Assembly: GCF_902168435.1 (NCBI RefSeq)
Contig: NZ_LR656166.1
Coordinates: forward strand, 186,001-250,000
DNA length: 64,000 bases
Origin: Bacillus marasmi
GTDB taxonomy: Bacteria; Bacillota; Bacilli; Bacillales; Cytobacillaceae
Reading direction: 5' to 3'
The position numbers were made by a program, and so were the translations under genes. A model generated the notes under the pieces. The model did not search any database. It saw only the letters and a program-made list of their open reading frames with translations, and was not told the DNA's origin. Within the stretch, counting starts at the first letter, position 1, and the number at the start of each line of letters is the position of its first letter. Positions 1-64,000 of this stretch are shown here, one piece after another.

Positions 1-1
1 A

Positions 2-628
2 ATCAAAACTGCAAAGGATTTGATTGGGAAGAAAATTGGTGTGAACACGCTAGGTGCACAGGCGGAGTTCTTTAATGTTCAATATTTACGAGATCATGGC
101 TTGACAGAAAAAGAAATCGAAAGGGTTCAATTAGTGGTAATTCCAACTGCAAATGCCGAGCAAATTCTTCGTAGCAAACAAAATGATGCAGTCAGATTAT
201 CTGAGTTATCGAAGGATCGTGCGTTAGAAAAAGGAGGAATAAGGGAAATCACCAATGACTTAGAAATTTATGGTGGTCCATTTACAGCTGGGAGCTATTT
301 CTTTGCAGAGGAGTATATTAAAGAAAATCCAAACACCGTAAAAACATTCGTCGATGGTGTTGCCAAAGCACACGAATGGGCAAAAACAACTCCTAGAGAT
401 GAAGTAATTGCTCGGTTAGAAAAAATAGTTGAAGGAAGAAAAAATAATGAAACAACAGAGAATCTCAAGTATTGGAAAAGCTTTGGTGTTGCATCAGAAG
501 GTGGTGTGATTCAACCTGAAGAATACACCGTTTGGGTTGATTATTTGGTGAAAGATAAGCAGTTAAAGAAAGATCAAGTAAAATTAGAAGATTTATATAC
601 AAATGAATATAATTCGTTTCAGCAATAA
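2..628 (+). CDS. ABC transporter solute-binding protein, SsuA/TauA/NrtA-like (5' truncated)
   Basis: The 3' part of a periplasmic-type binding protein gene. The reading frame is open from base 2, and the start, signal peptide and first lobe lie before the window. The visible part has the family pattern: 'KDLIGKKIGVNTLGAQAE' (the hinge step 'dLkGKkIGv..gs'), then lipid- and ligand-lobe motifs 'GPFTAGSYFFAEEYIKENP' and 'TVKTFVDGVAKAHEW', typical of SsuA/NMT1-type proteins that bind sulfonates, nitrate or thiamine precursors. It would deliver substrate to the permease at 2137, with a flavin monooxygenase gene between them. That context favours an organosulfur substrate, by inference. No ATPase gene for this set is visible; it may lie upstream. 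Confidence 0.85.
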   Translation: MKTAKDLIGKKIGVNTLGAQAEFFNVQYLRDHGLTEKEIERVQLVVIPTANAEQILRSKQNDAVRLSELSKDRALEKGGIREITNDLEIYGGPFTAGSYFFAEEYIKENPNTVKTFVDGVAKAHEWAKTTPRDEVIARLEKIVEGRKNNETTENLKYWKSFGVASEGGVIQPEEYTVWVDYLVKDKQLKKDQVKLEDLYTNEYNSFQQ

Positions 629-688
629 TTTTTTACCCTAATTCATACTAAAATCATACAAATAATAGGATTAATAGGAGTGGTTTAA

Positions 689-2035
689 ATGGGAAACAAG
701 CAAATTAGATTAGGAGCATTCTTTATGTTACCAGGACATCATGCTGCAGCATGGCGTCATCCAGATGCAGAGCGGGAGCATATCTTAAATTTTGATTTTA
801 TCAAAGAGCAAGCTCTTGTGGCAGAACGCGGTAAATTTGATATGGTATTCCTCGCCGATGGAGTATCAGCTAGAACAACGAGTAGAGCATTTGAGCATGA
901 GTCTACCTCTCGTTTTGAACCCTTTACGCTATTGTCTGGGCTAGCAGCGGTTACAAAAAATATAGGTCTTGTCGGTACCGTTTCGACAACCTATAATGAA
1001 CCATTTAATGTAGCAAGAAAGTTTGCTTCATTAGACCATTTAAGCAACGGGCGTGCTGCATGGAATGTGGTCACAACGAGCGCTGGAATGGAAGCTGCCC
1101 GTAATTTCGGTTTAGAACAGGAATTACAGCATCATGAGCGATACGAACGTGCACATGAATTTGTTGATGTGGCTAAGAAGCTTTGGGATAGCTGGGAGGA
1201 TGATTCAATTGTTTTCAATCAGGAGGCAGGCATCTATGCTGATAAATCTAAGGTTCACACAATTAATTTTGAAGGAAAACATTTATCAGTTGGAGGACCA
1301 TTAAATATTTCCCGTCCGGTTCAAGGGCATCCAGTTGTTGTCCAAGCAGGATCATCTGAAGCTGGCAAAGAATTGGCGGCAAAAACAGCAGAGGTTATTT
1401 TTACAGCTTGGCAAACGCTTGAAGAGGCGCAAGCTTTCTATCAGGATGTCAAAGGACGAATGGCAAAGTATGGAAGGCACCCTGATGAACTAAAAATTAT
1501 GCCCGGAGTTTATCCAATCGTTGGCAAAACCTTGGAAGAAGCTCAAGCAAAACGCCAACAATTATTGGGTTTAATTCCTGAGGCAGTAGGAGTTGCAAGA
1601 CTATCAAACAATTTGGGAGTAGATTTGAGTGGTTATCCAGTCGATGGCCCGTTACCTGAGTTACCTAATCTTTCTGAAATCAACGGGAACAAAAGTCGTT
1701 TCCAATTAGTGAAGGATATTGCGGAACGAGATCAGTTAACAATCCGCCAATTATACCAGCATATTGCCGGAGCACGAGGACATCGCGAAATCATCGGAAC
1801 ACCTGAACAAATTGCTGATCAATTACAAGAATGGTTTGAAAATGGTGCCGCAGATGGTTTTAATATTATGCCACCTGTGTTCCCAACAGGACTACTTGAT
1901 TTCGTTGATTACGTCATTCCGGTATTGCAAAAACGTGGTCTTTTCCGAACAGAATACTCTGGTACTACATTGCGAGAGAATTTAGGATTGAGTCGCCCGG
2001 AAAATCAATTTTCAAAAACTTCGATAGTAAGATAG
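689..2035 (+). CDS. LLM-class flavin-dependent monooxygenase, NtaA/SnaA/DszA family
   Basis: A 448-residue protein, full length for the NtaA/SnaA/DszA/SoxA branch of luciferase-like monooxygenases. These use reduced FMN and O2 to oxidise sulfones, nitrilotriacetate, or C-S and C-N bonds. Seen: N-terminal 'RLGAFFMLPGHHAAAWRHP', the 'FDMVFLADG' strand, 'LDHLSNGRAAWNVVTTS', 'HERYERAHEFVDVAKKLWDSWEDD', and a C-terminal 'GTPEQIADQLQEWFENGAADGFNI' repeat of the TIM-barrel fold. The ATG at 689 has TAGGAGTGG in front of it. It lies between a solute-binding protein and a permease, so a desulfurising or organosulfur-oxidising role is likely. The substrate is not readable from the sequence, and no flavin reductase is nearby. 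Confidence 0.9.
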   Translation: MGNKQIRLGAFFMLPGHHAAAWRHPDAEREHILNFDFIKEQALVAERGKFDMVFLADGVSARTTSRAFEHESTSRFEPFTLLSGLAAVTKNIGLVGTVSTTYNEPFNVARKFASLDHLSNGRAAWNVVTTSAGMEAARNFGLEQELQHHERYERAHEFVDVAKKLWDSWEDDSIVFNQEAGIYADKSKVHTINFEGKHLSVGGPLNISRPVQGHPVVVQAGSSEAGKELAAKTAEVIFTAWQTLEEAQAFYQDVKGRMAKYGRHPDELKIMPGVYPIVGKTLEEAQAKRQQLLGLIPEAVGVARLSNNLGVDLSGYPVDGPLPELPNLSEINGNKSRFQLVKDIAERDQLTIRQLYQHIAGARGHREIIGTPEQIADQLQEWFENGAADGFNIMPPVFPTGLLDFVDYVIPVLQKRGLFRTEYSGTTLRENLGLSRPENQFSKTSIVR

Positions 2036-2065
2036 AATCATGAAAAAAATGCCCACTGGACATCC

Positions 2066-2114
2066 AGAGGCTCACATTTCAGTTCGGGTACTGAAGTCTG
2101 AGCCTCTTTTTTTT
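2066..2114 (+). terminator. Intrinsic terminator after the flavin monooxygenase gene
   Basis: AGAGGCTCA pairs with TGAGCCTCT, inner CAG/CTG pairs extend the stem, and a run of eight T follows. It separates the monooxygenase from the permease at 2137, which then needs read-through or its own promoter. Confidence 0.85.
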
Positions 2115-2136
2115 CTCATCATTTAAAGGAGGAGTT

Positions 2137-2988
2137 ATGATGGCATCCATTGTACCTGAAATAGAAATGCCAAAAGAGTTGAAAAATCAAACAGATCCAG
2201 AGCAACCAGTAAAGGTTGAAGGTTTTAAATGGTTATTTACCCTATTTAAACGTTCCATTGTATTAATTTTACTAGTGTTAATATGGGAAAACGCTTCACG
2301 TTTTGGTTTTGTGAATCCTGCATTTTGCCCCCCATTATCTGAGGTATTAAAGGCTTGGTGGGAATTAGCTATCTCCGGAGATTTATGGGTAGAATTTTCG
2401 GCAAGTATTAAGCGTTCTATAGCTGGATTTAGTTTAGCGCTATCGATTGGTATCCCGCTGGGGCTATTGATTGGTTGGAATCCAATTGTGAGAGATTTAT
2501 TGAATCCTACTTTCGAAGTTTTTCGAAATACTGCGAGACTTGCACTGTTACCAGTATTTATCTTGTTTTTAGGAATTGGTGAAGCTTCAAAAATCTCGAT
2601 CGTTTTTTATGCTTGTGTCATTCCTATTTTATTAAATACAATTGCTGCTGTTAAGAGCGTTGATCCGTTACTGATAAAATCGGCACGTTCGATGAATGTA
2701 TCATCTGTAAAATTATTTGTTAAGGTCATTTTTCCAGCTTCGTTTCCGTCGATATTTACTGGGATTCGCATGGCAGGAACTGGTTGTATTTTAGTTTTAA
2801 TTGCCGCAGAAATGGTTGGTGCAAGGGAAGGCTTAGGCTTTCTGATCACTTATTCTCAATTTAACTTCCAAATTGCTGAAATGTACGCTGGAATATTGAC
2901 CATTTCGGCGCTTGGCTTGATTGTAAATCAAGGGTTAGTTGTACTAGAACGAAGATTTTCGAAGTGGAAACAACTTCCGAATGCGTGA
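2137..2988 (+). CDS. ABC transporter permease, SsuC/TauC family
   Basis: A 283-residue inner-membrane permease of the BPD_transp_1 family. After a hydrophilic N-terminus of about 35 residues there are about six membrane spans. The coupling (EAA) loop reads 'LLIKSARSMNVSSVKLFVKVIFPASFPSIFTGIRMA', which contacts the ATPase. 'PLSEVLKAWWEL' and 'LALLPVFILFLGIGEASK' are typical of sulfonate/taurine permeases. AAAGGAGG precedes two tandem ATG codons (2137 and 2140), and spacing favours the second. It overlaps the following MFS gene. It is probably the partner of the truncated binding protein at the window start. Confidence 0.88.
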   Translation: MMASIVPEIEMPKELKNQTDPEQPVKVEGFKWLFTLFKRSIVLILLVLIWENASRFGFVNPAFCPPLSEVLKAWWELAISGDLWVEFSASIKRSIAGFSLALSIGIPLGLLIGWNPIVRDLLNPTFEVFRNTARLALLPVFILFLGIGEASKISIVFYACVIPILLNTIAAVKSVDPLLIKSARSMNVSSVKLFVKVIFPASFPSIFTGIRMAGTGCILVLIAAEMVGAREGLGFLITYSQFNFQIAEMYAGILTISALGLIVNQGLVVLERRFSKWKQLPNA

Positions 2989-4210
2989 TGCTATGGCCAA
3001 TAATAAATTCGATTTAAGAATCATGCTCATCACAAATTTTATCGTCGCTGCCTCAATGACGATGATTATGCCGTTCATCTCACTTTATATCGATACGCTG
3101 GGAAACTTTTCTACTGGGTATGTACAGAAGTGGGCAGGTTTGTGTTTTGGTGCCACCTTTATTTCAGCTTTTTTAATGTCACCCATATGGGGGAGAATTG
3201 CTGATCAATATGGGTATAAACCGATTATGATTATCAATTGCTTCGGGATGGCAACGAGTATTTTTTTAATGAATTATGTACAAAGCGTTGAGCAGCTTTT
3301 TTTACTCCGCCTCACCATGGGAACGGTTGCTGGCTTCATTTCTACTTCAAACGCATTTGTCAGTAAAAATACGCCAACTCATATTGCAGGGAAAACGCTT
3401 GGGACATTACAAATGGGAAGTGTTGGGGGGCATTTATTAGGCCCGGTGATTGGCGGGTTATTAGCTGATGCAGTTGGATTTAGTTATACATTTTTATTAA
3501 CTGCGGTTACGATTACAATTGCAGCCATCATCATCACTTTTGGTATTCATGAATCAGATATGAAAAAGACAAATACACAACCCATCTATTCACGAAAACA
3601 TATTATTAAAGCCATTTTTCATCACCGTTCCTTAATGAATATCATGCTTGTTACTATAATAGTTCAAATAGGTAATTTTAGTATTCAACCACTTCTTTCG
3701 CTATATGTAGCCGATTTAACTGATGCACAGCAGGTTTCCTTACTTGCAGGAATTACTTTTAGTGCAACCGGGATTGGGACTTTTATGTTTACCCGTTACT
3801 GGGGATTGCTAGCGGATAATGTAGGTTATGAGAAGGTTTTAACCGTTTTACTTTTTATTAGTGTTTTTTTCATCGTACCACAAGCCTTTGTCACCTCCCT
3901 ATGGCAATTGATTGTGTTGCGAATTCTATTTGGAATTTCATCTGGAGGGCTCCTGCCGATTATGATTGCCTTTATTAGGCGTGAGACCCCTATCGAAATC
4001 CAAGGTGAAGTTATGGGCTATAACCAAAGTTGCAAATTTTTTGGGAATATAATCGGCCCTGTTTTTGGGGGAATTATAAGCAGTATTGCATCGATTCCTT
4101 ACGTGTTTTACTCAACAGGGATGTTGTTTTTCATTGCCGCTATCATTGTTTTCGTCGTTCAGAAACAACCTAAGCAATTGTTACAAGATGAATTGAAACT
4201 TCAAGTATAA
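2981..4210 (+). CDS. MFS transporter, DHA1-like (MdtG type)
   Basis: A 409-residue, roughly 12-span major facilitator. It has the MFS motif A 'GRIADQYGYKP' after span 2, 'RLTMGTVAGFISTSNAFVS' in span 4, and a second half beginning near residue 215 with 'GLLADNVGYEKV' as the internal repeat of motif A. The ATG at 2981 overlaps the permease stop by eight bases, so translation is probably coupled. It could export a product of organosulfur breakdown or a toxic by-product. The substrate is unknown. Confidence 0.82.
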   Translation: MRDAMANNKFDLRIMLITNFIVAASMTMIMPFISLYIDTLGNFSTGYVQKWAGLCFGATFISAFLMSPIWGRIADQYGYKPIMIINCFGMATSIFLMNYVQSVEQLFLLRLTMGTVAGFISTSNAFVSKNTPTHIAGKTLGTLQMGSVGGHLLGPVIGGLLADAVGFSYTFLLTAVTITIAAIIITFGIHESDMKKTNTQPIYSRKHIIKAIFHHRSLMNIMLVTIIVQIGNFSIQPLLSLYVADLTDAQQVSLLAGITFSATGIGTFMFTRYWGLLADNVGYEKVLTVLLFISVFFIVPQAFVTSLWQLIVLRILFGISSGGLLPIMIAFIRRETPIEIQGEVMGYNQSCKFFGNIIGPVFGGIISSIASIPYVFYSTGMLFFIAAIIVFVVQKQPKQLLQDELKLQV

Positions 4211-4312
4211 AAAATGATTGACAATTATTAAAATTAAGATTATTATTGGTATTAATCTAAGTAATCTAATCGGAATAAAATGATATTTATTCTAAACCGA
4301 CTAATCCATTAG

Positions 4313-4357
4313 AGGTTTATTTCTTTCATTTAATTATGAGGGGAATAAACCTTTTTT
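4313..4357 (+). terminator. First intrinsic terminator in the operon leader
   Basis: AGGTTTATT (4313-4321) pairs perfectly with AATAAACCT (4344-4352), followed by a run of T. It lies about 60 nt after the predicted transcription start. Confidence 0.7.
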
Positions 4358-4407
4358 GATTTCTAGAAAAAGAACTACATATCGTCACAAGTTGACCAGA
4401 CAACTGG

Positions 4408-4434
4408 AGACTTCCTTTTTTAGGAGGTCTTTTT
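4408..4434 (+). terminator. Second intrinsic terminator in the operon leader
   Basis: AGACTTCCT (4408-4416) pairs with AGGAGGTCT (4422-4430) with one G-U pair, followed by TTTTCTGTTTTTT. It directly precedes the ribosome-binding site of the short ORF at 4455. Confidence 0.75.
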
Positions 4435-4454
4435 CTGTTTTTTATAAGGTGGCT

Positions 4455-4535
4455 ATGTTAATGCACAGAATTGATTTTTGCGACGTTGATTGGAGCGGAA
4501 ATCAACAGCTAGGTTTAACACGGCCTAAAAGTTAA
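4455..4535 (+). CDS. Possible 26-residue leader peptide with one Cys
   Basis: ATG at 4455 (or 4461) follows AAGGTGG at a good distance. The 26-codon frame contains 'HRIDFCDVDW' and ends at TAA six bases before the flavoprotein ribosome-binding site. It lies between the second leader terminator and the first structural gene of an organosulfur-type operon. The sequence loosely resembles the R-H-[VI]-D-[LF] leader peptides known upstream of sulfur-uptake operons in Actinobacteria; this is my comparison from memory. Coding status is unproven. Confidence 0.4.
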   Translation: MLMHRIDFCDVDWSGNQQLGLTRPKS

Positions 4536-4550
4536 AAGGAGATGAGGAAA

Positions 4551-6173
4551 ATGGCAATTGAATTAAATGCAAGCTATAAGCTGGAAAATCAATTGTATGA
4601 TGTTAAGCGAAAAGCTGATGTACTAGTGATTGGAGGAGGGCCAGCCGGTGCTTGGGCAGCATTATCAGCAGCTGAAAATGGAGCCTCCGTCATTTTAGTC
4701 GATAAAGGCTATTGCGGAACAAGTGGAGCAACAGCACCATCCGGAAATGGGGTTTGGTATATCCAACCAGACGAAGCCTCACGTGAAGAGGCGATGAAAA
4801 GTCGCGAAGCGTTAGGTGGCTATTTGGCAGAACGAAGCTGGATGAAGCGGGTGCTTGATCGCACCTATGACAATGTTAATAAATTGGAGGAATGGGGTTA
4901 CCCATTTCCAGTGGATGAACATGGCGTTTCACATAAACGAAGTCTTCAAGGTCCAGAATATATGCGACTATTGCGGAAAAAATTGAATCAGGCCAAAATT
5001 ACGATACTTGATCACAGCCCTGCCCTTGAGCTTTTATATGATGACAATGGTGTAGCAGGAGCCGCTGGAATCGATACTCAAACGAATCAAGTTTGGGCAA
5101 TTCAAGCAAACGCTATTGTCATCGCGTCTGGTGGATGCGCATTTTTAAGCAAAGCTTTAGGCTGCAACGTACTCACAGGTGATGGATACTTATTGGCTTC
5201 CGAAGCAGGTGCTGATTTTTCAGGGATGGAATTTTCAAATTCCTACGCGCTTTCCCCGAAATATTCATCGATTACAAAAGGAGCATTTTACAGCTACGCA
5301 TCTTTCTCTTACGAGGATGGAAGTGTTGTAGTGGGTGCTGGCTCCCAACGAGGTCGGTCTATTATCGCTAAAACGATATTACAAGGACAAAAAGTTTTCG
5401 CTCAGCTTGATAAAGCGAAAGAACCTAGTATGCAAAAATGGATGCGAGCTGCCCAACCAAACTTCTTCCTACAGTTTGATCGGATGGGAATTAATCCGTT
5501 TGAGGACCGTTTTGAGGTAACATTGCGCCTGGAGGGAACAGTCCGAGGCACGGGGGGAATACGAATCGTTGATGAATCTTGCGCAACAAAAGTGCCAGGT
5601 TTGTATGCAGCAGGTGATGCTGCAACTCGCGAACTAATATGTGGAGGTTTTACAGGTGGAGGTAGCTATAATGCAGCATGGGCGATTTCCTCTGGTCATT
5701 GGTCAGGTGAAGGTGCAGCAAAATATGCGTTAGCTTTTAACCGGAATAAACAAAATCGTGACTTGAAGCGTAACTCTGTTGTTGGAATCACAAATCAAAC
5801 AGGAGGCAAAGCTCGCCTCGGGGCAAATGAGTTAACGAAGCTTGTTCAAGCTGAGGTCACTCCGTTTGATATTAATTTATTTAGAACAGAAGAAAATCTT
5901 TCTCTTTCACTTTCACGCCTAAACAATCTGTGGCAAGAAGCAAAATCGACACTGGGTGAAAGTGATACCGATATTGTCAGAGTCCGTGAATCAGCAGCGA
6001 TGCTTGCGACTTCTCGCTTCATGTATACTACTGCCCTTGAGAGAAAAGAAACTAGAGGTATGCATAAGCGTCTTGATTATCCGGGCTTAGATGATAACCA
6101 ACATTATCGATTAATTACAAGTGGATTAGACGAAATCAATGTTTCAGCAGACCGTCTTCTCCAAAATACGTAA
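4551..6173 (+). CDS. FAD-dependent oxidoreductase, fumarate reductase/AprA-like flavoprotein
   Basis: A 540-residue flavoprotein of the FAD_binding_2 family (fumarate reductase, succinate dehydrogenase, APS reductase alpha). Seen: the Rossmann dinucleotide motif 'VLVIGGGPAGAWAALSAAENGASVILVDKG' near residue 28, 'GTSGATAPSGNGVW', the helix 'TGDGYLLASEAGADFSGMEF', and the C-terminal FAD motif 'VPGLYAAGDAATRELICGGFTGGG'. Start chosen at the ATG at 4551, eight bases after AAGGAG; the ATG at 4542 is too close to that site. The next gene encodes a 2[4Fe-4S] ferredoxin, which mirrors the AprA/AprB arrangement, and an SsuABC-like transporter follows. It is probably a reductase or oxidase acting on an imported organosulfur compound, by inference. 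There is no Sdh-type b subunit, so the pair looks soluble. Confidence 0.85.
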   Translation: MAIELNASYKLENQLYDVKRKADVLVIGGGPAGAWAALSAAENGASVILVDKGYCGTSGATAPSGNGVWYIQPDEASREEAMKSREALGGYLAERSWMKRVLDRTYDNVNKLEEWGYPFPVDEHGVSHKRSLQGPEYMRLLRKKLNQAKITILDHSPALELLYDDNGVAGAAGIDTQTNQVWAIQANAIVIASGGCAFLSKALGCNVLTGDGYLLASEAGADFSGMEFSNSYALSPKYSSITKGAFYSYASFSYEDGSVVVGAGSQRGRSIIAKTILQGQKVFAQLDKAKEPSMQKWMRAAQPNFFLQFDRMGINPFEDRFEVTLRLEGTVRGTGGIRIVDESCATKVPGLYAAGDAATRELICGGFTGGGSYNAAWAISSGHWSGEGAAKYALAFNRNKQNRDLKRNSVVGITNQTGGKARLGANELTKLVQAEVTPFDINLFRTEENLSLSLSRLNNLWQEAKSTLGESDTDIVRVRESAAMLATSRFMYTTALERKETRGMHKRLDYPGLDDNQHYRLITSGLDEINVSADRLLQNT

Positions 6174-6180
6174 GGAGTGA

Positions 6181-6510
6181 ATGAGATTGATTGAATTACT
6201 AATAGAAGAAAAATGTGTTGAATGCAATCAATGCGTCAAGGTATGCCCAGTAAATGTATTTGAGTCAAGAGAAGATCAAACCCCAAGAATAGCACGACAA
6301 AGTGAGTGCCAGACATGCTACATGTGCGAACTTTATTGTCCAGTAAATGCTTTATACGTAGCACCTTATGCGGAGGAGCATGTTGAAATATCTCCGCAAG
6401 AAATTGAAGAAAAAGCGTTAATCGGAAGCTATCGAAGAAGCGTTGGCTGGGAGAAAGGTCAAAAATCCACAGCAAGTGACGATCAATTTTATAAATTTTA
6501 TTTAAAATAA
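6181..6510 (+). CDS. Ferredoxin with two [4Fe-4S] clusters (AprB-like)
   Basis: A 109-residue protein. Two Cys motifs are visible: 'CVECNQCVKVCP' (C-x2-C-x2-C-x3-CP) and 'CQTCYMCELYCP' (same spacing), enough to ligate two [4Fe-4S] clusters. The gene starts seven bases after the flavoprotein stop with GGAGTG in front and is surely co-expressed. It would pass electrons to or from the FAD of the upstream subunit. The C-terminal 40 residues are hydrophilic and carry no recognised domain. Confidence 0.88.
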   Translation: MRLIELLIEEKCVECNQCVKVCPVNVFESREDQTPRIARQSECQTCYMCELYCPVNALYVAPYAEEHVEISPQEIEEKALIGSYRRSVGWEKGQKSTASDDQFYKFYLK

Positions 6511-6524
6511 TTGGAGTGGAGAAG

Positions 6525-7565
6525 ATGGAGAAATTCGTGAAATTTAAGGGATTCGTTGTGTTGGTAACGCTGTTGGTTCTACTTTTAACAGCGTGCAACG
6601 GTGCTTCGAAAAGCTCAAGTTCTGAAAAATCAAGCAGTGAAGCGGCGAAATCTACCGAAGAAGGCAAAACATTACGCCTAGGTTATATCAATGCAAGTGG
6701 CAATACGAAGGATGGGAAACCTGCTGTTTCTGGAGCAGAAGGCTGGGCGATCGAAAAAGGATACTTACAGGAAGAATTGAAGAAAATCGGTATTACTGAT
6801 ATTGAATTTTTTTCATTCCCAAATGGCCCCAATCTGAATGAAGCCGTCGCTGCCGGAGAAATTGATTTAGGAATCTTTGGGGATACTCCAAGCTTACTGG
6901 CAAGAAGTTCTGGTCAGAAAACAAGATTAATCGGATTTGCAAATATTCATTCTGATATTTGGCTCGTCACAAATAAGAAAAATGGTGTTGCAAAGGTTGA
7001 GGACCTAAAAGGGAAGACCGTTGCCACTTCAAATGGCTCTTATATGTTCAGATACTTAATTGGATTGCTAGAAGAAAATGATTTGTTAGATGATGTAAAG
7101 GTTGTTTCATTATTGCCAACGGAAGCAGCAGCCTCGCTGGAACGTGGTGATATTCAGGCATATGCATTCCCAACCTATAACGGTCCAAAACATATTAAAT
7201 TAGGATTTCCAATTATTGAACAGGCAAGTAAGTCTACACCTCATTTGACTGGAAGCTCGGTGATTGTCGCAACAGAAAAATGGTTAGATGAGAATCCGAA
7301 GTTTTTGTCCGTATGGAATGATACTCGGACGAAATCAGTTAAAGATTTAAAGGGGCATGAGGATGAATTTTATCAATATGTGTCCGAAGTAACGAAGCAT
7401 GATTTAGATGTCGTTAAGGAAAGCGTACCTTTAGAGATTATTACTGAGGAGAGCTTCCCGAAAGAAGGGCTTGAATTACTAGAGGGAACGAAGAAATTCC
7501 TTGTTGATCAAAAATTAATCAAACAAGATTTTGAGTTAGAGGATTGGATTTTACGAGATAAATAG
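6525..7565 (+). CDS. ABC transporter substrate-binding lipoprotein, SsuA-like
   Basis: A 346-residue lipoprotein. The signal peptide ends in the lipobox 'LLTAC' with Cys about residue 24, followed by a Ser-rich linker. The mature part has 'LRLGYINASGN', 'NEAVAAGEIDLGIFGDTPSLLARSSG' and 'VEDLKGKTVATSNGSYMFRYLIGLLEENDL', the standard pattern of aliphatic-sulfonate binding proteins. ATG at 6525 was chosen because GGAG lies eight bases ahead; the in-frame GTG at 6516 is less well placed. It lies 14 bases after the ferredoxin gene. Ligand not determined; sulfonate or a related organosulfur compound is most likely. Confidence 0.88.
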   Translation: MEKFVKFKGFVVLVTLLVLLLTACNGASKSSSSEKSSSEAAKSTEEGKTLRLGYINASGNTKDGKPAVSGAEGWAIEKGYLQEELKKIGITDIEFFSFPNGPNLNEAVAAGEIDLGIFGDTPSLLARSSGQKTRLIGFANIHSDIWLVTNKKNGVAKVEDLKGKTVATSNGSYMFRYLIGLLEENDLLDDVKVVSLLPTEAAASLERGDIQAYAFPTYNGPKHIKLGFPIIEQASKSTPHLTGSSVIVATEKWLDENPKFLSVWNDTRTKSVKDLKGHEDEFYQYVSEVTKHDLDVVKESVPLEIITEESFPKEGLELLEGTKKFLVDQKLIKQDFELEDWILRDK

Positions 7566-7628
7566 TGAATTGCGGGAGAGGGCATCATAGTTTGCCCTTT
7601 CCTTATATATGAATTAGGGGTGATACAA

Positions 7629-8396
7629 ATGAGAAAACCATATGTTACAAAACTTATTCCAATGATTCTGCCTCTTTTACTGGTTGTCTCATGGTTTTAT
7701 ATTACGGAAAAACAACTGATTGCATCCTATTTAATACCATCACCTCAAGTTGTATTTGAAACGGTTGTCCAGTTTGTTGTGGACGGGACGCTTTATGGAG
7801 ATACGTGGATTAGCTTGAGCCGAATGCTGCAAGGCTTTTTAACTGCTGTGGTTGTTGGTATTTCATTTGGGATTGTGATGGGCTTGTTCGCTCGGGTAGA
7901 CTCCACTTTTGCGGGAGTATTTAATGCCATTCGCGTGATTCCTCCGCTTGCATGGATTCCTATCATCATTCTTTGGTTCGGCATTGGTGAAACGTCTAAA
8001 GTAATTATTATTTTTAAAAGTGCGTTTTTCCCGATTTTATTAAATACGATTCAAGGCATTGAAGGTGTTCCAAAGGGCTATTTGGAGGTTTCTAAGCTCA
8101 TGGGAGTCAGCAAATCTAGATATCTTTTTCGGGTAATTCTACCGGCAGCCTTGCCTTCAATTTTTGTTGGATTAAGGCTCGGGCTTGGGGCAGCATGGAT
8201 GGCAGTTGTGGCGGCTGAATTAATTGCCTCTGATTCCGGATTAGGCTATCGAATTACCCAAGGACGCGAGTTGTCTCAGCCTGATGTCATGGTCATCGGC
8301 ATGGTCATGATTGGACTAATTGGAGTGACGATGGATGCGCTAATTAAGTATGTTCAAAAAAGAGTGCTTTCATGGCAGCCAGGGATTAAATCATAG
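7629..8396 (+). CDS. ABC transporter permease, SsuC-like
   Basis: A 255-residue permease with about six spans and the coupling motif 'GYLEVSKLMGVSKSRYLFRVILPAALPSIFVGLRLGLGAAWMAVVAAE'. 'IPPLAWIPIIILWFGIGETSK' is the usual SsuC/TauC signature before it. ATG at 7629 has GGGG eight bases ahead; the upstream in-frame GTG at 7620 overlaps that site. Preceded by a 63-base gap with a short imperfect hairpin, it is still likely part of the same operon. Works with the lipoprotein at 6525 and the ATPase at 8408. Confidence 0.9.
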   Translation: MRKPYVTKLIPMILPLLLVVSWFYITEKQLIASYLIPSPQVVFETVVQFVVDGTLYGDTWISLSRMLQGFLTAVVVGISFGIVMGLFARVDSTFAGVFNAIRVIPPLAWIPIIILWFGIGETSKVIIIFKSAFFPILLNTIQGIEGVPKGYLEVSKLMGVSKSRYLFRVILPAALPSIFVGLRLGLGAAWMAVVAAELIASDSGLGYRITQGRELSQPDVMVIGMVMIGLIGVTMDALIKYVQKRVLSWQPGIKS

Positions 8397-8407
8397 GAGG
8401 GTTGATG

Positions 8408-9217
8408 ATGCGTAGTGAAGCGAGAATTTTGTATGGGTCCAATAAACAAAAAATAAAAATTAGCAATCTATCGAAGTCTTTTCAGCACCGGGAAGGAAAA
8501 ATTGAGGTGTTAAACAATATTAATTTAGAGGTTCGGGAAGGGGAGTTTTTAACAATCGTCGGGGCGAGTGGCTGCGGCAAAAGCACGCTTCTGCGAATCA
8601 TTGCGGGTTTGGACACTTCTTATGAAGGAAAAATAACGATAAATGATCAGCTTGTTCAAGGGATTGGCCATGATCGAGGCATGGTGTTCCAGGATCACCG
8701 TTTGTTCCCGTGGATGACGGTGGAACAAAATATCGGCTTTGGCTTGGAGCGTTTATCTGCACAAGAAAGAAGCCGCCTTATTGCTGAATATATAGAGTTG
8801 GTTGGTTTAAAGGGCTTTGAAAAAGCGAAGCCAGGCGAGTTGTCCGGTGGGATGTCACAGCGTGTGGCCATCGGTAGGACACTGGTGAAAAAACCTGATA
8901 TTATTTTACTAGATGAACCGTTTGGCGCTTTAGATGCGTTGACAAGAATCCAAATGCAGCATGAAATATTACGAATAAGAGAACAGGCGAATATTACGAT
9001 GATATTGGTTACGCATGATATTGACGAAGCTGTATTACTAGGGGATCGAGTAATCGTAATGCAGAAAAACCCAGGGGGAATTCAAAAGACGATTCCTGTT
9101 TATCTGTCGCGACCGCGCGACCGTAATAGCCGTGACTTTATAAAAATTCGTGAGCAAATCTTTCATTTGTTTTTCGAAAATGATAAAGAGCGCATTCCAG
9201 AGGATTATTCAATATAG
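8408..9217 (+). CDS. ABC transporter ATP-binding protein, SsuB-like
   Basis: A 269-residue nucleotide-binding subunit. Walker A 'GASGCGKST', Q-loop 'QDHRLFPWM', signature 'LSGGMSQR', Walker B 'IILLDEPFGALD' and switch His 'VTHDIDEA' are all intact, so it should hydrolyse ATP. The HRLFPWMTV variant of the Q-loop is typical of SsuB/TauB. AGGAGG at 8395-8400 sits seven bases before ATG 8408; earlier tandem start codons are less well spaced. Last gene of the operon, followed by a perfect 12-bp terminator stem. Confidence 0.92.
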   Translation: MRSEARILYGSNKQKIKISNLSKSFQHREGKIEVLNNINLEVREGEFLTIVGASGCGKSTLLRIIAGLDTSYEGKITINDQLVQGIGHDRGMVFQDHRLFPWMTVEQNIGFGLERLSAQERSRLIAEYIELVGLKGFEKAKPGELSGGMSQRVAIGRTLVKKPDIILLDEPFGALDALTRIQMQHEILRIREQANITMILVTHDIDEAVLLGDRVIVMQKNPGGIQKTIPVYLSRPRDRNSRDFIKIREQIFHLFFENDKERIPEDYSI

Positions 9218-9271
9218 GGGAGAAAGCGTGAACTTACAATGGCTTGTTGCTGCTACTCAACATACCAGAAC

Positions 9272-9303
9272 AAATGACGTGTGGAATAGACACACGTCAT
9301 TTC
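9272..9303 (+). terminator. Terminator of the SsuABC-like operon
   Basis: AAATGACGTGTG (9272-9283) pairs perfectly with CACACGTCATTT (9291-9302) across a 7-base loop. The following T tract is short (TTCTT). Confidence 0.75.
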
Positions 9304-9373
9304 TTATGATATGTTATAGTGCATCTGCTTAGTTTCTTATGGACTAAGGTGTACAAAATAATGGAGTGATCAT

Positions 9374-9514
9374 ATGACTAAAGCAAAGAGTAAAAGCGGA
9401 ACAGGTAGAGGAACAGGAAAAAAAGGTTGGAATCGTTGGCAAGCTGGAGCCAAGAGAGCCAAGAGTGCGAAACCGTATGTGAGCAAGGGCAATAAAAAAA
9501 CAGAAGAGTCATAA
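9374..9514 (+). CDS. Small basic protein, DUF3934-like (46 residues)
   Basis: A 46-residue, Lys/Arg/Gly-rich protein. ATG at 9374 follows ATGGAGTGAT, and the frame ends at TAA 9512-9514. It reads 'KKGWNRWQAGAKRAKSAKPY', which I recognise as the pattern of the short Bacillus family DUF3934. High positive charge suggests nucleic-acid or ribosome contact, but no function is known to me. It is monocistronic, between the ABC operon terminator and the pirin promoter. Confidence 0.72.
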   Translation: MTKAKSKSGTGRGTGKKGWNRWQAGAKRAKSAKPYVSKGNKKTEES

Positions 9515-9530
9515 TTAGTAGGAATAAGGA

Positions 9531-9559
9531 TTGACAATGATGTAATATCATTGTATTAT
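9531..9559 (+). promoter_or_regulatory. Sigma-A promoter of the pirin gene, with palindrome in the spacer
   Basis: TTGACA (9531-9536) and TATTAT (9554-9559) with a 17-base spacer. CAATGAT (9535-9541) and ATCATTG (9547-9553) form a perfect inverted repeat that fills the spacer. This is a candidate second operator distinct from the ATCTCGAATTCGAGAT sites downstream. Confidence 0.7.
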
Positions 9560-9577
9560 TATCTCAGATTCAAGATA
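9560..9577. promoter_or_regulatory. MhqR-like operator, site 1 (imperfect)
   Basis: tATCTCagaTTCaAGATA, immediately after the -10 box. It is a degenerate copy of the perfect palindrome at 9624. The published B. subtilis MhqR consensus is tATCTcgaAtTCgAGATa. Confidence 0.55.
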
Positions 9578-9623
9578 TATTAATTAAAGGTAAGCGTTAG
9601 GTTTACTTTATTTTTTGCGTAAA

Positions 9624-9641
9624 TATCTCGAATTCGAGATA
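9624..9641. promoter_or_regulatory. MhqR-like operator, site 2 (perfect 18-bp palindrome)
   Basis: TATCTCGAATTCGAGATA, matching the MhqR consensus at every base. It is about 80 bases upstream of the pirin start codon, in the 5' leader. MhqR is a MarR-type repressor released by quinones and diamide-like electrophiles. No marR gene is in this window. Confidence 0.75.
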
Positions 9642-9710
9642 AATCGAATTGTTGTAAATATTAGGGTTTAGGGTAATCTAAACCATTATGAACAAAGGGG
9701 AGAACTCATT

Positions 9711-10415
9711 ATGCTTAAAAAGATTGACAGTACAACCATGGGTTCTGGTAATCATGGTTGGCTACAAAGTAAATTTCATTTTTCCTTCGCGGATTATTTT
9801 AATCCGGAAAATATTCAGTTTGGCGTCTTACGGGTTATTAACGATGACTTAATTGCACAAAAAACAGGATTTGATACACATCCGCATAGAGATATGGAGA
9901 TTATTTCTTATGTAGTAAACGGGGATTTAACTCATAGAGACAGCATGGGTAATAAAAACACTATTTCACGCGGACATATTCAATATATGAGCGCAGGAAC
10001 TGGTGTACGTCATAGCGAGCATAATTTAGGTGAAAAAGTACTCAGACTATTGCAAATTTGGATATTCCCAAATCAAAATGGACTAAAGCCTAACTATGGT
10101 GATCTTCGCTTTAATTGGGATGAGCGAAAGAATAAATGGCTGCACATGGTTTCGGGAGTAAATGGCGATGCTCCAATTAAAATTAATCAAGATGCAAATA
10201 TTTACTCATTAGAATTGGATAAAGGAAAAGACATACACTTCCCAGTAAAAGAGGGCAGGCAAGCGTATTTAGTTCAAATCGAAGGCACTTCTAAAATGAA
10301 CGATATTGAGTTGAATGATGGCGATGGTATGGAGATTGTTGAAGAGGATGTTTTGATAAGTTCTGTAGAAACGTCTCATTTTTTAATTATAGAAATGGAG
10401 AAACAAGCCAATTAA
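9711..10415 (+). CDS. Pirin family protein
   Basis: A 234-residue bicupin. The N-terminal cupin carries the iron-binding set 'FDTHPHRDMEIISYVVNGDLTHRDSMGN' (two His, then His) and 'HSEHN', the His/His/His/Glu metal site of pirins. 'MSAGTGVRHSEHN' is the family signature. The C-terminal cupin is shorter, as is usual for bacterial pirins. Some homologues (YhaK, bacterial pirins) act as quercetin dioxygenases. It is preceded by a strong promoter and MhqR-like operators, so it is probably induced by quinones or flavonoid-type electrophiles (inference). ATG 9711 follows AAGGGGAG. Confidence 0.9.
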   Translation: MLKKIDSTTMGSGNHGWLQSKFHFSFADYFNPENIQFGVLRVINDDLIAQKTGFDTHPHRDMEIISYVVNGDLTHRDSMGNKNTISRGHIQYMSAGTGVRHSEHNLGEKVLRLLQIWIFPNQNGLKPNYGDLRFNWDERKNKWLHMVSGVNGDAPIKINQDANIYSLELDKGKDIHFPVKEGRQAYLVQIEGTSKMNDIELNDGDGMEIVEEDVLISSVETSHFLIIEMEKQAN

Positions 10416-10480
10416 TCAATTTAGTTGCACCAAAAAGTCGTTACATGGTGAGATGGTAGAAAAAAACTTTTTGAAAAGCG

Positions 10481-10509
10481 TTGACAATCAAATTGAAAAT
10501 ATGATAAAT
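10481..10509 (+). promoter_or_regulatory. Promoter of the yceI-type gene
   Basis: TTGACA at 10481-10486 with an AT-rich -10 (TGATAAATT, about 10503-10510). It is 66 bases after the pirin stop, so yceI can be transcribed independently of pirin. Confidence 0.6.
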
Positions 10510-10510
10510 T

Positions 10511-10528
10511 TATCTCGAATTAGAGATA
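10511..10528. promoter_or_regulatory. MhqR-like operator, site 3
   Basis: TATCTCGAATTAGAGATA, one mismatch from a perfect palindrome, just after the -10 region. A further half-site (ATTCGAGATAT) follows at 10533-10543. Confidence 0.7.
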
Positions 10529-10577
10529 AATCAATTCGAGATATACCTCAGAACTATATATTCGAATTTATTTTCTC

Positions 10578-10623
10578 AAAAGTTTACCTGGAAATTTTTT
10601 GAGATGACTGGGTAAACTTTTTT
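10578..10623 (+). terminator. Intrinsic terminator inside the yceI leader
   Basis: AAAAGTTTACC (10578-10588) pairs with GGTAAACTTTT (10611-10621), followed by T. It lies between the promoter at 10481 and the gene, flanked by operators on both sides. It may be an attenuator, or the end of a short transcript. Confidence 0.6.
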
Positions 10624-10632
10624 AAAAAAATA

Positions 10633-10650
10633 TATCTCGATTTCGAGATA
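10633..10650. promoter_or_regulatory. MhqR-like operator, site 4
   Basis: TATCTCGATTTCGAGATA, a palindrome with one central mismatch, 26 bases upstream of the YceI start codon and after the leader terminator. Confidence 0.7.
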
Positions 10651-10675
10651 AAATAAAATAATGGGGGAATTAATA

Positions 10676-11200
10676 ATGACAAAATGGACAATTGACCAAT
10701 CACACTCAAGCGTAGGATTTGAAGTAAAACACATGATGGTATCAAAAGTAAAAGGGCAGTTTGATGCATATACTGCAGAAGTGGAAGCGGCAGACTTAGC
10801 CGATCTAACATCAGCTGTGGTTTCATTCAAATTTGACGTTGCAAGCATTAACACACGAAATGAGGATCGTGATAACCATCTAAAGTCAGCGGATTTCTTT
10901 GACGTTGAAACTTTCGCAACGATTGATTTTACATCAACTAGCATTACAAAAGATGGCGATGATTACAAATTAACTGGTGACTTAACCATTAAAGATGTAA
11001 CAAAACCAGTCACATTTACTGTTGAATTTGGTGGAAAAGGTACAAATCCGTGGGGAGTAGACGTTTACGGATTTGAAGCAGAAGCAAAAATTAACCGTGA
11101 AGAGTTTGGTCTAACTTGGAACGCAGCACTTGAAACAGGCGGCGTACTTGTTGGTAAAGATGTGAAAATCAAAGTTGAACTAGAATTAAATCCAGCCTAA
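10676..11200 (+). CDS. YceI family protein (lipocalin-like, isoprenoid-binding fold)
   Basis: A 174-residue YceI-like protein with the canonical start 'KWTIDQSHSSVGFEVKHMMVSKVKGQFDAYTAEVE', then 'FKFDVASINTRNEDRDNHLKSADFFDVETF', 'TGDLTIKDVTKPVTF' and 'NREEFGLTWN'. The fold is a lipocalin-like barrel that binds polyisoprenoids or quinone-like lipids in characterised members. There is no signal peptide, unlike Gram-negative periplasmic members, so it is cytosolic. ATG 10676 was chosen because GGGGGA lies seven bases ahead. Shared operators with pirin suggest a quinone or electrophile response; the link between a quinone-lipid-binding fold and MhqR-type control is suggestive. Confidence 0.9.
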   Translation: MTKWTIDQSHSSVGFEVKHMMVSKVKGQFDAYTAEVEAADLADLTSAVVSFKFDVASINTRNEDRDNHLKSADFFDVETFATIDFTSTSITKDGDDYKLTGDLTIKDVTKPVTFTVEFGGKGTNPWGVDVYGFEAEAKINREEFGLTWNAALETGGVLVGKDVKIKVELELNPA

Positions 11201-11205
11201 TATAT

Positions 11206-11248
11206 AAAAGCGACTAGGATTACGGTCATATCCTCAGTCGCTTTTTTT
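11206..11248 (+). terminator. Terminator after yceI
   Basis: AAAAGCGACTAGGAT pairs with ATCCTCAGTCGCTTTT with one bulged C, followed by a T run. Confidence 0.85.
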
Positions 11249-11276
11249 ATATCTAGTGATTTATCTATTTGTATGA

Positions 11277-11516
11277 TTACTTTTTAGTGGAATCGACTGT
11301 ACCATTCTTTAGTCTTTTTCTTCCAATCATTATCACAAACCCAGCTGCGGCAATGGCTGCGGCTGAACCACAACCTAGTCCACATGAACCACATGCCCCA
11401 GTGCACAAGGAACTTGCTGATCCAGTTAAAGATGTTCCAACTGTTAAGCCCGCTGCACCAATTCCAGTTGATATGGTTGTTATCTTTTTCTTCGTGTTTG
11501 TAAAGGTTTTAATCAT
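11277..11516 (-). CDS. Small Cys-rich membrane protein, function unknown
   Basis: A 79-residue protein, read on the minus strand two bases after the polyferredoxin stop, with GAGGGTG in front. It has a Lys/Thr-rich N-terminus, two hydrophobic Gly/Ala-rich stretches (about residues 15-30 and 50-66) and a four-Cys cluster between them: C-x3-C-x2-C-x3-C in 'LCTGACGSCGLGCGS'. It ends in a basic tail 'GRKRLKN'. The cluster could bind a metal or Fe-S centre at the membrane. I do not recognise the family. It is the third gene of a tight module with a polyferredoxin and an exported protein. Confidence 0.72.
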   Translation of the reverse strand: MIKTFTNTKKKITTISTGIGAAGLTVGTSLTGSASSLCTGACGSCGLGCGSAAAIAAAGFVIMIGRKRLKNGTVDSTKK

Positions 11517-11518
11517 AG

Positions 11519-12454
11519 TTAAGCACCCTCTTTAACTGTAGGTTTTTCAAGAGGAGAAACTGTAACTGTTTTGTTATCCCAGCCACGTTCGCCTGTACCG
11601 TAGCTAATCGCACTTGTTGGGCACGCGGCAGTACATTGACGGCATGTTATACAATGATGAATATTGTATTGGATTTTATTATCCTCAGCTTTCTTTAGCG
11701 CACCCATTGGGCATGCTTTCAGGCAAGATTCGCAGCTGACGCATTTCGAGCGATCATATTTTAATTTAAAAGTAAAACCAAATAGAGCTCCTAAACTGTG
11801 AACGAAGCTTTGGATTGCTCCGACAGGACACATAAAATTACAATAACCTCGGCCACCTTTTGCAAATAGGCCAAACACAACAAACCAAAGAAACGCGGTA
11901 AGGATTACGGTTGAACTCATTACACCGACATCACCCCAAAACCCACCGGTAAGCATGCGTTCGAAGAAACCATAGCTGCAATATGAACAGCTAACTGAAC
12001 CAGTTGTTAATGGAGCAATGACAAAACCTGCTAAAAATCCATATCGAATCGGTGCTGGATTTACGACTCTTGACCAATCGATTTTCCAATTATCAGGCCA
12101 TAAACGGCTTAAGTATTCAGTAAACGCTCCTGCGGCACATAATCTGCCACAGAAAAATGGACCAATTAGAAAAGCTGAGCCTAGGAGGAGAGCAATACTT
12201 ACACCCCAAACGGACATTAAATCCAAGCCTTTTCCACTTAACAGATCTCCGATTGGCATGCGGAGGCAAGTACCATGAATATCCCCATCTTTACCTTGTC
12301 CAAATAACATATTTAGTCCACGATTAAACAAGGCAAATGGAGCATAAAATAGAGTGAGTCCAAATATATACCAAATACCCCGACGATAAACATAATTGCG
12401 TGAACGCTGTTGCACCTTACTTAATCGCTTTCGTTTAATTGTAAATCCCTTCAT
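11519..12454 (-). CDS. Membrane polyferredoxin, NapH/CcoG/YccM-like 4Fe-4S protein
   Basis: A 311-residue integral membrane Fe-S protein. About five spans come first (near residues 27-43, 83-102, 135-155, 175-200). Between them are membrane-proximal Cys motifs 'FFCGRLCAAGAFTEYLSRLWP' and 'YCNFMCPVGAIQSF', the duplicated CxxxCP-type motifs of NapH and related proteins, plus 'CSYCSYG'. The C-terminus carries two ferredoxin motifs, 'CVSCESCLKACP' and 'CITCRQCTAACP'. NapH-type proteins move electrons from quinol toward periplasmic or extracytoplasmic reductases. AGGAGG precedes ATG 12454. No terminal reductase gene is present nearby, so the electron acceptor is unknown. Confidence 0.88.
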   Translation of the reverse strand: MKGFTIKRKRLSKVQQRSRNYVYRRGIWYIFGLTLFYAPFALFNRGLNMLFGQGKDGDIHGTCLRMPIGDLLSGKGLDLMSVWGVSIALLLGSAFLIGPFFCGRLCAAGAFTEYLSRLWPDNWKIDWSRVVNPAPIRYGFLAGFVIAPLTTGSVSCSYCSYGFFERMLTGGFWGDVGVMSSTVILTAFLWFVVFGLFAKGGRGYCNFMCPVGAIQSFVHSLGALFGFTFKLKYDRSKCVSCESCLKACPMGALKKAEDNKIQYNIHHCITCRQCTAACPTSAISYGTGERGWDNKTVTVSPLEKPTVKEGA

Positions 12455-12466
12455 ACAACTTTCCTC

Positions 12467-13150
12467 CTAATGACAATTCTCTTCCTTGCTTTGTTCTTTT
12501 TCGGATTGTTTATTTTCCTCACCTTTGCTTTTGTCGTTCTCTTGTTTCTTCGTGTTGTCTGCAGGTTTACCTTTACCATTTCCGCCACCATGTCCGAAGA
12601 GCGGCTGACGCTCGATGTTTAGTTTTTTATAGGGATCACCATAGTCTGAGTTGACGATATGTACAGGAATGCTGCTCAAAATCGATTGGTCTTTTTGATT
12701 GATAAATTGAATTTCTCCCGAGAAACCTACCAACTTATTCCGATATTCTTTAGGTATTTCTACAGATAAATCGATTTTAAAACTCTGTTTAGGCTTAAGT
12801 GGCTGCTTTAAGGCATAAGTTTCTTCATCGTACTCCAGCTCTGGGATTTCTAAGTCTGCTTCACTGGGGAATCCCTTCAACACCACTTGAACGTTCAAAT
12901 TTTCTTTGCTTATGTTTTGGATACCCATTGGTCCGTGTCCATTTGAAATTGAGACGAGTCCTGGCTGTATTAATTTTTTCGGCCAGCCTTGATTTGCTAA
13001 GTCGAGCACTATCGGAAAATTGTCTTTTCCAGGAATCTTAGCTTGGAATTGCGCTCTTTCAGCGGATAGTGCAGTACGATACAATCCAGCACTGAGTACA
13101 ATTCCTATCGTTAATAAAAATAGAATGGTTTTTACAATTGCATTTTTCAC
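12467..13150 (-). CDS. Exported or membrane-anchored protein of unknown function in the polyferredoxin module
   Basis: A 227-residue protein with an N-terminal signal or anchor ('IVKTILFLLTIGIVLSAGLY'), a beta-rich ectodomain (about residues 35-180) and a hydrophilic Lys/Glu-rich tail from about 190 ending in 'NCH'. Start chosen at the GTG at 13150 because GGGGGA is seven bases ahead; an in-frame ATG at 13183 lacks a site. The ectodomain alternates short strands with 'KPKQSFKIDLSVEIPKEYRNKLVGFSGEIQF', reminiscent of Ig-like folds. I recognise no family. First gene of the module; its stop overlaps the next gene's ribosome-binding site. Confidence 0.75.
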   Translation of the reverse strand: MKNAIVKTILFLLTIGIVLSAGLYRTALSAERAQFQAKIPGKDNFPIVLDLANQGWPKKLIQPGLVSISNGHGPMGIQNISKENLNVQVVLKGFPSEADLEIPELEYDEETYALKQPLKPKQSFKIDLSVEIPKEYRNKLVGFSGEIQFINQKDQSILSSIPVHIVNSDYGDPYKKLNIERQPLFGHGGGNGKGKPADNTKKQENDKSKGEENKQSEKEQSKEENCH

Positions 13151-13259
13151 CTTAATTCCCCCAATTGATATCTTCGGGTTCATTCTATTGGTTAGTTGTG
13201 AGAAAAATATGATAAAAGTAAAAAGTTTGGATGAAGTTTAGGAGAAGTTTTTATGAAGT

Positions 13260-13551
13260 TTTTCATACGGACAGAAGTCATTGCGAAATGGCGAGAAGTG
13301 TCCGTAAGCGAGGTTCATACGGACAGAAGTCAATGTGAAATGGTTACAAGTGTCCGTAAGAGAGGTTCATACGGACAGAAGTCATTGCGAAATGGCGAGA
13401 AGTGTCCGTAAGAGAGGTTCATACGGACAGAAGTTAATGCGAAATGGCAAGAAGTGTCCGTAAGAGAGGTTCATACGGACAGAAGTCAATGCGAAATGGC
13501 AAGAAGTGTCCGTAAGAGAGGTTCATACAGACAGAATTCATTTTGAAGTAA
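13260..13551. repeat. 52-bp tandem repeat array, five full copies plus a partial sixth
   Basis: Copies begin with TTCATACGGACAGAAG at about 13262, 13314, 13366, 13418 and 13470, with a degenerate partial copy from 13522. Each unit contains ACGGACA and TGTCCGT as an inverted repeat about 25 bases apart, with an inner CATT/AATG pair, so every unit can fold into a stem-loop. No ORF or promoter is evident. It fills the gap between the redox-module promoter region and the tetR terminator. Confidence 0.9.
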
Positions 13552-13552
13552 G

Positions 13553-13587
13553 AAAAAAGCCTAGCCAGTCTACAACTGGCTAAGCTT
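13553..13587 (-). terminator. Terminator of the tetR gene
   Basis: Read on the minus strand, AAGCTTAGCCAGT pairs with ACTGGCTAGGCTT with one mismatch, then a T run. Confidence 0.8.
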
Positions 13588-13597
13588 AGTAATCCTC

Positions 13598-14470
13598 TTA
13601 TATCGATTTCAAATAATACCAGATTAAATTGGTAAAGGTGTGTACTTGTGATTCAATGGTTGTGCCTTGGAACAGTTGTTGCATAGGCTTTAAAAATTGT
13701 TTTATCACAATTTTTCGAATCCTTTCTCGATTTAACTCGGTCATAACTGCATCGAGCAAATCTTGCTGTTCTTCATTAAATTTAAATTGTTGTTGAAGGT
13801 TTTGGGCAACCTCTTCAAGCTCTTGGAGAGTGATCGCCTTTTTATCAACCTTTGTTCGAAGTATATCGACGGCTGATTTATTTAATTGTGATGTATTGTT
13901 CTTATGCATTTCTTCAAGAATTAATTCAATATATGTCAAAATTATTTCAACTAAGCGGTTTAACGAATATTGACTGTTTGTAATCCGCATTGAAAACATC
14001 ATATGCTGCAGCATCCCATAAAACAAGATTGCTCCTTCAAACGCACATTCACGAATTTCTTCACCAATGACTTCAATAAAACGGTTTTCTAGCCACTCCA
14101 ATTCAATAACCCGATGGCGCAATACTAATTTTCTTAATTCATTTTCGTTTGATGCTAAAATAGCTTCAAATAGAGCATTTAGATTTCGTTCTTCGTTTAA
14201 ACGTATTAATATCGTAATTTGTTCGATAAAAACATGGCGATCTTGAGCATCTTTTCCGAATTGAATCGCAATCCGCTGTTGGCTGGCATCGTATCGTAAA
14301 AATTCTAATATATCGGCAACACAATCATTTTTCGAGGTGAAATAATTGTAGAAAGTACCTTTTGATATGCTAGCTTTTTCTATAATTTCTTGTATCGAGG
14401 TATTCTGGATGCCTTTTTCAACAAACAGCTTTAAGGCAACGTCAGCTACATTTCTTTTTCGATTATTCAT
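13598..14470 (-). CDS. TetR/AcrR family transcriptional regulator
   Basis: A 290-residue regulator, longer than the usual 190-220. The N-terminal helix-turn-helix domain reads 'NVADVALKLFVEKGIQNTSIQEIIEKASISKGTFYNYFTSKNDCVADIL', a clear TetR signature. The ligand domain is extended by about 80 residues at the C-terminus ('TLQELEEVAQNLQQQFKFNEEQQDLLDAV...'). The gene is divergent from the DHA2 efflux pump at 14628, the classic arrangement for a drug-responsive repressor. The inverted repeat at 14533-14580 is the probable operator. ATG follows GGGAGGAAG. Confidence 0.9.
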   Translation of the reverse strand: MNNRKRNVADVALKLFVEKGIQNTSIQEIIEKASISKGTFYNYFTSKNDCVADILEFLRYDASQQRIAIQFGKDAQDRHVFIEQITILIRLNEERNLNALFEAILASNENELRKLVLRHRVIELEWLENRFIEVIGEEIRECAFEGAILFYGMLQHMMFSMRITNSQYSLNRLVEIILTYIELILEEMHKNNTSQLNKSAVDILRTKVDKKAITLQELEEVAQNLQQQFKFNEEQQDLLDAVMTELNRERIRKIVIKQFLKPMQQLFQGTTIESQVHTFTNLIWYYLKSI

Positions 14471-14532
14471 AACTTCCTCCCGTACAATCTATATCCTTAA
14501 GTATAGATTTCCTCTTATGGAAAAACAACAAT

Positions 14533-14580
14533 TTATACGCAGAGTACAAAAATGTTGCTAATTTTGCACTGCGCGTATAA
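14533..14580. promoter_or_regulatory. Probable TetR operator between the regulator and the efflux gene
   Basis: TTATACGCAGAGTACAAAA (14533-14551) and TTTTGCACTGCGCGTATAA (14562-14580) form a long imperfect inverted repeat (15 of 19 positions pair) in the divergent intergenic region. Confidence 0.65.
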
Positions 14581-14627
14581 AATGAATCAAGTGAAATAAA
14601 TTCAGAACGGATAGAGGGATTAATGGA

Positions 14628-16145
14628 ATGAATTCAATTACTTTAGAGAATAAAAAACCCCCATATTTGATGCTTTCAATTCTTTTCATTGGGGCGTTTG
14701 TATCATTTTTAAATAATTCTTTGTTAAACATTGCATTGCCGTCAATAATGGTTGATTTAAAAATTGCTGATTATTCAACCGTACAATGGTTAGCAACGGG
14801 TTATATGCTAGTCAGTGGAGTACTTATTCCAACATCAGCTTTTCTGTTAACGCGTTTTTCTAATCGTCAATTGCTTATCAGCTCGATGGCAATTTTCACT
14901 TTAGGAACGGCGTTAGCTGCCTTCGCACCTAATTTTGGTATGTTGCTAACTGGTCGTATGATTCAAGCGGCTGGTTCATCAGCGTTGGGACCTCTGCTAA
15001 TGAATATTATGTTAGTAAGTTTTCCTCGAGAAAAGCGGGGAGCAGCAATGGGGATTTTCGGCTTAGTTATGATTTCTGCACCGGCAATTGGTCCAACATT
15101 ATCAGGGTATATTGTTGAATATTATGATTGGCGTGTTCTCTTTGAAATGATTTTACCGTTGGCAATCATCAGTTTATTGCTGTCAATTTGGAAATCAGAA
15201 AATCTCATGCCTCAAAATAAAAAGGCAAATTTAGACTATTTATCTGTAGTGTTATCTAGTATTGGTTTTGGTGGGATTTTATACGGATGCAGTACTGCCA
15301 GCTCGGACGGATGGACTGATGGAATCGTATTAACAGCACTAATTGCTGGTGGTGTTTCTTTAGTGGCATTTATTATTCGTCAGCTAACAATGGAAAAACC
15401 ATTATTGGATTTACGAGTTTACAAATATCCTATGTTTGCGCTTGGTTCAGTCATTGCGATGGTAAATTCAGTCGCCATGTTTTCAGGGATGATTTTAACA
15501 CCAGCATATGTCCAAAGTGTTCGAGGAATATCACCACTTGATTCGGGTCTAATGTTATTACCTGGTGCAATTATTATGGGGCTAATGTCACCGATCACTG
15601 GTAAATTATTTGATAAAATTGGACCACGTGTGTTAGTAGTTTCCGGACTTTCGATTATGGCGTTTTCAACATATATGCTAGCTCACTTACAACTTGACTC
15701 TACTTACACATTTATCATCTTCATATATTCGCTCAGAATGTTTGGGATGTCGATGGTTATGATGCCGATTATGACAAACGGCTTAAACCAACTGCCAACT
15801 GTATTAAATCCGCACGGTACAGCGATTAACAATACGGCCCAACAGGTTGCTGGTTCGATTGGTACGGCTGTATTAGTAACGATTATGAATTCAGTCACAA
15901 AATCTGAAGCCAAAAGCTTAATGGCAAGTGTTGATCCGACCACAATAACAGAGGCATCAACTGCACTATTAACACAGCAGGCATTACTAGCAGGAATTCA
16001 ATATTCTTTCTATGTAACGTTTGTCGTAAATTTAGTTGCTTTAGCACTTTCGATATTCGTGAAACGTGTTGATACAAGTGCGGAAGCGGTTAGTAAAATC
16101 GAAAATCAACAAAATACAGCTTCAAAACCTGTATCTGTTTCATAA
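14628..16145 (+). CDS. MFS multidrug efflux transporter, DHA2 (EmrB/QacA) family
   Basis: A 505-residue, 14-span transporter. 'NNSLLNIALPSIMVDL' and 'VQWLATGYMLVSGVLIPTSAFL' in spans 1-2 and 'GRMIQAAGSSALGPLLMNIML' in span 4 are DHA2 hallmarks; motif C-type 'GLVMISAPAIGPTLSGYIVEYYDWRVLFE' follows in span 5. It would expel cationic or hydrophobic drugs by proton antiport. Divergent TetR gene and shared operator suggest induction by substrate. RBS is weak-looking (TAATGGAATG). A terminator follows at 16197. Confidence 0.9.
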   Translation: MNSITLENKKPPYLMLSILFIGAFVSFLNNSLLNIALPSIMVDLKIADYSTVQWLATGYMLVSGVLIPTSAFLLTRFSNRQLLISSMAIFTLGTALAAFAPNFGMLLTGRMIQAAGSSALGPLLMNIMLVSFPREKRGAAMGIFGLVMISAPAIGPTLSGYIVEYYDWRVLFEMILPLAIISLLLSIWKSENLMPQNKKANLDYLSVVLSSIGFGGILYGCSTASSDGWTDGIVLTALIAGGVSLVAFIIRQLTMEKPLLDLRVYKYPMFALGSVIAMVNSVAMFSGMILTPAYVQSVRGISPLDSGLMLLPGAIIMGLMSPITGKLFDKIGPRVLVVSGLSIMAFSTYMLAHLQLDSTYTFIIFIYSLRMFGMSMVMMPIMTNGLNQLPTVLNPHGTAINNTAQQVAGSIGTAVLVTIMNSVTKSEAKSLMASVDPTTITEASTALLTQQALLAGIQYSFYVTFVVNLVALALSIFVKRVDTSAEAVSKIENQQNTASKPVSVS

Positions 16146-16196
16146 GGAAAAGTAATAATCATATTAACTTTCATAATCGTTCAATAGTAGTTAAGC

Positions 16197-16247
16197 AGGT
16201 ACGTTATACGCTTGATATTTAATCATTCGTATAATGTACCTCTTTTT
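16197..16247 (+). terminator. Terminator after the DHA2 gene
   Basis: AGGTACGTTATACG pairs with CGTATAATGTACCT with one G-U pair, followed by CTTTTT. The remaining bases to 16320 show nothing else recognisable. Confidence 0.8.
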
Positions 16248-16323
16248 AATGATAGTTATAGTAGTTGGAATAATTATTATTGACTGAAAATTTATACTTT
16301 TTTGAGATGATTGTTTGATTGTT

Positions 16324-16363
16324 TTGTTAACCTATTGACAGACAAAGATAACACTTTTATAGT
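16324..16363 (+). promoter_or_regulatory. Promoter with BirA-like operator ahead of the bioF paralogue
   Basis: TTGACA (16335-16340) and TATAGT (16358-16363) have a 17-base spacer. TTGTTAACC (16324-16332) and AGATAACAC (16346-16354) bracket the -35 box like the halves of a BirA operator (consensus TTGTTAACC...GGTTAACAA). The gap between 7-mer cores is 15 bases, the same as in the site upstream of bioW at 26318. The right half is degenerate. A leader of about 150 nt follows before the gene. Confidence 0.6.
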
Positions 16364-16520
16364 TTAATTGATTGTTTGTAGTATAACAGGAGATATTTAA
16401 AATTAAAATCAATAGCATTAATATATAGAGATATTTCAGAAAATTAAAAAAATAAAAAGGAGGTTACTTATAAGGAACAAGGTAATTTGGGTTGTCATTA
16501 ATTCGACAAGGGGATAAAGA

Positions 16521-17696
16521 ATGATGATGGGGTTTGAGAAATGGTTAGGTGATCGGTTAAACAAGACGAAGGAATCGGGAAAGTTTCGTACAGTGAAAAC
16601 AATGAATGCTGGACCGAGTCCAATAATGGAAATCGACGGCCGTAAGCAATTAGTTTTTTCATCAAACAATTATTTAGGTCTCGCTAATGATGAAAGATGT
16701 ATTTATGCAGCAGAGACAATCCTTCATCAATTTGGTGTTGGCAGTAGTGGAACGGGCATTACAACGGGTTACACAAAATGGCATCTTATACTAGAAAACA
16801 AACTAGCCCAGTTTATTAATACGGAGGCAACAATTTTGTTTTCAGACGGGTCTCTGGCAATCTTTGGTGTACTTTTATCCATACCCGAAAAGGGTGATGT
16901 CATCTTGTGTGATCAATTCAATCATGTCAGTATCCTTGATGGATGCCAATTATCATATGCAGAATCTATTCATTATCTTCATGTTAATATGGAAGATCTT
17001 GAAGAGAAATTAAGAGATAGCCAAGATCACAAACGCCGTTTTATTGTTACAAAGGGAGTGTTTAGTGAGGATGGAGCTGTTGCGCCTTTAGATAAAATCA
17101 TGTCGCTAGCAAAACAGTATCAAGCGCATGTGATTGTTGATGATTCCCATGGGATCGGAATTTTTGGAGAAAAAGGACGAGGAACATGTGAATACTTTAA
17201 TGTTCGACCTGATATCATAATTGGCTCATTAAGTAATGCTGTTGGTGCTGAAGGGGGATTTGTTTGTGGCTCTAAAGTATTGATTGATTTTTTAAGAAAT
17301 CATGCTAAGACTTTTGTTTATCATCCTTCAATTCCTCCTTCAATCTGCGCAGCGGCTTATGCAGCGCTAGAAATTATTGAAACTAATCAGGAAATACGAA
17401 AGCAGATATTCACCGAAGTAAACTATGCTAGAAATCAATTGGGGGATATGGGCTTTTATATTAAAGGTCATTTATCACCAATTATTACAGTCGTAATTGG
17501 AGATCCACATCAAGCCGAAGCATTTTCTACAAGATTGGAAGAGGAAGGAATATTCGTTCCACTTATTCCGCAACCGACAAACATAAGCAGGGAAAGCAGC
17601 ATTAATATAACGATTACAGCTAATCATACACACAAAGATATTAAATATTTGTTAAGTAAGTTCCAAATGATTGGGAAAGAAATGAATATTATTTAA
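16521..17696 (+). CDS. BioF-like alpha-oxoamine synthase paralogue lacking the PLP lysine (probable pseudoenzyme)
   Basis: A 391-residue protein that aligns with BioF at 27241 without gaps for most of its length and is intact. Several catalytic positions have changed. The PLP-binding Lys237 of BioF ('TLSKAVG') is Asn239 here ('SLSNAVG', codon AAT at 17235). 'SGSR' is 'SGTG', 'SSGYLAN' is 'SDGSLAI', and the C-terminal 'SRIR' that should bind substrate carboxylate is 'SSIN'. The cofactor-stacking His ('FNHVS') and the Asp/His pair 'DDSH' remain. It should not perform Schiff-base chemistry, so the KAPA-synthase reaction is probably lost. The BirA-like operator upstream suggests a role tied to biotin. 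ATG 16521, 16524 or 16527 are all possible after AAGGGGAT. Confidence 0.85.
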   Translation: MMMGFEKWLGDRLNKTKESGKFRTVKTMNAGPSPIMEIDGRKQLVFSSNNYLGLANDERCIYAAETILHQFGVGSSGTGITTGYTKWHLILENKLAQFINTEATILFSDGSLAIFGVLLSIPEKGDVILCDQFNHVSILDGCQLSYAESIHYLHVNMEDLEEKLRDSQDHKRRFIVTKGVFSEDGAVAPLDKIMSLAKQYQAHVIVDDSHGIGIFGEKGRGTCEYFNVRPDIIIGSLSNAVGAEGGFVCGSKVLIDFLRNHAKTFVYHPSIPPSICAAAYAALEIIETNQEIRKQIFTEVNYARNQLGDMGFYIKGHLSPIITVVIGDPHQAEAFSTRLEEEGIFVPLIPQPTNISRESSINITITANHTHKDIKYLLSKFQMIGKEMNII

Positions 17697-17702
17697 GGTG
17701 TC

Positions 17703-17743
17703 AACCAAAGCGGCTAATTCAAATTGAATTAGCCGCTTTGGTT
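17703..17743. terminator. Hairpin between convergent genes
   Basis: AACCAAAGCGGCTAATTCAA pairs with its complement across a 1-base centre, a nearly perfect 20-bp stem. Neither side has a long T run; it abuts the stop of both convergent genes. Confidence 0.6.
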
Positions 17744-17948
17744 AAAATATCGTCCCTTTGAATTTTTCTGGTTTTTGGACATAGCTTTCGATAATATATC
17801 CGCAATTTGTACAAATAACGTATTCAATGTTTGAACCTAAACTCATTTTATTTACAGGGGACATAACTGCGTACCCGCTATGCTTGCCTAGTCCTAATTC
17901 CTTTGAACGGCATTTTGGACATTCTGTCGCTCTTGATACATGTCTCAT
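17742..17948 (-). CDS. Small zinc-ribbon protein
   Basis: A 68-residue protein with two Cys pairs, 'CPKC' near residue 10 and 'CTNCG' near residue 46, a treble-clef or zinc-ribbon arrangement. Start at 17948 (MRHVSR) because GGAGG lies eight bases before it; the longer TTG start would put that site inside the gene. No enzymatic domain. Such proteins are common and usually uncharacterised in Bacillus. Convergent with the bioF paralogue. Confidence 0.75.
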   Translation of the reverse strand: MRHVSRATECPKCRSKELGLGKHSGYAVMSPVNKMSLGSNIEYVICTNCGYIIESYVQKPEKFKGTIF

Positions 17949-18100
17949 AATTAAGACCTCCAATCCGCAAACTTTTTATAAAATGGGGAATACCTATTGT
18001 TATTTACGAGTTATATGGGAAAAAAGTTTCATCCATTATCGCCTCGATAATAGAACTCATTTTAACTGGAAAGAATAGATAATTATTTACAATAATTAAT

Positions 18101-18640
18101 GTGTCTTGGATAGAAAAATTGAAAGTTAAGAGGCGTCTCCGCATGATTTTATTAATAATTTTCACGCTTGGAGCTCTGTATACGATATTTTTTGTTCCAA
18201 AGCGGATTTCAAAAATTGAACTGTATACTACTTCATTATTTGCGACCCTCATGGGTACTTTTGCAGACATGTTTTTAGATGTGAAATTGGATTTGTACGG
18301 GTTTTTCTTAAAGGGTGTGGATTGGGAGTACATACTTGTTATCCTTTTCATTTATCCGGCAGCTAATATTCTATTTTTAAATTATTATCCAGAAACTAAA
18401 CCACGTATCGGTAAAGGTTTATATGTGATAGGATTTTCATTGGTCACCTTAGTAATTGAACTGATTTCTCTACAAACGGAAGTTTTTTATCATAACGGTT
18501 GGAAGATTTGGCATTCTGCGATTGCCTATCCTTTCCTCTATACCATCCTACGGTTAAATTATCTAATGATTAAAAGGGGCTTCCGTGAGCAATATTCAAA
18601 TTTAAAGAAGAGTAGAGCTCCAGGTTGTGATAAAATGTAG
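18101..18640 (+). CDS. CBO0543-family-like membrane protein
   Basis: A 179-residue protein with about five membrane spans. 'DLYGFFLKGVDWEYILVILFIYPAANILFLNYYPE' and 'FYHNGWKIWHSAIAYPFLYTILRLNYL' match the pattern I recall for the Bacillota family CBO0543. The function of the family is unknown to me. The start is a GTG at 18101 without a good ribosome-binding site, so an internal start such as 18143 is possible. It is not obviously in an operon with either neighbour. Confidence 0.72.
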   Translation: MSWIEKLKVKRRLRMILLIIFTLGALYTIFFVPKRISKIELYTTSLFATLMGTFADMFLDVKLDLYGFFLKGVDWEYILVILFIYPAANILFLNYYPETKPRIGKGLYVIGFSLVTLVIELISLQTEVFYHNGWKIWHSAIAYPFLYTILRLNYLMIKRGFREQYSNLKKSRAPGCDKM

Positions 18641-18672
18641 AATAACATTTCTACATTTAAGGGGTAGGGGCA

Positions 18673-19470
18673 ATGGAAGTTGAGAGTATATTATTATTTT
18701 TTGTTGGGCTTTTTGCTGCAGTGAGTGGCTCTGTTGTTGGGCTAGGTGGAGGATTTATTATCGTTCCAATTTTGGCTCTATTTCAAGATTTAGAGGTTGC
18801 CACAATTGTTGGAACCTCTATGGCTGTTTTATTTTTCACTTCGCTTTCAAGTACTTATAGATACAGTAAACAAAAACGAATTGATTATAAAAGTGGATTG
18901 ATGTTTGCCGCTGCGATGTTTCCAGGCTCTATTTTGGGAGCATGGATTACGAATTACATAACTGATAAACTGTTTTTTATTACATTTGGCATTTTCATGA
19001 TGTTAGTTTCATTGAGTTTAATCTTTAAGCCGTCTAAACAAATCGAATTACCTTTTCCAAATACAATTACGAGAACCTTTGCTGATTCGTTCGGTAAAGA
19101 GCATGTTTTTTCGTACAATCAATGGGTTGGAATTGTGATTTCATTTTTCGCTGGAATTTTATCGAGCATGCTCGGGATTGGTGGCGGTTCGGTCATGGTT
19201 CCGACGATGGTATTATTGCTGTCATTTCCAGCACATATTGCTGCTGCAACTTCAATGTTCTCGATATTGTTTGCTTCCATTGTCGGCACGGCTTCTCACT
19301 TCGCATACAATCATATCGACTGGAGCATTGTTGTGTGGCTTGCAGCTGGTTCATTAATTGGTGGACAATTGGGGGCGAAAATCTCTTCGAAGCTTCCAGA
19401 AAAAATCATTTTACGAGCGCTTGCTACATGTTTGATGGTGGTAGCGGTACGCTTAATGTTTAAGGGTTAA
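18673..19470 (+). CDS. TSUP (TauE/SafE) family sulfite/organosulfonate exporter
   Basis: A 265-residue, roughly eight-span protein built of two homologous halves. Each half opens with the family motif: 'GSVVGLGGGFIIVPIL' near residue 15 and 'SSMLGIGGGSVMVPTM' near residue 165. TauE/SafE proteins export sulfite, sulfoacetate or similar anions. It follows the CBO0543-like gene by 33 bases, with a short AAATGTAGA/TCTACATTT hairpin between them. A link to the sulfonate operons 10 kb upstream is possible but only by family. ATG 18673 follows AAGGGGTAGGGG. Confidence 0.88.
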   Translation: MEVESILLFFVGLFAAVSGSVVGLGGGFIIVPILALFQDLEVATIVGTSMAVLFFTSLSSTYRYSKQKRIDYKSGLMFAAAMFPGSILGAWITNYITDKLFFITFGIFMMLVSLSLIFKPSKQIELPFPNTITRTFADSFGKEHVFSYNQWVGIVISFFAGILSSMLGIGGGSVMVPTMVLLLSFPAHIAAATSMFSILFASIVGTASHFAYNHIDWSIVVWLAAGSLIGGQLGAKISSKLPEKIILRALATCLMVVAVRLMFKG

Positions 19471-19482
19471 TTTTACTAAAAG

Positions 19483-19514
19483 TGGCTTAGTTCAACAGAA
19501 CTGAGCCATTTTTT
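19483..19514 (+). terminator. Terminator after the TSUP gene
   Basis: TGGCTTAGTTC pairs with GAACTGAGCCA (one G-U pair) across a 4-base loop, then TTTTTT. Confidence 0.85.
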
Positions 19515-19558
19515 GTGAAAATCTATCAGAAAAATCAAGAAAATTCTTTTCTTTGTTA

Positions 19559-19587
19559 TTGACTCTTTTGTTAGAGATAAATATAAT
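19559..19587 (+). promoter_or_regulatory. Sigma-A promoter of the coiled-coil/amt operon
   Basis: TTGACT (19559-19564), 17-base spacer, TATAAT (19582-19587). A TGTTAACATT/AATGTTAACA-like repeat lies just downstream (around 19597-19625) and might be a regulator site; TnrA or GlnR consensus is not evident. Confidence 0.75.
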
Positions 19588-19624
19588 GTAAGAAAAGTTA
19601 ACATTATATGTTAGGGGAGTTAAC

Positions 19625-20044
19625 GTGGTTGTTGGAGATGATTTTAAAGTTAACAATTCAATTCATTTTGGCCCAGAAGAATTAAAACAATTGCTATTGA
19701 GAATCAAGAGTAATAAGGAAAATCAGATTGTCAATATTAAGGATAAAATAATCAAATATGAAGAAAAAAGAAGAACTGAAGAAGTGGTGTATCAGGCCTT
19801 ACCTTTGATAAAAAAGATGTTTACTAGTAGAGCCCCAAGTCATCATCAAGCAGTTGAGTATATGGTCTATGTCAAAGATCGTTTTAAAAGCATTGAGAAA
19901 ATTAAACGAGATATTACTAGATTGGATGAGTTGATTTTGCTAATTCAATCTAAGCCTGGTAATGAGGAAATTCAACTTTCTGGGCTTCTGCTGGAAGAAA
20001 TAAAGTCTTTGGAAGGAAGTGGAGGGCGTTTAAGTGACAATTGA
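19625..20044 (+). CDS. Coiled-coil protein of unknown function, overlapping amt
   Basis: A 139-residue soluble protein, GTG start after AGGGGAG. It is rich in Lys, Glu and Ile/Leu. Helices with heptad character occur at about residues 18-60 and 85-110 ('RFKSIEKIKRDITRLDELILLI'). No PII (GlnK) motif is present, although a glnK gene is the usual partner of amt. The last 11 bases overlap the start of the amt gene, so the two are translationally coupled. I do not recognise the family; a role in regulating or scaffolding the transporter is an inference from the overlap. Confidence 0.7.
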   Translation: MVVGDDFKVNNSIHFGPEELKQLLLRIKSNKENQIVNIKDKIIKYEEKRRTEEVVYQALPLIKKMFTSRAPSHHQAVEYMVYVKDRFKSIEKIKRDITRLDELILLIQSKPGNEEIQLSGLLLEEIKSLEGSGGRLSDN

Positions 20045-21293
20045 GTCTTTGCAGTTAGGTATGGATACAATCTGGGTTGTGTTAACAGCAGCGATGATTA
20101 TTTTAATGGAGGGTGGCTTTGCCTTACTTGAGGCGGGGTTTGTTCGCAACAAAAACAGTGTAAATATCATTATGAAGGTCTTCGCTGATATTATTATCGG
20201 CACGCTTTGCTATTTTACTATGGGATTTGCACTGATGTATGGCACCGATTTAATGGGTTTCATCGGCACAAGTGGTTTCTTTTTAGAAGGGGATTTATCA
20301 CATCTAAGCCTCCCTGTTTCACTAGATGCATTTTGGTTGTTTCAAGCAGCGTTTGTTATTGCTGTTATCTCGATTGTTTCTGGTGCAGTGGCAGAACGTA
20401 TAAATTTTCGCGCATACCTTCTATTTGCGGTTGTGATGACGGCTCTAATTTACCCATTAGCTGGGCATTGGGTGTGGGGAGGAGGCTGGTTAGGAAAACT
20501 TGGAATGATTGACTTCGCCGGTTCTGGTGTAATCCATGCTCTTGGTGGTTTTGCAGCATTAGCAGCGGCGATGATTATTGGACCTCGCAAAGGCAAATAT
20601 TCTGCTCTTGGGACAAGCACGATTGCATTACCGAGTAACTTGCCGCTTGCCTCTGTCGGTGCGTTTCTCTTATGGTTTGGATGGTTCGGCTTTAACGCCG
20701 GTAGTACGCTTCAGGCTACTGATGTGAGGATTGGTCATATTGCAATTGTGACGATGCTTTCGGCAGCATCAGGTGGGGCAGCAACATTGTTTTATACGTT
20801 GTTTCGCTATGGTCGTTCTGATGCTCCGTCAGTCATAAATGGTTCACTTGCGGGACTGGTCGCAATTACTGCCGGTTGTGCTTTTGTAAGTAATCTTGCT
20901 GCTTTGTTTATAGGTGCAGTTGCTGGCTTATTAATGATGGCAGTCACCAATTGGTTAGAGGTTTTGAAAATCGACGATCCAGTTGGAGCTTTTCCTGTTC
21001 ATGCGGCTTCGGGTATTTGGGGTACGGTGGCGTTGGGCTTGTTTGCCTCAGAGGGCGGACTTTTTATAGAGGGCGAATGGTATTTGTTGGGTGTTCAGTT
21101 GCTTGGTTTAACAGCCTTATGCATCTGGGGATTTACTTCAACTTGGATTACGTTAAAAATCATTAATGTTTGGGTGCCGGTTCGTTCAACTGCTGAAGAA
21201 GAGGAGGTTGGTTTGGACATAAGCTACCATGGAATAATGGCTACACACGCATCCTCGGATTTTATTGAATTAAAAGAACATATTACTGAATGA
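20034..21293 (+). CDS. amt: Ammonium transporter, Amt/MEP family
   Basis: A 419-residue, 11-span protein. Both pore histidines are present, 'GVIHALGGFAALAAAMIIGPRKGKY' and 'FPVHAASGIWGTVALGLFA', together with the family signature 'DFAGSGVIHALGG'. 'WLFQAAFVIAVISIVSGAVAERINF' is the conserved span 3-4 region. It carries ammonium (as NH3 or with charge) across the membrane. The C-terminal tail is about 35 residues and acidic. Expressed with the preceding coiled-coil gene from the promoter at 19559. No glnK is in the window. Confidence 0.93.
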   Translation: MTIESLQLGMDTIWVVLTAAMIILMEGGFALLEAGFVRNKNSVNIIMKVFADIIIGTLCYFTMGFALMYGTDLMGFIGTSGFFLEGDLSHLSLPVSLDAFWLFQAAFVIAVISIVSGAVAERINFRAYLLFAVVMTALIYPLAGHWVWGGGWLGKLGMIDFAGSGVIHALGGFAALAAAMIIGPRKGKYSALGTSTIALPSNLPLASVGAFLLWFGWFGFNAGSTLQATDVRIGHIAIVTMLSAASGGAATLFYTLFRYGRSDAPSVINGSLAGLVAITAGCAFVSNLAALFIGAVAGLLMMAVTNWLEVLKIDDPVGAFPVHAASGIWGTVALGLFASEGGLFIEGEWYLLGVQLLGLTALCIWGFTSTWITLKIINVWVPVRSTAEEEEVGLDISYHGIMATHASSDFIELKEHITE

Positions 21294-21690
21294 AGTATTC
21301 ATGAAAAAAGTAAAAAAAGAAGATGGGAGTCCGCTATTAAGACCGAATGATTTATATGGAAGACTATATTAAAGTTTAGTGTTGATATTCGTGTAGGGTT
21401 GAGGTTGAGAATAAATAAGAGTAGAATTTCCCCTTATTATATGTAAGGGGGGCTAAATGTGCTGGAATAAGAGTAGAATTTCCGCTTAACTACTCCAAAA
21501 AAGACAAAATCTAGTGATTTTTATGAAATAAGCGGAAAAACTCCCTTTATTCTTAGCAAAAAAACCATATTTCTCAAAATAAGCGGAATTCTTACGCTTA
21601 TTTTCAAACGCCAGGAAATCAACATTCGGATTAACAGACCCACGCTAACAGTTTTCTACAGTAATTTCAGGGTTGTGCCTATTAAATAAA
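21294..21690. other. Intergenic region with short direct repeats, no gene recognised
   Basis: About 400 bases between amt and a terminator. AATAAGAGTAGAATTTCC occurs twice (about 21414 and 21467), and AAATAAGCGGAA twice (about 21526 and 21580), the second close to an inverted GCTTATTTT. These look like remnants of short interspersed repeats. No ribosome-binding site with a credible ORF. Confidence 0.55.
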
Positions 21691-21749
21691 AAAATCGAAC
21701 TATTAGGAAATTCTAAGTTAGAATTTCACATGATAGTTCGGTTTTTTTT
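21691..21749. terminator. Bidirectional terminator between amt and the methyltransferase
   Basis: CGAACTA pairs with TAGTTCG, inner AAATTCT with AGAATTT; T run on the right, A run on the left. Serves convergent genes. Confidence 0.75.
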
Positions 21750-21793
21750 AACTGAAATAATTATGTCTCAGCCTCTTTGTTTTTTTAAAAAAA

Positions 21794-22708
21794 CTATTGT
21801 TTCACAGCGTGGATATAATGAACTGTCTCGAAGGCGGTTAAATAATCTGTACGATTTTTAAAAAACTGTTCATTTATTTGAGCTGGTGTTAAATGCTCAT
21901 ATATAAGCAATCCACATTCCTCTAACAATTGCTCTAACTCATCATATGAAAAGCCAGACTTCATCGGTTCGCCTACTGTTGCGGCCATTTTCAACATATT
22001 TGCCACACGGTTATGTTTGCCTTTTTCGACAAATACATTTTCATCAGCAAAATCAAAAACAATGGAACTACCTTTTGGAACGATTGCAAAAATATGTTTT
22101 AACAAATTGATAGTTTCGATTTTTGTTAAATAATATGAAACGCCTAATAGGCTAAAGAAAGTCTTTTTGTTTTCAAATCCAGCAATATACAACTGTTGAG
22201 GGGAAAATTCATGAGTGAAATCCATGGCGACAAAATGCAGATTATTAGGTAAATCCAAGTCTGCAAGCTTCAATCTGTCTACTTTAACGGCCTGGGTTGA
22301 TGGATGATCAATCTCAAAAATTTGAAGCCTTGGATTGAATTCTGGATGACGGTAGCCGAAAGTATCCAGACCTGCACCGAGAATCACATATTGCACGGCA
22401 CCTAACATAATTTCATTATGAAGCACCTTTTCACAAAAAGCGGACCGAGACAATGAGATGGGAGATAGTTGGACTTGTGTAATCCATCTTAATATTTCCT
22501 TTGGCTGATCCAGAATTTTGCTAGGAATAGTGTCGATGAAAAACTGGGAACCTTGAATTAAATTTTCACTGATGTTATCAAATTCTTGTTTGGTTATTAA
22601 TTGTTCTGCAATATCATCATTGAAGATTTTCGGGTTGTCAAAACGACTGTGGTAGGCACGACCAAATGATGTCATTAATGAGGTAATACTTGATTCATTT
22701 TGCTTCAT
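21794..22708 (-). CDS. SAM-dependent methyltransferase, leucine carboxyl methyltransferase (LCMT/PPM1) family
   Basis: A 304-residue protein. It contains 'YVILGAGLDTFGYRHPEF' (motif I, SAM binding), then 'IFEIDHPSTQAVKVDRL' (motif II, Asp for ribose), the pattern of the TIGR00027/LCMT methyltransferases found with polyketide and other secondary metabolite genes. N-terminal 'SAFCEKVLHNE' and 'LRWITQVQLSPI' fit. Start at 22708 (MKQNESS), eight bases after AGGAGG; the longer TTG start would include that site. Substrate unknown. It has a promoter and a terminator-like hairpin in its short leader. Confidence 0.85.
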   Translation of the reverse strand: MKQNESSITSLMTSFGRAYHSRFDNPKIFNDDIAEQLITKQEFDNISENLIQGSQFFIDTIPSKILDQPKEILRWITQVQLSPISLSRSAFCEKVLHNEIMLGAVQYVILGAGLDTFGYRHPEFNPRLQIFEIDHPSTQAVKVDRLKLADLDLPNNLHFVAMDFTHEFSPQQLYIAGFENKKTFFSLLGVSYYLTKIETINLLKHIFAIVPKGSSIVFDFADENVFVEKGKHNRVANMLKMAATVGEPMKSGFSYDELEQLLEECGLLIYEHLTPAQINEQFFKNRTDYLTAFETVHYIHAVKQ

Positions 22709-22730
22709 GCTTAATCCTCCTAAAAACAAA

Positions 22731-22761
22731 AATAAGATTCCCCGGCCAGGAGAATCTTATT
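22731..22761 (-). terminator. Terminator-like hairpin directly in front of the methyltransferase RBS
   Basis: AATAAGATTC pairs perfectly with GAATCTTATT; on the minus strand it is followed by TTTGTTTTT and then the AGGAGG of the methyltransferase. This is an attenuator-like arrangement. Confidence 0.65.
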
Positions 22762-22786
22762 ATATACAGGATTATTTTAATTGTAA

Positions 22787-22814
22787 ATTATAGCATAACT
22801 AATTTTTTTGTCAA
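22787..22814 (-). promoter_or_regulatory. Sigma-A promoter of the LCMT-type methyltransferase
   Basis: On the minus strand, TTGACA (22814-22809), 16-base spacer, TATAAT (22792-22787). The predicted leader is about 70 nt. Confidence 0.7.
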
Positions 22815-22871
22815 GTGAAACCGGATCTAAAAAGATGTATTTGCAGAAAGGGCTTTCAAAATATACATATC

Positions 22872-22951
22872 TTGTTAACAACTTATGTGAAATATTTCAC
22901 AAACTAGAGGTATACTAAATGACATCAACACTATATGTGAAATGTTTCACA
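22872..22951. promoter_or_regulatory. Rex-type operators ahead of the MFS gene
   Basis: TGTGAAATATTTCACA (22886-22901, perfect palindrome) and TGTGAAATGTTTCACA (22936-22951), centred 50 bases apart, plus TTGTTAACAA at 22872. They match the Rex consensus TTGTGAANNNNTTCACAA. A -10 box TATACT (22911-22916) sits between them, so bound Rex would cover the -35 region and the start site. Rex is an NADH-sensing repressor of fermentation genes. Confidence 0.8.
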
Positions 22952-23022
22952 AATTAAATCTACTAAATCATTTAGGATTTAGAAACCATAAAAAAATAAT
23001 ACAAATTGAGGTGGCTTTGAAC

Positions 23023-24285
23023 ATGGAAGCAACGAACAGAAATAAGGGTTATTTTATGATGGCAGTACTTTGGCTCGCCTATGTGACATTTGCGATGAAC
23101 TGGGTAGCTGGGTCTTCGTTAACACCGCAGATTACCCAGACATTTTTCGGTGGACCAGTAAATCCTGTTATTGCCCAATTAGTCAACTACTCTATTACTA
23201 CAGCTCGCGTGTTTGCCAATATTTTAGCTGCGATTATCTTGATGAAGATGGGCCCAAAGAAAGCTGCTGGAACAGCGATAGCATTATTAATGATGGGTCT
23301 CGTAGCGATATATCTTCCGAATTATTGGGCATACACTATTGCGCGAATGGTAATGGCAGTTGGTGGCTCAATGGTAATTGTATATATGAATCCGGTTGTA
23401 GCTCATTATGTTAAGGACTCTAAGGAAAAGTTGCGAATCAATGCCGCAAATACGGTTTCCTATAATGTTGGGGCCTTTGTTGTGGCGATTTTATTCACGC
23501 TGTTTGCCAAACAAATGGTAGTAAATTGGCAACTCACCTTAACGATTTTTGCTTCATTCACTTTATTGGTTTTCATCGCTTGGTTGCTAAAGGCAGAAAA
23601 CTATGAAACACAGTCTCAAGCAAGCACCGATGAAGAAGAATACGGTTATAAAGATGCTTTGAAGGATCCATTTTTATGGCGATACGGTTTAGCGTTTGCT
23701 TCCTTCTTAACTCTATACGTATTATCGCTAGTAAGCTTTAAAGCAATTTTTGACCAATATACATTACTTAATGGTTCTGTAACAAATTTACTAATCTCTG
23801 GTTTTGGTATTCTAGGTACGTTTGTGGGAATCCGTATTGGTAATGAAGGGGCACAGCGTAAGCCGGCGCTAGTAATGTCGGGCATGATAATGGTAGGAGC
23901 TTTTGGACTGGCTTTATTTTTCGCAAATGTAAATCCACTATTTTCATATATTTTTATTTCCATCTCCGGCTTTGCGATGTTTATTCAGTACCCTATCTTT
24001 TTGAATTTACCTCATGAGTTAAAAGGGATGACGCCGCAAAAATTAACTATTATGTTTGGATTGTTTTGGGCAATCGCTTATGCTGGCCAAACGATTGCGA
24101 CCATCATCTGGAGCTTTATTTTAGGAAAATCAGGATATGTACCAGCGATGATATTCTTTATTTCAGTAGCAAGTGCTTATGTTTTTCTTGTAGCGACCTT
24201 TCCGGAAACAAGAGAGAAAGAAAATGCATTTAAAACTCGTCATCACAAGGCTCCATTTTGGATTAAATTACACTTTGGAAAGTAA
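23023..24285 (+). CDS. MFS transporter, probably linked to lactate or fermentation
   Basis: A 420-residue, 12-span transporter beginning 'MEATNRNKGYFMMAVLWLAYVTFAMNWVAGSSLTPQI'. The loop 'LKAENYETQSQASTDEEEYGYKD' separates the two halves near residue 200. The start at 23023 follows GAGGTGG; an upstream in-frame ATG at 22942 lies inside a Rex operator and is rejected. B. subtilis has ldh followed by the LctP lactate permease under Rex; here a different family occupies the place next to ldh, with its own Rex sites. Lactate export or uptake is therefore a reasonable inference, not shown by motif. Confidence 0.8.
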   Translation: MEATNRNKGYFMMAVLWLAYVTFAMNWVAGSSLTPQITQTFFGGPVNPVIAQLVNYSITTARVFANILAAIILMKMGPKKAAGTAIALLMMGLVAIYLPNYWAYTIARMVMAVGGSMVIVYMNPVVAHYVKDSKEKLRINAANTVSYNVGAFVVAILFTLFAKQMVVNWQLTLTIFASFTLLVFIAWLLKAENYETQSQASTDEEEYGYKDALKDPFLWRYGLAFASFLTLYVLSLVSFKAIFDQYTLLNGSVTNLLISGFGILGTFVGIRIGNEGAQRKPALVMSGMIMVGAFGLALFFANVNPLFSYIFISISGFAMFIQYPIFLNLPHELKGMTPQKLTIMFGLFWAIAYAGQTIATIIWSFILGKSGYVPAMIFFISVASAYVFLVATFPETREKENAFKTRHHKAPFWIKLHFGK

Positions 24286-24383
24286 CAATAGTGCGAAATG
24301 GAAAAACTTATGAAGATTCACAATTAATTCAAATTGCTGAAAATGTTATATCAAAATAATAAGGTATACTATATCGGAACAGA

Positions 24384-24401
24384 TTGTTAAGTATTTCACA
24401 A
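24384..24401. promoter_or_regulatory. Rex-type operator upstream of ldh
   Basis: TTGTTAAGTATTTCACAA, close to the Rex consensus, 14 bases after a TATACT -10 box (24365-24370) and 69 bases before the ldh start. Confidence 0.75.
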
Positions 24402-24434
24402 AGTTGCAATTACACATTCAGATTTTATCAATAA

Positions 24435-25430
<996 letters not shown>

Positions 25431-25442
25431 TTATTAGAAATA

Positions 25443-25470
25443 GAGTAGGACCTAATTTTGGGTCCTACTC
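25443..25470 (+). terminator. Terminator after ldh
   Basis: GAGTAGGACC pairs perfectly with GGTCCTACTC across an 8-base loop. The stretch from 25471 to 25721 holds no other feature I can support. Confidence 0.75.
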
Positions 25471-25721
25471 AATTTTCAAAAGGATAGCTGTACAGCGGTC
25501 ACAAAAGACCTTATTTTATATAATTCTACTATGTTAATGACTTAACCGGACAATGTATACCTTATTTACACGAAAACGATTAAATCATGTCTAATGATAA
25601 ACGAATAAAGAACCAAAGGTCCGTATCGTCAATCAAATCAGTCTATTTGGTAAAATTAACGTACTGTGTGTCCGCAATGAATCTTATTTTCATAGCATTT
25701 TCGGTCAAGAGCAACTTTAGC

Positions 25722-26285
25722 CTAACCTCGCTCTTTCTTCAAATCATCGGTTTGTTTTCTGCCTCGATAAAATAATTCATCAGGTGCTGCTTCAGCAACT
25801 TTTGCAGTAATTTGATCAGGTTCAATGCAATAAACCACTGTTTTACTGCCTAATGATGAACGATACTTTTCCACAAATGGTTTTGCGAGCTTTCCTTCAA
25901 AATATCCTGGTACAAATTTTTCTAACATTGTCTGCAATGCGCTTGTTGCGTCCTCTAAATCGCTCACCTTTTTTACATGTCCAAAAACCATCACGCTTCT
26001 ATAAGCGGTTCCAATATCAGCTGGCACTGGATGAGCAATCGTACCTGAATCCTCTGAAACAGTGAAGCAAACGCGGCTACAATTATTTAGTGCATCTGTT
26101 TTGCGCCCTTCGTCGCTTGAGTGAAAATAAATCTTCTGGTCCATCCATACAAAATTTAACGGGACTACATAGGTTCCTTCTTTATCGTTCAGCCCTAAAT
26201 ACCCAACTTTTGCTGTAGTAAGTAGGTGATTAATTTTTGATTCATCCTTTAATTCATTAACTTTACGTCTTATTGGTCTATACAT
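25722..26285 (-). CDS. Pyridoxamine 5'-phosphate oxidase-like FMN-binding protein (NimA-like)
   Basis: A 187-residue split-barrel flavin-binding protein. It reads 'MYRPIRRKVNELKDESKINHLLTTAKVGYLGLNDKEGTYVVPLNFVWMDQKIYFHSSDEGRKTDALNNCSRVCF', the NimA/PNPOx-like pattern seen in nitroimidazole-reductase-type proteins. The physiological substrate is unknown; some relatives reduce 5-nitroimidazoles or bind haem. AAGAAGG precedes the ATG. It is divergent from bioW, so the 150-base interval holds both promoters. Confidence 0.82.
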   Translation of the reverse strand: MYRPIRRKVNELKDESKINHLLTTAKVGYLGLNDKEGTYVVPLNFVWMDQKIYFHSSDEGRKTDALNNCSRVCFTVSEDSGTIAHPVPADIGTAYRSVMVFGHVKKVSDLEDATSALQTMLEKFVPGYFEGKLAKPFVEKYRSSLGSKTVVYCIEPDQITAKVAEAAPDELFYRGRKQTDDLKKERG

Positions 26286-26317
26286 GTTGAACCTTCTTTC
26301 ATAGTCATGTAAGTTTT

Positions 26318-26361
26318 TTGTTAACCATTTTCGTTTAAAAGTTTACATTTTGTGTTATAAT
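26318..26361 (+). promoter_or_regulatory. BirA-like operator and promoter of bioW
   Basis: TTGTTAACC (26318-26326) and AGTTTACAT (26340-26348) are a degenerate inverted pair like the BirA operator, core spacing 15. TATAAT at 26356-26361 is the likely -10, so the operator overlies the -35 region. BirA with biotinyl-AMP would repress the operon. Confidence 0.6.
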
Positions 26362-26433
26362 GGCAACTGAATTATGACAGATAATAGTTTTTATTTTTAT
26401 TAAAAATTATACCTTAATTGTGGGGGAATAAAG

Positions 26434-27198
26434 GTGGAGGAAGAACAATTTTATAGTGTTAGAATGAGAGCTTCACAAAACGGGAGGCATGAATGTGGGG
26501 GGAAGCATATTTCCGGTGGTGAAGCGATTTCTACGTACGACAATCTGCAAAAAGCTGTTAGCGACTTATTAGAAAAAGGTTTACAACATACACGAGGAAA
26601 ACCGGATTTCATGCAAGTTCAGTTTGAAGTGATAGAGGAACCTTTCATAAAAATAAAACCATTAGACATCGTGACAAATGAAGTAACAACAGTGGAGGAT
26701 GGACATTCAGTTGTGATGAGGCTATTAGAGTCAGCAGGTATTCAACAAAAAATCATTCAAAAAGTATATGAACAAATAACTGAATATTCAGGCGCAAGAG
26801 GCGCGATCATCGTTGATTATCGCACGGGAGAGAGACTGGATGATAGGTTTGAACGGGGAATCCGGGTTTCAAGAATGGATTGGAATGTAGGTAATTTTGC
26901 TGATTGGGCAGAAGCTAACAATATGCCTAATCATTCTAGAGTGAAAGAGGCGCTAGTGCTCGCATCAAAGGTAAGTTCCCATCCGTCCTCAATCGCTGAA
27001 TTATGCTGGTCCGACGATCCAGATTATGTAACGGGGTACGTAGCTAGCAGGAAGTTAGGCTATCAGAGAATTACAAAACTTAAAGAATTAGGTGATGAAC
27101 AAGGCTGTCGAATTTTTTTCGTTGATGGTACTACATGCCTAGATTCATATATTCACTTTTTAGAAAAGCAACCAGTTTTTATTCACTGGGAGAAGTAG
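26434..27198 (+). CDS. bioW: 6-carboxyhexanoate--CoA ligase (pimeloyl-CoA synthetase)
   Basis: A 254-residue enzyme, the size of B. subtilis BioW. It converts pimelate, CoA and ATP to pimeloyl-CoA, the first committed step of biotin synthesis in Bacillus. Recognised by 'FYSVRMRASQNGRHECGGKHISGGE', 'RGKPDFMQVQFEVI', 'RGIRVSRMDW', 'HSRVKEALVLASKVSSHP' and 'AELCWSDDPDYVTGYVA', all conserved in BioW. The start is a GTG at 26434 after TGTGGGGGAATAAAG. The BirA-like operator lies about 85 bases upstream and bioF follows 42 bases downstream. Confidence 0.93.
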   Translation: MEEEQFYSVRMRASQNGRHECGGKHISGGEAISTYDNLQKAVSDLLEKGLQHTRGKPDFMQVQFEVIEEPFIKIKPLDIVTNEVTTVEDGHSVVMRLLESAGIQQKIIQKVYEQITEYSGARGAIIVDYRTGERLDDRFERGIRVSRMDWNVGNFADWAEANNMPNHSRVKEALVLASKVSSHPSSIAELCWSDDPDYVTGYVASRKLGYQRITKLKELGDEQGCRIFFVDGTTCLDSYIHFLEKQPVFIHWEK

Positions 27199-27240
27199 GG
27201 AAAATTTTAGACGATTTGTAACGAGGGGAACGGATGATTA

Positions 27241-28410
27241 ATGGAATTTAATCAATGGTTAAATGAAAGATTACATAAAACAATTGAATCGGGGTTATAT
27301 CGAACGTTACGGACGATGACAAGCGCTCCTAATCCGAAAGTGAATGTCGACGGCACTCAGCAGCTTGTCTTTTCATCGAATAATTATCTAGGACTTGCAA
27401 ATGACCGTCGCTTGATTTATGCTGCTGAGGAAATTTTACATGATTTTGGCGTAGGAAGCAGTGGGTCTAGATTAACAACAGGTCATTCAAAGTGGCATCA
27501 AAAGCTTGAGGAAAAAATCGCAACTTTTAAACAGACTGAAGCAGCTCTGCTCTTTTCTTCAGGATATTTAGCCAATGTCGGGGTTTTGTCGGCCATTCCA
27601 GAAGAAGGGGATGTCATACTAAGCGACAAATTAAACCACGCTAGTTTAATAGATGGCTGTCGATTGTCAAAAGCCGAAACGGTTGTTTATCAGCATGTTG
27701 ACATGGAGGACCTTGAAGAAAAGCTTTCTGAAGCACAATCCTATAACCATCGTTTCATTGTAACAGATGGTGTGTTTAGCATGGATGGAAATATTGCTCC
27801 ACTTGATAAGATCATGGCGCTTGCCAAGCGCTACAACGCCTTTGTAATTGTCGACGATGCCCATGCGACAGGGGTGCTAGGTGAGAATGGAAGAGGAACA
27901 AGTGAATATTTCAATCTGCGTCCTGATATTGTGGTTGGGACTCTTAGTAAAGCAGTTGGAACAGAAGGTGGTTTTGTTTGCGGCTCACAAGTGTTGATTG
28001 ATTTTCTAAGAAATCATTCTCGCACTTTCATCTTTCAAACTGCGATGGCCCCCGCGATATGTGCGGCTTCCTATGCTGCGATTGAAATCATTGAGACCAG
28101 TGGGGATAAGCGGCAGCGATTACTCGCGAAGTCAGAACAGATTAGAAAAAGCTTGAAGGTGTTGGGATTTTCCCTCAAAGGCGAGGATACACCAATTATT
28201 CCCGTCATCATTGGGGATCCTTCCGCAGCCGAGCTTTTTGGTAAGAGATTGCAAGAGGAAGGAATCTTTGCACCAGCAATCCGTCCGCCTACTGTTGAGT
28301 GGTCTGAAAGCCGGATTCGCTTAACCGTAACAGCGGATCATAGTTCTGAGCAGATTGAGTATTTACTGGAGAGTTTTGAAAAAATTGGAAAACAACTGAG
28401 CATCATCTAA
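27241..28410 (+). CDS. bioF: 8-amino-7-oxononanoate synthase
   Basis: A 389-residue PLP-dependent alpha-oxoamine synthase that condenses pimeloyl-CoA (or -ACP) with L-alanine to give KAPA. The PLP lysine Lys237 in 'VGTLSKAVGTEGG', the cofactor-stacking His133 in 'LNHASLIDGC', the Asp205/His208 pair in 'VDDAHATG', and the C-terminal Arg in 'SRIRLTVTADH' are all present, so it should be active. 'SSGSRLTTGHSKWH' is the family glycine-rich motif. Its position after bioW separates it from Kbl (2-amino-3-ketobutyrate CoA ligase), a close relative. A near-twin without the lysine lies at 16521. Confidence 0.92.
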   Translation: MEFNQWLNERLHKTIESGLYRTLRTMTSAPNPKVNVDGTQQLVFSSNNYLGLANDRRLIYAAEEILHDFGVGSSGSRLTTGHSKWHQKLEEKIATFKQTEAALLFSSGYLANVGVLSAIPEEGDVILSDKLNHASLIDGCRLSKAETVVYQHVDMEDLEEKLSEAQSYNHRFIVTDGVFSMDGNIAPLDKIMALAKRYNAFVIVDDAHATGVLGENGRGTSEYFNLRPDIVVGTLSKAVGTEGGFVCGSQVLIDFLRNHSRTFIFQTAMAPAICAASYAAIEIIETSGDKRQRLLAKSEQIRKSLKVLGFSLKGEDTPIIPVIIGDPSAAELFGKRLQEEGIFAPAIRPPTVEWSESRIRLTVTADHSSEQIEYLLESFEKIGKQLSII

Positions 28411-28455
28411 AGAAGGTGATGATGTTTTCGATAGCTGCCCAATAATCTGCTGAAT

Positions 28456-28919
28456 TAGAAAAATGGGAAACAAAGAGGTGGATTGATGACCGAAAACCCT
28501 ACGACCCGAAAAAATGGGAATCAAAGGGCTGGATTGATGTCCGAAAATCTTCCGACTTGAAAAAATGGGAAACAAAGAGTTGGATTGAAGCCCAAAAATC
28601 TTTCGACACGAAAAAATGCGAATCAAAGAGCTGGATTGATGCCCAAAAATCTTACGACCCGAAAAAATGGGAATCAAAGGGCTGGATTGATGCCGGAAAA
28701 TCTTACGACCCGAAAAAATGGGAATCAAAGGGCTGGATTGGTGCCCGAAAATCTTTCAACCCGAAAAAATGGGAATCAAAGAGTCGGATTGATGCCCAAA
28801 AATCTTTCAACTTGAAAAAATGGGAATCAAAGGACTGGATTGATGCCCAAAAATCCTTCAAACCGAAAAAATGGGAATCAAAAAGTCCGATTGAATCCGA
28901 AAATCTGCTGACTCTATAA
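28456..28919. repeat. 51-bp tandem repeat array between bioF and bioI, nine copies
   Basis: The core AAATGGGA recurs at 28461, 28512, 28563, 28614 (AAATGCGA), 28665, 28716, 28767, 28818 and 28869, exactly 51 bases apart. A unit reads roughly GAAAAAATGGGAATCAAAG then GGCTGGATTGATGCCCGAAAATCTTACGACCC. Because 51 is divisible by three, several frames stay open. One frame would give a 17-residue repeat beginning KKWESKGWIDAQKSYDP, open from 28446 to 28919, but it has no ATG and no ribosome-binding site. I treat it as a DNA or RNA repeat, not a gene. Confidence 0.92.
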
Positions 28920-28955
28920 CAATCGCTATCTATTTAAAATAAAGAGGTAAAAAAT

Positions 28956-30167
28956 ATGAAAACTAAACAAGCGGTAAAAATAAAACCATTAACTCTCACA
29001 TCGCCAGAGTTTTTGAGAGATCCATATACAATATATAAGAAAATGCGCTCTACGAACCCAATCATAAAAATGTCAGCCTTCAAATACTCCGGTTGGTACG
29101 TAACCGGTTATGACGAGGCTGTAGCAATCTTAAAAAATACTAAATTTCAAAACCGCGTTCCCTTGCCTAAAGCCGGCACAAAATACGAGGCTTTGAAAAC
29201 GATTCAAGAGGATATGCTTGTATTTAAAAATCAACTAGACCATAAGCGTTTGCGCTTGATTATGAGTAAAGGATTTAAACCGAACGCCATCGAAGGACTG
29301 CGAACATATATGGAAATAACGGCTCACGAACTGCTAGAAGATGTGAAAAATCAACACCATATCGATGTGGTTGCAGACTTAGCCTCTCCATTAGCAAGCC
29401 AGGTGATTGCAAAATTACTAGGAATACCAGAAGCGGATCGACATTTGTTCCGAAGATGGACGCTGGAGTTAATTCCAACGATTGATTTTACGCGGTCCAG
29501 GGACTTATTGGCTCATGGTAATGAAACGATTCAAGAGTTCGTGGATTATATGAAAAGTTTAATCCAACAGCGAAAGCAAGATCAACAGAATGATTTTATC
29601 AGTCAATTAATTAAAGAGGAACTGCAAGGGGAAACGATATCAGTTGGGGAACTGCTTTCTGCCTGTATCTTGCTAGTAATCGCAGGTCACGAGACAACTG
29701 TAAACCTCATTAGTAATGCAATCCTTTGTCTATTGAAAAATCCAGAGCAATTAAGTCTACTTAGGGAGAATCCAGGGCTAATTCAATCTGCGGTTGAGGA
29801 GGTTTTGCGGTTTGAAAGCCCAACGCAATTGACAGCTCGTGTTGCAGCTCAGGCAGTAGAGGTGAATGGAACAACTATTCAGCAAGGGGAGCAGGTCTAT
29901 GTATTGCTTGGAGCAGCAAATCATGATCCAAAACAATACACGAATCCTGAACAATTTGATATAACAAGAAACCCAAATCCGCATATTGCGTTTGGGTTTG
30001 GCTCTCATTTTTGTTTAGGCGCAGCGTTGGCTCGACTTGAAGCCTCAGTTGCAGTCCAAGCGTTCCTAGAGAAATTCGAGCATATCAATTTAGCAACCGA
30101 TCAGCCAAAATGGCGAAAGCTTGCCGGCTTCAGAGCACTCGAAGAACTAATCATCACAGTAAATTAA
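28956..30167 (+). CDS. bioI: Cytochrome P450, BioI-type (pimelate-forming)
   Basis: A 403-residue P450. The oxygen-activation helix 'VIAGHETTVNLI' (near residue 245), the ExxR pair 'EEVLRFE' and the haem-ligand loop 'FGFGSHFCLGAALARLE' with the axial Cys are all present. B. subtilis BioI cleaves the C7-C8 bond of acyl-ACP fatty acids to give pimeloyl-ACP. The assignment to BioI rather than another CYP107 member rests on its place behind bioW and bioF. Here the 51-bp repeat array separates it from bioF. GAGGTA precedes ATG 28956. Confidence 0.82.
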   Translation: MKTKQAVKIKPLTLTSPEFLRDPYTIYKKMRSTNPIIKMSAFKYSGWYVTGYDEAVAILKNTKFQNRVPLPKAGTKYEALKTIQEDMLVFKNQLDHKRLRLIMSKGFKPNAIEGLRTYMEITAHELLEDVKNQHHIDVVADLASPLASQVIAKLLGIPEADRHLFRRWTLELIPTIDFTRSRDLLAHGNETIQEFVDYMKSLIQQRKQDQQNDFISQLIKEELQGETISVGELLSACILLVIAGHETTVNLISNAILCLLKNPEQLSLLRENPGLIQSAVEEVLRFESPTQLTARVAAQAVEVNGTTIQQGEQVYVLLGAANHDPKQYTNPEQFDITRNPNPHIAFGFGSHFCLGAALARLEASVAVQAFLEKFEHINLATDQPKWRKLAGFRALEELIITVN

Positions 30168-30189
30168 GGAAACTCCAACTAAAAAATCT

Positions 30190-30240
30190 AAAAGGACGAC
30201 TTTTCTAAAGTACTAACATATAGAGAAGTCGTCCTTTTCC
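30190..30240 (+). terminator. Terminator after bioI
   Basis: AAAAGGACGACTTTTCT pairs with AGAGAAGTCGTCCTTTT, with a T tract overlapping the right arm. The REP-like element starts immediately after. Confidence 0.85.
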
Positions 30241-30288
30241 GTGAAACAAAACCTGTGAAACAAGAAAATTCGGGGCGTGCCTGTCACC
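30241..30288. repeat. REP-like intergenic element, copy 1
   Basis: GTGAAACAAAACCTGTGAAACAAGAAAATTCGGGGCGTGCCTGTCACC by sections: a GTGAAACA pair, then AAGAAAATTCGGG, then the end block in the CGTGCCTGTCACC orientation. Related copies lie at 41315, 45411, 51344, 51559 and 63579. Confidence 0.85.
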
Positions 30289-31068
30289 TTACTGATCGGC
30301 AAATTTCCACCACATGATGGTTCCTGCAAATCCAAGTAAGCCGGTGGATAGCACAATCACAAAACTAACAATACCTATCGGTTCATTTTCCGCACCGGCA
30401 ATCTGACTGTAGAGAGCGGGAATTGACCACGGAAAATAATACCCATGTCCTGCCGCAGCAATCACCTGCGCAAATACCAACGTAATAACCACAAAACCAA
30501 GTGGTGCCAAGTATCCACGACCGTAACTTGCAAAAAAAGCGACTGGGAAGCTTAAAGCAATTGTTAGCAGTGACGAAGTAACGAATTTAATAAAACCTTG
30601 TTGTGTAATTTCGGTTGAACCACTAGGCAGGTCGATTACGGAGCCGACAACTAAACCTAGCGAGAATACAAAGAGTGAAAGTAACGTACACCAAATGGCT
30701 GCTGCAATAAATTTCGCTATTACAATTGAAGATCTTGGTATCGAGATTGAAAGAAGATCTTTATAGGTCCGGTCAGAATATTCCCGACCAAAAATCCAAC
30801 TGAAGATAAAACCAAAAATTAAAATTCCTCCAACTGCAATTGCTTGTGATAGCAAGCTATAATAAGAAGGCCAACTTGCCTCACCAACTAATTGGGCTTT
30901 TGCTCCTAGTAAACCGGTGGATTTTGCGAGCTCTGGATCTTTTAATACATACATAAAAAATCCGCCCAGCAGCGGAACAATTGTCAACGCAGCGATGGTT
31001 ATCCAGAGGATTGTCGATTTTCTAATTTTTAATAATTCTCCATGTAAAGAAGCTTTTAGCTGTTTCAT
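30289..31068 (-). CDS. ABC-2 type transporter permease
   Basis: A 259-residue protein with six predicted spans in the ABC-2 pattern: a first span near residue 20, then 'AIAVGGILIFGFIFSWIFGREYSDRTYKDLLSISIPRSSIVIAKFIAAAIWCTLLSLFVF', typical of lantibiotic or bacitracin-type exporter permeases. Its start codon overlaps the stop of the ATPase gene by one base (TAATG), so the two are coupled. Substrate unknown; self-protection against a peptide antibiotic is common for this type. Confidence 0.85.
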   Translation of the reverse strand: MKQLKASLHGELLKIRKSTILWITIAALTIVPLLGGFFMYVLKDPELAKSTGLLGAKAQLVGEASWPSYYSLLSQAIAVGGILIFGFIFSWIFGREYSDRTYKDLLSISIPRSSIVIAKFIAAAIWCTLLSLFVFSLGLVVGSVIDLPSGSTEITQQGFIKFVTSSLLTIALSFPVAFFASYGRGYLAPLGFVVITLVFAQVIAAAGHGYYFPWSIPALYSQIAGAENEPIGIVSFVIVLSTGLLGFAGTIMWWKFADQ

Positions 31069-31994
31069 TACTGCTCATTTGCTCCTTTCATGCCGATTGT
31101 TCTAAGGAAAAAGGATTCTAAATCTTCCTCTTCCACTAGTAGCATTGAAGGTGGCATTCCTGCTGTGACCATCATCTCTGCAATTTTTTCTGGATGAGTG
31201 ATAGCTTTTGGGTTATTTATTTCTAATATACCAGATGTGGTAAAACTAGAATGATAATTACCTTTCGCCAGGATCTCCTTTGTCAGGCGATTGTTTCTTG
31301 AGTTTATCAACAAACGTTTCAGTAAGAGTCGATCCAATTCATGAGAAGCGACTTCCCTGATAAGGCTACCATTATGGATAATTCCAATTTTTGATGCCAA
31401 TTTGGAGATTTCACTGAGTATATGACTGGAAATAAAAATCGTCGTCCCATTGTTATTGGCAAGATTCTGTAACAACTCACGTATTTCAACGATCCCTGCA
31501 GGGTCTAATCCGTTTGCTGGTTCATCTAAAATAAGAATCTTTGGTTGGTGAAGAATTGCTTTCGCGATGCCGAGTCTCTGTCCATTACCTAATGAAAGAT
31601 GTTTTGCTTTTTTATGTTTATATGTTGTTAATTCTAGCTGATCCATAATCTTCAAAATGGCATTTTTATCCTTTAATTGTCGTAATCGATAAGTCAACTC
31701 AAGGTTTTCTTGAACGGTAAGCTCGGGATAGGAGGCTGGGGCTTCGACCATATAGCCAACACTTTCCCACAATTTATTTTCTTTATAGCTCACCTTCGTC
31801 CCATCTATATAGCAAGCTCCGGATGTTGGGCGAATCATGCCTAATAACATACGAATCGTTGTGGTTTTTCCTGCACCGTTTAGCCCTAGGAAACCATATA
31901 TTTCCCCTTTGTTTACGCCTAATGTCACGTTGTTAACGGCCAAAGTGCTTTTGTACTTTTTAGTAAGCTTCGTAGTAAGTATGGTTTCAGTCAT
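31068..31994 (-). CDS. ABC transporter ATP-binding protein (BcrA-like)
   Basis: A 308-residue ATPase with Walker A 'GLNGAGKTTTIRMLLG', signature 'LSLGNGQRLGIAKAI', Walker B 'ILILDEPANGLDPAG' and switch His 'ISSHILSE'. The signature has Asn-Gly in place of Gly-Gly. The signature and the 80-residue C-terminal extension fit the BcrA/CcmA-like multidrug group. GGAGGA precedes the ATG. Forms an exporter with the permease at 30289. No two-component system is adjacent. Confidence 0.88.
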   Translation of the reverse strand: MTETILTTKLTKKYKSTLAVNNVTLGVNKGEIYGFLGLNGAGKTTTIRMLLGMIRPTSGACYIDGTKVSYKENKLWESVGYMVEAPASYPELTVQENLELTYRLRQLKDKNAILKIMDQLELTTYKHKKAKHLSLGNGQRLGIAKAILHQPKILILDEPANGLDPAGIVEIRELLQNLANNNGTTIFISSHILSEISKLASKIGIIHNGSLIREVASHELDRLLLKRLLINSRNNRLTKEILAKGNYHSSFTTSGILEINNPKAITHPEKIAEMMVTAGMPPSMLLVEEEDLESFFLRTIGMKGANEQ

Positions 31995-32213
31995 GAACAG
32001 TCCTCCGTTATCAACAATCCGTCTACAATTAGACTAATACAATATGAAAAAGACTATGGCCATAAATTTTCATCGGCACTTTACTATCTTGTTAATGTTT
32101 AGTTATATCATAACATTATTAAAATGGAGGGAATAGAACTTCTCCTTCATTTGACATATAATTGAAACTTATTAATACTTGCTAATTATCATTTACAAAA
32201 GGAGTTGAATAAA

Positions 32214-33791
32214 TTGGAAAGTTTGGATTTACACAATATTTTCGAACTCGTCCTTATCTTAGTAATGCTTGCAGCTGGGATTACGGCGATTGCAAAAAAG
32301 TTTAAACAACCATACCCAATTGCTCTCGTTATTATTGGGGCAATCATCGGGCTTGTAAATATTCCAGTCCTAGAGCCTGTGAAGACTTTTATCACTGAGG
32401 GTGAAGTATTTAATTTTGTTATTATTACCATTTTTTTACCTGCATTATTAGGTGAAGCAGCGTTTAAGCTCCCGATTAAACATTTAACAGAAAATAAAGC
32501 ACCCATTCTAGCGTTGGCAATTGGTGGTACGTTCCTTTCTTTTATCATTACTGGTTTTGCTGGAATATGGCTACTCGATTTCTCTGTTCCAACCGCATTT
32601 GTGTTTGCTGCTTTAATGAGCGCTACTGATCCTGTCAGCGTTTTATCAATTTTTAAGAGTGTTGGGGTAAAAAAGAAACTTGCAATTGTGATTGAAGGAG
32701 AAAGTTTATTTAATGATGGATTGGCGGTTGTCCTTTTCAAAATATCTGCATTTTATCTACTTACATATTTGGACCTTGGATTTGAAGGTGTAGGGCACGG
32801 ATTATGGGAATTTGTGAAAGTAATATCACTTGGCCTGATTGTCGGAGGATCATTAGGTTATGTTTTTTCGAAAATCACTCAATTTTTCGATGACTATCCA
32901 CTGGAAATTATTTTTAGTATTATTCTATTTTACGGTTCCTTTTTAATTGCTGAAAGCTTGCATGCTTCAGGTGTTATCGCGGTTGTGGTGTCTGCCATCA
33001 TTTTTGGTAACTATGGTGCCAAAATCGGAATGAGTCCCACTACTAAATTAAATATTAATAATTTTTGGGAGGTAACAGCCCTCCTTGCTAATTCACTAGT
33101 CTTCTTAATGGTCGGCTTAGAAATCACCATTATTGATGTCGCTGATAAATGGGGATTAATCATATTGGCGATTTTGATTGTATTAGTTGCTAGGAGCATT
33201 GCAGTGTATCTTAGTGTAGCTGTGATTAAAAACTTCCCAAATCCCTGGAAACATATCATTAACTGGGGTGGTTTGAAGGGGTCTCTTTCGATTGCCCTTG
33301 TCTTAAGCTTACCTAGAAATTTCGAGGGCCGCGAGGAAATTCTAATTTTAGCTTTTAGTGTGGTATTATTTTCACTTGTTGTTCAGGGTCTTACTGTTAA
33401 ACCTCTACTATCGTGGTTAGGTGTGAATAAAAAGGAAGAAGGATTCCTTGAGTACGAAGAAATGATTGCGCGAGCTTATCGTTTAGAGGCTGCTATTAAC
33501 GAGATTAACAAGGTGAAAAATGAATTATTTATCACCGAAAATGTAACAAAAGAAATGATCCAAAAATATGAAACAGAACTGTTAAAATTAAGAGCAGATT
33601 TGGACATACTCTTTCAAAAGTATCCTGAACTTAAACTAAAGCAGCAAGAAGTTCTTCAAAAACACTCCTTATATGCCCAACATGAAGCAATCGAGCGATT
33701 ATATAAGGAAGAAGTAATATCATATGAAGTAGCCAATCAGCAGCAAGAAACAATAACGGATAAATTAGTGAAGTTCGACAAAGAGCATTGA
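32214..33791 (+). CDS. Cation:proton antiporter, CPA1 (NhaP-like) family
   Basis: A 525-residue protein with about 12 spans and a cytosolic C-terminal tail of roughly 115 residues with coiled-coil character. 'ALMSATDPVSVLSIFKSVG' and 'IEGESLFNDGLAVVLF' hold the ion-binding acidic residues of the CPA1 group (ND motif). It exchanges Na+ or K+ for H+ and supports pH and salt balance. Start at the TTG at 32214, nine bases after GGAG; the earlier TTG at 32205 is too close to the site. Followed by a terminator at 33809. Confidence 0.9.
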   Translation: MESLDLHNIFELVLILVMLAAGITAIAKKFKQPYPIALVIIGAIIGLVNIPVLEPVKTFITEGEVFNFVIITIFLPALLGEAAFKLPIKHLTENKAPILALAIGGTFLSFIITGFAGIWLLDFSVPTAFVFAALMSATDPVSVLSIFKSVGVKKKLAIVIEGESLFNDGLAVVLFKISAFYLLTYLDLGFEGVGHGLWEFVKVISLGLIVGGSLGYVFSKITQFFDDYPLEIIFSIILFYGSFLIAESLHASGVIAVVVSAIIFGNYGAKIGMSPTTKLNINNFWEVTALLANSLVFLMVGLEITIIDVADKWGLIILAILIVLVARSIAVYLSVAVIKNFPNPWKHIINWGGLKGSLSIALVLSLPRNFEGREEILILAFSVVLFSLVVQGLTVKPLLSWLGVNKKEEGFLEYEEMIARAYRLEAAINEINKVKNELFITENVTKEMIQKYETELLKLRADLDILFQKYPELKLKQQEVLQKHSLYAQHEAIERLYKEEVISYEVANQQQETITDKLVKFDKEH

Positions 33792-33808
33792 TTTAAAGGA
33801 TCAATATA

Positions 33809-33838
33809 AGGAAGACAATCGTCTTCCTTTATTTTTTG
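33809..33838 (+). terminator. Terminator after the antiporter gene
   Basis: AAGGAAGACAATCGTCTTCCTT forms a compact stem, followed by TATTTTTTG. Confidence 0.75.
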
Positions 33839-33908
33839 CAATTTAGAATGTAATAGTATTACTATTTTACATAATGAACAGTATAATCATGGATGGGAGT
33901 TGAGACGA

Positions 33909-35069
33909 ATGAATAAAAAAGACATCGCAAATATTCGTAAGGAATTTAAATTAGATAATCATCGGATGAGAATTCGAGAAATCTTAAACGTTTATGTGAA
34001 GAAGGAATCTGGAGAAATCTACCATCATATTTGTCAGCCGTTTCAAATGCTGGAGCAAGAGGCGCAGGAGTTATTTTTAACAAACTTCAAAAAGGTATTA
34101 ACAGGTGATCTTGATACAAAACTATTCGAGCTAAAATTCCGACGGGATGTAGAAGGCAGCGCCCAAACGATTCTTTATGAAGGGTTACGATTGGATACTT
34201 CCGAGGATTGGATTGGAAATATGCTACAAATCGTTGAGAAGATGTATGCTCATACAGTGTTTGAATTTGATACGATGGTGACCTTCATTCGTGGAGAATA
34301 CCGAAAACCATCAAGTAAACGTGACACTGATAATGAAACAGGCGGGGACGATGAAGTTTATGCAAACGAATTTATCCTTTGCAGTCAAAATAAAACTGAC
34401 CAACCGAAAAAGGCTTTATTATTTGATTATATTGAGAAGGAATTCAAGCCAAATAACGCTTTTGACCCGATAATAAATTTAGCTTCACCATTATCAGGCT
34501 TTTTGTTTCCGGCGTTTACCGATAACGCTGCTGATGTAAATCATGTCCTTTATTGTGCTGGTAAAGTAAATCAGCCGGACGAGACCTTTGTCTTTGATGT
34601 TCTTGATTGTGAGGGCATTATTACAGCTGTCGAAAACAAAGATATTTTCGAACAAATCCTTGTGAATGTCATCGGAGACGAAGTGGATACTAGAGTGATT
34701 TCCAACGTTTATGGAGAAATCGACAAAATGATGCAGGTCGATGAAGAACAAGAAGAACCAGAAATTCCAATGGTCGATTATAAGGACGTTGAGAGGATCC
34801 TAAAGGTAAGTGGAGTAGAAGATGTTGATACGGCTAGGGTTGAACACGCCTTTAAAGCGGTTGTCGATGATGAAAAACACGAATTCAAAGCAAGCACGTT
34901 AATTCCTAAAAAAATCAAAATTAGCACACATGTGGCAGATGTTGCAATTAATCCGAAAGAACTGAACAAAGTGAAATATATTATGTACCAAGGGAAAAAA
35001 TGTTTGTTGCTTGAGGTTGACGAGGATATTATTTTAGAAGGATTTAAGTTGGAAACGGAAGAACTATAA
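33909..35069 (+). CDS. DUF4317 family protein
   Basis: A 386-residue soluble protein that starts 'MNKKDIANIRKEFKLDNHRMRIREILNVYVKKESGEIYHHICQPFQMLEQEAQELFL', the profile I recall for DUF4317, a family widespread in Bacillota with no known function. ATG 33909 lies nine bases after GGGAG. It carries the 'LLFDYIEKEFKPNNAFDP' segment typical of the family. Monocistronic. No catalytic motif is visible. Confidence 0.85.
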   Translation: MNKKDIANIRKEFKLDNHRMRIREILNVYVKKESGEIYHHICQPFQMLEQEAQELFLTNFKKVLTGDLDTKLFELKFRRDVEGSAQTILYEGLRLDTSEDWIGNMLQIVEKMYAHTVFEFDTMVTFIRGEYRKPSSKRDTDNETGGDDEVYANEFILCSQNKTDQPKKALLFDYIEKEFKPNNAFDPIINLASPLSGFLFPAFTDNAADVNHVLYCAGKVNQPDETFVFDVLDCEGIITAVENKDIFEQILVNVIGDEVDTRVISNVYGEIDKMMQVDEEQEEPEIPMVDYKDVERILKVSGVEDVDTARVEHAFKAVVDDEKHEFKASTLIPKKIKISTHVADVAINPKELNKVKYIMYQGKKCLLLEVDEDIILEGFKLETEEL

Positions 35070-35176
35070 AATGAATCTTTGATTTTTGCTTTCTTACCAA
35101 AACTTTTCATATGCATGACAGTTGATTGATGTGGTATGGTTATAAGAGTGTTTACTGATAAAAGGAGATACTCTTT

Positions 35177-36379
35177 ATGGAAATGGTAAAATCTATTACT
35201 CAATCAAAATCGTTATATCGATATATTCTTGTCGCGGGAATTGTGCTTGTCGCAATGAATTTACGCCCAGCGATTACTTCAATTGGTCCCTTGGTTGGCA
35301 TGATACAGAAGGACTTAGGCCTTGTCCATTGGAGTGTAGGATTTTTAACAAGCCTACCGTTAATTGCTTTTGCGATCGTTTCACCAATGGTCCCGAAAAT
35401 GGCTAAGATTTTATCCAACGAACGGTCATTAATACTTGGACTGTTAAGTTTGGTCGTGGGAATTATCATACGGTTTGTACCCATCACCTTTTTTCTTTTC
35501 GCAGGAACGTTGTTCGTAGGGATAGGGATTGCCATTTGCAATGTGCTATTACCGGTAATAGTGAAAGAAAAATTCCCGAACAGGCTAGGGTTGATCACAA
35601 GCGTTTATTCAACAGCCTTATCACTAATGGCAGCCATAGGCTCGGGTATAAGTGTTCCACTCGCTAACGGACTGAATCTAGGATGGAAAAATTCTTTAAT
35701 TATTTGGGGAATCCCAGTTGTCGCAGCATTACTGATTTGGATTTTTCTTGATAAAAGAAACAATGGAACGGAGGAGAGCATTAAGCCTTCACGTTCAACT
35801 GGTAATCAAGTTTGGAGGTCACCACTTGCTTGGCAAATTGCCTTGTTCTTTGGATTCCAATCATTTATGTTTTATGTTACGGTCGCTTGGCTACCGGAAA
35901 TAATGGTCAGTCGGGGCGTTAGCTTGGAAATGGCAGGATGGCTCTTATCTTTAACACAATTGGTAGGATTGCCATTTAGCTTTATTGTGCCGATGATTGC
36001 AGGGCGATTTCAATCCCAGCAATTGCTTGGGTTTGCGTTAAGCCTATGCTCAGTAATCGGCTTTGCAGGATTGCTATGGAATATATCCTATGAAATGATG
36101 GTATTAAGTAGTATGTTCCTAGGAATCGGTTTGGGTGGCTGTTTTCCATTGGCATTAACCTTCATCGGATTACGCGCCCGCGATGGTCGACAAGCTTCTG
36201 AGCTTTCCGGTATGTCACAATCAATAGGCTATATCTTAGCGGCAATTGGACCATTGTTCATAGGGTACTTGTACGATTTAACACACCAATGGACTGTACC
36301 ACTTATCTCAATGATTATTATTTCACTATTAATGATTATTTTTAGTATGTTTGCTGGGCGGAATAAATACATTTATTAG
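35177..36379 (+). CDS. MFS transporter, CynX/NimT family (YycB-like)
   Basis: A 400-residue, 12-span protein. 'VLVAMNLRPAITSIGPLVGMIQKDLGL' is the CynX/NimT start; 'FVGIGIAICNVLLPVIVKEKFPNRLGLITSVYSTALSLMAAIGSG' is the matching span 4-5 region, and 'FFGFQSFMFYVTVAWLPEIMV' begins the second half. B. subtilis YycB belongs here. CynX/NimT members handle cyanate, 2-nitroimidazole or unknown small molecules. ATG 35177 follows AAAGGAGATAC. A strong terminator follows. Confidence 0.88.
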   Translation: MEMVKSITQSKSLYRYILVAGIVLVAMNLRPAITSIGPLVGMIQKDLGLVHWSVGFLTSLPLIAFAIVSPMVPKMAKILSNERSLILGLLSLVVGIIIRFVPITFFLFAGTLFVGIGIAICNVLLPVIVKEKFPNRLGLITSVYSTALSLMAAIGSGISVPLANGLNLGWKNSLIIWGIPVVAALLIWIFLDKRNNGTEESIKPSRSTGNQVWRSPLAWQIALFFGFQSFMFYVTVAWLPEIMVSRGVSLEMAGWLLSLTQLVGLPFSFIVPMIAGRFQSQQLLGFALSLCSVIGFAGLLWNISYEMMVLSSMFLGIGLGGCFPLALTFIGLRARDGRQASELSGMSQSIGYILAAIGPLFIGYLYDLTHQWTVPLISMIIISLLMIIFSMFAGRNKYIY

Positions 36380-36396
36380 TTTGGCGAAAATAAAGA

Positions 36397-36446
36397 AGCA
36401 GAAAACAAACTTGATTTACTCGGAGTTTGTCTTCTGCTTTTTTTGT
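36397..36446 (+). terminator. Terminator after the YycB-like gene
   Basis: GCAGAAAACAAACT pairs with AGTTTGTCTTCTGC with one mismatch, followed by seven T. Confidence 0.8.
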
Positions 36447-36463
36447 TAATACTTCATTTCAAT

Positions 36464-37471
36464 TTAGTACACAACCTCCAATTTGTTTTGGTTAATGTCC
36501 CAAAGGTTGATATCATAAAAATATTTAGCATTGTCAATTACGGTCTGATTTGTTGGAGGACAAGCGGCTTTTTCTTTAACATCTGTATACCATTCCCAAT
36601 TTTTTGTGGCTGAATTGTAAAGATAAGCATCTCCTTTTATACAAATAAAATTAGAACCTGTACCTCCTAAACTGATACGCTTCGTAAAATATGCATTTCC
36701 TGACACTATTACAATCCCATTATTCCCATTGAAATTTATAGAAATGTCTGAATTAGTATTCAAATTATTAAACCACGCATTTCCACCAATTGATAAAACA
36801 CCATTTCCGCTAATTGTAACGATCCCATCGAACCTAGTAGATCTGGATAATGCGGAGCTAGTTTGACCCGCAAGTTTGAATTCACTGGCTCTAATGGTTT
36901 CGTAAGGATAGGAATTTGGATCAGCAGGAGTTTTGCTTTGTCCTGGCTGTGTTGTCAGTACATCACCTTTATTATCAACCACATAATAAGCTGTAAGACT
37001 GGTGCTATCCTTCCCCTCGACATTTCCAGTGCTTAAAACGGGTATTTTCATACTCACAAATCCATCGCAAGTAGTATTGTTTTTGGAAACAATAGTTCGT
37101 CCTTCGGTTGGAGAATATCTAACTTGAAAGGAAAATTTGTTATTTTCATTCATCGTTTTCTTTTGCGGAAAAGGTGTTGCATTTAAACGTGCCGTAAGTT
37201 TCTCGCAAAAATTTTTGTCGTCAAGAGAGGGATCAGTGGATTTCGCCTCTATTCTAGCCTGTTTAATAATGTTTTGAAGAAAGGAATATCCATATTCAAC
37301 TCCCATCTCAGCCATATCCTGAGATTGGGATGTTGTTTCACTTTTGCCTACTTGCTTCATGGTACTCATCGCTTTTGGAATCAGCACCATCGCAAATATT
37401 GAAATTATGACTGAAATCATAAGGACAATGAGCAATGTATACCCGTGCTCATTTTGATTATGCTTATACAT
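36464..37471 (-). CDS. PilX/GspK/ComGG-like pseudopilin assembly protein
   Basis: A 335-residue protein with a type IV prepilin-like N-terminus: 'NEHGYTLLIVLMISVIISIFAMVLI', cleavable after Gly, with the hydrophobic helix that follows. The fifth residue after the cut is Ile, not the usual Glu. This is a mark of GspK/PilX/ComGG-type tip subunits. The rest is extracytoplasmic, with a glycine- and asparagine-rich beta stretch ('ISGNGVLSIGGNAWFNNLNTNSDISINFNGN'), and ends 'VVY'. It is the last of three tandem minus-strand prepilin genes. AAAGGAG precedes the ATG. Confidence 0.8.
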   Translation of the reverse strand: MYKHNQNEHGYTLLIVLMISVIISIFAMVLIPKAMSTMKQVGKSETTSQSQDMAEMGVEYGYSFLQNIIKQARIEAKSTDPSLDDKNFCEKLTARLNATPFPQKKTMNENNKFSFQVRYSPTEGRTIVSKNNTTCDGFVSMKIPVLSTGNVEGKDSTSLTAYYVVDNKGDVLTTQPGQSKTPADPNSYPYETIRASEFKLAGQTSSALSRSTRFDGIVTISGNGVLSIGGNAWFNNLNTNSDISINFNGNNGIVIVSGNAYFTKRISLGGTGSNFICIKGDAYLYNSATKNWEWYTDVKEKAACPPTNQTVIDNAKYFYDINLWDINQNKLEVVY

Positions 37472-37493
37472 AAGTTGTCTCCTTTAAGGGTCC

Positions 37494-37964
37494 CTACATT
37501 CTACTTATCGTTGTACTAATCTCAAACTGATTATTAGAATTATTTTTATCGATTAATTTCATGCTTTTGATTTTTAGCTTTTCCTTTTTTGTAAGGGTTG
37601 CTGTTAGTAATTGGCTATTGTTTGGATCAATCTGATAAGTTCTATTTCCACCTGTCATTTCAATAGCTATGTTATAACCTTGATTCGATAATTCTTGATT
37701 AGCGATGGTCATTGTCCATTCATTATTATTCATTCTTTTGTATTGAACATCATAGGTGGACGATCCGGAACTTGTATGCGCATTTGAGAACATAGCTATA
37801 ATAAGATTAGCTTCCTGCCGCAAATTCACATGAGTATCGCTGACTTCCATACTCCGAATGGATTGGAAAAGAACACTAGAGATCAGCGCCATCAAGCTTA
37901 AAGAAATGGCTAGTGTTGCTAAAAGCTCTACTAATGTTATACCCTTTTGATTTCTAATCCTCAT
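37494..37964 (-). CDS. Prepilin-type protein (PilW/GspJ-like minor pseudopilin)
   Basis: A 156-residue prepilin with class III signal 'NQKG|ITLVELLATLAISLSLMALISSVLF' and Glu5 present. Start at 37964, after AGGAGA; the longer ATG at 37991 would overlap the preceding gene. The C-terminal part is a small beta domain. Expected to be cut and methylated by a prepilin peptidase that is not in this window, and to join a pseudopilus. Confidence 0.82.
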   Translation of the reverse strand: MRIRNQKGITLVELLATLAISLSLMALISSVLFQSIRSMEVSDTHVNLRQEANLIIAMFSNAHTSSGSSTYDVQYKRMNNNEWTMTIANQELSNQGYNIAIEMTGGNRTYQIDPNNSQLLTATLTKKEKLKIKSMKLIDKNNSNNQFEISTTISRM

Positions 37965-37965
37965 A

Positions 37966-38430
37966 TTATATCTCCTGCCTAATGTAACCATAAGTTTCCG
38001 AAAGCAGTTTACGATTAGTTATGTCTTCAGAATCAAAGATTTGAACATGAACTATGGTTAAATTAAGGTAATCTGTATCTTTTGTTAATGTAATTTTAGG
38101 ATAATAGTTTTTGTTGTTTTGTTTGAAAAAGCATGTAGAAGGGGACAGGGCATTAACTAATTCAATAGGGAAATTTCCACAATATAATGTTGTGGGAATA
38201 GGTTGCTTTTTATACTGCTCCTCTATGATATTTAATGTCTTTGAAGCTAAATTAAAAGCGACTAACTTGTCTTCATTTTTATCTGAAATAAAGACAGTTT
38301 GACTAAAGAAACTAAAAAAAGTTGTTAAAATAATGGTTACAAGCACTAGAGATACAAGCACTTCCATTAAAGTGAAACCGCTCTGTTTAGTACAGATTTT
38401 TTTAAAGTATGATTCTATGGTGATCACCAT
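37966..38430 (-). CDS. Prepilin-type protein (PilV/GspI-like minor pseudopilin)
   Basis: A 154-residue prepilin with 'KQSG|FTLMEVLVSLVLVTIILTTFF' and Glu5. It is the first of three genes; the next starts one base after its stop. The start is uncertain: ATG 38430 or GTG 38427, both without a strong ribosome-binding site. No assembly ATPase or inner membrane platform protein lies nearby, so these subunits must work with machinery encoded elsewhere or with the ComG system. Confidence 0.8.
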   Translation of the reverse strand: MVITIESYFKKICTKQSGFTLMEVLVSLVLVTIILTTFFSFFSQTVFISDKNEDKLVAFNLASKTLNIIEEQYKKQPIPTTLYCGNFPIELVNALSPSTCFFKQNNKNYYPKITLTKDTDYLNLTIVHVQIFDSEDITNRKLLSETYGYIRQEI

Positions 38431-38572
38431 CCAAGTAGAATAGCAAAAATGTCGTAATGATTATTATATCAAAAAAACAAACAGTTGAATATGTGGATAA
38501 AGGACGTGGGTGATTTTTTTTCAAAAAAAAGCGGAAAAACATATACAACTAAACGCAATTTGCTTTGCTGAA

Positions 38573-38660
38573 CGGACACCATATGCGTTATTTATAAAAA
38601 AATGAAGCATAAGATACAAGTTCTCATCGAAATAAGGCATCCAGTGTCCGATAAAATCAA
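38573..38660. repeat. Stem-forming element flanked by CGGACA and TGTCCG
   Basis: CGGACACC (38573-38580) and GTGTCCG (38654-38660) bracket about 73 bases in the intergenic region between prepilin and yrrT genes. The same CGGACA/TGTCCG ends appear in the array at 13260. No ORF. Confidence 0.45.
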
Positions 38661-38718
38661 AAAAATGCTAGAATTTTCAAATTAAGGTCACCCATGTCAG
38701 GTGAAAATATCGCTTACA

Positions 38719-39354
38719 TTACAATTTGGTGGCATCCATTAGCCATACAAAAGAATTAAGCTGTGTAAATTCAACTGAAAAATGGTTTGCCTTAAGCATT
38801 GCTTCTAAAGAGGGTATGGTCGAATAATATTCTGTTGCAAGGTCTCTGGCTAAATTTAGATAACCTTTTAAATTCGCCTCATGTATTGCGGTCTGCTTGT
38901 GGGCATCACTAATAAAAACCGTATCAGCAAATACAATTTTACCTCCTGTTGCTAAAACTGACTGATATAGGGAAAATGCTGAAGCCTTTTCATCGTCCGT
39001 TAAGTGGTGGAAGGCGTATGTGCTTACGATGGCATCAATTGGTTCATGAATGTTATAGCTTAGAAAATCCCCGTTTAGGATGTTAACGTTTGTTAATTTT
39101 TCCAATGCCTTCTCGCGCATAGCCAAGGATGGTTCAAATCCAATAACTTTGTTATTTGAATTTAGCAATTTCTCGGTTAAATTCCCGGTCCCTACCCCAA
39201 ATTCAATAATCTTCCCCTGAACACGATCTGCCACAGCCTGCAAAATCCGGTCATAATTCTTAAACACAGCACGATATTCTTTGTCATCACCCAATACAGT
39301 TTGGTCATACGTATCAGCCCATTCATCAAACAACTCTATAAATTCAAGACCCAT
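38719..39354 (-). CDS. yrrT: Class I SAM-dependent methyltransferase, YrrT-like
   Basis: A 211-residue methyltransferase that begins 'MGLEFIELFDEWADTYDQTVLGDDKEYRAVFKNYD', the YrrT pattern. SAM-binding motif I is 'IIEFGVGTGNLTEKLL', then 'VIGFEPSLAMREKALEKL' and 'DAIVSTYAFHHLTDDEK'. In B. subtilis yrrT opens the mtnN-mccA-mccB operon of methionine-to-cysteine recycling; here it stands alone, read away from any of those genes. Start at 39354 after GCGGAGG. Activity inferred from the family only. Confidence 0.85.
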   Translation of the reverse strand: MGLEFIELFDEWADTYDQTVLGDDKEYRAVFKNYDRILQAVADRVQGKIIEFGVGTGNLTEKLLNSNNKVIGFEPSLAMREKALEKLTNVNILNGDFLSYNIHEPIDAIVSTYAFHHLTDDEKASAFSLYQSVLATGGKIVFADTVFISDAHKQTAIHEANLKGYLNLARDLATEYYSTIPSLEAMLKANHFSVEFTQLNSFVWLMDATKL

Positions 39355-39553
39355 ATATACCTCCGCCTTCATTTTATTAATTAAGCATACTCATCAGTAT
39401 AGTATGAATTTAAAAGCTGACTTGTAACGTGATTGAAACAGGGAAAGTTGAATATATTTCCAATGTGTTGTAATATTCAGAGTATTAACAATAATTTCAA
39501 AATTATATATTGGTATGATTTTTAGATAAAAAACATTGTAGGGGGTTCACACA

Positions 39554-41311
39554 TTGGCTACTAGAAATTATCGATGGAGCAACAAGCAATTAAGAGACCA
39601 CGTTAAGGTACTCGACGAGATAATCACTCCACATATTGTCTTGAAAAACGCTACGTATTTAAATACATATTTACAGCAGTGGTTGGTTGCGAATGTTTGG
39701 ATTTATGATGACCGAATTGTGTATGTTGGTGAGAAACTACCAGAAAATCAGAAGGGGTACGAGTTGCTTGATTGTGAAGGGAATTATATTGTGCCTGGAT
39801 ACATTGAGCCCCACGCGCACCCGTTTCAGTTATACAATCCTGTTACATTAGCAAAACATGCAGGGCAATTTGGGACTACAACTTTAATAAATGATAACTT
39901 AAATTATTTCTTGGCGCTGCCTACTGAAGTAACTTTTGATTTATTAAAAGAATTCAAAAATCTACCTTCAACTATGTACTGGTGGTGTCGTTTCGATGCT
40001 CAAACTGAGCTGCCCAATAATGATATGATTTTTAATACAGAAGATATTATTAATTGGCTCGAGCATGATTCGGTGCTGCAGGGGGGAGAGCTGACCGCAT
40101 GGCCCAAACTGTTAAATGGCGATGACACGATGCTTTCCTGGGTTCAAGAGGCAAAGAGCTTAAATAAAAAAGTAGAAGGGCATTTTCCGGGAGCTTCTGA
40201 ACGAACTTTAGCAAAAATGATGTTAATCGGCGCAGATTGTGATCATGAAGCCATGACCGGTCAAGAGGCATTGACGCGGTTGAAGCAGGGCTATACGGTT
40301 TCACTAAGGAATTCATCGATTCGACCAGATTTAGAGGTATTATTAAAGGAATTGCTCGAGTTGGGTATTGAAAGGTTTGACCGTTTTTTCTTTACTTCAG
40401 ACGGTTCGCATCCGTATTTTTATGAAAATGGGATGACAGATGAACTAATTAAAATGGCAATTTCTCAAGGCATACCATTAATTGATGCATATCTCATGTC
40501 AAGCTATAATGTTGCTCGCTATTATAATATGGAGCATTTGCATGGCTCGATTGCGACAGGGCGTATCGCAAATATCAATATTTTAGATAGCAGAGACAAT
40601 CCAACACCAATCAGCGTTTTAGCAAAAGGAAAATGGATTAAGCGAGACGGAGCGGGTCAACTCGATTCCTCGTCTATTGAGTGGGAGAAATATCAGTTAT
40701 CCCCGCTTAAATTTAATTGGACCTTACAGAAAGAGGATTTGCGTTTCGTGAGTTCAACGGGAATTCAATTGGTGAACAATGTGATTACGAAGCGATATGA
40801 GACAAGTGTCGATTTATCTGCGGATGAGCTACCTCTTGAAAGTGATGAGTTATTCCTAATGATGGTTGCCCGTGACGGATCGTGGAGGGTCAACACCGTC
40901 GTGAAAGGCTTTGCTCAAAGAGTGGGTGGTTTTGTAAGTTCGTATTCTGGTACGGGTGATTTCTTAATTATGGGTAAAAGAAGGTCTGACATGCTGCTCG
41001 CGTTTACGCGGATGCAAGAGCTTGGCGGCGGGTTGGTCCTAGTTGAAGACAATCAAATCCTCCATGAAATTCCGTTGTCGTTAATCGGACTTATGTCAGA
41101 TGAGGAAATGCATATATTAATTGATCGAGAGAAAAAATTAATAGAGTTACTTAAAGAAAGAGGCTATCAATACGATGACCCAGCATTTACGCTTTTATTC
41201 TTCTCTGCCACTCACTTACCTTTCATTAGATTAACCCCGAGTGGACTATACGACGTAAAAAACAGGCAAGTATTAGTACCTCCAACAAAACGAATATACC
41301 AAACAAATTAA
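39554..41311 (+). CDS. Adenine deaminase-like amidohydrolase (YerA-like)
   Basis: A 585-residue metal-dependent amidohydrolase. 'NYIVPGYIEPHAHPFQL' holds the HxH metal pair, 'VEGHFPGASE' and 'GADCDHEAMTG' supply further His ligands, and 'FFTSDGSHP' the catalytic Asp. The sequence and length match B. subtilis YerA, annotated as putative adenine deaminase; Ade (YkcB-type) proteins convert adenine to hypoxanthine. The start is a TTG at 39554 after TAGGGGG. A composite REP-like hairpin ends the transcript. Confidence 0.85.
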   Translation: MATRNYRWSNKQLRDHVKVLDEIITPHIVLKNATYLNTYLQQWLVANVWIYDDRIVYVGEKLPENQKGYELLDCEGNYIVPGYIEPHAHPFQLYNPVTLAKHAGQFGTTTLINDNLNYFLALPTEVTFDLLKEFKNLPSTMYWWCRFDAQTELPNNDMIFNTEDIINWLEHDSVLQGGELTAWPKLLNGDDTMLSWVQEAKSLNKKVEGHFPGASERTLAKMMLIGADCDHEAMTGQEALTRLKQGYTVSLRNSSIRPDLEVLLKELLELGIERFDRFFFTSDGSHPYFYENGMTDELIKMAISQGIPLIDAYLMSSYNVARYYNMEHLHGSIATGRIANINILDSRDNPTPISVLAKGKWIKRDGAGQLDSSSIEWEKYQLSPLKFNWTLQKEDLRFVSSTGIQLVNNVITKRYETSVDLSADELPLESDELFLMMVARDGSWRVNTVVKGFAQRVGGFVSSYSGTGDFLIMGKRRSDMLLAFTRMQELGGGLVLVEDNQILHEIPLSLIGLMSDEEMHILIDREKKLIELLKERGYQYDDPAFTLLFFSATHLPFIRLTPSGLYDVKNRQVLVPPTKRIYQTN

Positions 41312-41314
41312 CTA

Positions 41315-41395
41315 GGTGCCTGTCACCGCCCGAATTTTCTTGTTTCACAGATTTTGTGAAACAAGATTTTCCGGGCGGTGACAGGCACCTTTTTT
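41315..41395 (+). terminator. Composite REP-like palindrome acting as terminator, copy 2
   Basis: Two copies of the 47-bp element in inverted orientation form a near-perfect 75-nt hairpin: GGTGCCTGTCACCGCCCG at the left, CGGGCGGTGACAGGCACC at the right, loop near 41354. TTTTTT follows. An obvious intrinsic terminator made from repeat sequence. Confidence 0.85.
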
Positions 41396-41736
41396 ACTTT
41401 TATATACAGTTTTTAAAAATTCTTTCAAAATAATAAAATAATGTGAAAAAAATATGAACGTTTAATTCCTTGGAAGGTTTAGTTCAGTGTTTGTCGAATT
41501 CGTAGACTTGTGGATAGTTATTATTTAAGAAGCGAGGAGGAAAGTTTATATTCTGATATAACTTAGTGGGGGCTGAGTTATTAAACTTTTTTGTGTCGAT
41601 AACCAAAGGTAAAGTACATAACTATCGGCAGCAAAAATACGTGAAGAAGTTAAGGCGACATAGTAAAAAAGTAATACCTACTAGAAACGATGCCTTTAAT
41701 AAAGGATAAGGACCAAATGAATGGAGGAAACTATTA
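41396..41736. other. Upstream region of the LPNTA surface protein, no known motif recognised
   Basis: About 340 bases. GATAACC...AACTATC and AAGGC...GCCTT inverted pairs suggest a structured 5' leader near 41600-41710. I could not match a c-di-GMP (GEMM), c-di-AMP or other named riboswitch consensus by eye, and I see no ORF. Confidence 0.35.
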
Positions 41737-43581
41737 ATGAGTGGAAAAGGCTATAATTTTAAGAAAAAAATGAATATTAATAAACAAAAGTCTATTTATA
41801 AAACAAAGAGACTTATGAAAGCATATTTGATTTCTAGTATGCTACTTTTGCCAATGGCAAACGTTGTTGGGGCTGAATCAGTGACTACCCCTGGTCAAAT
41901 GTTAATTAATCCTACTATTGAAGTACAAGCAGTTAGTGCACAAAGTATAGCTGAGGTGCAGCTATTAACAGATGTCTCGTTGAATGCTACACTGACTGAA
42001 GCAGTAGATTATTACAATCTTCTATTAGATATGGATGGTAAAGGCTTGGCAGATGCTGAACTGTTAACTCCAGATCGTGTAGTTGCATTTTATGCACCAG
42101 AATTAGCAGGGAAATTTGTTGATGAGGAAATACTAGCTGATGTTAGTGTAGATATCCTACCAGTTACAGTGAATGATTTACCTACACTAAAAGGTGCGCT
42201 TGATCCTTTAATGATAACTGTTAATGTAACTTTAACTACTTTATTAGATCGATTAGCATGGTTGGCTTCTAATCCACTACTTGGTGTTGAAGGGTTAGAG
42301 GAATTAGAGTCTGCAATTGATGCGTTAAACAATGTAGACAGTGCTTTAGTTGATTTACTAGATTATCAAGATCAAGTAGTTGTAACAATAAACCCAGATG
42401 GAACACTCGTTGTTGACTTTGGTGATGGTTTAGGTAATCATGTTGAAACTTTAGTAAATGATGTTGTTGTGGATCTATTAACTGATTTAACAGTTGCAAT
42501 TAATGGATTAAAGATTACCGGTTATACAGGACCATTACTTAATCAGATTCTTGACCCAGTAAAAGCATTATTAACTCAAGTTCAACCTGTAATTACTGGA
42601 TTAACTGATGGTACTATTGACCTAACGAATGATCTAGCTGGTGCCCAAGTAATTGGTCACACAGATGTAACGCTAAATGCAAAAGTTGCTAAGCCTGCTG
42701 AAATTGATGGGGACGTTACAATTAAAGCTGTAGGAGTTAGTACTACTGCAATAGATGCTGCTTTATTTACAGACGCTACTGGTTCAGATACTGTGACATT
42801 TGATGAGGATACAGATGCCGACGCGGATGCCGACGCGGATGCAGATGCTGACGCCGATGCGGATGCAGACGCGGATGCGGATGCGGATGCAGATGCTGAC
42901 GCCGATGCAGATGCAGACGCCGATGCAGATGCAGACGCCGATGCGGATGCTGACGCCGATGCAGATGCAGACGCGGATGCGGATGCTGACGCGGATGCGG
43001 ATGCCGACGCGGATGCGGATGCCGACGCGGATGCGGATGCCGACGCGGATGCGGATGCGGATGCTGACGCGGATGCCGATGCAGATGCAGACGCGGATGC
43101 GGATGCGGATGCTGACGCCGACGCGGATGCTGACGCCGATGCCGACGCTGATGCAGATGCGGATGCTGACGCGGATGCAGATGCAGACGCCGATGCAGAT
43201 GCAGACGCCGATGCAGATGCAGACGCCGATGCAGATGCCGACGCGGATGCAGATGCCGACGCGGATGCGGATGCAGATGCCGATGCAGATGCAGACGCCG
43301 ACGCTGACGCCGATGCAGATGCAGACGCCGATGCTGATGCGGATGCTGATGCGGATGCTGACGCCGACGCCGACGCGGATGCTGACGCCGATGCGGATGC
43401 CGATGCAGACGATGACAAAGCTCCAAATACAAATACAAACACAAACACAAACACAAACACTAAAACAACAGGAAATTTACCAAATACTGCTTCATCAATG
43501 TGGAATACTGGTTTACTTGGGTTGAGTGCAGTACTTGCTGGACTAGCTGCAAGAATGTTTGGTAGAAGAAAACAGTCATAA
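41737..43581 (+). CDS. Cell-wall-anchored surface protein with Asp-Ala repeat and LPNTA sorting signal
   Basis: A 614-residue surface protein. A basic N-terminus of about 30 residues leads to the signal peptide '[22 protein letters not shown]'. A roughly 300-residue Val/Leu/Asp-rich region follows. Then 99 uninterrupted Asp-Ala dipeptides run from 42814 to 43407. 'TNTNTNTNTNT' spacers lead to 'NLPNTAS', a hydrophobic span and a 'GRRKQS' tail. LPNTA is the signal recognised by class D sortase (SrtC of B. anthracis); no sortase is in the window. Codons for Asp and Ala alternate widely (GAT/GAC, GCA/GCC/GCG/GCT), so the repeat is kept at protein level. A long flexible acidic stalk is likely. ATG 41737 follows GGAGG. 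Confidence 0.9.
42814..43407 (+). repeat. Asp-Ala coding repeat (99 units of GAY GCN)
   Basis: 594 bases of six-base units without interruption, inside the surface protein gene. Higher-order units of 12 and 18 bases recur. Three forward frames and the reverse strand are largely open across it because no stop fits the pattern. Confidence 0.95.
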
Positions 43582-43592
43582 TTTTATAGATT

Positions 43593-43631
43593 GAAGGGAC
43601 AAGTGGTAAGTTTCTCACTTGTCCCTTCATT
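43593..43631 (+). terminator. Terminator after the Asp-Ala protein
   Basis: GAAGGGACAAGTG pairs perfectly with CACTTGTCCCTTC, 10-base loop, weak T tract. Confidence 0.8.
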
Positions 43632-43656
43632 ATTCAATAAATGGTGGTGACAGAAT

Positions 43657-45318
43657 GTGTTAGCAACTAGGACAAACACTATAGATATTTTATTAGAACA
43701 AATCTACAACTATATTAAATCAACAAAGCAATATGAAGAGCTAAAACCGAAAAGTGAATGCGTCTTGTTCCTTTCTGTTGGATATAAAAACCAGCGTGCT
43801 GATGTAATTAATGTAAAGCACCATAATTTTGAATTTGCTTGGAAAGTATTGATGAAGCATGCTAAGAAATATTTTAAAAATAGTAAAAATATAACTTGTA
43901 TAAAAGTAGACTGGGTGACAGATTACGAAAAACTTTCGGTAATCGATTTTATAAACATGATGACCGAAACGAGAAAGAACTACTTTAGAATAGGAATTAG
44001 CTTTGATTCCTCATTTACCTACGCATTTCTCGAACAAGAAATAAATGGAAATGCAATAATCCAAATTGATCCGAAAACGAAAAGAGGATATTTAAATGAG
44101 ATCAATATCCAAAACTACATCCAAAACCACCGAAAAGAATTAGCTAAAATTAATTTTAATAAAGTAAAAAATGTTATTACTTTTAATACACAAGGGTTTT
44201 ACTGCGACAAACATGGTTGCTATTCGTTAAAAATCTCAGAAAAGGACCATGGAAGGCGAGATACTTCGTTAGATGCTAAGGAAGTTAAGACACTGATTCA
44301 AAGTGGTCAAAGACGCCTAAAACAATTATGCAAACCTAATGGTCAATTTATCTATGGCTACTTTTCATGCTTTGATAAAGAAATTAACTTTTATAATATG
44401 TTAAGACATGCCAGTACACTTTACGCTATGACAGAAACTTATGAGCTTTTTCCTGATACCGAACTAAAAGAAAGTATTGAACGAGGTTTACGTTACTTAT
44501 TATCAGATAGAATTTATTATGAAGATCAAAAGGCATATGTAATAGATGATGGAAATGAAAATTCGCAAGAAATCAAACTTGGTGCCAACGCAGCTGCCAT
44601 TCTTGCTTTAACAAAATATATCGAAGTAATTGATCGAAATAATAATCAATTTTTGTCTGCTGCACAAGCGTTGGCAAATGGGATTGTAGATCTTCAACAA
44701 GAGAATGGGAACTTTATCCATGTACTGGAGTATCCTTCTTTACAAATTAAAGAAGCATTTAGAATTGTATATTATGATGGTGAAGCTGCATTTGCACTCA
44801 TGAGGCTTTACAATCTTGATAGTGATATGAAATGGATTTCCTGTGTAAAAAAAGCGTTTGAATATTTTATTGAAAAGGATTATTGGAAATATCATGACCA
44901 TTGGCTAAGTTACTGTACAAATGAATTAATAAAATTTGAACCAAAAAGACAATACTTTGAATTTGGATTAAAAAATACGGAGGATAAATTAGATTTTATT
45001 TATGATCGGATTACAACATATCCTACCTTTCTTGAGCTAACAATGGCTACGTTTCAAATGATTGAACGGTTAAAGCAAACTGAGTTTAGCTCAATCCTTG
45101 AGTCGTTTGATGAAGAAAAATTGTTGAAAACCATTCATAAACGGGCTGAATATCAGCGGAATGGCTTTTTTTACCCAGAACTAGCAATGTATTTTAAGAA
45201 CCCAGAGCGAATTGATGGCGGATTCTTTATAAGACATCATTCATTCCGGATGAGAATTGATGATATTGAGCATTATTTATCTGGATATTGTACGTATTAT
45301 AAACGTTTCTTTGTGTAA
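43657..45318 (+). CDS. Protein of unknown function with predicted alpha-toroid domain
   Basis: A 553-residue soluble protein, GTG start after GGTGGTG. Residues 1-200 form an alpha/beta region without a motif I recognise. From about 215 the sequence becomes helix-rich with features of (alpha/alpha)6 barrels used by glycosidases and related enzymes: 'NGQFIYGYFSCFDKEINFYNMLRHASTLYAMTETYEL', 'GANAAAILALTKYIEV', 'YYDGEAAFALMRLYNL' and 'HDHWLSYCTNELIKF'. It ends with 'GGFFIRHHSFRMRIDDIEHYLSGYCTYYK', a strongly conserved-looking His/Asp-rich tail. No signal peptide. A terminator separates it from the surface protein gene, so joint function is only suggested by position. Confidence 0.72.
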   Translation: MLATRTNTIDILLEQIYNYIKSTKQYEELKPKSECVLFLSVGYKNQRADVINVKHHNFEFAWKVLMKHAKKYFKNSKNITCIKVDWVTDYEKLSVIDFINMMTETRKNYFRIGISFDSSFTYAFLEQEINGNAIIQIDPKTKRGYLNEINIQNYIQNHRKELAKINFNKVKNVITFNTQGFYCDKHGCYSLKISEKDHGRRDTSLDAKEVKTLIQSGQRRLKQLCKPNGQFIYGYFSCFDKEINFYNMLRHASTLYAMTETYELFPDTELKESIERGLRYLLSDRIYYEDQKAYVIDDGNENSQEIKLGANAAAILALTKYIEVIDRNNNQFLSAAQALANGIVDLQQENGNFIHVLEYPSLQIKEAFRIVYYDGEAAFALMRLYNLDSDMKWISCVKKAFEYFIEKDYWKYHDHWLSYCTNELIKFEPKRQYFEFGLKNTEDKLDFIYDRITTYPTFLELTMATFQMIERLKQTEFSSILESFDEEKLLKTIHKRAEYQRNGFFYPELAMYFKNPERIDGGFFIRHHSFRMRIDDIEHYLSGYCTYYKRFFV

Positions 45319-45357
45319 TCTGCGAATATAATACAATTATTCAAATACTTGACGAGA

Positions 45358-45391
45358 AACACCTATCGGCACAAAGTCGGTAGGTGTTTTT
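45358..45391 (+). terminator. Terminator after the alpha-toroid gene
   Basis: AACACCTATCGG pairs with TCGGTAGGTGTT (G-U included), then TTT. Confidence 0.75.
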
Positions 45392-45410
45392 GCGATTGCC
45401 ACTTGATCTT

Positions 45411-45458
45411 GTGAAACAATCCCTGTGAAACAAGAAAATTCGGGCGGTGACAGGCACC
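45411..45458. repeat. REP-like intergenic element, copy 3
   Basis: GTGAAACA, then TGTGAAACAAGAAAATTCGGG, given in two parts, ending GGTGACAGGCACC. The end block is inverted relative to copy 1. Confidence 0.85.
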
Positions 45459-45528
45459 ATATGCCTTTCCGTTTTTTTCCTTTTTGAATAGTTTGTTATG
45501 GACAGATTATTTTAGAAGGGGAATGATG

Positions 45529-46383
45529 ATGATGAGTGATAATAACGGTATGCAGCCAAGTAAGCTATGTGAGGAGTTTGCTAGAATATTAGACGCAACA
45601 CCCGCAGTAATTAATGGTGTTTGCACGGCGACGCGATCTCGGACAAACCTCCGCCCAACAGTATTGGGACGTAGAGCAGAATCCTTCATGTTTATTCCAC
45701 AGGCCTTTTCGTTTGAAAATGTGGACAGGGATGGACGGGCTCTTTGTTTAGGAGAAACCGTAATACTTCAAGAGGAAATCAATCCATTTATCTCGATTTT
45801 AAGAGAAAATAGAATTCTTGTTACTGCAGTCCACAACCATTGGTTATTTGATGACCCTCGTCTTATGTATATTCATTTTGAGACGATTGCGAATCCACTT
45901 GAATTTGCACGAAGAGTAAGAGAAGCGCTTAATGTATTAACTGATAAGACTATTGGCGATTCACGTAGGGATAATCGTTCTGAAAATAGTAATGCGGAAA
46001 GACTATGTGATAGGTTTCAAAGAATACTAGGTGGAAGCCATACGTTTGAAAATGGAGCTTGTATGGTTATGCGAGCAAGAAATGATATTCGTCCACGAAT
46101 TCTAGGTGAACGAGCAAGATCGTTCCTTCTCATTCCGCAAATGTTTGCTTTCGAATCTTTATCTTCAGACGGTAGAGCTCTATGTAGTGGAGAGTCGGTT
46201 CTGCTAGAAGAAGAGTTTAATCCTTTAGCCAGCGAGCTACGGGAACGTAATATCATTATTACGGCTTTCCATAATCATTGGCTTTTCGATGACCCTAAGC
46301 TCATGTATATTCATTTTGTGAAAATAGATAATCCAATACAATTTGCGAGGGATGTCAGAGATTCGTTTGAGGTAATCGAATAA
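45529..46383 (+). CDS. Protein with two DUF1259 domains
   Basis: A 284-residue protein made of two copies of one domain, about residues 10-135 and 160-284. Each has 'LRPTVLGRRAESFMFIPQAFSFENVDRDGRALCLGETVILQEEINPF' or its equivalent and ends 'TAVHNHWLFDDPRLMYIHFE' / 'TAFHNHWLFDDPKLMYIHFV', which is the DUF1259 (LpqO-like) signature. The HNHW motif could bind metal. Function unknown. Several tandem ATG codons follow AGAAGGGG; 45529 has the best spacing. Confidence 0.87.
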   Translation: MMSDNNGMQPSKLCEEFARILDATPAVINGVCTATRSRTNLRPTVLGRRAESFMFIPQAFSFENVDRDGRALCLGETVILQEEINPFISILRENRILVTAVHNHWLFDDPRLMYIHFETIANPLEFARRVREALNVLTDKTIGDSRRDNRSENSNAERLCDRFQRILGGSHTFENGACMVMRARNDIRPRILGERARSFLLIPQMFAFESLSSDGRALCSGESVLLEEEFNPLASELRERNIIITAFHNHWLFDDPKLMYIHFVKIDNPIQFARDVRDSFEVIE

Positions 46384-46428
46384 TGAAAAATTCCCCAAAA
46401 TTGTAATATTCAAAAAAGAATCCCTATT

Positions 46429-46462
46429 TAGGAGCGTAGGAAATAATATCCTCGCTCCTATT
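46429..46462 (+). terminator. Hairpin after the DUF1259 gene
   Basis: TAGGAGCGTAGGA pairs with TCCTCGCTCCTA with one bulge; little T tract. Confidence 0.6.
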
Positions 46463-46467
46463 ATACA

Positions 46468-46496
46468 TGGTATTTTTTCAAAAATTGGTAATACTA
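46468..46496 (+). promoter_or_regulatory. Possible sigma-G promoter of the germination operon
   Basis: TGGTAT (46468-46473), 16-base spacer, AATACTA (46490-46496). This approximates the sigma-G consensus (TGnATA, CATACTA), as expected for a receptor made in the forespore. Assigned partly on function. Confidence 0.4.
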
Positions 46497-46527
46497 CCCT
46501 TAATAATCTAACCGTGGGTGAGTATGT

Positions 46528-48072
46528 ATGCGTATTAACAGAAAATCTATAAGGCTCAAAAAGAAAAAAGCTGAAAATGAGAAAGTACAGAATACTACGC
46601 CTACTCTAGAAAAAATTCTGGAATCCAATTTAGAGTTAATCAAGCAAATCTTTAACAATGATGAAACAATTAGAATTCGCAAGTTTCAAAATAAATTTTT
46701 TCCTAGTGCAAACTTTTGTGTGATTTATATTGATGGGATGGTTAATACAGAATTAGTGAATGAAAATATTATCCAACCAATTATGAAGAATAATTTAACT
46801 GAGGAGATTTCAACAAGGCATCTTCTCGAAGAATTAGAAAGTAAAATCATCGTCTCAAATCGCATCGAAAAAACTCAGGAAATAAATAAAATCGTCAGTT
46901 CAATTATCAGTGGAGATACTGTGTTCTTAATAGATGGCTATGATGTGTCCTTAATGATTGAATCTAAGGGCTGGGTAACTAGAGCGATAACCGAGCCTGA
47001 ATCAGGTAAGGTTGTACGTGGACCCCGAGAAGGATTTACGGAATCAATCATTGTCAATCTTAGCTTGATTAGAAGAAAAATAAATAATCCAGACTTAAAG
47101 TTTAAGTTTAAAGAGATTGGCGAACGGACACGAACCAAAACGTGTGTTTGCTATATCGAGGGTTTAGCACTAAAGGAAGTGATTAGTGAACTTGAAAGGC
47201 GACTAGATGAGATAAACATTGACGGGATTCTTGATTCTGGTTATATACAAGAGTTAATTGAAGATGCACCGTTGTCATTGTTTGAAACAGTAGGATATAG
47301 TGAAAGACCAGATGTCATTGCGGCAAAATTACTGGAGGGAAGGGTCGCGCTAGTTGTCGATGGGAGTCCCTTTGTGTTGACAGTACCATATGTTCTCATT
47401 GAAGGGTGGCAAGCGAACGAAGATTATTATAGTAAGTTTATTTTTGCTTCATTTTATCGGCTATTAAGAACGGTTAGTGTTTTTATAGCATTAGGGTTAC
47501 CGGCAATTTATCTGTCATTGTCCTGTTTTCATCAAGAAATGCTCCCAACAAGATTGTTACTTAGTATGTCTGCATCTCGTCAAGGCGTCCCCTTTCCAAC
47601 CGTTATCACTTTAATCGGCATGCTTTTAGTATTTGATGTTATTCGTGAAGCGGGAATTAGAATGCCTGCTCCGATTGGTCAAGCAGTAAATATAGTCGGG
47701 ACATTAGTGTTAGGGCAAGCAGCGGTTGAAGCAAAATTAGTAAGTGCACCCGTGGTTATTGTTACGGCTATATCTGGAATGATGACTTTATTAAGCCCTA
47801 CTACGATAGGCATGGTCATCTTAGTCCGCTATTTTTTAATCTTACTATCCGCCTTTTTGGGTATTTATGGATATATTTTTGGGATGATATTAAGTGTACT
47901 ACATATGTTAAACATCCGGTCGTTTGGTGTCCCTTATATGTTAGGTATTACCTCAGTGAAAAATCATAATGGACAGGACATATGGATTCGATCTCCGTGG
48001 TGGTCGATGACCTTGCGACCAAAACTAATTGGTGCTAAGAACTTGGTAAGACAAACCCGAAATAAGGGGTAG
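46528..48072 (+). CDS. Spore germination protein, GerA family (A subunit of germinant receptor)
   Basis: A 514-residue receptor subunit. Two soluble N-terminal subdomains (about residues 40-310) are followed by a membrane part of five or so spans. 'FFPSANFCVIYIDGMVNTELVNENIIQPIM', 'GDTVFLIDGYD', 'EPESGKVVRGPREGFTESIIVNLSLIRRKI' and 'YSERPDVIAAKLLEGRVALVVDGSPFVLTVPYV' are the standard GerA_family blocks. With GerB and GerC it forms the nutrient receptor in the spore inner membrane that starts germination. First gene of a four-gene operon. Germinant specificity cannot be read from the sequence. Confidence 0.95.
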   Translation: MRINRKSIRLKKKKAENEKVQNTTPTLEKILESNLELIKQIFNNDETIRIRKFQNKFFPSANFCVIYIDGMVNTELVNENIIQPIMKNNLTEEISTRHLLEELESKIIVSNRIEKTQEINKIVSSIISGDTVFLIDGYDVSLMIESKGWVTRAITEPESGKVVRGPREGFTESIIVNLSLIRRKINNPDLKFKFKEIGERTRTKTCVCYIEGLALKEVISELERRLDEINIDGILDSGYIQELIEDAPLSLFETVGYSERPDVIAAKLLEGRVALVVDGSPFVLTVPYVLIEGWQANEDYYSKFIFASFYRLLRTVSVFIALGLPAIYLSLSCFHQEMLPTRLLLSMSASRQGVPFPTVITLIGMLLVFDVIREAGIRMPAPIGQAVNIVGTLVLGQAAVEAKLVSAPVVIVTAISGMMTLLSPTTIGMVILVRYFLILLSAFLGIYGYIFGMILSVLHMLNIRSFGVPYMLGITSVKNHNGQDIWIRSPWWSMTLRPKLIGAKNLVRQTRNKG

Positions 48073-48085
48073 GTATAGATAAGTT

Positions 48086-49228
48086 ATGAGACCTAGAAAT
48101 GAGTTTAGGCTATTGTTTGTCGTTGTATTATGCCTGTCTTTACTTACAGGGTGCTGGAATTATCGTGAAATTGAAGAAATGTTGATTGTTGGTGGAGTAG
48201 CCGTTGATAAAGGAAAAAACGGAGAATATCAAATAACTGTAGAAACTTTTCTAATCGAAGGTGGACAAGAAGCAAAAATAACTTCTAAGCAGTTTTCTAT
48301 GAATGGCAAGACTATTTTTGATGCGGTACGCAATGAAATCTCCATATCAGGAAAAAGACTTTATTGGAGTCATGCAAAGGTTGTAATTTTAAGCAAAGAG
48401 GTAGCTGAAGAAGGAATATTGAAGTTTCTCGACTGGTTTCAACGTGACTCAGAAACAAGGGCGGACCTTAAAATCTTGATTTCTAAGGAGAAGACTGCGA
48501 AGGAGATTCTTTCAGGTGAAAAGTCATTCTACGAAATTAAGACAATTGAACTTGAAGAAATGATCAATAACCAGGAATCCTTAGGTAAAACACCTGATAT
48601 TGAGATTTGGAAGATTATAAATGATATTGAGTCACCTGGAATTGCTGCAATATTGCCAGTAATATCCTTTAAAGGGAAAATTCCAATAATGCTGGGGACT
48701 GCAATGTTTAGAAAGGATAAGCTGATTGGTTTTCTCGATGGCCTTCAAACTCAAAATCTTCTTTTTATTAGAGATGAAATAAAAGGTGGATTACTCGTGG
48801 TGGGAAAAAACGATTCGTTATTACCAACTGCTGTATCAATGGAAATTTTTAAAAGCAAAACCAAAATCACACCGGTAATCAATAAGGATGATATTTCCTT
48901 CAAAATAAAAATAGAAACGACTATGGCAATTGATGAAATTGGTGGGGAAGAAAACTACACAGATTTTCAGCAAATAAAAAAGGTACAGAAGAGCGTGGAA
49001 GAAATGTTAAAGGAAAGAATTGAGAACTTTGTAGCAGAAGTACAAAGGGATTATGGGGTTGATGTGTTTGGATTTGGTTCCAAATTTAGAGATGAAAATC
49101 CACAGTTATGGAATGAAATAGGCGATGATTGGGAAAATCGATTTAAGGATTTGACAGTCGACGTATCGGCGAAAGTTCACATAAAAGGAAGCGGAATGAT
49201 GTCAGAATCATTAAAAATGGGAGATTAA
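48086..49228 (+). CDS. Ger(x)C family spore germination lipoprotein (C subunit)
   Basis: A 380-residue lipoprotein with signal peptide and lipobox 'LLTGCWNYREIEEM' (Cys about residue 23), the C-subunit hallmark. 'GGVAVDKGKNGEYQITVETFLIEGG' and 'DAVRNEISISGKRLYWSHAKVVILSKEVAEEGILKFLDWFQRDSETRADLKILIS' match GerAC/GerKC domains 1 and 2. Domain 3 follows with the conserved 'FVAEVQRDYGVDVFGFGSKFR'. Thirteen bases after the A subunit. It is anchored on the outer face of the spore inner membrane. Confidence 0.95.
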   Translation: MRPRNEFRLLFVVVLCLSLLTGCWNYREIEEMLIVGGVAVDKGKNGEYQITVETFLIEGGQEAKITSKQFSMNGKTIFDAVRNEISISGKRLYWSHAKVVILSKEVAEEGILKFLDWFQRDSETRADLKILISKEKTAKEILSGEKSFYEIKTIELEEMINNQESLGKTPDIEIWKIINDIESPGIAAILPVISFKGKIPIMLGTAMFRKDKLIGFLDGLQTQNLLFIRDEIKGGLLVVGKNDSLLPTAVSMEIFKSKTKITPVINKDDISFKIKIETTMAIDEIGGEENYTDFQQIKKVQKSVEEMLKERIENFVAEVQRDYGVDVFGFGSKFRDENPQLWNEIGDDWENRFKDLTVDVSAKVHIKGSGMMSESLKMGD

Positions 49229-49229
49229 T

Positions 49230-49439
49230 GTGATTATAATACCTTTGATATTTTATACTTTATTAGTTATTTATGAGTTTGTTCCATTATATAAACAAAA
49301 ACTTTGGCGGGATTTTTGGGTAAATCTTAGTCTCGGAATGATTTCATTCGCATTTGCCGTCGTGATAGCCCTAGGGGTAGATGTCCCAAGTCCAGCAATC
49401 CCAATTCAAAACATGATACTATCACTTCTTGGAAAGTAG
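49230..49439 (+). CDS. Small two-span germinant receptor subunit (D-type)
   Basis: A 69-residue membrane protein with two spans, about residues 1-15 and 35-62, joined by 'VPLYKQKLWRDFWVNLSLGM'. Small two-span proteins of this size are encoded inside many ger operons of Bacillus and have been called the D subunit; they tune receptor function. GTG start right after the GerC stop, with GGGAG in front. Easy to miss in automatic annotation. Confidence 0.82.
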   Translation: MIIIPLIFYTLLVIYEFVPLYKQKLWRDFWVNLSLGMISFAFAVVIALGVDVPSPAIPIQNMILSLLGK

Positions 49440-49446
49440 GTAAAAA

Positions 49447-50553
49447 ATGAGAAGGGAGCAAATAACTAATAAAGAGGCTATCTGTCTTCTAATCATATTT
49501 TATATGGGTAGTTCGTTCATTCTTGGCATTGGTGGGGCTGCGAAAAATGATGCTTGGATAAGCGGAATATTGGGGCTTTTATCATCTATACCAATTATCA
49601 TGGTTTACGCGAGGTTGTTGGCCCTTTTTCCAAAAAAGGGTTTATTTGATATTTTGGAATTGCTGTTTGGGAAAATATTAGGAAAAGTTATCTCCATATT
49701 TTATATATGGTACTCTTTTCACCTTGGGGCACTTGTAATTAGAAATTTTGGCGAATTTATTAATACTGCCGCTTTACCTGAAACCCCAATTTTTATTCCG
49801 ATGATTTGTTTAGGGATATTGAGTATTGTTGCAGTAAGATCAGGTATTGAAGTAATGGGAAGAATAAGTGCATATATTTTGCCAGTATTATTCTTTTTAC
49901 TATTTGCTATTCAAATTATGGGTATACCATCATGGAACTTTCACCATATTAAGCCCATACTTGGCAACGGCTGGCTTCCTGTACTCAAGGGTAGTTTTTC
50001 GACTTTTGCCTTTCCATTTGCTGAATCCGTTGTATTATTGGGTGCTTTTTTTTCATTAAAAACAAGCAAGGCGCCTTATAAAGTTTATTTTACCAGTACC
50101 ATCATCGCTGGACTTTTAATCATCATCATTACGATACGAAATATATTAATTTTAGGTGGTATTCTTCCGAAGCTATATTTCCCATCACATGTAGCTGTAA
50201 GTAGGATTAGCGTCGGTGAATTCTTGCAGCGAGTGGAAATATCTGTTGCGGTTGTATTAGTATTTGGTGTTTTTATAAAAAGCAGTATATGTCTGTATGT
50301 CACAAGCTTAGGCATCGCAAAATTATTTAACTTAGCTGAGTATCGTTCTATTGTAATTCAACTAGGACTAATTATGGTTTATTTCGCCTATACATTATAT
50401 GGGAATATATTTGAAATGAGGATTTGGGCATTTGAGGTTTATCCATATTATGCTTTTCCATTTCAGGTTATAGTCCCGTTGGTAATGCTACTCTTTGCAG
50501 AGGTGAAATGTAGGAGGGTAAATAAAAAGGACAGTCATTCGGTGGAAACATGA
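49447..50553 (+). CDS. Spore germination protein, GerB family (B subunit, APC-type permease)
   Basis: A 368-residue membrane protein with ten spans, a member of the amino acid-polyamine-cation superfamily. 'QITNKEAICLLIIFYMGSSFILGIGGAAKNDAWISGILGLLSSIPIIMVYARLLALFPKKGLFDILELLFGK' is typical of GerB proteins. It is the subunit that recognises the nutrient and sits in the inner spore membrane. It follows the small subunit by seven bases and ends the operon. A terminator lies at 50586. Confidence 0.94.
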   Translation: MRREQITNKEAICLLIIFYMGSSFILGIGGAAKNDAWISGILGLLSSIPIIMVYARLLALFPKKGLFDILELLFGKILGKVISIFYIWYSFHLGALVIRNFGEFINTAALPETPIFIPMICLGILSIVAVRSGIEVMGRISAYILPVLFFLLFAIQIMGIPSWNFHHIKPILGNGWLPVLKGSFSTFAFPFAESVVLLGAFFSLKTSKAPYKVYFTSTIIAGLLIIIITIRNILILGGILPKLYFPSHVAVSRISVGEFLQRVEISVAVVLVFGVFIKSSICLYVTSLGIAKLFNLAEYRSIVIQLGLIMVYFAYTLYGNIFEMRIWAFEVYPYYAFPFQVIVPLVMLLFAEVKCRRVNKKDSHSVET

Positions 50554-50585
50554 GGATATAACTTAAAATTCATTATATAATCAAT

Positions 50586-50615
50586 AGCACAACTATTTTA
50601 TAGTCGTGCTTTTTT
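50586..50615 (+). terminator. Terminator of the germination operon
   Basis: AGCACAACTATTTTATAGTCGTGCT forms a stem with one mismatch, followed by TTTTT. Confidence 0.85.
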
Positions 50616-50712
50616 GTAGCATATTTTAGAATAAAACACCGCACTTAATGACGGGAGTTTCAGTTTATGGGAGAATAGGGCATAACTAGAACAAAAAACA
50701 GGAGGAAATCTA

Positions 50713-51333
50713 TTGAAATATATCATTTTTGATTTTGACGGAACACTAGCTGACTCATATAATGTCCTAATGCATGCCTGGAACACAATCGCAGACCAAT
50801 ACAATTTTGAGCGGGTGCAAAAAGAAGATTTGATCACTGCCAGAAATTTATCAATCCAGGAAAGAGCGAAGAAGTATCGCTTTCCAATGCATAAAATGCC
50901 CATCGTCATTCCGAAAATTTACCGATATTTTAACGAACATATTGGCGAGGTTAAGCTATTCGATGGCATAAAAGAAATGCTGGATACACTATCTCAAAAA
51001 GGCTTTACCATTATCATTTTGTCATCAAATGCTAAAGAAAATATTGAGCTATTGCTTCAGCAAGAAAAGATTGAAAGTGTTTCGCAAGTGTTAACTTCAA
51101 GTAAAATCTTTGGGAAAGATACTGTGCTAAAGAAATTTATGAAGCAGCAGCAAGTGAGGCAAGAAGAAATCCTATATGTAGGAGATGAAGTTCGAGACAT
51201 TCTTGCCTGCAACAAGGTTGGTATACCATTTATGTGGGTGAGCTGGGGAATCGATGGAGAAGAATTGATAAAAAAGGAAAATCCCAAATACCTCGTCCAT
51301 ACACCAGAACAGTTAGTTGAAGTCTTAAGCTGA
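50713..51333 (+). CDS. HAD family hydrolase, subfamily IA
   Basis: A 206-residue phosphatase. Motif I 'IIFDFDGTLADSY' has both Asp residues, the cap is helical (residues 17-80), motif II is 'IIILSSNAKEN', motif III Lys is in 'IFGKDTVLKKFM', and motif IV 'ILYVGDEVRDILACNKVGI' has the Asp pair. The pattern resembles phosphoglycolate phosphatases and YkrA-type proteins; the substrate is unknown. The start is a TTG at 50713 after AGGAGG. Monocistronic, with REP-like copies on its downstream side. Confidence 0.88.
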   Translation: MKYIIFDFDGTLADSYNVLMHAWNTIADQYNFERVQKEDLITARNLSIQERAKKYRFPMHKMPIVIPKIYRYFNEHIGEVKLFDGIKEMLDTLSQKGFTIIILSSNAKENIELLLQQEKIESVSQVLTSSKIFGKDTVLKKFMKQQQVRQEEILYVGDEVRDILACNKVGIPFMWVSWGIDGEELIKKENPKYLVHTPEQLVEVLS

Positions 51334-51343
51334 ATCAACAACC

Positions 51344-51390
51344 GTGAAACAAACTCGTGAAACAAGAAAATTCGAGGGGTGCCTGTCACC
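51344..51390. repeat. REP-like intergenic element, copy 4
   Basis: GTGAAACAAACTC, then GTGAAACAAGAAAATTCGAG, ending GGTGCCTGTCACC. Same orientation as copy 1. Confidence 0.85.
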
Positions 51391-51471
51391 ATTACTTTTA
51401 TATTACATATTATTTTATGTTTCTCGAAGTTTAATAGTATAATACAACTCAATTAATAGAATAACGAACAA

Positions 51472-51508
51472 AAAACTAGTGTGGTAGCTCTTGCGCACTA
51501 GTTTTTTT
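51472..51508 (+). terminator. Terminator between two REP-like copies
   Basis: AAAACTAGTG pairs with CACTAGTTTT, then a T run. It lies 130 bases after the HAD stop with a TATAAT-like box at 51438, so it could end either the HAD transcript or a short separate RNA. Confidence 0.75.
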
Positions 51509-51558
51509 CATTCATAGCCCTGATGAATTTTTGATAGTATCAAGTTTATGGCGTTGCT

Positions 51559-51604
51559 GTGAAACATATTGTGAAACAAGAAAAATCGGGGCGTGCCTGT
51601 CACC
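51559..51604. repeat. REP-like intergenic element, copy 5
   Basis: GTGAAACATATT, then GTGAAACAAGAAAAATCGGG, ending CGTGCCTGTCACC. Second copy within 220 bases. Confidence 0.85.
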
Positions 51605-51690
51605 GATTATTTGTTAGTAAATGAATATAGTAATATAATAAGGTGTAAGTTGGGTTCAAATCTAGCAATTGAAGATTCAGGAGACGATTC

Positions 51691-54141
51691 ATGATGAAAC
51701 AAGTTATGGAAAATAGCCTTTTTATGAATACATTTAATTTCTCGGCTATTGGAATGGCAATCGTATCTATGGATGGTAAGTGGTTAAAGGTCAATTCATC
51801 TTTATGCAAAATTCTAGGATACTCTGAAACTGAAATTGAACAAAAAACTTTTCAAGAAGTTATCTATCTGGCAGACATAGAATTGCACATTAAGAATAAT
51901 GAAAAACTCTTAACTGATGAAATTAAATATTATGAAATAACAAATCGTTTTATCCATAAGTCAGGTAAAATAGTGTGGGGAATACTGACTGTTAGGTTAG
52001 AAAAAGATGAAAATAATCAACCACTTTACTATATATCTCAAATTCAAGATGTTACGGAACAAAAAGAGTTAAAAGACAAATTGAAGGAAAGTAATAATCG
52101 TTATCGAAATCTAATACAATATTCTCCAGAACCGATGGCACTCTATTGTGAAGGTAAGCTTACGTATATTAATGAAGAGGGAAGAAAATCTTTAGGGGCA
52201 AATAGTGTACGCGAATTAATCGGAAGGAATATTGAAGATTTTATTCATCCAGATTATAAAGACATCGTTTTCCGACGAATTGAGAGAATGATTAAAACCA
52301 ATAAACAATTGAAACCATATGAAATGAAATTTATCAGATTAACTGGAGAAGAAATTGATGTAAGAATTTCTTCAAATCCGATTAATCAGCACGGAAAAAA
52401 AGAGGTTCTTGTAATTTTTTCAAATATTACACAACGTAAAAATATGGAAAAAGAATTACAAAAAAGCAATGAAATAATAAAAGAGAGCGAAGAACGCTAC
52501 CGTACCTTAGTAGAGTCCTCTGCAAATGGGATTGTCCTACATCAAGAAGGGAAAATCATATATGCTAACCCTAGTTTTATTAAAATGGTTAAGGCAGAAT
52601 CTGAAGATAAAATAATTGGTCAACCGATTATCAACTTTGTCCATCCAGATTATCATCAAATTGTTAATGAAAGGATTCAAACATTAAATAGAAATCTTCG
52701 TGTTGGTGCTATTGAAGAAAAATATATAAGGTTAGACGGTAAAGTGATTGATGTTGAAGTAATTGCCGCTCCAGTTGAATACATGGATAAGCCAGCCTTT
52801 CAAGTGGTCATCCATGATATTACAAAAAGAAAAGAAATGGAGAGGAAATTAATAAATTCTCAAGAACAATATCGTTCTGTTGTTGAAAATGTGAAAGAAG
52901 TCATTTTTCAAACGGATGATCATGGGAATTTGACATTTTTAAATCCGGCATGGACTAGGATTACTGGATATCAAGTCAACGAAAGTATCGGAAATCATGT
53001 TTTTCAAAAAGTTTATCAACTGGATCGAGAAGAAATAAACCAGCACTTTCAATCGTTAATTAACGGTGAAACAGAATACTTTGGAAAAGAAATTCGTTAT
53101 AAAACAAAAGCAGGCCGATACTGTTGGGTTGAAATGTTTGCTCGAGTAGTAATAAATGATCAAGGGGAAATAGTCGGTACATTAGGTACATTGAATGACA
53201 TTACAACGCGTAAGGAATCTGAAGCAGAATCAATCACAAATAATGAGCGTTTTCAATTGCTCGCCGAATACTCAAGTGATATGTTATCCATGCATGATAT
53301 AGATGGAAAATACCTTTATGCATCACCCGCATGTAAAGAAATTCTTCAATATCATCCTGAAGAATTGGTCGGAAATGATGCCTTTTTATATATTCATCCG
53401 AATGACCGCGACATGATCACAATGGATAATGCCTATGTTATGCTAAATGGCTACAATGTATCAACCTATCGAATTCGTCGAAAAGATGGAGAATATGTTT
53501 GGCTTGAATCAGCAACTAAATTGTTAAATGAAATTCATACTGGTGAACAAAAACTGATAGTCGTGTCACGCAATATAACCGAACGAAAATTGACTGAACA
53601 GAAGCTTCAAAAAGCAAACGAAATCCTCAAGCATCTGTCCACCATTGATGGATTAACGAGTGTCTCTAATCGCCGCGCTTTTGATGAGCGTTTAGAAATT
53701 GAATGGAATCGCGCGATGCGAACCTCTAGGCCGTTATCACTCATAATGTTTGATATAGATTATTTTAAAGCATATAACGATACTTACGGACATCAAGGCG
53801 GAGATGGTTGCCTAAAACAAATCGCTAGCACGATTGAAGAAACGATAGGCCGATCGACTGATTTCATTTGCCGGTATGGAGGAGAGGAGTTCTGCGCTAT
53901 TTTACCTGAAACGAATAAAGACGGGGCTAAAATAGTAGCAGAGAAAATCAGAGTTGCTGTTGAGTCGTTAAAAATTCCTCATTCTGGATCGAAAATTCAG
54001 CCATGGGTGTCGATTAGTGTAGGAACAGCCACGATGATACCATCCCAATATACATCTTTGCTAAATTTAATTTCTAATGCCGATAAAGCCGTTTATCAAG
54101 CAAAACATTTAGGACGAAACTGTGTTTGCAGCTATCAATAA
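51691..54141 (+). CDS. Diguanylate cyclase with five PAS domains
   Basis: An 816-residue signalling protein with no membrane span. Five PAS domains (about residues 8-120, 130-250, 265-380, 390-505, 515-640) are joined by short coils such as 'RKNMEKELQKSNEIIKESEERYR'. The C-terminal GGDEF domain (about 650-816) has the active motif 'RYGGEEFCAIL' and the inhibitory I-site 'RSTD' five residues ahead. It should make c-di-GMP from GTP and be feedback-inhibited. There is no EAL domain. The stacked PAS domains imply sensing of several or unknown signals. ATG 51691 follows CAGGAGACG. Confidence 0.93.
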   Translation: MMKQVMENSLFMNTFNFSAIGMAIVSMDGKWLKVNSSLCKILGYSETEIEQKTFQEVIYLADIELHIKNNEKLLTDEIKYYEITNRFIHKSGKIVWGILTVRLEKDENNQPLYYISQIQDVTEQKELKDKLKESNNRYRNLIQYSPEPMALYCEGKLTYINEEGRKSLGANSVRELIGRNIEDFIHPDYKDIVFRRIERMIKTNKQLKPYEMKFIRLTGEEIDVRISSNPINQHGKKEVLVIFSNITQRKNMEKELQKSNEIIKESEERYRTLVESSANGIVLHQEGKIIYANPSFIKMVKAESEDKIIGQPIINFVHPDYHQIVNERIQTLNRNLRVGAIEEKYIRLDGKVIDVEVIAAPVEYMDKPAFQVVIHDITKRKEMERKLINSQEQYRSVVENVKEVIFQTDDHGNLTFLNPAWTRITGYQVNESIGNHVFQKVYQLDREEINQHFQSLINGETEYFGKEIRYKTKAGRYCWVEMFARVVINDQGEIVGTLGTLNDITTRKESEAESITNNERFQLLAEYSSDMLSMHDIDGKYLYASPACKEILQYHPEELVGNDAFLYIHPNDRDMITMDNAYVMLNGYNVSTYRIRRKDGEYVWLESATKLLNEIHTGEQKLIVVSRNITERKLTEQKLQKANEILKHLSTIDGLTSVSNRRAFDERLEIEWNRAMRTSRPLSLIMFDIDYFKAYNDTYGHQGGDGCLKQIASTIEETIGRSTDFICRYGGEEFCAILPETNKDGAKIVAEKIRVAVESLKIPHSGSKIQPWVSISVGTATMIPSQYTSLLNLISNADKAVYQAKHLGRNCVCSYQ

Positions 54142-54211
54142 AACTTGATTAACTTAGGGCATATTGCCTAGTTAGGTGCGTTCTCAGTAAACAAAATATT
54201 CTTGTGAATAT

Positions 54212-54257
54212 AAACCCCACATCTATCATAAAACACGGATGGATGTGGGGTTTTTTA
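54212..54257. terminator. Terminator between convergent cyclase and methyltransferase genes
   Basis: AACCCCACATC pairs with GATGTGGGGTT, then TTTTT. Confidence 0.85.
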
Positions 54258-54277
54258 TGCCGGTACTATTTGCAAAA

Positions 54278-54973
54278 CTATTCAGCATGGCAAATCCAGC
54301 CACCAAAAAGAGCGGTAGAATAAAATCTTGTGATATTCGTAAACCCCGCGTCTGTTAATAACTGTTGAATTTGACTTTCTGGAATGAAAGAAATATTCAT
54401 AATGATTTTTCCGCGCTCATCCGCCTTTGATTTTTCAAATCCTGCATCCTGCAAAAATGCTTTCCACACATTAATTCTGTTTTGAAGTTCGGTACTGTCG
54501 CGGTCTCCATATGCGCAAACGAGTACAAAGGGAGCCCCAGGTTTTAAGTGTTTTTTTGTCGTTTTAAGGAGCATCAGTTTGTCTTCGATATTTTGAATGA
54601 AATGAAGTACTAGAATGCAACTTGCTGCATCGAACTTCGTGTCTGAAAGTGGCAGATCCTCAATCGTTCCTTCAATTAGATTGACTCGTTCCTCGATACC
54701 AAGTTGGACTGCTTTATTTTTAGCAAAAAAAAGCATTTCTTCAGAAGGGTCGACCCCAGTAAATGACCATTCAGGGTTAGAAGTACCCCAAGCGGAAAGT
54801 TCATTTCCACCACCAGCTCCAACTAAAAGCAGTGCAGCCTCTTTTTCGTTAATGTGAGCTCGAAAATATGATTGAATCATTTCAAATAACGCATCATATG
54901 TTGGAACCGAGATTCTCGTGTTCCTCTCGTAGGCAAGCGCCTTTTCTGGATTATAAGTGTTTTCTTCATTCAT
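54278..54973 (-). CDS. Class I SAM-dependent methyltransferase
   Basis: A 231-residue protein. Motif I 'ALLLVGAGGGNELSAWG' and motif II 'FTGVDPSEEMLFFAKNKAVQLG', then 'EGTIEDLPLSDTKFDAASCILVLHFI', make a Methyltransf_25 type enzyme. Start at 54973 (MNEENTY) because GGAGG lies seven bases ahead; the longer frame contains that site. Substrate unknown. The tail 'FTNITRFYSTALFGGWICHAE' is common in its relatives. Confidence 0.88.
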   Translation of the reverse strand: MNEENTYNPEKALAYERNTRISVPTYDALFEMIQSYFRAHINEKEAALLLVGAGGGNELSAWGTSNPEWSFTGVDPSEEMLFFAKNKAVQLGIEERVNLIEGTIEDLPLSDTKFDAASCILVLHFIQNIEDKLMLLKTTKKHLKPGAPFVLVCAYGDRDSTELQNRINVWKAFLQDAGFEKSKADERGKIIMNISFIPESQIQQLLTDAGFTNITRFYSTALFGGWICHAE

Positions 54974-55135
54974 GTATATTACCTCCAAAGTTTGCTGGTT
55001 ATGGTTATGATTCCCGTCTATTCGTATTATTTCATATTGTTAAAGAGAATTGAAATGATGGACCTTTATCTCCAAACACTTTTTCATATAGCTACATTAG
55101 AATACATTTCATTTTTAAAAATTCAGAAAATTATG

Positions 55136-55162
55136 TATAATAAATGAATGAACGTTCAATCA
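55136..55162 (+). promoter_or_regulatory. FadR-like operator next to the -10 box of the MBL/hotdog operon
   Basis: TATAAT (55136-55141) is followed at once by TGAATGAACGTTCAATCA (55145-55162), a palindrome with one mismatched pair. TGAATGA...TCATTCA sites are recognised by the Bacillus fatty-acid regulator FadR (YsiA). This agrees with the hotdog-fold partner gene. Confidence 0.55.
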
Positions 55163-55217
55163 CCATTGCATTAGCAGTGAATATAGGGAGGTATAGCTTA
55201 TCAATAACGCCAAAATC

Positions 55218-56183
55218 ATGTTCTTTGAAAGGTATTTTCCAAGTGCAAACATGGTCCTCATAAAGGACAAGCTACCAATCCTAATCGATACTGGTTTTGG
55301 GAGTGAAGCAAAAGCGACCGAACAATTAATAAAAGAGGCGGGCGTTTCCCCAAAAGAATTACATCTTATTGTGAACACCCATTACCATAGTGACCATGTT
55401 GGTGGCAATTTTTATTTTCAAAAAAATTATGGAGTAAAGATTGCAGCACATAAATGGGAAGCCGTTTTAATTAATCATTGTAACCCTGAAGCTTGTAGCG
55501 CAGAATGGTTGGACCAACCTGTTGAACCATATCGTGTCGACACTAAGCTCTCGGATAACGATGAAATTAATACAGGGAGTAAATCCTTGAAGGTGCTGCA
55601 CACACCTGGACATACATTAGGGCATATATCTTTATTTGAACCAGAAGACGGAATTTTAATATGTGGGGACCTCTTTCACAATAACGATATCGGCTGGATT
55701 AATATTTTTCGTGAGGGGGTTACCTCAATTCAAAGGTCTTTAGAAAGCCTAGAAAAGTTATCAAAGCTTCGGATTGAGATGGCATACTCTGGTCATGGAC
55801 CTCAAATCGAAAATCCGCACGCTGCCATTGATAAAGCGAGGGCAAGGTTTGAAAAATATCTAAAGTCTCCTGAAAAAATCTCATGGCATGCTGTCAAAAG
55901 GATCTTTTCCTTTACTCTAATCATAAAAAACGGATTGGAAAAAGAAGAAATTGACAGTTACCTATTAAACAGTGGATGGTTCCAAGATTTTGCACGCAAC
56001 GCTTTCCAACACCAACCAGAAGAATTCGTTCAAATCTTACTGAATGAGATGCTTCGTTCTGGGGCAGCTAGTTGGAAAAATAATTATTTAATTGCCGCAG
56101 CTCCTTATCAGGCACCGGAAAAGCAATGGATGGATAAGAACATCAAGCCGAAAGATTGGCAGACAAAAGCTTTTCTAGCGTAA
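55218..56183 (+). CDS. MBL-fold metallo-hydrolase
   Basis: A 321-residue member of the metallo-beta-lactamase superfamily. 'LIVNTHYHSDHVGGNFYF' is the HxHxDH zinc site; 'LHTPGHTLGHISLF' and 'LICGDLFHN' add His and Asp ligands, and 'AYSGHGPQI' the last His. A C-terminal helical domain of about 90 residues follows, as in thioesterase- or lactonase-like members. The annotated ATG 55218 has no ribosome-binding site, but GGGAGG lies eight bases before an in-frame ATC at 55200, which could add six residues (see findings). A hotdog gene follows 25 bases downstream. Confidence 0.85.
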   Translation: MFFERYFPSANMVLIKDKLPILIDTGFGSEAKATEQLIKEAGVSPKELHLIVNTHYHSDHVGGNFYFQKNYGVKIAAHKWEAVLINHCNPEACSAEWLDQPVEPYRVDTKLSDNDEINTGSKSLKVLHTPGHTLGHISLFEPEDGILICGDLFHNNDIGWINIFREGVTSIQRSLESLEKLSKLRIEMAYSGHGPQIENPHAAIDKARARFEKYLKSPEKISWHAVKRIFSFTLIIKNGLEKEEIDSYLLNSGWFQDFARNAFQHQPEEFVQILLNEMLRSGAASWKNNYLIAAAPYQAPEKQWMDKNIKPKDWQTKAFLA

Positions 56184-56208
56184 TAAAAATTTACAGGAGG
56201 AGATTATT

Positions 56209-56586
56209 TTGTCTTTAACAGTTGGCGAAATCATTACGTTTGAGCGAACTTTTACACAAAGAGATGTAGAGATATTTACCGAGATTTCCGGTGATGAAGG
56301 GATTCATCATTTAACTCCAGATGAACAGGGAAGACTTGTGATTCAAGGCTTATTAACGGCTACGCTCCCAACGAAGGTAGGTGGAGATCACAACGTCCTC
56401 GCTCGACATATGGATTTTGAGTTTTTAAGACCCGTATTTACAGGGGATACAATCGCCTGTGAAGTGAAAATTGACAGATTTGAAGCTATCGAAAAAAATA
56501 GAACCGCCATTACCGCAACCTTTTCCTGTAAAAATCAACATGAAAAGGAAGTTTTAAAAGGTGGTTTTTCAGGAGTAATCCTTTAG
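56209..56586 (+). CDS. MaoC-like/hotdog-fold protein
   Basis: A 125-residue hotdog protein. 'VGEIITFERTFTQRDVEIFTEISGDEGIHHL' and 'IQGLLTATLPTKVGGDHNVLARHMDFEFLRPVFTGDTIACEVKI' match MaoC-like (R)-specific enoyl-CoA hydratases; the usual catalytic 'Asp-x4-His' is present as 'SGDEGIHH'. TTG start after AGGAGGAG. The FadR-like operator upstream supports a fatty-acid or acyl-CoA role. The MBL partner may be a thioesterase-like enzyme (inference). Confidence 0.85.
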   Translation: MSLTVGEIITFERTFTQRDVEIFTEISGDEGIHHLTPDEQGRLVIQGLLTATLPTKVGGDHNVLARHMDFEFLRPVFTGDTIACEVKIDRFEAIEKNRTAITATFSCKNQHEKEVLKGGFSGVIL

Positions 56587-56663
56587 CCACCGTGAATGCT
56601 TGGAAAAAGAAAGGTTGAACTAGACTAGAAAATTCGAACTAATAAAAGATCAATCTCTTTATC

Positions 56664-57371
56664 TTAAACATCCATCCTCCATTGTGATAGTGCTAACCAA
56701 TTTTCACGGCGTTCGTAATCAGGCATGATTTTTCCAACAAGTCGCCAAAAGGAGCGATCGTGATTTAGATGGACCATGTGGCACATTTCATGGACAACGA
56801 CATAATCAATCACCTCAAGCGGTGCCATAGCCAGCTTCCAATTAAAGGTGAGCTGGCGTAAACCATCGCAAGTACCCCAAGTCGTTTTGCTATCAGAGAT
56901 ACGGAAGGAGCGAGGTTTCACTTTAAAGTGTGATTGAAAATGTTGAATCCGCTTCTCCACAAGTCGTTTACATTGCTGGTAATAGAACCGTTTTAACGCT
57001 TTTTGAATCCTTTCCTGTTCAAATTGCTTTACATAGACGTAAAGGGTTTCATCTTCAAAGACAACCTTGTCCTTTTTCAGATCCTGTTCCTCGGAGATCA
57101 AAATAGGGAAATCCCTCCCCAAATACAGAAACCGTTCACCTTGTTCATAGGAGATTTCGTTTTGCCCAGCTAGGCGCTTTTTCATTTCTTTTATCCTTTG
57201 TTGAATCTGTTCCCATTTTTCCTCTATAATCTGCATTACTTTTTCTTCAGGTGTGCCTTTCGGTGCATGAACCTCTATTTGTCCAAAAAAATCGATATAA
57301 ATACCGACTGTTTTCCGATTTTTATAAAGCAATTCAAAGCTAAGCGTTTCTCCTAAATAAGAATGGAACAT
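56664..57371 (-). CDS. YgjP-type zinc metalloprotease family protein (DUF45)
   Basis: A 235-residue protein. The C-terminal 'VVHEMCHMVHLNHDRSFWRLVGKIMPDYERRENWL' has the HExxH zinc motif and third His, as in YgjP and other WSS1/SprT relatives. The N-terminal half is a beta-rich DUF45 region with 'PIL...EDETLYVYVKQFEQERIQKALKRFYYQQCKRLVEKRI'. 'RSFRISDSKTTWGTCDGLRQLTFNWKLAMAPLEVIDY' is family-defining. It has a putative regulatory or protein-repair role; substrate unknown. Start at 57371; no strong ribosome-binding site seen. Confidence 0.88.
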   Translation of the reverse strand: MFHSYLGETLSFELLYKNRKTVGIYIDFFGQIEVHAPKGTPEEKVMQIIEEKWEQIQQRIKEMKKRLAGQNEISYEQGERFLYLGRDFPILISEEQDLKKDKVVFEDETLYVYVKQFEQERIQKALKRFYYQQCKRLVEKRIQHFQSHFKVKPRSFRISDSKTTWGTCDGLRQLTFNWKLAMAPLEVIDYVVVHEMCHMVHLNHDRSFWRLVGKIMPDYERRENWLALSQWRMDV

Positions 57372-57574
57372 TTGTTATCACCTATATTTCGCTGGCATAC
57401 TGCCATGTTTTTCTAGTTCATTATACATTATTTTCAAATATCGATGATAAAGCTTTATTAACAACTCTCTTTTATAAAATTAAGCTTACACCCAACCCAT
57501 AAGTTTTTTTGAGTGGAATTTTTGTACATGGTCAATATGGACATTACATAAAATGAAGCAAGGGGGGAGATAAG

Positions 57575-59398
57575 TTGCTGCGTAGACAATACATAGATGG
57601 GCTTGACGGCCTTCGAACATTAGCCGTTGCGGTGGTAATTATTTATCACCTTCACTACACTTGGGCACCTGGTGGTTTGCTTGGTGTCGGGATATTTTTT
57701 GTCCTTTCTGGTTATTTGATTACGGGGATATTACTACGTCAATGGAATGAGCACCAACGGTTGGATTTTAAAAATTTTTGGATTAGAAGGGCTAAACGCT
57801 TGTTGCCCGCACTATTTATGGTGCTAATTGTTGTTAGTGGATGGTCTTATTTCTTTAATCAAAGTCAACTTCCTGTAATTCGGCCGGATAGTTTGGCTTC
57901 AGTCCTTTATGTAAGCAATTGGTGGTATATTTTTCACGAGGTTTCCTACTTTCAAAGCTTCAGTCAACCATCACCTTTTGAGCATCTGTGGTCATTAGCT
58001 GTAGAAGAACAGTTTTATTTACTATTTCCTTTGCTATTATGGCTTGGAGTGCGGTGGGTATCGAATAATAAGTGGCTACTTGCTGTGGCTTTAGGTTTGG
58101 CTGGAGTCTCGGCAGGGCTGATGGCGTGGCTTTATCAACCTGGCGTTGATCCAAGCCGTGTATATTTCGGAACAGATACAAGAGCTTTTGCGCTATTGAT
58201 AGGTTGTGCTTTAGCTATTTATCACCAAATTCATCCCCCAAAAGAGTGGGTTACAAAGAAGAAGAAAATCATTATGGAAACACTTGGCATAGTTTCCTTG
58301 CTTAGTTTATTAGGGTTCATTTTTGGAATGAATGAATATAACTCATTTTTGTTTCGAGGCGGACTAGTTTTAATTTCAATATTAACGGCCATTCTGATCG
58401 GCGTTATTGCACAACCAACAAGCAAACTCGGGAAATGGTTTGCTTGGAAACCGCTTAAGTGGTTAGGGGAGCGGTCGTATGGAATTTACCTTTGGCATTT
58501 CCCAGTGATTATTTTAAGCAGTCCTGTGAATAATGTTGGTGGGATTCGGTGGGAGCGAATCGTATTACAAGTTTTGATTACGATTGGTCTAGCAGCCTTG
58601 TCTTATCGATTTATCGAAAATCCGATTCGTTATGGAAAATTCACCCGTCCTGTGATGTTGAAAAGCTCAATGGCTTTTTTGTGCGGGGTGATGTTTTTGA
58701 CATTGCCGTTACCGAAGAATGGTAGTGAATTTAAAGCTGCTCCAACCTCTGCCTCAGGAAGTAACAAATCGCCAGAAACAAAAGGAGCAGCTACCACGGA
58801 TAACAACAACGATAACAATGGTAAAACACCCGAAACCACTGATACATCGACTGCTGAAACTGGCCAACCGCCTGGAGAACCAGCACCGACCGCAACAGCA
58901 AATACACAACCTGTATCGGACCAACAAGCAGAAGAAATTAAAGTTACTGCCATCGGTGACTCTGTCATGATAAATGTAGAACCATATCTTAAACAGTTGA
59001 TTCCTGGGATTGTAGTGGACGGGAAAGTCGGCAGACAATTGATACATGCTGCACAGGAAATAGCAATTTTACAGTCTAATGGGAATTTGGGGAATGTGAT
59101 TATTATTCATCTTGGGACCAATGGACCGTTTACGATGGAGCAATTGCAAACGCTTTATGGGTCGCTTGGAAATCCAAAACAAACCATTTTTGTGAATACA
59201 AGAGTCCCAAGACCTTGGGAAGCTGAGGTCAATAACACGCTCGCAAAATTTGTACTTACTACACCGAAAACAACCTTAGTAGATTGGTACACAAATAGCG
59301 CAAACCAGCCTAGTTACTTTGCTCCGGATGGCGTCCACTTAACAGGAGAAGGTGCGTCGGTATTAGCTAATTTAATGAACAATGCGATTGAAAAATAA
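57575..59398 (+). CDS. Acyltransferase family 3 with SGNH domain, OatA-type
   Basis: A 607-residue membrane protein. Residues 1-390 are an acyltransferase-3 domain with about ten spans ('DGLRTLAVAVVIIYHLHYTWAPGGLLGVGIFFVLSGYLITGILL', 'HLWSLAVEEQFYLLFPLLLWL'). A Ser/Thr/Pro linker follows, then an extracellular SGNH esterase domain with 'IGDSVMINVEPYL' (Ser), 'IHLGTNGPF' (Gly/Asn) and 'PDGVHLTGEG' (Asp/His). OatA adds O-acetyl groups to muramic acid and gives lysozyme resistance. Start is a TTG at 57575 after GGGGGAGA. In B. subtilis the homologue YrhL sits next to sigV-rsiV; here an ECF sigma pair also follows. Confidence 0.9.
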   Translation: MLRRQYIDGLDGLRTLAVAVVIIYHLHYTWAPGGLLGVGIFFVLSGYLITGILLRQWNEHQRLDFKNFWIRRAKRLLPALFMVLIVVSGWSYFFNQSQLPVIRPDSLASVLYVSNWWYIFHEVSYFQSFSQPSPFEHLWSLAVEEQFYLLFPLLLWLGVRWVSNNKWLLAVALGLAGVSAGLMAWLYQPGVDPSRVYFGTDTRAFALLIGCALAIYHQIHPPKEWVTKKKKIIMETLGIVSLLSLLGFIFGMNEYNSFLFRGGLVLISILTAILIGVIAQPTSKLGKWFAWKPLKWLGERSYGIYLWHFPVIILSSPVNNVGGIRWERIVLQVLITIGLAALSYRFIENPIRYGKFTRPVMLKSSMAFLCGVMFLTLPLPKNGSEFKAAPTSASGSNKSPETKGAATTDNNNDNNGKTPETTDTSTAETGQPPGEPAPTATANTQPVSDQQAEEIKVTAIGDSVMINVEPYLKQLIPGIVVDGKVGRQLIHAAQEIAILQSNGNLGNVIIIHLGTNGPFTMEQLQTLYGSLGNPKQTIFVNTRVPRPWEAEVNNTLAKFVLTTPKTTLVDWYTNSANQPSYFAPDGVHLTGEGASVLANLMNNAIEK

Positions 59399-59408
59399 AG
59401 CAGTGTTC

Positions 59409-59560
59409 CTTGGTGACAATTTTGATGGAAAATAAATACGTAGTGTCATCAACCAAGCCTATTGGTAACAATTCTTCTGATTTTGCAGAAAGGACTGTTA
59501 CCAATAAGTGCTATTGGTAACAATGGAATGAATTTTTCAAAGTACTTTGTAACCAATGCG
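59409..59560. repeat. Tandem TTGGTAACA stem-loops
   Basis: CTTGGTGACAA, TATTGGTAACA (twice) and inverted TGTTACCAATA and TTGTAACCAATG form two or three hairpins after the OatA gene. No ORF. Confidence 0.6.
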
Positions 59561-59572
59561 GTTATCCAGCAA

Positions 59573-59610
59573 GAAGAGGCTTCTTACTTATATAGTAAGG
59601 GCCTTTTTTT
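59573..59610 (+). terminator. Terminator before the ECF sigma gene
   Basis: AGGCTTCTTACT pairs with AGTAAGGGCCT with one bulge, followed by seven T. Confidence 0.75.
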
Positions 59611-59645
59611 ATTGATTGTAAAACAGAAAAATTTTTCCATATGAT

Positions 59646-59673
59646 TGAAACGAAATGCATTCGATGCTAGTCT
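59646..59673 (+). promoter_or_regulatory. ECF-type autoregulatory promoter
   Basis: TGAAAC (59646-59651), 16-base spacer, TAGTCT (59668-59673), 30 bases before the sigma start. This is the -35/-10 pattern of ECF sigma factors (TGAAAC, CGTCTA in B. subtilis SigV, SigM, SigX). Confidence 0.65.
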
Positions 59674-59703
59674 AACTGTTGTCTGATAGAAAGGAGTAAC
59701 CAT

Positions 59704-60231
59704 ATGTTCCATTTTAATACGGTAAAGAAAGCTCAAAAAGGTGACGATTCGGCATTTACGAAGCTAATTGATAAAGAAAAAGATAAGCTATATCGAATCG
59801 CGTTTCTGTATGTGAAAAATGAAAGTGATTCTTTAGATATCGTTCAGGAAACAATTTACAAGGCATACATATCGATTGGAAGTCTTAAGAACAGCTCATA
59901 TTTCTCTACTTGGCTAACTCGGATTTTAATAAACACTGCTTTAGATTTTATCAAGAAAAATAGCAAAGTGATTCCTATTGATCAAGATTCAATTGAAAGA
60001 ATACAGTCCGCAGATAGAATAATGCTTGAGGATAAGATGGACCTGTTAAAAGCCTTAGAAAGATTACCTGAAAAGTACAAGACGGTGATTATTCTAAGAT
60101 TTTATCAAGATTTAACGATTAAGCAGATTGCTAAACTCATAGAATGCCCAGAGGGAACGGTGAAAACGAATTTACATCGAGCTATTAATGAACTGAAGGG
60201 TATGTTAAAGGAGGCGTGCATAAATGAATAA
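59704..60231 (+). CDS. ECF-type RNA polymerase sigma factor
   Basis: A 175-residue sigma-70 family factor with region 2 ('AFTKLIDKEKDKLYRIAFLYVKNESDSLDIVQETIYKAYISIGSLKNSSYFSTWLTRILINTALDFIKKN') and region 4 ('LERLPEKYKTVIILRFYQDLTIKQIAKLIECPEGTVKTNLHRAINELK'), as in ECF factors of the SigV/SigW class. ATG 59704 follows AAAGGAGTAAC. It overlaps the next gene by eight bases, and the neighbour is a membrane-anchored DUF4179 protein that probably inhibits it. Adjacent OatA gene suggests a cell-envelope or lysozyme role. Confidence 0.9.
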   Translation: MFHFNTVKKAQKGDDSAFTKLIDKEKDKLYRIAFLYVKNESDSLDIVQETIYKAYISIGSLKNSSYFSTWLTRILINTALDFIKKNSKVIPIDQDSIERIQSADRIMLEDKMDLLKALERLPEKYKTVIILRFYQDLTIKQIAKLIECPEGTVKTNLHRAINELKGMLKEACINE

Positions 60232-61549
60232 TAAAAATCAAGATGTAAAAGAGGCAATTGAAAAAATAGAGGTTCCTATTGAAAAGCTTGATAATGCAAT
60301 ACAACTTGCAATTAAGAGAGCAAAAACGAAGAAAAAGAAATATCCTCGAAAATGGTATCGTTTAACAGGTGCCGTTTCTTTAGCAGCTTTTGTATTTATT
60401 GGTTCTGCCTTCGTCTCTCCAACTATGGCAAAAGTACTGTCAAATGTTCCGTTATTGGATTCAGTTTTTGAGTTTGTAGGAGATAGAGGACTTGAAACAG
60501 CAAGTCAAAAAGGTTTGTCAAATAAAATTAATCAAACTGTTACCGACAAAGACATTACTTTAACTATAAAGGATATCTTTTATGATGGAACACGCCTGTC
60601 GATAAGTTACATCCAAGAATTTCCTGATCAGTTGGATGATTTAGGCGAATTAGAACTAAAAGTTGATGGTAAAGAAATAAACTTTGCTGATAGTCGAACA
60701 GGAGAATTAGTATCAGATCATCAGTACGCAGGTATCGTGAATATCAAACCAACAGAGGAGCTACCGGATTCGTTTGAGTTAAGTATAAAATTGAAAGAAA
60801 TCGGAGGAGTGAAGGGTGCTTGGAGTTATAATATTCCTGTTAAAAAATCCAAGGGTGATGTAAAAACAATTCACATAAATAACACCAGCGTGTATAAGGA
60901 TACAACAATTACTGTGAAAACGGTAAAAGTTGGACCAGCGGGTATAAAGCTTTCTGTCGATTTATCTTCTGCGAAAGGGGATAAGGAACTAATAATGAAA
61001 AATCTCCTTAAATTTAATTTAATAGATGATCAAGGGGTTGGACTTACCCATTTGGATGAAACGGGATCAGGTGGGGAAGTAGGTGGTAAAATTGTTATGA
61101 ATATGGATTATACTTTTGCTCCATTAGAGAGCGATACTGAATTTTTAACCATAAGCCCCTTCCTAATGCCGGATTCATTTGAAGTACTTCCTAGAGTTGA
61201 ACAACCACTTCAAGTTGATGCACTACCGCTTACTCTAGACCAAGGCAAGATGGGGAAAATTAAGATATATGATGTGAAGTACCAAGAAGAAAAAACACTT
61301 TTATATTTTGAAGTGCTTAGTGACTTTCCATATGATGGACATTTTCAATATAATTACTTATTTCTTGAAGATGGAGAAGGAAATGATTTAACAAGTGATG
61401 CAAAAGCATATCCAGAGCGAATTAAGCCAAATACTTATGTTCAAGAGTTTAAGAAAATCAATAAGAATGAACCTATAAAAGTCGTAACTTTTGAAATGCC
61501 AGCACTTAAAATCTTGAAGGAACTGGAAATAAAGATGCCAATAAAATAA
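60224..61549 (+). CDS. Anti-sigma factor, DUF4179 domain protein
   Basis: A 441-residue membrane-anchored protein. A short cytosolic N-terminus (about 45 residues, which should hold the sigma) is followed by one span 'LTGAVSLAAFVFIGSAFVSP'. The extracellular region begins with the DUF4179 block 'TMAKVLSNVPLLDSVFEFVGDRGLETASQKGLSNKINQTVTDKDITLTIKDIFYDGTRLSISYI'. The long beta-rich ectodomain probably senses a surface stress; the cleavage mechanism is not evident here. The overlap with the sigma gene is typical of a cognate pair. Confidence 0.88.
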   Translation: MNNKNQDVKEAIEKIEVPIEKLDNAIQLAIKRAKTKKKKYPRKWYRLTGAVSLAAFVFIGSAFVSPTMAKVLSNVPLLDSVFEFVGDRGLETASQKGLSNKINQTVTDKDITLTIKDIFYDGTRLSISYIQEFPDQLDDLGELELKVDGKEINFADSRTGELVSDHQYAGIVNIKPTEELPDSFELSIKLKEIGGVKGAWSYNIPVKKSKGDVKTIHINNTSVYKDTTITVKTVKVGPAGIKLSVDLSSAKGDKELIMKNLLKFNLIDDQGVGLTHLDETGSGGEVGGKIVMNMDYTFAPLESDTEFLTISPFLMPDSFEVLPRVEQPLQVDALPLTLDQGKMGKIKIYDVKYQEEKTLLYFEVLSDFPYDGHFQYNYLFLEDGEGNDLTSDAKAYPERIKPNTYVQEFKKINKNEPIKVVTFEMPALKILKELEIKMPIK

Positions 61550-61577
61550 ATCTCTAATAACCGAGGGATATAAACAA

Positions 61578-61633
61578 AAGGACACCTGATGAGTGGGATT
61601 ACTGCCCAGCCATCAGTGTCCTTCATTTTTTTT
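61578..61633 (+). terminator. Terminator after the sigma/anti-sigma operon
   Basis: AAGGACACCTGATG pairs with CATCAGTGTCCTT with one mismatch, followed by a T run. Confidence 0.8.
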
Positions 61634-61720
61634 CAGCAACAATGGTTTTATTTTTCGTGATTCCTGATCAATTTTACACAAAAAAGTATAAATATTAATT
61701 AAAGTGTAACATCTATTGAT

Positions 61721-61748
61721 ATGTATAATACTATAGTGTATTATATAC
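61721..61748. promoter_or_regulatory. Probable PadR operator
   Basis: GTATAATAC (61723-61731) and GTATTATATAC (61738-61748) form an inverted repeat 28 bases before the PadR gene, typical of autoregulation. Confidence 0.5.
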
Positions 61749-61775
61749 AGTATAAGAAGATGAGGTGATATCAGC

Positions 61776-62123
61776 ATGGGTTCTTTGTTAGATTCCTATA
61801 CGACAGAACTTAGAAGAGGAACATTAGCACTAGCGGTTTTGAGTCAGTTGCGAACTCCTCAATATGGATATTCGTTAGTCCAGCTCCTTGAAAAAGCGGG
61901 TGTTACGATTGATCAAAGTACTTTATATCCCTTGTTGCGCCGCTTGGAAAAGCAAGAACTCGTGACGAGTAGCTGGGACACAACAGAAAGCAGACCAAGA
62001 AAGTATTATGTATTAAGTGGTTATGGGTTGGAAGTGTATGAACAATTAAAAAGTGAATGGAAAAAGATGACACTCGAATTAAAGTCCTTACTGGAAGGGG
62101 ATGACAACATTGAATCTAATTGA
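61776..62123 (+). CDS. PadR family transcriptional regulator
   Basis: A 115-residue regulator, winged helix 'RRGTLALAVLSQLRTPQYGYSLVQLLEKAGVTIDQSTLYPLLRRLEKQELVTSSWDTTESRPRKYYVLSGYGLEVYEQLKSEWKKM'. PadR proteins repress a neighbouring operon and respond to small molecules or envelope signals. It overlaps the next gene by 23 bases, so it is co-translated with the HAAS-type membrane protein. No clear ligand. ATG 61776, weak RBS (GATGAGGTGA). Confidence 0.92.
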   Translation: MGSLLDSYTTELRRGTLALAVLSQLRTPQYGYSLVQLLEKAGVTIDQSTLYPLLRRLEKQELVTSSWDTTESRPRKYYVLSGYGLEVYEQLKSEWKKMTLELKSLLEGDDNIESN

Positions 62124-63117
62124 CACTTATATATATGAAGTCACGAGGAGGCTTCCGGAAAAAAATCGAGAAGATATCGCACTTGAGTTAAAATCTACTA
62201 TTGAGGATATGCTGCCTGAAAATTTTAGCGAAGAAGATGTGATGGAGCAGTTAGAAAAGTTAGGAAATCCAGCAGTACTAGCCGCGAGCTATCGAGATAC
62301 CCCTAATTATTTAATCGGTCCAAAAGTATATGATGCTTATATTCATACGATTAAACTCATCATTCCGTGGGCAATTTTGTTTACCATTTTAGCTCATGTT
62401 GTTGAAAGCATTGTTCTATTTAATGGTGAGCAGTCAATCCTTAATGTGATTATCGAAAGCTTTGCCAACATTATTCCTAGTGTAATCATGACTTTAATTC
62501 AGCTTTTCTTTTGGGTTACCATGGTCTTTATCGTTATTGAACGAGTGGGATTATCAAAAACAGACTTACCGCTGACTAAAAATGGGGTGTCGTGGTCACC
62601 TAAAGATCTAAAGGATATCGTCATGATTCCTAAGAAGAAAATAATATCTAAATCTGAGATTATATTTGGCTTAATTTGGGTTGTCATATGGGCACTGGTT
62701 TATTTTAATGCGGATCGTCTTGTGGGAATATATCATTCTATTAACGGTGATGGGTTGGAGTTTGTCATGCCAATATTTAATCAGAAGGTTCTCCTTTCTT
62801 ATTGGCCAATAATCGTAGCATTTATCGTTTTGGAAGTAGCTTTAATTTTGTATAAATTAAAAATTGGAAAATGGACTATGTCAGTGGCTTGGATCAATAC
62901 AATTATTCATACTGCGAGCATCATCGTACTATTTGTCATTGCTAGTAATCCAAATTTATATAATCCAGATGTTATTTCTTATTTTGCGGATATCATTGAA
63001 ACAAATGAGGGTTCGGTGAAGAATACCATTACATGGATTTGGTGGAGCATGATTATAACGTTTGTCATTACAATCGCTATTGAAATTTATGACTCGTTTC
63101 GGAAAGCGCGAATGTAG
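62101..63117 (+). CDS. HAAS-domain membrane protein partner of PadR
   Basis: A 338-residue protein. The N-terminal 75 residues ('LIDTYIYEVTRRLPEKNREDIALELKSTIEDMLPENFSEEDVMEQLEKLGNPAVLAASYRD') are the HAAS signalling domain. About seven spans follow. PadR plus HAAS pairs are a known arrangement in Bacillota. It probably senses an envelope or small-molecule signal and modulates the PadR. Exact function unknown. Confidence 0.85.
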   Translation: MTTLNLIDTYIYEVTRRLPEKNREDIALELKSTIEDMLPENFSEEDVMEQLEKLGNPAVLAASYRDTPNYLIGPKVYDAYIHTIKLIIPWAILFTILAHVVESIVLFNGEQSILNVIIESFANIIPSVIMTLIQLFFWVTMVFIVIERVGLSKTDLPLTKNGVSWSPKDLKDIVMIPKKKIISKSEIIFGLIWVVIWALVYFNADRLVGIYHSINGDGLEFVMPIFNQKVLLSYWPIIVAFIVLEVALILYKLKIGKWTMSVAWINTIIHTASIIVLFVIASNPNLYNPDVISYFADIIETNEGSVKNTITWIWWSMIITFVITIAIEIYDSFRKARM

Positions 63118-63144
63118 TTTGTTAATTTTTAGATATGGATATAG

Positions 63145-63181
63145 AAAAGCTGGAATCTTCGTGTTGGATTCCAGCTTTTTG
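63145..63181. terminator. Bidirectional terminator
   Basis: AAAAGCTGGAATC pairs with GATTCCAGCTTTT, with T runs on both strands. It lies between the convergent HAAS gene and small membrane gene. Confidence 0.85.
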
Positions 63182-63187
63182 TCGTAG

Positions 63188-63412
63188 TCAAAGTAGTTTA
63201 TTTTTTTCTAAGGGGTTCTCAAGCTTAATTTGCTCAAGTTCAAGTTGCATTTTTTTAGTTTCAAGAAGATAGTTTTCATGCTTGATCTTTTCAAGTTCCA
63301 ACTGGGATTCTAGCATTTTGAGTTTATATTTGGTCTGTTTTTGAGAATGTGATGTTAAAATTGCAATAATCGGAATGGAAAACACCATTATCACCGCAAT
63401 GACTCCTGCCAT
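63188..63412 (-). CDS. Small membrane protein with coiled-coil tail
   Basis: A 74-residue protein. One N-terminal span ('GVIAVIMVFSIPIIAILT') is followed by a Leu/Glu/Lys heptad helix with 'LESQLELEKIKHENYLLETKKMQLELEQI'. AGGTGAGG precedes ATG 63412. Similar short proteins occur near PadR and PspC-type envelope genes in Bacillus. Function unknown. Confidence 0.78.
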   Translation of the reverse strand: MAGVIAVIMVFSIPIIAILTSHSQKQTKYKLKMLESQLELEKIKHENYLLETKKMQLELEQIKLENPLEKNKLL

Positions 63413-63578
63413 AAAATCCTCACCTCTTTACGTTTTCTATAGTATAATCGTCAACATTTTACTTTGTTTGTTTGCATTTCCTATATATTAATCATAACAA
63501 ATTTACACGTTAAGGTGGACAGGATTTATGGAAAATGTAAGGCTGCTCCAAAATCGAATTGTAACACGTGAATTTGTT

Positions 63579-63625
63579 GTGAAACATTATTGTGAAACAA
63601 GAAAATTCGGGTGGTGCCAGGCACC
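63579..63625. repeat. REP-like intergenic element, copy 6
   Basis: GTGAAACATTAT, then TGTGAAACAAGAAAATTCGG, ending GGTGCCAGGCACC, the inverted orientation with one change. Confidence 0.8.
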
Positions 63626-63637
63626 TTTTTTAATTAC

Positions 63638-63723
63638 CTTGTATTACATGATAGCTTGGTTTATATTATTAGTATATCTTGTATTGCAAGGTATTTCTTT
63701 TGTAGATATGTCTTGCAATACAA
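63638..63723. promoter_or_regulatory. Three PadR-type operator sites
   Basis: CTTGTATTACATG (63638-63650), CTTGTATTGCAAG (63677-63689) and its exact inverse CTTGCAATACAAG (63711-63723), with centres 39 and 34 bases apart, upstream of the PadR gene. Confidence 0.6.
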
Positions 63724-63745
63724 GGTATTGAGAGGAGTAGAATTT

Positions 63746-64000
63746 ATGGCAGATACGACTCAGATGCTAAAAGGGATTTTAGACGGTTGCCTTTTAGCCA
63801 TTATTAAAGATGGTGAAATTTATGGCTACGAATTAGCTGCTAAATTAGAATCCTATGGATTTCAATCCTTCAGTGAAGGCACAATCTACCCACTATTGCT
63901 TCGGATGCAAAAGGAAGGTTTAGTCAGTACAACTCTAAGAAAATCAACAGCAGGTCCAAAGAGAAAATACTACTCACTAACCGAAAAAGGGGAAATGGAG
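63746..64000 (+). CDS. PadR family transcriptional regulator (3' truncated by window end)
   Basis: The first 85 residues of a PadR regulator: 'MLKGILDGCLLAIIKDGEIYGYELAAKLESYGFQSFSEGTIYPLLLRMQKEGLVSTTLRKSTAGPKRKYYSLTEKGEME', the complete winged-helix part. ATG 63746 follows AGAGGAG. The repeated CTTGTATTGCAAG sites upstream are probably its own operators. The partner genes lie beyond the window. Confidence 0.93.
   Translation, partial: MADTTQMLKGILDGCLLAIIKDGEIYGYELAAKLESYGFQSFSEGTIYPLLLRMQKEGLVSTTLRKSTAGPKRKYYSLTEKGEME

Follow-up and report, generated by a model that had tools for sequence, protein, structure and literature searches.

Why should a bacterium keep, about 10 kb from an intact gene for 8-amino-7-oxononanoate synthase (BioF), a second full-length copy in which the Schiff-base lysine is replaced by asparagine? 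The question is raised by a gene, here called par, in 64,000 nucleotides of Bacillus marasmi DNA (contig NZ_LR656166.1, positions 186,001 to 250,000 of the forward strand), which we refer to as the window. Here we argue from sequence comparison that par is a real, conserved BioF paralogue, very probably dead for KAPA synthesis, and we weigh the roles that such a protein might play. The features on which the argument draws are listed below in window coordinates.

16324..16354, plus strand: remnant of a BirA-type operator; the left half-site (13.8 bits) is perfect, the right one (1.5 bits) has decayed
16335..16363, plus strand: promoter-like TTGACA-N17-TATAGT, overlapping the operator; 37/45 identical to the homologous stretch in a related genome (G001)
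16521..17696, plus strand: par, BioF paralogue of 391 aa, very probably catalytically dead (ORF list, alignment to bioF)
17703..17743, no strand assigned: hairpin (AACCAAAGCGGCTAATTCAA...) right after par, read by eye from the sequence
26318..26348, plus strand: BirA-type operator of bioW (26.2 bits), among the 17 sites of the matrix
26434..27198, plus strand: bioW, 6-carboxyhexanoate-CoA ligase (profile score)
27241..28410, plus strand: bioF, the intact gene for 8-amino-7-oxononanoate synthase and sister of par (profile score, alignment, tree)
28956..30167, plus strand: P450 whose nearest PDB entry is 3ejb, a P450 of biotin biosynthesis (BioI type)

Residues lost and kept in the paralogue

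The frame 16521-17696 is intact, with no internal stop in its 391 translated codons, and its product aligns without gaps to that of bioF (232/389 identical, about 60%), as an initial annotation of this DNA had stated. The start codons of bioF and of the copy found in genome G004 (below) line up with the third ATG of the frame, at 16527. Also as annotated, the codon for the Schiff-base Lys is AAA at 27949 in bioF and AAT at 17235 in par (K237N; bioF numbering throughout). The annotated list of replacements (this Asn, Gly for the Arg of SGSR, Ser for the Tyr of SGY, Ser and Asn for the two Arg of SRIR) is correct in each entry but incomplete, having missed D176K, T234S, Q266H/T267P and R348P; at functional positions par carries R77G, Y109S, D176K, A207S, T234S, K237N, Q266H, T267P, R348P, R358S and R360N. 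H133, S180, D205 and H208 are unchanged, and the cofactor Asp and His thus do persist. The Gly of SGSR is present but not disabling alone: E. coli BioF (b0776) has Gly at that position (77), and we rejected the change as proof of death. The idea of a BioF with a conservative swap was rejected as well, since the changes reach Lys, Arg, acid and phosphate loop alike.

These changes stand out among the homologues. The Lys of the (G)TLSKA motif is present in 91 of 93 distinct homologues (collected as loci, Kbl-type sequences included), and the two with Asn are par and its orthologue in G004, together called the two pars below. Position 176 is Asp in 90/93, Glu in 1/93 and Lys in both pars, and the PLP-ring His, N1 Asp and O3' His (H133, D205, H208) occur in 93/93. 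The substrate-carboxylate Arg (R348) is Pro in both pars and Arg in 44 of the 46 homologues at least 58% identical to bioF; Kbl-type homologues have V, A, F and others there, which marks this Arg as a feature of BioF. By sequence par is of the same fold family as BioF over its full length, with the His/Asp/His of the PLP ring kept; it differs in the missing Schiff-base Lys and substrate-carboxylate Arg, in D176K and in the altered phosphate loop. Its score of 378.9 bits with the BioF model TIGR00858 (500.3 for bioF) lies under the curated cut-off of 426.45, so that par is not a BioF equivalog by that cut-off. With the model for the serine palmitoyltransferase alpha subunit (NF047603) it scores 217.6 bits, far under the curated cut-off of 670, and its assignment as a subunit of that enzyme was rejected.

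In the serine palmitoyltransferase SmSPT, as far as its structure is described in the main text of PMC10196870, PLP is held by a stacking His, the N1 Asp, the O3' His, Ser/Thr side chains, the Lys and residues of the opposite subunit. These contacts map to positions 133, 205, 208, 180, 234, 237 and 266-267. By this mapping the ring contacts persist in par, the Lys is gone, and Pro occupies the position whose backbone NH would contact the phosphate.

Relatives, origin and retention

Five genomes of the genus were compared, G000 (the par genome) to G004. The orthologue in G004 is 69% (69.2%) identical to par and carries the same Asn, K176, P267 and P348, the change of QT to HP in the phosphate loop being common to both; an orthologue with Asn, which the initial annotation had proposed to look for, thus exists. 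With the same Asn and many other shared changes in G004, sequencing error was rejected as the source of the replacement. Both genomes share the order par, small ORF, amtB, methyltransferase, MFS transporter, ldh, PNPOx-like gene, bioW, bioF and P450 (names assigned by eye except for bioW, bioF and P450), and both carry bioW-bioF about 10 kb from the Lys-less gene. Otherwise the genes between par and amtB differ, and the G004 contig stops 275 bp before par.

G001 has a single gene of this kind, 61% identical to par and 70% to bioF, near an amtB. It resembles par in Gly77, Ser109, the loss of the first Arg of SRIR (Cys358) and a homologous promoter stretch, and differs in keeping Lys237, Arg348, Thr267 and with it the phosphate loop, in the acidic residue (Glu) that it has at 176, and in a BirA-type site of full strength. 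G001 gave no bioW match, no BioI-type P450 at E <= 1e-40 and no second bioF at E <= 1e-90, the next match (37% identical, 7.9e-79) being Kbl-like. In G002, par, bioF and bioW were all absent at the limits used (E <= 1e-90 for the BioF family). G003 has two bioW and two BioF-like genes 43-45% identical to par, and par was not found in its assembly of 570 contigs with 9% contamination. Wider searches covered 193 genomes for the family (17 with a match at E <= 1e-90) and 397 genomes drawn from the order (41 with a match at E <= 1e-100, 42 matches, the Lys position being inspected in 32 of the 42). In a scan of genome contigs, named relatives had 25-40% identity only, and the 691 plasmid records with a match all lay below 60%.

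As to the rest of the pathway, models for bioB, bioD and BioY scored above cut-off in all five genus genomes and bioA in 4/5, with bioC under cut-off in all five; the BioI-type P450 was found in G000 and G004 only (E <= 1e-40). In G000, bioY lies inside the bioD-bioA cluster. Between bioF and the P450 of the window, at 28459-28882, a 51-bp unit is repeated 8.3 times, open on the plus strand as KKWESKSWIDAQKSF-like repeats and open on the minus strand too.

In a tree of 32 rows the bioF genes of G000 and G004 form one group (100/98) and the G001 gene forms another with the two pars (100/99), each group being the sister of the other (99/93). The grouping of the G001 gene with the pars held when the active-site segments were removed (97/89); its placement with bioF instead was not rejected by an AU test (p 0.069). 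Upstream, the promoter stretches of par and the G001 gene match over 45 bases (37 identical, E 1e-6), and the region before par matches that before bioW of G004 (40/52, E 4e-5), with no significant match to the region before bioW of its own genome (E 3.2). Promoter homology and neighbourhood, the latter with genes named by eye, favour the G001 gene as the orthologue of par, and it is likely a form that predates the losses. The sequences also support an origin of par by duplication of bioF, with its BirA-type promoter, inside this genus. From the tree and the upstream homologies, events likely ran as follows: bioF was duplicated along with a bioW-type promoter, the acyl pocket of the copy changed, and later, in the G000/G004 lineage, Lys, Arg, acid and phosphate loop were lost.

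Of the 93 columns invariant in 43 BioF sequences, 26 are replaced in par, 30 in the G004 copy and 14 in the G001 gene; the two pars have 22 replaced columns in common, and at 15 of these they carry the identical residue. Because the two pars share the same Asn and these 15 replacements at otherwise invariant columns, the losses predate the split of G000 and G004, and purifying constraint has acted after catalysis was lost. For the par pair the NG86 method gives dN 0.211, dS 1.36 and dN/dS 0.154 (bootstrap 0.106-0.228, 200 resamples), and LWL85 gives 0.222; the bioF pair has 0.083 by NG86 (0.054-0.121 from 198 usable resamples) and 0.111 by LWL85. The NG86 values available for nine other neighbours range from 0.044 to 0.123, an ABC permease has saturated dS and no NG86 value, and the small ORF beside amtB (LWL85 0.223) is level with par. 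These two methods were used since at such saturation the maximum-likelihood ratio is not stable, coming out at 0.73 for the two bioF genes and 0.073 for the two pars. The identity of the pars lies within the range of their 11 neighbours (62.8-88.3%). In a neutral simulation at 0.68 substitutions per site, none of 500 copies kept an open frame, and at 0.10 only 5/500 did. The annotation's view of a retained, catalytically dead gene is borne out as to retention, by the orthologue with the same Asn and by a dN/dS far below 1, the value it had named as a check, and as to catalysis the gene is very probably dead. Neither a broken frame nor a dN/dS near 1, the marks of a pseudogene, is seen in par; a young pseudogene was rejected on the intact frames in both genomes, the dN/dS and the shared Asn.

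Promoter, operator and hairpin

The same TTGTTAACC begins at 16324 before par and at 26318 before bioW, and both sites have the 9-13-9 geometry, which upholds the annotated likeness between the two as far as spacing goes; in par only the left half is good. The promoter placed by the annotation inside the half-site pair is there as TTGACA-N17-TATAGT, with its -35 alone between the half-sites and its -10 beyond them. The half-site matrix used for scoring was derived from the genus itself, from 17 sites that lie near bioB, the bioA cluster, bioY and bioW and have 13 bases between their halves; it excludes the par site, the two G001 sites that precede the par orthologue, and any site whose spacer has another length. 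That BirA binds at these sites is our assumption, made from their likeness to the known consensus and from the genes that they precede.

The par site scores 15.3 bits, below all 17 in-genus sites (20.3-28.1, the matrix being built from these same 17), next to 26.5 for the G001 gene (outside the matrix), 26.2 for bioW and 27.7 for bioW of G004. It is unlikely to be a chance match, because a mean of 0.1 sites per 64 kb is expected at this score (20 random sequences). No BirA-type operator was seen before the G004 orthologue in the 275 bp up to the contig end. BirA control thus seems ancestral to the par lineage, as read from these sites, and seems to have faded along with catalysis. Biotin control of par itself is doubtful: the annotated "biotin-controlled" is poorly supported, and a strong form of such control is weakened as a candidate by the half-decayed operator. 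The hairpin after par, whose core is also found 3' of the G004 orthologue, suggests a single-gene transcript.

Several related sites were observed in passing. A full-strength BirA-type site lies at 1365-1395 of the G001 locus, where it closely follows the promoter of the orthologue that still has the Lys. Tandem BirA-type sites 53 bp apart occur upstream of the bioD-bioA cluster in both G000 (locus L095, 37 and 90) and G004 (locus L096, 3668 and 3721). At the edge of the G004 contig, a 72-base stretch right before the par orthologue (locus L073, 23-94) matches a group II intron model at 32.7 bits, under the Rfam gathering score of 40; such an element may have displaced an operator there.

Constraint and possible roles of par

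If par is kept without catalysis, the positions that resist change may indicate its role. In the cis catalytic segments the two pars differ at 25/66 positions vs 93/296 in the rest (p 0.31), no better conserved than the remainder, and the bioF pair differs at 2/66 and 77/296. In the interface loops (70-80 and 258-270) the pars differ at 2/24 positions and the bioF pair at 3/24; for the pars this gives p 0.019 against the rest and 0.008 against the cis segments, values that are exploratory, the segments having been defined after block identities were seen, and that run from 0.005 to 0.18 with other boundaries. Interface positions were taken from the alignment to SmSPT and from the main text of PMC10196870, where the marks for the opposite subunit were reconstructed from blanks and from the correspondence to SPTLC1. 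Among residues named in that text, 1/9 trans (p 0.28) and 1/12 cis (p 0.11) differ between the pars, together 2/21 vs 118/365 elsewhere (Fisher p 0.029), and these 21 include replaced ones (N237, S207, S234, H266, P267, P348). In the substrate arm, 344-360, 12/17 differ. On this exploratory view, pocket and interface are held in a new form as the arm for the amino-acid substrate drifts freely, a pattern compatible both with a non-catalytic partner and with a ligand-binding protein, and one that does not decide between the two.

We infer that par by itself is unable to perform the chemistry of alpha-oxoamine synthases and persists as a protein without catalysis. Its role is a more tentative matter. 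The leading reading, to which we give a probability of roughly 0.38, makes par a non-catalytic, LCB1-like partner of BioF: it would still fold like BioF and pair with it, and in the heterodimer would change activity, stability or substrate choice of the single working site, an influence that is conceivable because enzymes of this family form their active sites where the two subunits meet. Loss of Lys with retention of the protein is already described for this family in LCB1/SPT1: according to the passages of PMC6148460 on eukaryotic serine palmitoyltransferase, the Lys is absent from SPT1/LCB1, the pair that this subunit forms with SPT2 presumably has one active site, and this 2018 review calls that heterodimer unique among alpha-oxoamine synthases. 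Par shares with LCB1/SPTLC1 that it is a Lys-less paralogue of a working synthase in a family whose active site is shared across the dimer interface. By the same passages LCB1 also lacks the equivalents of SpSPT H159, D231, H234 and R390, whereas par lacks only the Arg and so is not assignable to LCB1 by the His/Asp/His/Arg losses; and LCB1 is an established heterodimer subunit, whereas the pairing of par with BioF is proposed only. Dead paralogues kept beside an active copy are also known for trypanosomatid AdoMetDC (the prozyme) and DHS, where, in other enzymes and pathways, the parts of PMC5201418 and PMC3663545 that we used report activation by the dead paralogue.

Pairing with BioF fits the distribution, in which a Lys-less par is accompanied by bioF and the Lys is kept in G001, where no other bioF was found at E <= 1e-90; as only two Lys-less sequences are known, this association rests on three genomes, and G003, with bioW and BioF-like genes and no par found, weighs against it. 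The interface loops, conserved between the pars as the cis segments drift, count for the partner in the exploratory sense given above. The strict set of nine trans residues (p 0.28) counts against it, with the cis pocket equally conserved (1/12), as do the position of par outside the bioW-bioF operon and its half-lost operator. The altered trans loop (T267P, Q266H) should lend BioF a weaker contact to the PLP phosphate, a further point against.

Close behind comes a role for par as a homodimer independent of BioF, in which the remodelled pocket would bind PLP/PMP, an acyl-thioester or some other small ligand without turnover, making par a sensor, carrier or sequestering protein. We hold this possible, if on balance unlikely. 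The kept PLP-ring contacts H133, D205, H208 and S180 speak for it, as do the low divergence at the 21 named pocket residues, replaced ones included, and a promoter and hairpin of its own apart from the bio operon. T267P and Y109S, however, touch positions that bind the phosphate, by the mapping to the contacts that PMC10196870 describes for SmSPT, the flanking cis segments drift, and the 391 residues hold no extra domain.

It is improbable that par is a redundant duplicate on its way out under relaxed selection only. An intact bioF lies nearby, the cis catalytic segments and the operator are decaying, a possible group II intron (below the Rfam gathering score) sits beside the G004 copy, and the NG86 dN/dS of par is the highest among the neighbours measured, although by LWL85 the small ORF equals it. 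Yet that dN/dS is far below 1, the frames are intact after a dS of about 1.4, the 69% identity of the copies is within the range of their neighbours, and 15 replacements at invariant columns are shared.

A shade less probable still is an enzyme with new chemistry that needs no Schiff-base Lys at 237, for example through Lys176 or PMP. The pocket conserved in its new form agrees with it, and Lys176, found in both Lys-less orthologues four residues ahead of the Ser that faces the PLP O3', appears to have been gained on the same branch on which Lys237 was lost. Against it, the substrate arm is unconserved between the pars, and a term search of the main text of PMC10196870 gives no mention of SmSPT Asp181, the residue that maps to 176. 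The specific form in which the Schiff-base Lys has relocated, with Lys176 binding the cofactor in a fold-type-I enzyme of new reaction, we regard as very unlikely.

Were par indeed a partner of BioF, it would be a bacterial, recently evolved dead partner that stands next to its active counterpart and has a likely pre-loss orthologue within the genus, so that the steps from homodimeric enzyme to dead partner could be replayed at the bench, and it would add an unrecognised layer to biotin synthesis. Among the matches listed in open-licence literature we found no report of an inactive BioF paralogue.

Two further repeat arrays were observed elsewhere in the window. Between two minus-strand genes, at 13262-13540, a 52-bp unit is repeated 5.4 times with 92% matches, just beyond the end of a TetR-like gene (13598-14470, family assigned by eye). 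At 42802-43403 an 18-bp unit, GATGCGGATGCCGACGCC, is repeated about 34 times and is Asp-Ala-rich if translated in that frame.
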